DNA of 32,095 nucleotides. It comes from Deltaproteobacteria bacterium (lineage in GTDB: Bacteria > Myxococcota_A > UBA9042). Shown here piece after piece: positions 1 through 32,095 of the stretch (positions are counted from its first letter, which is position 1; each line of letters begins with the position of its first letter). The stretch is from contig JACRCU010000423.1 in assembly GCA_016218865.1 (NCBI GenBank), positions 1 through 32,095 of the forward strand, read 5' to 3'. The translations under genes were made by a program, and so were the position numbers. The notes beneath the pieces are model-generated. The model saw nothing but the letters and a program-made list of their open reading frames with translations. It searched no databases and was not told the origin of the DNA.

Positions 1-2
1 AG

Positions 3-1424
3 AAGGTCTACTTCGACTTCATCAAGGACTACACGGTCATCACCGTGATGGACAAGGACCGCTACGGCAAGGTCAAGGGCTTCGCCGAGAACCTGGCCAA
101 GGTCGAGGTTCCTGCGGTCGCCTACATGGGCATCGCCATCGACGAGCTGGTCAAGTCGCGCAAGGCCGAGGTCGACCAGTTCATGGCGATGATCGAAGCC
201 AAGTCGCAAGAGGGTGCGGGCGCGGGTGCCAATCCGCAGCTGAACTCGAAGGCGATGGGCATGTACATGAAGATGATCCGCACCTGGCTGACGGACGCCA
301 CCCGCTTCGAGCTGCTGGTCGGCGCCGATCCGGCCAACATGCGCGTGGAATTCCGCATGCAGGCGCGCGACGGCAGCAAGTTTGCCAAGCAGCTGACCGC
401 CGGCAAGGGCCGCACCACCGCGGCGATCGCCAACCTGTTGCCCGCCAACAGCTACTTCTCCGTGGCCGCCTCGGCGGACCCGGCCGCGAGCATGGAGCAG
501 ATGGACGAGTCGCTGCTGCTCCTCAAGGAAGCCTTCAAGATGGACCAGGCCGCCTACGACGCCATGGCCGCGGACATGAAGGAACTGGCCAAGCTGCAGG
601 ACGGCAACAGCGCCATGGGCGTGTACCCCGACGGCCCGGCCGCCCTGGGCATGCTCGCCGCCGTGGGCGCTACCGACGGCGCCGCCGCCATGAAGGTCGG
701 CAAGCGCGTCATCTTCGGCATTCTGGGTCAGGTCATCAAGCTGGCCAAGGAAGAGCAGGCCGCCAAGGGTGCCAAGGACGAGCAGGGCGAGAAGGTCATG
801 GCCGCGTTCGAGCAGTCCCTCAAAGAGGGCAAGCTGGAGCCGACCATCACCCTCATCAACGGCATCGCCGCCGACAAGGGCATCAAGCTGACCACCAACA
901 GCACCACCGAGGGCGATGTGGCCTGCGACGTGCTCGACGCGACCCTGGACTACACCAAGATGCCGCCGGACTCGGCCCAGGCCAAGGCGCTGATGGGCGA
1001 CAAGCTGGCCCTGGCGATCTGCGCAGGCAAGGCCAAGCTCAGCTTCGCCTTTGGTCCCAGCGCGCTCGAGAAGGCCAAGGCGGCGGCGATGGCCAAGGCC
1101 GGCGGTCTGAGCGACGCCCCCGCGTACAAGGCGGCGGTCGGCACCAAGGATGGCGCCACGGTGGTCTACGTCAATCCGGGCGCGGCCCTGGCGGCGTTCA
1201 AGGCGATCGTTCCCCCCACGATCAACATCCCCGGCGACAAGGCCGTGCTGTTCTCGTGCGCCAACCGCGTCAAGTCGTTCGCGTGCGGCTTTGACGTGCC
1301 GGTGGACTTGATCAAGTCGGGCATCGAGGCCTCGCGCGGCGGCATGGCGCCGATGCCGGCCCCGGGCGGCGCAGAGCCCCCGGCCGCGGTTGCCCCGGCT
1401 CCGGCCCCGGCCCCGACCAAGTAA
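3..1424 (+). CDS. Hypothetical protein, 5'-truncated by window edge; Ala/Lys-rich with Pro-Ala-rich C-terminus (DUF3352-like feel, not confirmed)
   Basis: Frame is open from base 3 (KVYFDFIKDYTVITVMDKDRYGKV...), so the listed start at 45 is probably internal; stop TAA at 1422-1424; coding-like composition. Confidence 0.75.
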   Translation, partial: KVYFDFIKDYTVITVMDKDRYGKVKGFAENLAKVEVPAVAYMGIAIDELVKSRKAEVDQFMAMIEAKSQEGAGAGANPQLNSKAMGMYMKMIRTWLTDATRFELLVGADPANMRVEFRMQARDGSKFAKQLTAGKGRTTAAIANLLPANSYFSVAASADPAASMEQMDESLLLLKEAFKMDQAAYDAMAADMKELAKLQDGNSAMGVYPDGPAALGMLAAVGATDGAAAMKVGKRVIFGILGQVIKLAKEEQAAKGAKDEQGEKVMAAFEQSLKEGKLEPTITLINGIAADKGIKLTTNSTTEGDVACDVLDATLDYTKMPPDSAQAKALMGDKLALAICAGKAKLSFAFGPSALEKAKAAAMAKAGGLSDAPAYKAAVGTKDGATVVYVNPGAALAAFKAIVPPTINIPGDKAVLFSCANRVKSFACGFDVPVDLIKSGIEASRGGMAPMPAPGGAEPPAAVAPAPAPAPTK

Positions 1425-1547
1425 GTCGCGCCTTCGCGCTTTGCTGGCGGCGCAGTGCGGTGGGGAGAATTCCCTGCTGCGCTGCGCCGCTGGCGTTTTT
1501 CTGCTAGTCTGGCCGAGCGAGTGTGGTCTCGCGCAAGCGGTCTCGCC

Positions 1548-3242
1548 ATGCAAGTACGGATCCCGCAATCGGTTCTCGCTGCCGTCTGCGCGGTGGGCCT
1601 GGCGAGTTGCGGCGCCCCGGCCAGCGCTCCCACCACTGCCGTCGCCCCGGACGCCGCGGACAGCCAAGCCAGCACCGATGCGGCCACCGACAGTGCCGCC
1701 GAAGTCTCGGCCAGTGGCGTTGATGCCGGTGCCGACAGTGCCCCCGATGCCGTAGGGCTGGATGCCGCGCCCCTGGCGGACGGCGCCGCGCAAGACACGG
1801 GAGACCCGGCGGACGCTGTGGCCGGCGTAGACGCGGCTGCGGATGTCAGCGCGGTGTCGTGCGTGCCCGGCGCCAAGAGCTGCGAGGGGCCCAAGCTCAA
1901 GACCTGCCTGAGCAAGGGCAACGGCTATTCCATCAGCAACTGCGTCCCGGGCACCACCTGCATGGGCGGGCAGTGCAAGCCGGTGGCCGCCAACCTGATC
2001 ATCGCGTTCGACACGTCGGGTTCGATGTCGGACGACGTCAAGATCGGCGGTGTCAACAAGTGCTCGGGCAACTACGAGCAGTGGCCGGACTGCGAGTACG
2101 TCGATCCAAAATTCGCCGGCGGCTGCACGCGGATGGGCGTGTCCAAGTACGTGTTCAAGCAGGCCTTGGCGAAGATCGACGAAACCACGATGCGGATGGC
2201 GCTGTTTCGCTTCCCGCAGACCAGCACCACCTCGGGCAGCTACCTGACCTGCAGCTCGGGGCACTACAGTGGCAACGAGCAGATCAGCGGCGACAAGGGC
2301 GACCAGTCGGTCAGCGACAACGCGCCGCTGTGGTACTGGTCGGGGTTGTCGCAGATCCAGTGTGTGCCGTTCCCCACCGCCAACGTGACCAGCGTCAAGG
2401 ACGCGATGCTGCTGTGGATGGACGGCAAAGAGAGCATGACCACCCCGGTCAACCCCGAGCTGCGGCCCGACGGCTCGACACCGCTCGGCAAGACCTTGTT
2501 CTACTTGGGCGAGTACATCCGCAACCGCGTCATCATCGACGGCAAGCCCTGCACCGACACCGACAGCTGCCAGAACATCAACTACGTGTGCCAAGACGGC
2601 GCGTGTGTCGACCCGAACCGCTCGTGCCGCGAGACGGTGGTGGTGATGTTCACCGACGGCGGCCAAGACAACACCAATACCTACTTCGCGCCGTGGGTGC
2701 AGGCCAAGCGCCTGTCGAGCGGGCTGTTTTGCCAAAGCGATGCCGACTGCGTGGGCGGCACCACCTGCCAGAACGTCAAGAACTGCAAGAGCGACAAGGG
2801 CTCGTACATCAACTGCTTGCAGGACTCGGACTGCGCCAAGGGCGGCAAGTGCACCGCCAACACCCTGTGCTTGCCACCCGAGACCATCACCGGCTACTTC
2901 TGCAGCAAGGGCCTGACGCCGTGCCTGCCCGACGCGACCGCTGGCCAGGCCGCCTTCTGCGACGGTCTGTGCGTGCCGGATCCGCGACCGGGCATCAACG
3001 TCAAGGCCACCACCATGGCCAACAACGTGCTGCGCTCGCCCGATGGCAAGCCGTTCTCGGTCAAGGTCATCGTGGTCGACATCTCGGGCTCCACCTCCGC
3101 CGCCGACATCAGCGGCTCGGCCAGCCTGGCCATCTCGGGCGGCGGCAAGCTGCTGGGTGCCGACGCCAGCGACCCGTCGGCGCTGCTGCAGAGCCTGGAC
3201 GCGGCGTTCGACATCAAGACCAAGAAGATCTGCGGCCAGTAG
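1548..3242 (+). CDS. vWA-domain lipoprotein with Asp/Ala-rich linker and Cys-rich insertions
   Basis: MQVRIPQSVLAAVCAVGLASC lipobox starting at ATG 1548; vWA MIDAS-like 'LIIAFDTSGSMSDD' and 'VVVMFTDGGQDN'; ORF track start at 1455 is upstream of the signal peptide. Confidence 0.85.
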   Translation: MQVRIPQSVLAAVCAVGLASCGAPASAPTTAVAPDAADSQASTDAATDSAAEVSASGVDAGADSAPDAVGLDAAPLADGAAQDTGDPADAVAGVDAAADVSAVSCVPGAKSCEGPKLKTCLSKGNGYSISNCVPGTTCMGGQCKPVAANLIIAFDTSGSMSDDVKIGGVNKCSGNYEQWPDCEYVDPKFAGGCTRMGVSKYVFKQALAKIDETTMRMALFRFPQTSTTSGSYLTCSSGHYSGNEQISGDKGDQSVSDNAPLWYWSGLSQIQCVPFPTANVTSVKDAMLLWMDGKESMTTPVNPELRPDGSTPLGKTLFYLGEYIRNRVIIDGKPCTDTDSCQNINYVCQDGACVDPNRSCRETVVVMFTDGGQDNTNTYFAPWVQAKRLSSGLFCQSDADCVGGTTCQNVKNCKSDKGSYINCLQDSDCAKGGKCTANTLCLPPETITGYFCSKGLTPCLPDATAGQAAFCDGLCVPDPRPGINVKATTMANNVLRSPDGKPFSVKVIVVDISGSTSAADISGSASLAISGGGKLLGADASDPSALLQSLDAAFDIKTKKICGQ

Positions 3243-3294
3243 AATGCAGCCCGGCTGACTTGCCGGCCATTTTCTACCCATTGAAAGTACAGGG
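3243..3294 (+). repeat. Intergenic repeat copy 1 (interrupted by a 17-nt CCGGC..GCCGG hairpin-like insert at 3250-3266)
   Basis: AATGCAG[CCCGGCTGACTTGCCGG]CCATTTTCTACCCATTGAAAGTACAGGG, aligned with the copies at 4433 and 4565. Confidence 0.75.
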
Positions 3295-3442
3295 TTCCTG
3301 ACTTGGTCCCGCCCTCGGGTGCGCGGCCCTGCGCCGGCGAAGTGGCCGTGCCCGCGCGCGAAAGCCGTGCCGGAACCGGCGGCTTGCCGGTCCGCGCTGG
3401 CAGGCCCGCGGCAATTGCTCAAGACTGCGCAGTGGAGGTTCC

Positions 3443-4429
3443 ATGCATCCCATGCTGCGTCTGCTGGCCATCGGCGCCGGCGTCGGTCTGGCCTACACCC
3501 TGCCGATGCGCCTGCTCTTCGCTTGGGCGGGCGAGGCCCACAACGGTGCAACGGTGGGCGTGGCCGGTGTCATGACCACGGCCTTTCTGTTCGGCGTGCC
3601 GGCCGCCACTGGGGCCCTGAGCGTGGGGTGGGACGGGCAGGCCGGTCCCGTGCCGCTGCGGCGGGCCCTGCTGCTGCCCTGGGTGGCGTGCGCGACCGCG
3701 GTCCTGGTGGCGATGCTGACCCTGATCGAGGGCTCGATCTGCCTGGCGATGGCGGCGCCGGTGTTCCTGCTTATGGGCTCGCTGGGCGGCTGGGCGATGT
3801 GGTGGACGCAGCGCCGACGGGCCAACCGGGGCGGCGCGGGGGTGGCCTCGTTGTCGATCGCGGCACTGTTGCCGCTGGTCTGGGGCGGCGCCGAGGCCCA
3901 GCTGACTGCGCCGGCGGACACATGGCAAGTCACCAATGTGCAAGTGATTGCCGCGCCGGTCGCGGTGGTGTGGGAGCAAGTGGCTTCGGTCCGCAAAATC
4001 GAGCCGAGCGAGCTGCCGCCGTCGTTTGCCCACTGGATCGGGCTGCCGCGGCCGATCGAGGCCACACTCAGCGCGCCGGCCAAGGGCGGGGTGCGGATGG
4101 CCAGCTTCGAGCGCGGCCTGGTGTTCCGCGAAGAGGTGACCGACTGGCAGCCCGGCAAAACCATTGCCTTTGGCATTCGCGCCGAGCAGGCCCCTGCCGA
4201 GGCCCTGGACGAGCACGTGGTGGTGGGCGGCCGCTACTTCGACGTCTTGGACGGGCGCTACACCCTGCGCGCCATCGACCCGCAGCACACCGAGGTGACC
4301 CTGTCGAGCACCCACCGGCTGTCGACCACGCTCAACGGCTACGCCGGCCTGTGGACGCGCGCCATCATGTGGGACCTGCAGCGGGTGATCCTGCACGTCG
4401 TCGCCAAGCGCTCCGAAAGCCGTTCGTAG
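3443..4429 (+). CDS. Membrane protein with N-terminal TM helices and C-terminal SRPBCC/START-like (polyketide cyclase/dehydrase-type) domain
   Basis: Several hydrophobic segments (LLAIGAGVGLAYTLPMRLLF, ALLLPWVACATAVLVAMLTL, AAPVFLLMGSLGGWAMWW), then 'VTNVQVIAAPVAVVWEQVASV...LRAIDPQHTEVTLSSTHRLST', typical of SRPBCC proteins. Confidence 0.75.
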   Translation: MHPMLRLLAIGAGVGLAYTLPMRLLFAWAGEAHNGATVGVAGVMTTAFLFGVPAATGALSVGWDGQAGPVPLRRALLLPWVACATAVLVAMLTLIEGSICLAMAAPVFLLMGSLGGWAMWWTQRRRANRGGAGVASLSIAALLPLVWGGAEAQLTAPADTWQVTNVQVIAAPVAVVWEQVASVRKIEPSELPPSFAHWIGLPRPIEATLSAPAKGGVRMASFERGLVFREEVTDWQPGKTIAFGIRAEQAPAEALDEHVVVGGRYFDVLDGRYTLRAIDPQHTEVTLSSTHRLSTTLNGYAGLWTRAIMWDLQRVILHVVAKRSESRS

Positions 4430-4432
4430 AAC

Positions 4433-4468
4433 AATGCAGCCATTTTCTACTACTTGAAATTACACGGG
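4433..4468 (+). repeat. Intergenic repeat copy 2
   Basis: AATGCAGCCATTTTCTACTACTTGAAATTACACGGG, beginning 3 nt after the stop codon of the 3443-4429 gene. Confidence 0.85.
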
Positions 4469-4564
4469 ATGGTCGGCCGTGGCCCCGCGTCCACCGCGGA
4501 CCGAGCTCGGCCTGGGACTTGACCGCGTGGCACAGCGCACACGGGTGCCTGCGCCGCTCAGAGG

Positions 4565-4599
4565 AATGCAGCCATTTTCTACTGCCTGAATTTACAGGG
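4565..4599 (+). repeat. Intergenic repeat copy 3
   Basis: AATGCAGCCATTTTCTACTGCCTGAATTTACAGGG; first 19 nt identical to copy 2 (AATGCAGCCATTTTCTACT). Confidence 0.85.
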
Positions 4600-4623
4600 A
4601 ACAGGCTTGGCGCTGCCCCACAG

Positions 4624-6195
4624 CTACCGCTGCTCCAGCTTGGCCAACAACTGGCCGTGCAGACCCTGGAAGTCGCGGCCACTCATGCCCAGCACCACGT
4701 CGCCCTGGCGCAGCTCGCGGGACAGGACATTTACGATATCGGGCACTTGCGGAATGAACCGCGCCGGCACGCCCTTGGCGGTGATGCGGCGGCAGACCAG
4801 GTCGGCGTCCATGACCTCGTCGGCGCGCAGCTTGTCGCTCTCTTTGTGGAGCGGCGAGCACAGCACCACCTGGTCGGCGCCGGTGAAGGCATCGGGGTAG
4901 ACGTCCTCGAAGACCTTGCGCCGCGACGTGTTGGACTCCGCCTCGAAGACGGCCCACAGCCGCCGGCCAGGGTACATGGCGTGGATGGCGGCGACCGTCT
5001 CCTTGACGGCGGTGGGGTGGTGGGCGTAGTCGTCGATGACGGTAACGCCGGCCACAACCCCGCGCACTTCCTGGCGCTTTTTGACGCCCAGGAACGCCGC
5101 GATCGCCGTCTGCAGCTGCGCCACGCTGGCGCCCAGGTCCAGGGCCAGGCACAGCGCCGCGCAGGCGTTCAGCACGTTGTGCTTGCCGGCCATCGGCGAC
5201 TCGAAGCGCCCAATGAGCTGGCCCGGACCGCATTGCGGAAGCGGATCGCGGCCGTGCAAGGGCACCGCCAGGCCGCGGTACAGCTCGAACTGCGCGCCGC
5301 GGTGGTCGACGCCCAGCAGCTTGATCTCCACGTCGAGCGGCAGGCCCTCGTCGGCGCAGGGCACGGCAACATGCTGGAATCCATAGCGAATAACCCGACC
5401 CGGGCAGCGGTCGAGTACCGCGGTCACGTTCTCGTCCTCGCCCCACGCGACCAGCAGGCCGTCCGCCGGAAACAGCGATGCGTACAGGGCAAAAGCGCGC
5501 TGGACCGCGGCAAAGTCCGGGTAGATGTCGGCGTGGTCGAACTCGACCGAGGTCAGCACGCCGTGGTGTGGGCGATAGTGCACGAACTTTGGGCGCTTGT
5601 CGTAGTAGGCGGTGTCGTACTCGTCGCCCTCGATGACAAAGGGCTTGCCGTCGCCTAGGCGGAACGAGGTCCCCAGATTCTTGGGCACGCCGCCCACCAG
5701 CAGGCCGGGCGCCAGACCCGCCGACTCCAGCAGCCACGCCGTCAGACTGGTGGTGGTGGTCTTGCCGTGGGTGCCGGCGATCACGGTGGGAATGCGGCCG
5801 GGCAGGATCCACTCGCCCAGCGCCTCGGGGAACGAGCAGTAGGGCAGGCCGCGTTCGCGCAGCGCCACCGCCTCGGGATTGTCCCGGCGGGTGACGTTGC
5901 CGACCACCACCAAGTCTGGATTCCAGCTCAGGTTCTCGGCCGCATAGCCCTCGACGAACGGAATGTTCCAGCGCAGCAAGTTGGCGCGCATCGGGTCGAA
6001 CACGCCGGCGTCCGAACCGCGCACCTCCAGACCCTTGGCCTGCAGCATGCCGGCGAAATTGCCCATCGCCGAGCCGCCGATCCCGATGAGGTGCACCTTC
6101 TTGACGCGGCTGTAGTCGACGGCGGGGCGCGGTTCGGGCACGCGCTCGGCTGGTCCGGGAACGAATGGCATCGGGGCACCCTGCGCGCTGAACAC
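4624..6195 (-). CDS. mpl: UDP-N-acetylmuramate:L-alanyl-gamma-D-glutamyl-meso-diaminopimelate ligase (murein peptide recycling)
   Basis: VHLIGIGGSAMGNFAGMLQAKGLEVRGSD N-terminus; IAGTHGKTTTTSLTAWLLE P-loop; VIDDYAHHPTAVKETVAA; full-length Mur ligase organisation with Mpl-like N-terminus. Confidence 0.93.
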   Translation of the reverse strand: MFSAQGAPMPFVPGPAERVPEPRPAVDYSRVKKVHLIGIGGSAMGNFAGMLQAKGLEVRGSDAGVFDPMRANLLRWNIPFVEGYAAENLSWNPDLVVVGNVTRRDNPEAVALRERGLPYCSFPEALGEWILPGRIPTVIAGTHGKTTTTSLTAWLLESAGLAPGLLVGGVPKNLGTSFRLGDGKPFVIEGDEYDTAYYDKRPKFVHYRPHHGVLTSVEFDHADIYPDFAAVQRAFALYASLFPADGLLVAWGEDENVTAVLDRCPGRVIRYGFQHVAVPCADEGLPLDVEIKLLGVDHRGAQFELYRGLAVPLHGRDPLPQCGPGQLIGRFESPMAGKHNVLNACAALCLALDLGASVAQLQTAIAAFLGVKKRQEVRGVVAGVTVIDDYAHHPTAVKETVAAIHAMYPGRRLWAVFEAESNTSRRKVFEDVYPDAFTGADQVVLCSPLHKESDKLRADEVMDADLVCRRITAKGVPARFIPQVPDIVNVLSRELRQGDVVLGMSGRDFQGLHGQLLAKLEQR

Positions 6196-6256
6196 GGGTC
6201 AGCAGCGGCAGCGTAGCCCGATCGCGCCGATCGGCAAGAAATTAACCTGTTCTGAA

Positions 6257-9631
<3,375 letters not shown>

Positions 9632-9671
9632 GGGCGAGCCTCACGCAGGCAAAACGAGTACGAATTCCAAA

Positions 9672-11084
9672 TCATAGCGGCCACTGTAGCGTCACCCCAA
9701 GTGGGGAGGGGCCAAGTGGGGACAGTCCGCCCGGCGACAGACCGATCCGCGGCAGGCTGAGGGCTGGCCAGCTGGACTCGGCCGCAGTGGGCTGCCCGTC
9801 CGCCGCCGGAGCCGCCGTCGCCTGGCTGGCCTTGGCCGAGGGCGCCAGCAGCCACCACAGCGAACCCAGCGCCACCAGTGCGCCGCCGCCGATGAAGGCG
9901 TAGTTGGCCAGGTTGGCGTTGTCGAGCACTGCTTGATGGTAGGTGTCGAACTGGCTTTGGTAGGTCGCCGAGCCCTTGGACAACTCGTTGGCCAGCGCCG
10001 CGTTTTGACTGGCCTGCCAGCCGAAGTAGCCGCCCGCGCCCACCGCCAGCACGCCCAGCGCGCTCAGCACCACCGGGCCCAGGGTGTGCAGCGGGCTGCG
10101 GCGGACCTTGGGCCGGTCCTCGAATTCCACCACGGGCCCCTGGTCGGGCCGCTTGACCTCGGGCTCGACCTGGTCCCGCGTCTTGGGCTTGGGCCGCGCG
10201 GTGTCGACCAGCTGCGGCGCCGCGTCTTCAGCCGCCAGGGCGATCGCCATCAAATCGGCAGTCTCGGCTGTCACTTGCAGGGTGCGCAGATCGCTCTGGT
10301 AGCCCTTGGACGAGCTGTACACCGCATACGAGCCGGGCGTCAGGTACAGCCAGCCGGTGCCCAGGGCGATGCGGTCGGCGGCGCGCTTGCCGTTCTTGCG
10401 CGGATCGCCAGCCGCTTCACCGGGTTGCTGACGGGTCAGCTCGACGCGGGCGCCCTCGGGTGCCACCTGCAGGGCCACCCGCACCAGGCCGGGCGGCACC
10501 AGCGGCGTCAAGCGCGCGACTTCGCCCTCGATCTGGCTGCGTTCCTCGGCGGTCAGGGCGTGGCTCAGGGCCCGGCGCAGGGCGTCGTGGGCTTCGGCGT
10601 ACAGGCGAGCGCGCTCGGCGCTGCGGGCGTAGCCGATGAGGAAGCTGACATCGGGGTACTTGCGGTAGGCGGCGCGGAAGTGCTCGGCCGCCACCTCGTC
10701 GGCGCCGCCGCGGGCCTCGACCCGGGCCAGGGCCGCCAGCCGCAAGGCCGCGGGATAGCGCGCGGGGGTAGCGATCTCGGGCGCCGGCTTGCCCAGCGTC
10801 ACGTCCGACAGGCCGCCGCCACCGCCGGCCAGCGCGGTTGCCAGGGCGAAAGCCAGCGCGGTGACCGGGGCCATCTGCCGCGCACAGCCCCGCCGCAGGC
10901 GCTGGAAGGTGGTCGCGTCCAGGCCGTGGGCGCTGAAGGCGCGCTCTTGGATGGCCATCGGCAGCGCCATCATCGCCGGCACGTCGCCGCTGGCCTTGGC
11001 TTTGGCAAAGTCGGCCTTGAAATTCGGATCTTCGAAGCCCTCGACGATGATCGCCAAGATGGCCATGAACGTAGCTTTTTCCAT
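9672..11084 (-). CDS. TPR/PEGA-like membrane protein with an extra ~70-aa N-terminal module
   Basis: TPR-like 'AAEHFRAAYRKYPDVSFLIGYARSAERARLYAEAHDALRRAL'; PEGA-like 'VALQVAPEGARVELT...YLTPGSYAVYSSSKGYQSD'; TM segment 'LGPVVLSALGVLAVGAGGYFGW'; second hydrophobic segment near C-terminus. Confidence 0.78.
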   Translation of the reverse strand: MEKATFMAILAIIVEGFEDPNFKADFAKAKASGDVPAMMALPMAIQERAFSAHGLDATTFQRLRRGCARQMAPVTALAFALATALAGGGGGLSDVTLGKPAPEIATPARYPAALRLAALARVEARGGADEVAAEHFRAAYRKYPDVSFLIGYARSAERARLYAEAHDALRRALSHALTAEERSQIEGEVARLTPLVPPGLVRVALQVAPEGARVELTRQQPGEAAGDPRKNGKRAADRIALGTGWLYLTPGSYAVYSSSKGYQSDLRTLQVTAETADLMAIALAAEDAAPQLVDTARPKPKTRDQVEPEVKRPDQGPVVEFEDRPKVRRSPLHTLGPVVLSALGVLAVGAGGYFGWQASQNAALANELSKGSATYQSQFDTYHQAVLDNANLANYAFIGGGALVALGSLWWLLAPSAKASQATAAPAADGQPTAAESSWPALSLPRIGLSPGGLSPLGPSPLGVTLQWPL

Positions 11085-11105
11085 GGGGTCCTCTGTAGTC
11101 GTGAG

Positions 11106-13493
11106 CTAGCTGGCCGGATCGTCGGCGTACTGCCGCACCACCCGGCCGGCGTCTTTGTACTCGCGCTCGGCGGCCCGCGCCAAGTGGACGTAGCTGATGG
11201 GCTTGGTCTCTTCGGCCGCCCACACCGCCGCGCGAATCACGGCGTTCTGGATCTGACCGCCGGTCAGCTCGTAATCGGCGGCCAGGTCTTTGAATTTCAG
11301 GTCCAGCTCGCGCGGCGCATCGGCCGGGATCATCACCGACCACAGGCGCTCGCGCTCGGGCAGCTCGGGCGCCGGGAAGCTGGGCTTGAAGCGGATGCGG
11401 CGCAAAAAGGCGTTGTCGATGCTCTCGGGGTTGTTGGTGGTCAGGATCACCACACCGTCGAAGTCCTCGAGCCGCTGCAGCAAGTAGTTGACTTCCAAGT
11501 TGGCGTAGCGGTCCACCGAGCTCTGCACGTCGGTGCGCTTGGCGAACAGCGAGTCCGCTTCGTCGAAAAGCAGCGCAATACCCGCGTCTTGGCTGGCATC
11601 GAACAGCTTGGAGAGGCGCTCCTCGGTCTCGCCGATGTACTTGCTCACCACGCTCGCCAGGTCCACGCGGAACAGCTCCAGGCCCAGGTCGCGCGCCACC
11701 AGGCCGGCACACAGCGTCTTGCCGGTACCGGAAGGTCCCGAAAACATGGCGGTCAGCGCCCGGCCGTAGCCCATGGTGCGGCCGTAGCCCTGCTCGTCCA
11801 GCACGAAGCCGGCGTGCTTGCCGAAGCGCACCATCTCGCGCAGCGTCTCGCGGGTATCGTCGGGCAAGATGGTGTTTTCCCAGCGGCCGCGCACGTTGAT
11901 GCGGGTGGCCAGGCCCGACAGGCGCGAGCTGGCCACGTCGCGCACCGCCCGCTCCACGTCGCTCAGGTGCACCACCGCCGACATGCCGCGCTGGCGCGAC
12001 ACCGCCTGGGCCAGGTTGATGGTCAGGTCGATCTCGTCGACGCCGAACTTGAAAACGCTGACGGTCTGCACGGTATCGTCGACGTCGCGGTCGGCCATCT
12101 TGCCGGTCAGGCGCTGGCGCCACAGGTCGCGGCGCTCGTCGATGCTGGGCGGCGCGGTGGGCAGCTCCAGGCAGCCGAGCTCGCGGAGCAGGGCCAAGTG
12201 CGCGCGCGGCGACAGCTTTTGCTCTTCGGTCCGCCGCGAGGCCCGCGCATGGAAGAACATCGTCGTCGTCTCGGGCTGCAGCAGCTGCACCAGCGCGGCC
12301 AGCCGCTCGGTGCCGTGGTCGCCGGCATCCATCGCCTGGACTTCGCTGAAGAACACCCCGGCGCGCACCAGCCGGGCCCGGCCCAAGACCTGCCCCACCT
12401 GCTCCAGATTGCCGTTCGCCAGCAGCACGTCCAGCCGCACTTCGAGCAGACCTTCGCCAAAGGTATCCAGAGCTTCGCGGGCGATACCCAGGGCGCCGGC
12501 GCGCTCGGGACCCAGCACCAGGAAGCGGCGGCCGCTGCGGAAGCCGCGCGTAAGGGCCTCGCGCAGACTGGGCGCCATCGGGGTGGCCGAGCGCTCGCTC
12601 TGGTCGTCTTCGCCGTGCGGGTGGTAGAGCAGGCCGCGCACGTCGTCCAAGCGGATCGGCAGGCCCAGCAAGTGCCCGGGCACAAAGGCGCCGGCCCGGT
12701 AGCGCAGGCCCGTGGCCAGCTCGCCCGACGCGGTCACGAGGCCATAGCGCACCAGCGTGGCCGTCGCCGCCAGCGCCGCGAGCACCGCCTTGCCGCGCAC
12801 CGCAAAGGGGTCGGCAGCGTGCTGCAAGAAGTCCTCGGGCCAGGCCACCCGTGCAGTGTCGCGCCACAACGCCCGGTAGAGCCAAAGGAATTCGGGAGCG
12901 ATCTCGGGCGCCAGCAGCAGCCACAGCAGGTCGCACTCCAGATCGTTCAGGCCGAACACCACCCGCAGCTCGTCGAAGCGCTGGGCGGCCTCGCTGGCCG
13001 GGGTCAGGTCGTCGTAGCGCACCGCCAGACGCGCCTCCATGCGATCGACGAAGGCCACCTTCTCGGGGTCCAGGGCCTCGCCGCGCAGGCAGCGCATGCA
13101 CGTGGTATCCAGCGTTTGCGCCGCGCCGGCCGGCAGCGGATTGCGCGCGGCGTCGTCGGTCGAGCGGTCCCAGGGCCGCAGCACCACCAGGTAGCGCTGC
13201 AGCATGGCGCGCACCCGGTCCAGGTAGGGCTGCAGATCGGCGCCCGCGCCCGCCAACCATGGCCGATCGGGCACCGGTGCGCTGGTTTCGGCGGGGCCGC
13301 CCAGCTCGGCGCGGATCAGGTTGCGCAGCAGATCGACCTGCAGCTCGCTCAGCTCGTCGGTCGACAGATCGGGGTCGATGCGCGCGTCGGCCAAGAGCGA
13401 CTTGGCGCGCGAACGCGAGATGCCCGGCAGGTAGGTAAGGGCCGTTTCGACCGGGCGATTGGGCGGAAGTCCTGAAATACCGGTGCGTGCCAT
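11106..13493 (-). CDS. AAA+ ATPase with HhH-like N-terminus, degenerate first AAA module and active C-terminal AAA module
   Basis: Walker A 'FSGPSGTGKTLCAGLVA', Walker B 'IALLFDEADSLF', 'VILTTNNPESIDNAFLRRI' sensor/arginine-finger region; earlier degenerate 'RRFLVLGPERAGALGIAREAL'. Confidence 0.9.
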   Translation of the reverse strand: MARTGISGLPPNRPVETALTYLPGISRSRAKSLLADARIDPDLSTDELSELQVDLLRNLIRAELGGPAETSAPVPDRPWLAGAGADLQPYLDRVRAMLQRYLVVLRPWDRSTDDAARNPLPAGAAQTLDTTCMRCLRGEALDPEKVAFVDRMEARLAVRYDDLTPASEAAQRFDELRVVFGLNDLECDLLWLLLAPEIAPEFLWLYRALWRDTARVAWPEDFLQHAADPFAVRGKAVLAALAATATLVRYGLVTASGELATGLRYRAGAFVPGHLLGLPIRLDDVRGLLYHPHGEDDQSERSATPMAPSLREALTRGFRSGRRFLVLGPERAGALGIAREALDTFGEGLLEVRLDVLLANGNLEQVGQVLGRARLVRAGVFFSEVQAMDAGDHGTERLAALVQLLQPETTTMFFHARASRRTEEQKLSPRAHLALLRELGCLELPTAPPSIDERRDLWRQRLTGKMADRDVDDTVQTVSVFKFGVDEIDLTINLAQAVSRQRGMSAVVHLSDVERAVRDVASSRLSGLATRINVRGRWENTILPDDTRETLREMVRFGKHAGFVLDEQGYGRTMGYGRALTAMFSGPSGTGKTLCAGLVARDLGLELFRVDLASVVSKYIGETEERLSKLFDASQDAGIALLFDEADSLFAKRTDVQSSVDRYANLEVNYLLQRLEDFDGVVILTTNNPESIDNAFLRRIRFKPSFPAPELPERERLWSVMIPADAPRELDLKFKDLAADYELTGGQIQNAVIRAAVWAAEETKPISYVHLARAAEREYKDAGRVVRQYADDPAS

Positions 13494-13625
13494 GGCGGCA
13501 GGCTACGCGGGGCGCTGGGAGCCGTCAATCGCCGCGGGCGGCAGTGGCCCGGCAACTGGACAAACCTGCAGGTTATGCGTTAACTCCCGCGCGATCGCCC
13601 GCCGCGTCGGGCGCGCCGGAACGCC

Positions 13626-15302
13626 GTGTCTTCGCGCCACTTCGTCTTGCCGATTCTGGGTTTGTTGCTGGTGGCCGCACCGCTGCGGGCCGACCCGCTG
13701 GGCCACGACGACCGCGCCGCCAGCCTGTACCGCGACGTGTTGCGCGTCGGCGACGGCGGCAAGCCCCTGCTGCCCCTCTCGGTGCTCACCGCGCAAGATC
13801 ACATCGAAATCAGCGCAGGTACCGGGCTGCGGGTGCTGGGCACCGGCGATGGCCAGGTCGACATCCGCCTGCCGCCCGGCCGGGCGATCGAGCTGAGCGC
13901 GGTGGCCGGCAAGCCCGGCGAGGTCAAGCACTACGTGGTGCTGGCGCAGGCGCCGGCGTGGGACTTCGAGACGCTGCGGGCGCAAAAACTGGCTTGGAAA
14001 GAGCGGGGTTTCGCCGTGGTCGCCCAGGGCACCGGCACCACCTACAGCCTGGCCGGGCGCATGTTCGACACCCGGCAGACGCTGCTGTGCCTGGAGCAGG
14101 AGTTCGCCGACTCGAATTCGGCCGCGGCCAAGGCCCAGGAAATCGGGCGCAATTTTAATGTTGACCTTGGCGTGCACCACGTAGTCGCCGTGCCGCCCAG
14201 TGCCGAGCTGGTGCTGCGCGAGCGCGGCGGTTCCAGCGTAGAGGTGCACGCCCGCGACGTGCTCTGGTTCGAGGCGCAGCGCCCGTCGGGCAAGGCGGCG
14301 GCGCTGACGGTGGTGGGGGTGCGCAAGGGCGCCCGCAGCGAGCTGGATCTGCCGGGCCGCGTCTACGTGGTCGCCGGCCGCCAGGGGCTGGAAGTGGTGA
14401 ACGAGGCCGACCTGGAGAACGTGCTGGAAGGCGTGGTGGCGTCCGAGATCTTCCACTCGGCGCCCGACGCGGCCCTGCGCGCCCAGGCGGTGGCGGCCCG
14501 CACCGACATGCTGGCCAAGGTGGGCACCCGCCACGCCACCGACCCCTTGGCCATCTGCTCGGAAGTGCACTGCCAGGCCTACCGTGGCTTGGAGCGGGTC
14601 AGCCCGCGCATCGCCCAGGCGGTGCAGGACACCCGCGGTCAGGTGCTGGTCGACGCCGAAGGCCGCTTGGTCGACGCCTACTACCACGCCGTGTCGGGCG
14701 GCCACACCGAGAACAACGAGCTGGTCTGGCCCGGGCGCCCACAGCCGGCCCTGCGCGGGCGCACCGATCTGGTGGCCGGCGCCCAGGACCTGCTGGCCGG
14801 CGGCGCTACCGACGACTCGGTTCGACAACTGCTTGAGAGTAAAGATCAAAGCTGGGCAGCCGCCTCGGGCATGAACGCCGAAGCCTGCCGTTGGCGGACC
14901 GAGCGCAGCGCCGACGAATTGGCCGGCCAGCTCAAGCGCTTTGGGGTGCACAAGCCGGTCAAGGCCCTGACGGTGGTGCGGCGCGGCGTGTCCGGGCGCG
15001 CCATTGCCCTGGACGTGGTGCAAAGCGACGGCAGCGTGGTCAAGATCGAGGGCGAACTGCGCATCCGCGACGCCCTGGGCGGCTCGCACGGCCCCAAGGG
15101 GCTGCGGTCGTCGCTGGTGATCGTCAAGGCGGGACCGGCCAAGGACGGCGTGCCGCAGAGCTGGACGTTCGTCGGCGCCGGCTTTGGCCACGGCGTGGGC
15201 ATGGACCAGACCGGCGCGGTGGCGCGCGCCAAGGCTGGGCAGAAATTCGACGAGATCCTGCTGCACTACTACGCCGGCGCGACCCTGGCCAAGCTGTACT
15301 GA
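13626..15302 (+). CDS. SpoIID/LytB-domain exported protein
   Basis: Signal peptide (MSSRHFVLPILGLLLVAAPLRA, GTG start); 'LENVLEGVVASEIFHSAPDAALRAQAVAART', 'YHAVSGGHTENNELVW', 'GAGFGHGVGMDQTGAVARAKAGQKFDEILLHYYAGATL' are SpoIID hallmarks. Confidence 0.92.
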   Translation: MSSRHFVLPILGLLLVAAPLRADPLGHDDRAASLYRDVLRVGDGGKPLLPLSVLTAQDHIEISAGTGLRVLGTGDGQVDIRLPPGRAIELSAVAGKPGEVKHYVVLAQAPAWDFETLRAQKLAWKERGFAVVAQGTGTTYSLAGRMFDTRQTLLCLEQEFADSNSAAAKAQEIGRNFNVDLGVHHVVAVPPSAELVLRERGGSSVEVHARDVLWFEAQRPSGKAAALTVVGVRKGARSELDLPGRVYVVAGRQGLEVVNEADLENVLEGVVASEIFHSAPDAALRAQAVAARTDMLAKVGTRHATDPLAICSEVHCQAYRGLERVSPRIAQAVQDTRGQVLVDAEGRLVDAYYHAVSGGHTENNELVWPGRPQPALRGRTDLVAGAQDLLAGGATDDSVRQLLESKDQSWAAASGMNAEACRWRTERSADELAGQLKRFGVHKPVKALTVVRRGVSGRAIALDVVQSDGSVVKIEGELRIRDALGGSHGPKGLRSSLVIVKAGPAKDGVPQSWTFVGAGFGHGVGMDQTGAVARAKAGQKFDEILLHYYAGATLAKLY

Positions 15303-15329
15303 CGGCGCTCGCGTGCGGTCAGCCGGCCG

Positions 15330-18300
15330 CTATTTGCAGTCGGCGCAGGTCGAACCCATGCACGCGGAGCCGGCGACGCCCGTGCCCGCCGCGTTGCAGC
15401 AGTCGCCGTAGGACTTGCAGTAGGTGTCGCAGTAGCAGCCGGTGCCGCTGCCCCCGCAGTGGGTGTCGCAGTAGTGGCTCGACGCGCAGTCGGCCGAGCA
15501 ATTGCTTGGGGTCTCGCCAGACTCGCACTTGCCGTTGCCGCACACCGGCGAATTCCAGCAGTCGGCCCAGCAGTTGCTCGGGGTCTCGCCGGACTCGCAC
15601 TTGCCGTTGCCGCACTGTTGGCTCGGGCAGTACAAGGAGTAGTCGGGGCAGCAATCCCCCGCCGCGACGCACCCAGTGTCGCACAAGCAGGTGCCGGTGC
15701 TGCCGGCGCCGCCGCACTTGCCGGCGCACGACCCGGCTTGGGCTTTGCAGGTTACGCCGTCGCCGGTGTAGCCGGTGAGGCACTTGCAGGTAAAGGACCC
15801 GGCGGTATTGGTGCAGGTCGCGTAGGCCGAGCAGTTGTCGCTGCCCAGGCTGCATTCGTCGACGTCGCTGCAGGTCTTGCCGTTGCCCGTCCAGCCGGGC
15901 TGACAGGTGCAGGCGTAGCTGCCGGCGGTGTTGCCGCACGAGGCGTGGCTGTCGCACTGGGCGGTGCCGGCTTTGCACTCGTCGATGTCGGTGCAGCTGC
16001 TGCCGGTGCCCGTCCAGCCCGGCTTGCAGGTGCAGGTGTAGGCGCCGGCCGTGTTGCTGCAGTCGGCGTGGGTATCGCAAGTGGCTGTGCCGGCTGTACA
16101 TTCGTCGATATCGCTGCAGGTCTGGCCGTTGCCGGTCCAGCCCGGCTTGCACGCGCAAACGCGGCTGCCCACCGTGTTGGTGCACTTGGCCTGCGGCGAG
16201 CAGTCGCCGTTGTTGCTGGCGCACTCGTCGATGTCGCTGCAGCTGGCGCCGTCGCCGGCAAAGCCCTTGGCGCACTGGCAGGCGGGAGCGAGCGTGTCGT
16301 TGTTCAGGCAGAGCGCGTTCTTGTCGCAGGGGTTGAAGACCGCGCACACATCGATGCCCGGCGACTGCAGCGCCACCGGGCCGCCCACGGCGGTCACCGG
16401 CGCAAGACCGTCGCTGCAGGTGACTTGGACGATCAGCTGATCGCCCACCTGCAAGGGCTTGCCGTCGGCGCGCTTGGTCTTGAGCAGGTCCAGCGACGTG
16501 GCCGTTGCCCCGCCAACCAGCGCAATTCCGCCAACTTGCCAAGTGCTCTGGCACACTACGGCCTCGCCGTCGGCGTCGAGCGTAGCCGCCCCCGGGAGCT
16601 GTGCTGCGATCGAGCCGACGAGGTCGGCCTTGGTCGGCACCACCACCGCAAAGGCCGGCGGCGGCGCGTTGGCGACGACCAGTTGCGCCTGGACGGGCGG
16701 CCCGCTGGCATAGCCATCGCTCGCGACCACACTGACCTGCACGACTTGACCCTTTTTTGCCGTCAGAGCCGGCAGTTGCGGGCCGGTGCCGGCGGGCTGA
16801 CCCCCGACACTCCATTGGTACTTGTAGGTGATCTGCTGGCCGGCGCCGACATCGGCGTCCGTGGCCGGGGCGGCCAGTTCGACTGCAATCACCTGGGTGG
16901 TGTCCGGCGCGGCCGGCTTGAGCGCGATCTGCGGCGCCCCTGGCGGCAGGTTGCCGTAGACCGGCACCGGCCACTGGCCCAGACTCGCCCCTTTGCCGCT
17001 GCGCAGGGTCAGGTTCCACAGGTGCCAACCCGGCGTCGTCTCTACGAAACTGACCGACTGGGCGCCGGCCTGCAAGCTGGCGTGGCGGGTGTCGTCGGGA
17101 TCCGCCAGCACCCACAGTTGCGGCGGGCTGTCGCTGTAGCCCTTGCCCACCGACAGCGTCGCCACCAGGGGCAGCGCCTGGCCCACGCTGACCACGTGAG
17201 TGGCCGTCTGGCTCAGGTCCACGCTGGCGCACACCAGGCCGTCGCCAAAGCTGCCCGGGGCGCACGCGCAGGCGGGCTGCAGCGACAGGTTCTCGGTGCA
17301 CAGGGCCGTGGCCGCACAGGGGCGCAGGGGGCTGGCGCACACCGCGTCGCCGCCGACCACTGCAATGGTCACCGCGCCGCTGGCACTGGTCAGCGCGCCG
17401 TCGCTCGCGGTAGCGGTAGCGGTGAGCACGTCGCCCTGCTTGGCCCACGGTGCCAGGTTGGCCACGACGGCGCTGGTGCCGCTGGCACCGGGTACGGGAC
17501 TGCCGTTGACTTGCCACTGCACCGTCACCTCCACGGGGTCGCCGTCGGCGTCGACCGCGGGTTGCGGCGCCAGCGCCACTTCGGCCGTGCCCAACAGCGA
17601 AACCTGTGGATTCTTGGCGGCGAGCACGGGCTTGGCCGGCGCGGCGTTGACGAAGGTCACCGATGCCACCGCCGCCACGCCGATGTCCAGACCGTCGCTG
17701 GGGGTCGCATGGACCTGCCACATCTCGCCTTTCTTGGCGACCTTCGCCGGCAGCGTCGCGCCGGAGAGTAGGGGGACTCCGGTGGCCTTCTGCCACACGA
17801 ACGTCCAGGTCAGCGCCGCGCCGTCCGCCGCATCCGGGTCGGTCACGCCGCCCACCACGCTGGCGGTCACGCTGTCCAAGGTCGTCGGCGCGGGGTTCGA
17901 CAGGGCCAGTTCGGCCAGGCCCTTGGGCGGCTGGTTGACCGTCGCGGGGTAGTCCTGCTGCCAGATCGGCTTGCCGCCGGCCGCCACCGCCACCCGCAGC
18001 GTGTGCGATCCCGCCGGCTGCACAGTGGCCACAAGGCTGGCCAGGCCGGTCGGCGGGGTGGTCTGGGCGGTCGCCAGGGTGCTGCCGCTGGCCAGGTCGA
18101 CCACGCTGAGCAGGATCTCTTTGCCCTGCACGACGTTGGAGTCACCCACGCTGACCGGCAGTTCGCCGGCCGCGGGCAAGTGCAAGGTGGCGCCCGCCGC
18201 CAGATCGGCCAGCGGTCCGCCCAGCTTCAGGCACGTGTGCCCGTCGCCCACATAGCCCTTCTGGCAGAAGCACTTGGGCTCGGTGCTGTCGCTCTCGACG

Positions 18301-19550
18301 CAGTCGGCGTGGTCGCCACACGGCTGCAGCAGCGGGCACAGCTTGGCGGGCCCGACCTGCCACGACACCGGCAGCGACGTGGCCGTGCCGAGGCCGTCGC
18401 TGCTCGTCGCGCGAACCTGAATCAAACTGCCCACCACAATCGGCTTTTTCAGGAGCAGGGCCAGCTCGATCAGGCTGTGCTTGCTGGCCACCGCGCCAGA
18501 GACCGTTTCGCCGTCGACCTGCCACTGCAAGGTGGTGGTGAGCGGGTCGCCGTCGGGGTCGCTGGCCGGCTGGTCGACCGCCACCGCGGCTACGCTGCTC
18601 AGGTCCAGCGGTGCGCTGCCGGTCGCTGCCAGCACCGCGGGCTGCGGCGGGGCATTGCCGATCTGCACCTGGGCGGTGGCCGGCAAGCTGGACGAGTGGC
18701 CGTCGCTCACCAGCAGCGTTACCGCCACCGTCTGGCCCTTCTTGGCCTGACCGGCGGGCAGCACCGGCCCAGTGGCGGCCGCGGCCACACCGTTGATGTG
18801 CCATTGCTGGGCCTGCTGAAGGGCCTGGTTCTCGGGATCGCTCGCCGGCTTGAGGATTTTGACAGCGATGGCATCCAGAACGGTGGGCGCCAGCGGCTCC
18901 AGGCCAATCTCGGGCTGGCTGGGGCGCCCGTCCACCTGCAGCTCCAGCGTCAGCGTGGGGCTGTCCGCCGCCGCGGCCGTCGAGTGTGCGGCCAGCTGCA
19001 CCTGCCACGGCCCCGGCGCTTCGGGCACGGTGACGGCAAAATGGAGGCTGCTACTGCCGGGTTGCAGGACCTGGTTCTGCGACCACGTGCCGCTGCCGTC
19101 CCACAGCCGCAGGGACCACGCCGCCGCGGCGCTCACCTGCTGTACCTGCACCGTCAGGTCCAGGGTCGTGGCCGGATACACGGTGGTGCCCGCCGCCGGA
19201 CTGGTTACGGCGATTTGCGGCCACAGCGGGCCTTGCCCGTCTGCCGCACCGTCGCCGACCGGGGTATCCAGCGCGCCGCCATTGTCGTTTGGGTCGCCGC
19301 CGTCGGCCGCCGAACCGCAGGCCGCCAGCGCCACCAGCCCCGCGCCCAGGACCAGCCGCAGCCAAGGGCGTACACTGCGGTTCGCCGGCGAACCACAATC
19401 AGGATGATCGCAAGATAGGATGCGGTAAAGGATATTTGCGAATTCGGTTCCACGAAAAACGCAGCGTTGCCGGGAATGGGCGGGGCTGGTGGTAGGTGTA
19501 GCCATGGTGGTCCTCGTCGGCGCGGGCGGCGGCCCGTTCGGGGTGCGCAT
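15330..19550 (-). CDS. Large mosaic lipoprotein: Ig/PKD-like modules, EGF-like and calcium-binding EGF domains, somatomedin-B-like Cys-rich domains
   Basis: Lipobox LVLGAGLVALAACGS; 'DPDGDPLTTTLQWQVDG' PKD/cadherin-like; 'DIDECxxxxxxCDxHAxCxNTxGxYxCxCKPGWTGxGxxC' repeats; 'CAGKCGGAGSTGTCLCDTGCVAAGDCCPDYSLYC' SMB-like. Start uncertain: ATG 19550 (TGATG overlap with upstream gene) or ATG 19505, both far from the lipobox. Confidence 0.85.
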   Translation of the reverse strand: MRTPNGPPPAPTRTTMATPTTSPAHSRQRCVFRGTEFANILYRILSCDHPDCGSPANRSVRPWLRLVLGAGLVALAACGSAADGGDPNDNGGALDTPVGDGAADGQGPLWPQIAVTSPAAGTTVYPATTLDLTVQVQQVSAAAAWSLRLWDGSGTWSQNQVLQPGSSSLHFAVTVPEAPGPWQVQLAAHSTAAAADSPTLTLELQVDGRPSQPEIGLEPLAPTVLDAIAVKILKPASDPENQALQQAQQWHINGVAAAATGPVLPAGQAKKGQTVAVTLLVSDGHSSSLPATAQVQIGNAPPQPAVLAATGSAPLDLSSVAAVAVDQPASDPDGDPLTTTLQWQVDGETVSGAVASKHSLIELALLLKKPIVVGSLIQVRATSSDGLGTATSLPVSWQVGPAKLCPLLQPCGDHADCVESDSTEPKCFCQKGYVGDGHTCLKLGGPLADLAAGATLHLPAAGELPVSVGDSNVVQGKEILLSVVDLASGSTLATAQTTPPTGLASLVATVQPAGSHTLRVAVAAGGKPIWQQDYPATVNQPPKGLAELALSNPAPTTLDSVTASVVGGVTDPDAADGAALTWTFVWQKATGVPLLSGATLPAKVAKKGEMWQVHATPSDGLDIGVAAVASVTFVNAAPAKPVLAAKNPQVSLLGTAEVALAPQPAVDADGDPVEVTVQWQVNGSPVPGASGTSAVVANLAPWAKQGDVLTATATASDGALTSASGAVTIAVVGGDAVCASPLRPCAATALCTENLSLQPACACAPGSFGDGLVCASVDLSQTATHVVSVGQALPLVATLSVGKGYSDSPPQLWVLADPDDTRHASLQAGAQSVSFVETTPGWHLWNLTLRSGKGASLGQWPVPVYGNLPPGAPQIALKPAAPDTTQVIAVELAAPATDADVGAGQQITYKYQWSVGGQPAGTGPQLPALTAKKGQVVQVSVVASDGYASGPPVQAQLVVANAPPPAFAVVVPTKADLVGSIAAQLPGAATLDADGEAVVCQSTWQVGGIALVGGATATSLDLLKTKRADGKPLQVGDQLIVQVTCSDGLAPVTAVGGPVALQSPGIDVCAVFNPCDKNALCLNNDTLAPACQCAKGFAGDGASCSDIDECASNNGDCSPQAKCTNTVGSRVCACKPGWTGNGQTCSDIDECTAGTATCDTHADCSNTAGAYTCTCKPGWTGTGSSCTDIDECKAGTAQCDSHASCGNTAGSYACTCQPGWTGNGKTCSDVDECSLGSDNCSAYATCTNTAGSFTCKCLTGYTGDGVTCKAQAGSCAGKCGGAGSTGTCLCDTGCVAAGDCCPDYSLYCPSQQCGNGKCESGETPSNCWADCWNSPVCGNGKCESGETPSNCSADCASSHYCDTHCGGSGTGCYCDTYCKSYGDCCNAAGTGVAGSACMGSTCADCK
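15725..16350 (-). repeat. EGF-like repeat array (one EGF plus four tandem calcium-binding EGF-type units)
   Basis: CAVFNPCDKNALC...GDGASCSDIDECASNNGDC..., DIDECTAGTATC, DIDECKAGTAQC, DVDECSLGSDNC in series. Confidence 0.85.
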
Positions 19551-20140
19551 CAGTGGCGCCCAGGCGCGGGCGGCGTCGCCAGCGGGATGGCCCGGTGCAC
19601 GGGCAGGCCGGTCGGCAGGCGCGGGCTCGCCTGGCGCGGCGGATCGTCGACCCTGGGCGCGGCCCGGCCAAAGCGCTGCACACTGCGGGCGTGCACACCG
19701 CCGTCTGCCGCCTGCCAATCCAACGCTACCGTCAAATCACCAGGTTGTGTGCGGTCGGCGCGCACCACGAACTGCAGCACGGCTTCGCCGGAGCGCGGCC
19801 GCTGGATTGGCAAGTTGCGCGGCTGCTGCAGCACTACCAGCCCCGGCGGCGCCTGCAGCGTCATGCGCAGGGCGCCCACGCCGGGCGACTGCCACACCAC
19901 CCGCAGGCGCAAGGTGGTCGCGCGGCCGACGGGCAGCGGCCGATCGGTCAACCACCGGGCCAGCAGCGGCGCGGTCACGGGCGTGGCGTGAGCGGGCAAG
20001 GCCGCCAACCATGCCAGCGCGATGGTCAGCCAAGCTCCCAGCACCCACCAAGGGCGCGCCGGACCCGGCCCGCATGGCCGCCCACGGCCCGACGAATGCA
20101 GCGAGCCGGCTCCGCCCGGTTCCAGAGAGGTTGGTGTCAT
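19550..20140 (-). CDS. Exported 196-aa protein, beta-sandwich-like (BatD/DUF11-type feel), unknown function
   Basis: ATG at 20138-20140 overlaps the upstream gene's TGA (ATGA); hydrophobic signal 'WWVLGAWLTIALAWLAALPAHA'; 'ATTLRLRVVWQSPGVGALRMTLQAPPGLVVLQQPRN' beta-rich. The ORF track hides it as the C-terminal part of 19550..21931. Confidence 0.72.
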   Translation of the reverse strand: MTPTSLEPGGAGSLHSSGRGRPCGPGPARPWWVLGAWLTIALAWLAALPAHATPVTAPLLARWLTDRPLPVGRATTLRLRVVWQSPGVGALRMTLQAPPGLVVLQQPRNLPIQRPRSGEAVLQFVVRADRTQPGDLTVALDWQAADGGVHARSVQRFGRAAPRVDDPPRQASPRLPTGLPVHRAIPLATPPAPGRH

Positions 20141-23100
20141 GGGCCGCTCCCAACTTTGCAGAGTGGTTGCCCGGTGTCGTAAGGCCACAGGCCTACCGTC
20201 GCCTGCACCAGGTTCGCCGCAAAACCCTTGCACAGCAGCGCATCCAGGAAGTCGGCGACCATCGGCACGGGCTCCTTGGTGTCGACCACATTGACGAAGC
20301 TGCCCGGGTACCACGTCGTCCAGGTGTGCCGCGTATAGCCGCGCGCGTAGGGCGCCTTGGTCATTCGCGGCGAGCTCAGGGCGCTCCACAGCGGCGCCAG
20401 CTCGGGCGTGCTCAGGCCGCCGCTGCCGACCTTGACCAGCTCCCACAGCCAGGCGGCGACCAAGTTCTCGTCCATCTTTTGCAGGATGCCGCCGCTGGCG
20501 GTCGCCGGCACGAACAGATCGCCAAAGCTGGTGGCGTGGCTGGCCAGGTTCATCCAGAAGGACGAGCCTTCCTGGACGTCGAAGTACAGTGGATCGTTGC
20601 GCATGGCCGAGGAGTGCCAGGTGGCGAATCCCTCGGACCAGGCCTGGCCCGGGAAGGTGGGCACGCCGATGAAGTGGGTGCCGCCCTCGCCCGGCGACGC
20701 GCCCCAGCTCTGCATGACCCAGTGCCCCAGCTCGTGATCGGTGACGGCGATCGCCCACTGCTCCTCGCCCGTGCTTTCCCACGGCAGCCAGATGCTGCTG
20801 GCGATCGGCGTGCCGCCGATGTGGGCGGTGAGCCCATCCCAGAAGCAGGCGCCGCAGGTCCAGGTGACGTTGGGCCGCATCCAAATCGCCAGCGGCATGC
20901 CGGGCTTGCCGAAGGTCTTGGCGTGCGCCGCCGCCGCCTTCTGCACCGCGTCGAAGGCGTAGGCCGCGGCGCTGGCTTGCGCGACCGTCAGCAGCCAGTC
21001 GCCGCCGTCCTTCCACTGGGAGGCGGGCAAAGTCCAGGCAAACACACTGGGATCGCCCCAGGCGACCGACTCGGGATCCCTCATCCCCGGCGACAGATCC
21101 GGCTCGGCCACGGTGAAGTCGACGGTGGCGCCGTGGTTCGAGAGGCGCACCAAGAGCACCGCAATCTCGTCGCCCAGCTGCGGCTGGGCCGGCACGGGCA
21201 GGGCCACATGGCCGCTCGCATCGGTGATGGCGCTGCCAAGGGTCAGCGAGCCGCCGTTGCCGTCGGGACGCCGGCTGACGACCAGCGCACCCGCCAGCGG
21301 CGCGGCGGATGGCGTGGAACTCCAGCCCGTCTTGCTCGCGTTGACCACTGTGTACTGGAACCGCCAGGTCATGTTCAGGGTAGCGGTGGCCAGCCCGCTG
21401 CACACGGCGCCGCTGTCGTGATCCACGCAGCCCGGGCACGCAGACTTCACCGGCACGCCGTCGCTGCTGCAGTCGATGCGGGTGTCGGCGGTCTTTGGGT
21501 CGCAGGTGCTGGATCCGGGCGCGCAGGTGCCGCTGGCGACGCACTGGGCCTTGCCAGCCACGACCTTGCAGACGGCGCCGTTGTCGCACGGTGTGAACAC
21601 CAGCTCGGGCGTGCCGCCGCTGGGCTTGAAGCACGCGGCCACCGTCTTGCCGTCGCCCAGGCAGATGCCGGCCTCGGGGATGCCCTGGCAGGCGTCGGCG
21701 ATGCACGCATCCTGGTTGGCGTCGCAGCCCAGGGCACAGGTCTGGGCCACCGCACCCAGATTGCCACAACTGTCGAACCAGCAGAGGTTTTGCCCGCAAC
21801 AGCCCTTGCTGGCCTGGGGCGTGCATTGGCTCTGGCAGGCCAGCGGATACTGGCCGCTGGGGTCGGCGCCGCCGTCGGTGCACGCGTAGTACTTGTTGAT
21901 GGGGTCCCAGCCACAGGCCTTGTTGGTGCACTGGAACGTGTAGATTGTATTATTTTCGCAGTATTTCAGCGTGTTGTTGTCGCAGCAGCCTTGGTAGCTG
22001 ACACCGGGGCACTGGCTCGGCACGCAGGTCCCGCCGGCCGTGCAGGTCGAGCCGGCCGCGCAGCCGCCGCAGCTGCCGCCGCAGCCGTCGGAGCCGCACG
22101 CTTTGCCGGTGCAGTCCGGGGTACAGCAGTTGCCGCTGGCCAGGCACACGCCGGAAGTGCCGCACTTGCCGCCCGCCAGGGGCACGTTCTGGCAGCCGCC
22201 GCCGCTGGAGCAAACGTCGGTGGTGCAGGCATTGCTGTCGTCGCAGTTGACCGCCTTGCCGCCCTTGCAGCTGCCGTCCAGGCAGGCGTCGCTCTGGGTG
22301 CAGGGGTTGCCGTCGCTGCACGAGCCCGCCGCCGGCGTGAACACGCAGCCCTTGGCTGGGTCGCAGCTGTCGCTGGTGCAGGGGTTGCCGTCGCCGCAGA
22401 GCAGGCCCGTGGCGCTGACGCAGGCGCCCGCGGCGCAGGACTCGCCGGTGGTGCAGGCGTCGCCGTCGTCGCAAGGTCCGGGCTGTGGGGCATGGTTGCA
22501 GCCGCCGCCGATGCTGCAGTTGTCCGCGGTGCACACGTTCTGGTCGTCGCACACGCTGGGGTCGACTTGCGAGGTGCAGCCGGTCGAGGGCTTGCAAGTG
22601 TCGATGGTGCAAGGATTGCCGTCGTTGCAGGTCACCGCTGGGCCGCTCTGGCACTGGTTGGCGGCGCAGACGTCGCTGCCGGTGCAGGCGTTGCCGTCGT
22701 CGCACGGGCCCGCGGCGGCGCTGTGCTGGCAACCCAGGCTTGCGCTGCAACTGTCGGCGGTGCAAGGGTTGCCGTCGCCGCAGTCCAGCTTGCCGGTGCC
22801 TGCGCAGGTGCCGGCCTGGCAGGTGTCGCCGGTGGTGCACGGATTGCTGTCGCTGCAGGCGGCGCCGCTGGCCGGCGTGTGGATGCAGCCGTCGGTCAGC
22901 GAACATGCGTCGGTGCTGCACGGATCGCCGTCGCTGCACAGGTTGGCCGCGTCCGGCAGGGCTGCGTGGCTGCAGCCGCTGGCTGGGTCGCAGCTGTCGG
23001 CGGTGCAGGCCAGCCCGTCGCTGCAGTCGGTGGCGGCGCCGCTCCCGCACGCGCCGAGCTTGCACACCTCGCCGGTGGTGCACGGGTTGCCGTCGCTGCA

Positions 23101-24477
23101 CGGGCCGCTGAGCCACGCGTGTTGGCAGCCGACCGCCGCGTTGCAGGTGTCGGCTGTGCAGGTGGCGCCGTCGCTGCAGTCCACCGCCGGACCGGCCGCG
23201 CAGGCGCCGCTGGCGCAGGCGTCGCCCTGGGTGCACGCGTCGCCGTCGCTGCACGGGCCGGCAAAGGGGCTGTTCATGCACCCGACGATGGCGTCGCAGC
23301 TATCGGCCGTGCACGGATTCTCGTCGCCGCACACGGTGGCCGCGCCGGGCAGGCACAGGCCCGCGCTGCAGAGGTCGCCCAGCGTGCAGGCGTTGCCGTC
23401 GCTGCAGGGGCCGCCGGTCGGTGCATGCGCGCAACCCAGGTCGGTGTCGCAGCTATCTTGTGTGCATGGGTTGCCGTCCTGGCAGTCGACCGCCACGCCG
23501 CCGCCGCATTGGCCGCCCGCGCAGGCCGTGCCGGCGGTGCACGCGTCCCCGTCGTCGCAGGGGCCCTGAACGGCGGCGTGGTGGCAGCCGCTGGCCGCAT
23601 CGCAGCTGTCGGCCGTGCACGGGTTGCTGTCGCCGCAGGGCAATGTGGCACCGCCGACGCAGGCGCCCGCGCTGCAGGTGTCGGCCATGGTGCACACGTC
23701 GTCGTCGCTGCACGGACCGGTCGATGGCGCGTGCTCGCAGCCCGTGGGGCCGCAAGCATCGGTGGTGCAGGCCTGGCCGTCGTCGCAGTCGACCTTCTGG
23801 CCCGCGCACTGCCCCGCGGTGCAGGTGTCGCCGTTGGTGCACGGGTCGCCGTCGCTGCACGTGCCGCTGCCGGCCGTGTGGCTGCAGCCGTTCTTGCTGT
23901 CGCAGCTGTCCGCGGTGCAGGTCAGGCCGTCGTCGCAGCTGACGAGCAGGCCGCCGCTGCAGGCGCCGCCAGCACAGGCCTCGCCCAGAGTGCACGCGTC
24001 GCCGTCGCTGCAGGGGCCGCCGGTGGCGCTGTGGCCGCAAGTGCCGGCCTGGCAGGTGTCGCTGGTGCAGGGGTTCTGGTCGTCGCATGTCCGCGGGGGG
24101 CCGCTGGTGCAGTGGCCACCTTGGCAGAGGTCGGGATCGCTGCAGCCGTCGCCGTCGCTGCAGGTCGCAGCGTTGGCCAAGTGCGTGCAGCCGCTGGCCT
24201 TGTCGCAATCGTCGCTGGTGCAGGGGTTGCCGTCGTCGCAGCTGGTCGCGGCCACCGCTTGGCACACGTGGTCCACGCAGCTGCGGGTGCAGGGGTTGCC
24301 GCAGTCGGCGGGTACCTGGCAGCGCTTGCTGGCCTGTGCCGAACTGCCGTCGCCGCACCCGCCGAGCAGGGCTGTGACCAGGGCCGCGAGCAGCCAGCCG
24401 ACCAGCGTCGCCCCTGGGAGCCGAGCGACCACCCAATGCGTGGGTGGCTCGCCAGCGTGCCGAGCTACAAGGGCCAT
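20137..24477 (-). CDS. CTDC-type Cys-rich repeat lipoprotein with C-terminal zincin-like (HExxH) metalloprotease-like domain
   Basis: ATG at 24475-24477 preceded by GGAGAGGGAGG Shine-Dalgarno; lipobox LVTALLGGCGDG; >20 'C(S/D)DGxxCTxxxxC' units; C-terminal 'VTDHELGHWVMQSW...AWSEGFATWHSS'. Confidence 0.87.
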   Translation of the reverse strand: MALVARHAGEPPTHWVVARLPGATLVGWLLAALVTALLGGCGDGSSAQASKRCQVPADCGNPCTRSCVDHVCQAVAATSCDDGNPCTSDDCDKASGCTHLANAATCSDGDGCSDPDLCQGGHCTSGPPRTCDDQNPCTSDTCQAGTCGHSATGGPCSDGDACTLGEACAGGACSGGLLVSCDDGLTCTADSCDSKNGCSHTAGSGTCSDGDPCTNGDTCTAGQCAGQKVDCDDGQACTTDACGPTGCEHAPSTGPCSDDDVCTMADTCSAGACVGGATLPCGDSNPCTADSCDAASGCHHAAVQGPCDDGDACTAGTACAGGQCGGGVAVDCQDGNPCTQDSCDTDLGCAHAPTGGPCSDGNACTLGDLCSAGLCLPGAATVCGDENPCTADSCDAIVGCMNSPFAGPCSDGDACTQGDACASGACAAGPAVDCSDGATCTADTCNAAVGCQHAWLSGPCSDGNPCTTGEVCKLGACGSGAATDCSDGLACTADSCDPASGCSHAALPDAANLCSDGDPCSTDACSLTDGCIHTPASGAACSDSNPCTTGDTCQAGTCAGTGKLDCGDGNPCTADSCSASLGCQHSAAAGPCDDGNACTGSDVCAANQCQSGPAVTCNDGNPCTIDTCKPSTGCTSQVDPSVCDDQNVCTADNCSIGGGCNHAPQPGPCDDGDACTTGESCAAGACVSATGLLCGDGNPCTSDSCDPAKGCVFTPAAGSCSDGNPCTQSDACLDGSCKGGKAVNCDDSNACTTDVCSSGGGCQNVPLAGGKCGTSGVCLASGNCCTPDCTGKACGSDGCGGSCGGCAAGSTCTAGGTCVPSQCPGVSYQGCCDNNTLKYCENNTIYTFQCTNKACGWDPINKYYACTDGGADPSGQYPLACQSQCTPQASKGCCGQNLCWFDSCGNLGAVAQTCALGCDANQDACIADACQGIPEAGICLGDGKTVAACFKPSGGTPELVFTPCDNGAVCKVVAGKAQCVASGTCAPGSSTCDPKTADTRIDCSSDGVPVKSACPGCVDHDSGAVCSGLATATLNMTWRFQYTVVNASKTGWSSTPSAAPLAGALVVSRRPDGNGGSLTLGSAITDASGHVALPVPAQPQLGDEIAVLLVRLSNHGATVDFTVAEPDLSPGMRDPESVAWGDPSVFAWTLPASQWKDGGDWLLTVAQASAAAYAFDAVQKAAAAHAKTFGKPGMPLAIWMRPNVTWTCGACFWDGLTAHIGGTPIASSIWLPWESTGEEQWAIAVTDHELGHWVMQSWGASPGEGGTHFIGVPTFPGQAWSEGFATWHSSAMRNDPLYFDVQEGSSFWMNLASHATSFGDLFVPATASGGILQKMDENLVAAWLWELVKVGSGGLSTPELAPLWSALSSPRMTKAPYARGYTRHTWTTWYPGSFVNVVDTKEPVPMVADFLDALLCKGFAANLVQATVGLWPYDTGQPLCKVGSGP
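22190..24250 (-). repeat. Alternating two-type CTDC Cys-rich repeat array
   Basis: Alternation of 'CxDGNPCTADSCDxxxGCxH' and 'CSDGDACTxGxxCxxGxCxxG' units, roughly 27 half-units counted by eye; highly similar at DNA level too. Confidence 0.85.
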
Positions 24478-24769
24478 CGAAGCCTCCCTCTCCGGGTGCC
24501 CGGTACCGACATGGCAGCCAAAACCCTCGGCCCGGCCTGCGGCAATCCTGCATCTGTCACTGTGCGCCTGCATGGGCATGCGGTCAAGCCCAACCGGCAC
24601 GCTCGGCCTGGATGTAGGTTCGGGGTGGGACAAAGGAATCCGCCAGAGCGATGGCGACTTTGTCCACACGGTGCGGCCGGCCGCGCTGCCGGCCTCCAGG
24701 AGCCTGTCGGGACAATACGATCTACCTTGTGCCCTTGAGCCAGTACCGCATGATCTTACTGCAATCCGC

Positions 24770-24792
24770 CCGGCTCCCAGCCGGTTTCGTTT
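24770..24792 (+). terminator. Terminator-like hairpin with U-rich tail (plus strand), no ORF obviously upstream
   Basis: CCGGCT-CCC-AGCCGG followed by TTTCGTTTG. Confidence 0.4.
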
Positions 24793-25026
24793 GTCCAACT
24801 GGCCGAAAATCGCCCGAGATAAATATGTGTGAGTTCATCTAGTTGTCGCCGCGCACGCCGCGGTGCCAGAATTGTGCCGGGATTATCCCGACGCGCTCCC
24901 AGCTTCCGCCGTTGCCACCCACCCTAGCAAGTCTGCCCCAGCCAAACGCAGTGCGTCGCGTTGCGGGACCGCCGGCCTCGTGGTACGCCACACCGGGTGC
25001 CTGCTTTTTGGGCCAAGGGGGACGGG

Positions 25027-26307
25027 ATGCGCTTTTCTCATGCCATAGCCACGCTTTGCTGCTCGGCCGCACTCTGCTCTGCAGTGCCGGGCCACGCCGC
25101 CGACCGCGGCCACCTCAACCGCTGTGCCGACGCCACCAGGGAACTGCGCGGTGCGACGTCGCAGGTCTACAAGGACCGCGACGTGGAACCGGGCGAGGCC
25201 CAGGGCGCGATCGCCCACATCAACCAACACACCGAGCGCTACAACCGCGCGCAGAAGATGCTCGACTCGGCCGGGCCCTGGGACCCCAAGGACCCCGACC
25301 TGGCCGAGTGCGTGGGCCTGCTGCAGCGCGCCCGCGAGTACATCGAAGCCACCCAGAAGAAGATCAAGGCGGCGCAAGAGGCCGCCACCCAGCAGGCGCC
25401 GGTGATGGCGGCGGCCAAGGGCGAGCCCAAGCGCCGCGCCTTTTTCTTGCTGGCCGCGGTGCACGCGGAGCCCTCGGCGCGCGCCTTCGACAACCTGAAA
25501 CCTGCCGAGGCCAAAGCCCTTGTCGAGAGTCTGGCCCCCGTCGATGCGGCTTGCCAGCAGGCCATGCCGCAGGCCACCCAGACCGCGCCGACCTTGCCCG
25601 CGCGCAGCCCTGGCGGCAGCGAGTGGAGAGTGGGTCAGGTGGTGCTGCCGGCGAGTCTGGCGGACCGCGCCGCCTGGTGGTGCTGGATCAGCAGCCACCG
25701 CACCCAGTTGGCCACGCGCGCGCTGGGCAACGTGCACGTGGTTGCCGAGGGCTACGGCAATCACCACATCGCCTTTGCCGAGATCTTCAAGGCCGGCGAG
25801 GGCTGGAGCGGCTCAGCCGACCCGTGGGTGTTCGAGGTGGCGCGCGACAGCAAGCCGTTCTTCGCCGGCCTGAACAAGGCCGTCGGCGGCTGGTACACGG
25901 CCTTTGGCATTCCGCTGCCGTCCGAGCCCTTCCCGGGCCTGGCGGAGCAGGTGGGCAAGGTGCGCGAGGCCATCGTCGCCGCCGCGGCCCGCAACACCAT
26001 CGAACCGGGGAAGAACCGCGACAAAGCGCTGGAAGGTGCGGCCAAGAGCGCGCTGGCCAAGATCTATCCCAAGGTGAGCGTGCCCGCCGCGTGGATGGAC
26101 GAGGCCGGCTGGACGGTGGAACAGAATTCCCTGGGCGTGCCGCTGCGCCGCTTCCGCAGTGGCCAGTTGGTCTACCGGGTGGCCGGCGACCCCTGGTGCC
26201 TGCAGCGCACGTTCAACTGGGTCGAGACCCACATGGGCGGCGGCAAGTACCAGCCGCCCGGCAGCGCTGGCATCCTGGGTGGCGCTCGCGCGGTCAAGTG
26301 CCCGTAG
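25027..26307 (+). CDS. Hypothetical secreted protein
   Basis: MRFSHAIATLCCSAALCSAVPGHAADRG signal peptide starting at ATG 25027 with upstream AAGGGGGACGGG; coding frame open to 26307. Confidence 0.8.
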   Translation: MRFSHAIATLCCSAALCSAVPGHAADRGHLNRCADATRELRGATSQVYKDRDVEPGEAQGAIAHINQHTERYNRAQKMLDSAGPWDPKDPDLAECVGLLQRAREYIEATQKKIKAAQEAATQQAPVMAAAKGEPKRRAFFLLAAVHAEPSARAFDNLKPAEAKALVESLAPVDAACQQAMPQATQTAPTLPARSPGGSEWRVGQVVLPASLADRAAWWCWISSHRTQLATRALGNVHVVAEGYGNHHIAFAEIFKAGEGWSGSADPWVFEVARDSKPFFAGLNKAVGGWYTAFGIPLPSEPFPGLAEQVGKVREAIVAAAARNTIEPGKNRDKALEGAAKSALAKIYPKVSVPAAWMDEAGWTVEQNSLGVPLRRFRSGQLVYRVAGDPWCLQRTFNWVETHMGGGKYQPPGSAGILGGARAVKCP

Positions 26308-26310
26308 AGG

Positions 26311-26736
26311 CTACACTTCCTCGTCCGGACCCTCGTAGTCGATGAAGTCGTCGACCGAAGTGGCCCACTGCTCCGTGCACAGCCGCAGGTAGTCGTGGGT
26401 GACGCCGATGGCCACCACGTCGTGCTGGAGTTCGTAGCAGTCGTCCTGGGCCACCACGCTGGCAAAACGGAACTTGGCGTTGAAGGCGTTGGCGAATTCC
26501 ACGTCGCTCTGGTCCGCGGTGAACCACGCCACGAAGCGGAGCGCGCCGAACCTATTGCTGGCATGCCCCTCGTTGGGGTAGAACTGGACCGCGTACTTGG
26601 CATTCTCGGTCGCGCACGCCAGCGTGCGGCGGCCGCTGTCGTGCTCGGCAATCTCGGCTTGATGCCCGGCCGCTCGCACCGCGTCCTGGACGTCCTCGAT
26701 GGCTACGGTTTCAAAGATTCGTCTGGATGTCAGCAT
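26311..26736 (-). CDS. YbjN-domain protein (putative)
   Basis: MLTSRRIFETVAIEDVQDAVRAAGHQAEI...NAFNAKFRFASVVAQDDCYELQHDVVAIGVTHDYLRLCTEQW, a YbjN/T3SS-chaperone-like pattern; internal start chosen at ATG 26734-26736 within the much longer track ORF. Confidence 0.75.
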   Translation of the reverse strand: MLTSRRIFETVAIEDVQDAVRAAGHQAEIAEHDSGRRTLACATENAKYAVQFYPNEGHASNRFGALRFVAWFTADQSDVEFANAFNAKFRFASVVAQDDCYELQHDVVAIGVTHDYLRLCTEQWATSVDDFIDYEGPDEEV

Positions 26737-27015
26737 GTTCCATGCACCCCACTGGATTTGCGCGACAACGGCTCCCCGGACCCGATTGGCAAGTGGCGAG
26801 AATCCGGCGGGGACCACGGTACGGGCCGGTAGAATTACCAAGCTCTCCGATCCGAATTGGGCGGATTTGGTATTACCTCGGCTTGCGCCGTCAACGCAGG
26901 ACGCAGAGAGCAAGCCTACCTTGCCTGCGCCCATCGCGGCGGTCAAGGCCGGGACCCGGTGCCGCGAAAAACCAAGCCAGGCTCGCTGGCAACCAACCTG
27001 CAGCGGGAGGTCGAA

Positions 27016-28071
27016 ATGACGAAACACGGGACCGGGGCACTCCGGCGCGGTCTGTTCGCCTTGGGATTGTGCGCGGCCGCGGCCCTGTTCGGGACCTCGG
27101 GCTGCGCCGATGGCACGCCCGGCGACAACGAGCAAAAGGCCACAACCACCGCCAAATCGACGCTGCAGCTGCGCGATGGGCGCACGCAAGACACGTTCGT
27201 GTTCGACGAATTCGAGACGCGGGCGCGGGTGGACGTGCTGTTCATCGACGACAACTCGGACTCGATGCGCAACGCCCAAGAGAAGCTGGGCGAGCGCCTG
27301 CAGACCTTCTTGGGCAGCCTGGCCAAGATCGACTGGCAGATCGGCGTCACCACTACCGACGTGTCTGACGGCCCCTACGGCCTCAAGGGCCGCTTGCTGG
27401 ATTTCGATGCCAGCCACCGGCGCATCCTGACGCCGACCACGGCCAATGCCACCAAGCTGTTCGCCGAGACCATCGTTCGCGAGGAGACGTGGTCCTGCGG
27501 GCAGGTTTGCCCGTCGACCGACGAGCGGCCGCTGCGGGCGACCATCGAGGCCATCGGTCGGCGCGCCAGCGACAACGCCGGTTTCTTCCGGCCCGACGCT
27601 GACCTGGTCGTGATCATCCTGAGCAACGAGGACGAGGCGAGCGACGGTGGCGCCACGGCCGACACCTATGCCAGCGTGCGGGCGGCGGTCGATCAGGCGT
27701 TCGGCGCGCAAAAGGCCATGACCGGCTTTGGTTTGTTGGTGGTGCCCGGCGACAAGGCCTGCCTCGCCACCGCCGCCACCATCGGCGCGCACTACGGCAC
27801 GATACTGAACGACTTTGCTGTGCAGTCCGGCGGTTCCGTAGGCAGCATCTGCGCGCCGGACTACGGTGCCACCCTGGCCAGCATCGGGCAGCGGGTGCGC
27901 GAGGGCATCAAGGTGGCGGTACTGAGCGCGGTGCCGCAGCCGGACACGCTGCAAGTCAAGGTCACGCCAGCAGATCCGACGCTGACCTGGACGCTCAAGG
28001 GCCAGACCTTGACCTTTGTCCACGCCCCCAAGCCTGGGTCGCAGGTGGTGGTGCAGTACAAGGCCAAGTAG
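27016..28071 (+). CDS. vWA-like lipoprotein
   Basis: ATG 27016 with GCGGGAGG ribosome-binding site; lipobox FGTSGC; 'RVDVLFIDDNSDSMRNAQEKL' (DxSxS) and 'DADLVVIILSNEDEASDGG'. Confidence 0.85.
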   Translation: MTKHGTGALRRGLFALGLCAAAALFGTSGCADGTPGDNEQKATTTAKSTLQLRDGRTQDTFVFDEFETRARVDVLFIDDNSDSMRNAQEKLGERLQTFLGSLAKIDWQIGVTTTDVSDGPYGLKGRLLDFDASHRRILTPTTANATKLFAETIVREETWSCGQVCPSTDERPLRATIEAIGRRASDNAGFFRPDADLVVIILSNEDEASDGGATADTYASVRAAVDQAFGAQKAMTGFGLLVVPGDKACLATAATIGAHYGTILNDFAVQSGGSVGSICAPDYGATLASIGQRVREGIKVAVLSAVPQPDTLQVKVTPADPTLTWTLKGQTLTFVHAPKPGSQVVVQYKAK

Positions 28072-28086
28072 CCGCGGGTCGGGGCG

Positions 28087-28995
28087 TCAACCCGGCTTGG
28101 TCGCCGCGAACAGGTAGTGGAGCCCGCCCCAGGCAGCCGAAAACTGCCCGGCGCGCATGGCGGCGGCATCCTGGGCGACAGCGGCGCGGGCGGTGCGCCA
28201 CAGGTGCTCGAAGTCGCCGGCCGGCTGCCCGGAGGCCACGTAGTAGCGCTCGACGTCGGCGCGGCTCCAGCCCCACCAGCCACGCTCGTCCATGTCGAGA
28301 AAGTCTTGGATCATCAGCTGTTGATCGATGCTCGCGTAGGGCGGCACCACCATCGGCGCGCGGTCGTCGAGCCAGCAGCGGATCGCGTCCAGGCCCGCGG
28401 CCCGGAGCAGGCCAGGCAGCAGGTCGGCGATGCTGTTGTCGCCCTCGCCCAAGGCGCGCTTGCCGCGCTCGACCGCCATATGTAGCCGCACCAGGTCCAG
28501 GCGCCGTTCGATGGGCTCGCCGTGCCGCGGTGCGCCCACGCTCATGGTTCCGGACAGGTTGTTCGGCTCGGCCAGCAAGAGCGTGCCGCCCGGCCGCAGC
28601 ACCCGCAGCCACTCGGCGAGAACTGCCGCCGGGTCGGCCACGTGGATGAGGACGGTCTGAGCGGTAACCAGGTCGAAGCTCGCGTCGGCAAAGGGCAATA
28701 CCGCCACGTCGGCCACCTGATAGGCGCAGCGCGGCGCAAAGTCGCCAGCACGATCAGTGGCTTCTTGGACCCAGCGCGGCTCGCGGTCCACGCCGGTCAG
28801 GTGGGCGGCCGGCAAGTGGGGCAGCAGCACCCGGCCCCAGTGGCCCACGCCGCAGCCGGCGTCCAGCACGCGCTCGACCTGGCCGATGCCCAGCCGGGCC
28901 ACGCAGAGGGCCACGAAGTCGGCGTGCCACCAGTAGTCGCGCTGGTCGCCAAAATAGGCTGCCGAGTGAAGGTGTTGTGGTAGGTCTGTGCTCAT
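28087..28995 (-). CDS. Class I SAM-dependent methyltransferase
   Basis: 'VERVLDAGCGVGHWGRVLLPHLPAAHLTGVDREP', 'FDLVTAQTVLIHVADPAAVLAEWLRVLRPGGTLLLAEPNN'; start at ATG 28993-28995. Confidence 0.9.
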   Translation of the reverse strand: MSTDLPQHLHSAAYFGDQRDYWWHADFVALCVARLGIGQVERVLDAGCGVGHWGRVLLPHLPAAHLTGVDREPRWVQEATDRAGDFAPRCAYQVADVAVLPFADASFDLVTAQTVLIHVADPAAVLAEWLRVLRPGGTLLLAEPNNLSGTMSVGAPRHGEPIERRLDLVRLHMAVERGKRALGEGDNSIADLLPGLLRAAGLDAIRCWLDDRAPMVVPPYASIDQQLMIQDFLDMDERGWWGWSRADVERYYVASGQPAGDFEHLWRTARAAVAQDAAAMRAGQFSAAWGGLHYLFAATKPG

Positions 28996-29121
28996 CGTCG
29001 CTTCCGATCGCGGGGACCGCGCTGCCGGCCAGTCTGCTATTGACGGCCCCTGGGTCACCGGTGCAAGGTAGCGGGCGGGCACGGCGGAATGATCCTGCGC
29101 AAGTCGCAGTAGGAATGCAAA

Positions 29122-29355
29122 ATGAAGGCCTTCATCCAGTCCGAAATGGCGCGCGCCATCAGCGCAATTCCCAGTGCCCGCTGGGAAGTCGATGGCTCGA
29201 TCTATCGCCTGTACAACGGCCACCGCGCCCATTCGGTGCGGCTGGACCCCGATGGCGAGCCGCCGTCCAAGCAGGACATGCGCGAGCTGCTGAGCGCCAC
29301 CATCGCCGACGCGATTGCTTCGGACGCCGTGCACCGCAAGCCGGTGCCCAAGTAG
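29122..29355 (+). CDS. Small hypothetical protein (77 aa)
   Basis: AGGA ribosome-binding site 9 nt before ATG; occupies the gap between the divergent methyltransferase and the EEP lipoprotein; plausible coding composition. Confidence 0.55.
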   Translation: MKAFIQSEMARAISAIPSARWEVDGSIYRLYNGHRAHSVRLDPDGEPPSKQDMRELLSATIADAIASDAVHRKPVPK

Positions 29356-29437
29356 CGGCGTCGCGGCGGTCAGTGGTCACCTTGGTCGGGGCTTTGGCCA
29401 TCGCCGCTGCGCCCACCACGATCCGTGCGGAGGAATC

Positions 29438-30643
29438 ATGGGGTCCGACTTGTTGAAACTGGCCGTAACTGCTGTTATTTGCCTGTTGGTGCTCCCTTCG
29501 GTCGGTTGCAGCAGCGACTGCTCGTCTGGCGGCAAGGCGGCGCCACCGATTCGGTTTGCCACGTACAACACCGGCCTGGCCTACAACTTTGTCGGCTATG
29601 CGAAGGAACGCCGGCAGTTGCTGGCCAACGCCATCGCCGACGCCGACGCCGATGTGCTGTGCCTGCAAGAAGTCTGGCTGGACGACGACGTGACGCTGAT
29701 CACCCAGACGGCCAAGACCGCGTTTCCCCACAGCTACTCGGTGAAGACCAGCGACCAGGGCGTGGGCGGTCCCGCCGCGTGCACCGAGACGGACGCCACG
29801 GCGCTCAAAGGCTGCGTCGAGGCCAACTGCAGCACCGTCACCGACTCGCTCGCCGACTGCGCGCTGTCGAATTGTTCCAAGGAATATGAAGCCGCATCGC
29901 CTACTTGCAAGACCTGCCTGGCGTCGAACATCGGGCTGAACAGCATCGGCGACATCTTCCAGGCCTGCGCGCTGGGCTCGGCCTCGTACGCGTTCGGGGG
30001 CCGCAACGGCGTGGTCCTGCTGAGCAAGACCCCGCTGGAAGGCACCGAGATGCTGGAATTCGAGTCGTTCTTGAACAAGCGCGTCGTGCTGCACGCCACT
30101 ACCCACGCGCCCTCGTCGCTGGGCAGCGGCGCGCCGCGGACCCACGTGTTCTGCACCCACTTGACGGCCGGCCTGGGAAGTGTGGCCTACAGCGGCAAGT
30201 TCGGCGGCTGGGAGCAGGAGCAAGCCAAGCAGATCGACCAGTTGATTGCCTGGGCCAAGCAGAAGGCGGGCGGCGAGCGCGCGGTGATCCTGGGCGACAT
30301 GAACTGCGGCCCCGACGTGGCTGGCACGGACATCAAGGCCGAGTTCGGCAACAACTTCAAAAAGTATCTGGATGCCGGCCTGCAGGCGCCTTACCTTGCC
30401 GCCGCCAAGCCCCTGTGCACGTGGTGCGCCGAGAACCCGCTGGTGACCGACGGCAACAACCACGTCATCGATCACATCTTGCTGCTGGCGCCCTGGCCCG
30501 GTGCGACCGTGCAGACGAGGCGCTTGTTCGATGCGGCGGCCTCGGTCGACGTCAAGGGCAAGCCGCTGAGCGTGCGCTTGTCGGACCACTACGGCGCGCA
30601 GGTTGTGGTGACGCCTGCAGTACCGCCGGCGACGTGCGAATGA
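29438..30643 (+). CDS. Endonuclease/exonuclease/phosphatase-fold lipoprotein with Cys-rich insert
   Basis: GGAGGAATC-ATG start; lipobox VLPSVGC; 'RFATYNTGLAYN', 'DVLCLQEVW', 'THVFCTHLTAGL', 'AVILGDMNCGPD', 'LSDHYGAQV' EEP motifs. Confidence 0.88.
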   Translation: MGSDLLKLAVTAVICLLVLPSVGCSSDCSSGGKAAPPIRFATYNTGLAYNFVGYAKERRQLLANAIADADADVLCLQEVWLDDDVTLITQTAKTAFPHSYSVKTSDQGVGGPAACTETDATALKGCVEANCSTVTDSLADCALSNCSKEYEAASPTCKTCLASNIGLNSIGDIFQACALGSASYAFGGRNGVVLLSKTPLEGTEMLEFESFLNKRVVLHATTHAPSSLGSGAPRTHVFCTHLTAGLGSVAYSGKFGGWEQEQAKQIDQLIAWAKQKAGGERAVILGDMNCGPDVAGTDIKAEFGNNFKKYLDAGLQAPYLAAAKPLCTWCAENPLVTDGNNHVIDHILLLAPWPGATVQTRRLFDAAASVDVKGKPLSVRLSDHYGAQVVVTPAVPPATCE

Positions 30644-30677
30644 CGGCGCCCTCGGAACTGCAATCCGGTGCCCGCAC

Positions 30678-31097
30678 TTACTTGCGGACCAGCGCGACCG
30701 TCATCTTGGGGTTGCTCTGGTTCAGCACGAGCGTCTCGCCTTGGAAGGTCAGCGTGCCGTGCTCGACCTTGCCGTCCACCTTGCTCTCGCACACCACCTG
30801 GTAGCCGGTCTCTCCGGTGATGGTGAACGCGCGCTCGGTCTTCTGTCCGGCGGTGTCGGTGGTCAGCTTGCCCGGTGCGATCTCGAAGGTGGTGGTGGTG
30901 GCCAGCTTTTGCACAAGCGCCAGCGCGGCCCCGCGCTTGTCTTCGGACAGCGACTTGATGTCTTCCAGGGCCTCGGTCTTGGCGGTGTCGATGGACCACT
31001 TGCCCACGATGCGTTCCGAGGCTTTTTGGGCGCAGCCCGCCGTGACCGCCAGGGCCAGGGTAAGGATGCTGAGGACGATACTTGTCTTGAGCTTCAT
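30678..31097 (-). CDS. Small lipoprotein, unknown function
   Basis: MKLKTSIVLSILTLALAVTAGC lipobox; start at ATG 31095-31097; frame open to 30678. Confidence 0.78.
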   Translation of the reverse strand: MKLKTSIVLSILTLALAVTAGCAQKASERIVGKWSIDTAKTEALEDIKSLSEDKRGAALALVQKLATTTTFEIAPGKLTTDTAGQKTERAFTITGETGYQVVCESKVDGKVEHGTLTFQGETLVLNQSNPKMTVALVRK

Positions 31098-31103
31098 GGA
31101 GCT

Positions 31104-31146
31104 ACTGCCTATGGCCCGAAAAATGGGCCATGGGCCGGCAGGCAGT
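31104..31146 (-). promoter_or_regulatory. Strong hairpin in the presumed 5' UTR of the 30678-31097 lipoprotein gene
   Basis: ACTGCCT(31104-31110)/AGGCAGT(31140-31146) outer stem contiguous with ATGGCCC(31111-31117)/GGGCCAT(31125-31131) inner stem; 14 perfect pairs with one 8-nt bulge. Confidence 0.6.
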
Positions 31147-31498
31147 GCGCCCGACAGCCGCGACATCGCACAGTGCGCGCCATGGAGCGGGCCTGTCCAA
31201 ATCTGTAGTCAGCATACCACATTTCGCAGCAGGCCAGGGCGTATCCAGAGCGCGCCGACCAAGCTGTGCCTGCAGGGCCGAGCCACAGGGCCTGGGCAGC
31301 CGCCTACAGCACCGATCAGAAACCCGAATCCAACGGTCGACGTCGCGGCGGGTCGCGTCCCCTCCGCCTAGTTCTTGCCCTTGCGACCCACCCGGCATCC
31401 TTGCGTTTTGGTCAGACCGAGTTTGCGTTGCGCGGGGCCTAGGAGTTTTCTGATTGACGTTCAGGTGTTCGCCTAGAGCGCTGGGGCCGGCGGTGCTT

Positions 31499-32095
31499 CT
31501 AGGTCGCGGACTTGCGGCGGATGATGCCGGTCTTGCTCTTGGGCAGCGGCGCGGGCGGAGCCTCCGTTTCGACCTTGGCGGCGGGCGCCTTGCTGGCGGC
31601 GGCCTTCTTGATCGCGGGCTTCTTGGCCGGGGCTTTCTTGGCTGCTGCGGTCTTGGCAGCGGTCGCAGGCTTCTTGGCGGTCGCGGCTGTTTCGGCCTTG
31701 GCCTTGGCCGGGGCCTTCTTGGCCGGGCCCTTGCCCTTCTTGGCCTTGACCGGCTTGCCGAAGTGGCGCAGGCGGTCCAGCGCGCCTTCCAGGGTCAGCT
31801 CGGTGGCAAGGGTGCCGCGCGCCAGGCTGGCGTTGAGCGCGCCGTTGGTGACGTAGGGGCCAAAGCGCCCGTCGAGTACCCGCACCGGCTGGCCCGCCTC
31901 GGGGTCGATGCCGAGCTCGCGCCCGGCCTTGGCCGCCGCGGCCGCGTCCAGCAGGGCGATCGCCGCCTCCACGCTCATTTCCTCGGGCTTGGCGCCGCCG
32001 GGCAGCGGCACCTTGACGGTGGCATTGCGGGCGCCGTCGGTGACGTACAGCCCGTAGCGGCCGCTCCACAGGCCCACCACCGTGCCGTCGGGCAG
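31499..32095 (-). CDS. topA: DNA topoisomerase I, C-terminal fragment (runs off the right edge)
   Basis: 'LPDGTVVGLWSGRYGLYVTDGARNATVKVP' and 'VRVLDGRFGPYVTNGALNASLARGT' TopA C-terminal repeat motifs, followed by Lys/Ala-rich tail; frame open through window end. Confidence 0.85.
   Translation of the reverse strand: MPDGTVVGLWSGRYGLYVTDGARNATVKVPLPGGAKPEEMSVEAAIALLDAAAAAKAGRELGIDPEAGQPVRVLDGRFGPYVTNGALNASLARGTLATELTLEGALDRLRHFGKPVKAKKGKGPAKKAPAKAKAETAATAKKPATAAKTAAAKKAPAKKPAIKKAAASKAPAAKVETEAPPAPLPKSKTGIIRRKSAT

Follow-up and report, generated by a model that had tools for sequence, protein, structure and literature searches.

A predicted zinc-peptidase lipoprotein and a small exported Ig-like protein form a conserved gene pair across uncultured myxobacterial relatives

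Organisation of the locus

The window, i.e. the whole stretch of 32,095 nucleotides analysed here, comes from contig C313 of a 5.3 Mb genome in 576 contigs. Three genes and the first of their junctions are as follows:

20137-24477, minus strand: gene 1, a 1446-aa surface lipoprotein with a CTDC stalk and a predicted zinc-peptidase head
19550-20140, minus strand: gene 2, a 196-aa exported partner for which homologues were found
15330-19505, minus strand: gene 3, an EGF/Somatomedin_B mosaic lipoprotein, a neighbour outside the conserved module
20137-20140, minus strand: ATGA stop/start overlap of genes 1 and 2, read from the sequence
20147-20150, minus strand: GGAG, a Shine-Dalgarno-like sequence for gene 2, within gene 1 and six bases upstream of the ATG

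Gene 1 starts at the ATG at 24477, preceded by GAGGGAGG, and stops with the TGA at 20139-20137; gene 2 runs from the ATG at 20140 to the TGA at 19552-19550. The original prediction that the stop of the CTDC/HELGH lipoprotein overlaps the start of a 196-aa gene was confirmed, with ATGA at 20140-20137 and the GGAG upstream, and the CTDC repeats (PF00526, E 4.7e-50), HELGH motif, EGF domains and Somatomedin_B domains it had named are all present.

Gene 2 was not called in the window by the codon-based gene finder. We accept it as a gene because of its homologues and its codon-position GC, which reaches 0.838 at the third position, falls in the high-GC class in the gene 2 frame over 20020-19781, and passes from the frame of gene 1 to that of gene 2 near 20140-20020. 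Scans for sigma-70 promoters and terminators scored at shuffle level only and were uninformative.

The second junction and gene 3

Three further features mark the junction of genes 2 and 3:

19548-19552, minus strand: TGATG overlap; the letters are present, coupling is not supported
19511-19515, minus strand: GAGGA, a Shine-Dalgarno-like sequence five bases upstream of the ATG at 19505
19361-19480, minus strand: low-GC stretch (0.55) before the gene 3 coding signal, from codon-position GC

A stop/start coupling had been proposed for this junction as well. The TGATG and an ATG at 19550 in frame with gene 3 were indeed found, but nothing comparable to the GAGGA lies upstream of that ATG. The gene 3 codon pattern is absent over 19540-19361 and begins only near 19360, and the homologue that extends furthest N-terminally aligns to gene 3 from residue 70. 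On these grounds, and given the better ATG at 19505, we rejected the ATG at 19550 as the start of gene 3; the coupling part of the claim is not supported, and from the sequence signals the overlap is probably accidental. Together with the low GC, the same observations leave the start of gene 3 uncertain. As no in-frame ATG, GTG or TTG was found just before the gene 3 signal peptide, an anomaly of assembly or rearrangement is possible, and the leader at 19360-19550 may hold a frameshift, an assembly error or a rearrangement. Co-transcription of gene 3 with the other two genes is possible.

The three genes had been read as one adhesion and proteolysis apparatus, and they do share a strand, with only 45 bp from the gene 2 stop to the ATG at 19505. 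Against this, genes 1 and 2 occur together in three genomes of the same genus (G002, G004 and G005) with gene 3 not adjoining, and none of the other pair loci scanned has an EGF-rich gene directly after the pair; the sole EGF-rich gene near another pair (L016/L070) stands 3 kb downstream with other genes between. The relatives of gene 3 are also many, as it belongs to a large paralogous set of EGF lipoproteins (its own genome yields 30 matches, and each of the 15 genomes searched has some), and its closest homologues (G001, G003 and G000:C430) stand alone beside unrelated genes. The three genes thus fail to co-occur even within the genus, and we regard a three-gene apparatus as highly improbable; on these comparisons gene 3 is an ordinary neighbour and not part of the module. 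Elsewhere in the window (6257-9631, minus strand) we noted a lipoprotein carrying eight metal-binding repeats of the MopE type (PF11617).

Gene 1, a candidate zinc-peptidase lipoprotein

The features of gene 1 are the following:

24355-24366, minus strand: lipobox LGGC, read from the sequence
22180-24321, minus strand: CTDC-repeat (PF00526) stalk, limits approximate, 13 stretches, E 4.7e-50
20722-20736, minus strand: HELGH, putative zinc-binding motif; HExxH occurs in every protease locus listed
20632-20634, minus strand: Glu of (W)SEGFA, proposed as third zinc ligand from its spacing from HExxH

The signal peptide with its lipobox Cys (LVTALLGGC, by eye) marks the product as a lipoprotein. 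A Cys-rich stalk and a protease head had been predicted as parts of the shared apparatus, and both are found in gene 1; the same-genus orthologues (566-577 aa) are without the stalk, which as a shared part is therefore dropped and appears from these sequences to be a lineage-specific addition. The CTDC repeats are hugely expanded in each of eight genomes (G000-G005, G008 and G009), with at least 150 scored matches and more than 1200 first-look candidates in each, and 14 control genomes had none.

The C-terminal approximately 515 aa show 35-39% identity to relatives. HELGH (20736-20722) lies on helix 321-328 of a low-confidence model, as expected for a zincin, and is followed 33 residues past the HExxH His in most loci, and 32 in some, by the SEGFA motif, whose Glu is invariant in alignment A4 and keeps a fixed spacing in most loci; it is a candidate third ligand, and the zinc site of the same model is of low confidence. 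It should be noted that the head model is poor, with a pLDDT of about 40-65 in the catalytic part, and that its PDB matches are weak; for the beta domain they include transthyretin/SpaA-like folds, and the M4 enzymes aureolysin and vibriolysin are also among them. The beta domain also has a Big_6/bMG3-like Ig match in Pfam/NCBIfam.

No peptidase model of Pfam or NCBIfam matched the head above its cut-off, and membership of M6, M4 or M60 was not obtained; PDB profile searches returned nothing for the catalytic part, and tblastn against plasmids gave no match. Around HExxH the head touched a single named peptidase model, the M6 domain TIGR03296 (E 0.08, 12.8 bits, below the cut-off of 110.8). 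The gluzincins, which include the M4 thermolysin-like enzymes and M60, share HExxH and a downstream Glu with gene 1, and the weak fold matches to M4 point the same way; the M4 Glu stands closer to HExxH than that of gene 1 (about 30 residues past the second His). The best reading of these sequence features is a gluzincin-like surface peptidase of a family without a name.

Gene 2, a predicted Ig-like protein with a conserved tail

Two parts of gene 2 were delimited:

19667-19969, minus strand: Ig-like beta-sandwich, limits approximate; seven strands in the mature part by AlphaFold2
19580-19618, minus strand: conserved C-terminal tail motif from the partner alignment, reading LPTGLPVHRAIPL

The product consists of a signal peptide, an Ig-like beta-sandwich and a disordered conserved C-terminal tail, and no sequence family in Pfam or NCBIfam covers it. 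Modelled with AlphaFold2 from a six-sequence alignment (mean pLDDT 69.8), the mature part has strands at 9-13, 24-33, 39-46, 51-55, 69-78, 86-94 and 99-107 and hence the seven-strand sandwich of an Ig-like fold. Foldseek returned generic Ig-like folds, for example a FixG-related protein and macroglobulin domains. The sandwich topology is shared with Ig-like/macroglobulin MG domains; unlike these, gene 2 has no sequence family match and carries a conserved tail of its own.

In the model the tail is unstructured and of low confidence. Its motif reads [VI]xxGxxxxxA[IV]P[LIV], with the Gly kept in 27 of 31 alignment rows; in the region of the last strand a Gly is invariant, and a Pro where the domain begins is nearly so. 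In the fusions L087 and L089 (the latter by eye) the tail is kept but the sandwich is largely or wholly missing, which suggests that the tail itself matters. In a single example (L154) a small-domain protein beside an unrelated lipoprotein ends without the tail; in this locus (L154 5190-8044) the tail-free domain lies behind a 798-aa lipoprotein that matches neither Pfam nor the protease profile and is perhaps an alpha/alpha-barrel lyase.

The pair across the Myxococcota

Searched as a single sequence, the gene 1 head found its own match and one more at E 7e-4, missing the same-genus orthologues, which were reached through the neighbours of gene 2 and later by profile; a narrow-pattern scan of genome contigs gave five loci only. 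With the head profile, members of the protease family were detected in 24 of the 52 genomes from the class to which the window belongs and in 105 of the 379 Myxococcota genomes sampled. Among 55 distinct loci, the small gene adjoins the protease downstream on the same strand in 23, and in six more (L085, L100, L110, L136, L138 and L142, counted at E below 1e-6) the small domain is fused to the protease C-terminus in one open frame. The fusions fall in two family-level lineages, f5 within that class and f34 outside it. The remaining groups include 25 loci where the profile found no partner (all f41 loci examined, L081, L082 and others), two of which end at contig ends. As protease families without a partner exist, the partner seems to be an accessory that is not essential to the fold.

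In G002, G004 and G005 the orthologues of genes 1 and 2 are separated by an 8-bp gap, and across loci the gap ranges from 8 to 146 bp, hence tight translational coupling is not general for the pair. The converse search placed 18 of 20 strong small-domain matches in the class beside or inside a protease gene. The identity matrices of 29 pairs correlate with r=0.815, a value that partly reflects the shared species history of the genomes, against a maximum of 0.32 in 2000 permutations.

Neighbouring genes commonly stay linked in related genomes, and the adjacency might accordingly be ordinary operon conservation of exported proteins unrelated in function. We find this very unlikely, since the fusions occur in two separate lineages, the adjacency spans families and classes of Myxococcota as the flanking genes change, and nearly all of the small-domain matches in the converse search go with a protease. 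The predicted linkage of an exported protease and a beta-sandwich protein is thus upheld by conserved adjacency, natural fusions and the AlphaFold2 sandwich, and genomic comparison identifies genes 1 and 2 as a conserved pair across many uncultured myxobacterial relatives. Our literature search found no paper on the protease-partner pair.

Two observations were made on the f5 surroundings. Three loci (L079, L083 and L084) have a PIG-L/LmbE-like deacetylase gene after the pair. Fused or tail-only proteases are followed by a gene that is zinc-ribbon-like, membrane-spanning and TPR-like, the latter two by eye (L055 2-910, L059 135-893 and L061 2697-3641), two of these with a 4-base overlap.

Comparison with known systems

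The nearest working analogue is CpaA-CpaB of Acinetobacter, where the chaperone CpaB from the adjacent gene binds the protease CpaA 1:1 and blocks its catalytic site with a C-terminal tail (PMC7542363). The type II system secretes CpaA, a metzincin (M72), and a transmembrane domain anchors CpaB in the membrane (PMC7542363). Both systems have a zinc protease with Ig-like domains, adjacent co-conserved genes and a partner whose C-terminal tail matters or, here, appears to. They differ in that the protease here is a lipoprotein and gluzincin-like, its head reading HELGHWVMQSW and not the metzincin HExxHxxGxxH, and in that the partner can be fused; the analogy is one of working, not of descent. 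As head and partner fall outside the Pfam and NCBIfam models, the pair is a new form of an arrangement already known, in which a secreted peptidase has a partner of its own.

Proposed working of the pair

The simplest reading of the natural fusions is that partner and protease associate physically, and we lean, by a narrow preference, towards genes 1 and 2 being a protease-partner module in which the partner acts as a protease subunit in trans. Gene 1 would present a zinc peptidase of the HExxH...SEG[FW]A type, gluzincin-like and set behind an Ig/CNA-B-like beta domain, with the CTDC stalk holding the peptidase away from the membrane. The gene 2 product would be exported separately and use its Ig-like domain and conserved C-terminal tail to form a stable complex with the protease; the tail would dock on the catalytic domain, perhaps covering the cleft, and the docked partner could thereby stabilise or gate the enzyme. 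In other species the same small domain is built into the protease chain. Once bound, the partner could serve as an accessory or targeting domain, as a stabiliser or chaperone, or as an inhibitor.

Two narrower readings limit the partner to one of these roles. It may be a substrate- or surface-binding accessory domain in trans, comparable to the Ig-like or PPC domains at the C-terminus of secreted proteases, with the tail merely anchoring it and no inhibitor or chaperone role. The Ig-like fold with its generic matches (FixG-related protein, macroglobulin domains) and the C-terminal position of the small domain in the fused forms agree with such a binding domain, and the survival of the tail beyond the sandwich in L087 and L089 speaks against it; we consider it possible but doubtful. 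Alternatively, the partner could be an inhibitor or immunity-like protein that silences the peptidase in the producer, the fused tail then being a C-terminal pro-segment. The conserved tail, the tail-only fusions and the CpaB precedent speak for silencing, and the many proteases without a partner, along with the lack of an identified cleavage site or release step, speak against it, which makes it unlikely.

We further speculate, quite tentatively, that a pro-segment acting in trans controls this unnamed peptidase family. It would be a separately exported Ig-like protein whose conserved C-terminal tail docks into the protease, captured in some lineages as a C-terminal fusion and reduced in others to the tail alone. 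The series from two genes through full fusion to tail-only fusion offers a clear way to test what a partner in trans does for a secreted protease, whether controlling or equipping it. The Myxococcota include many predatory members and their surface enzymes are poorly known; the present family would add to these a widespread, unannotated surface peptidase with a partner predicted from genome context.
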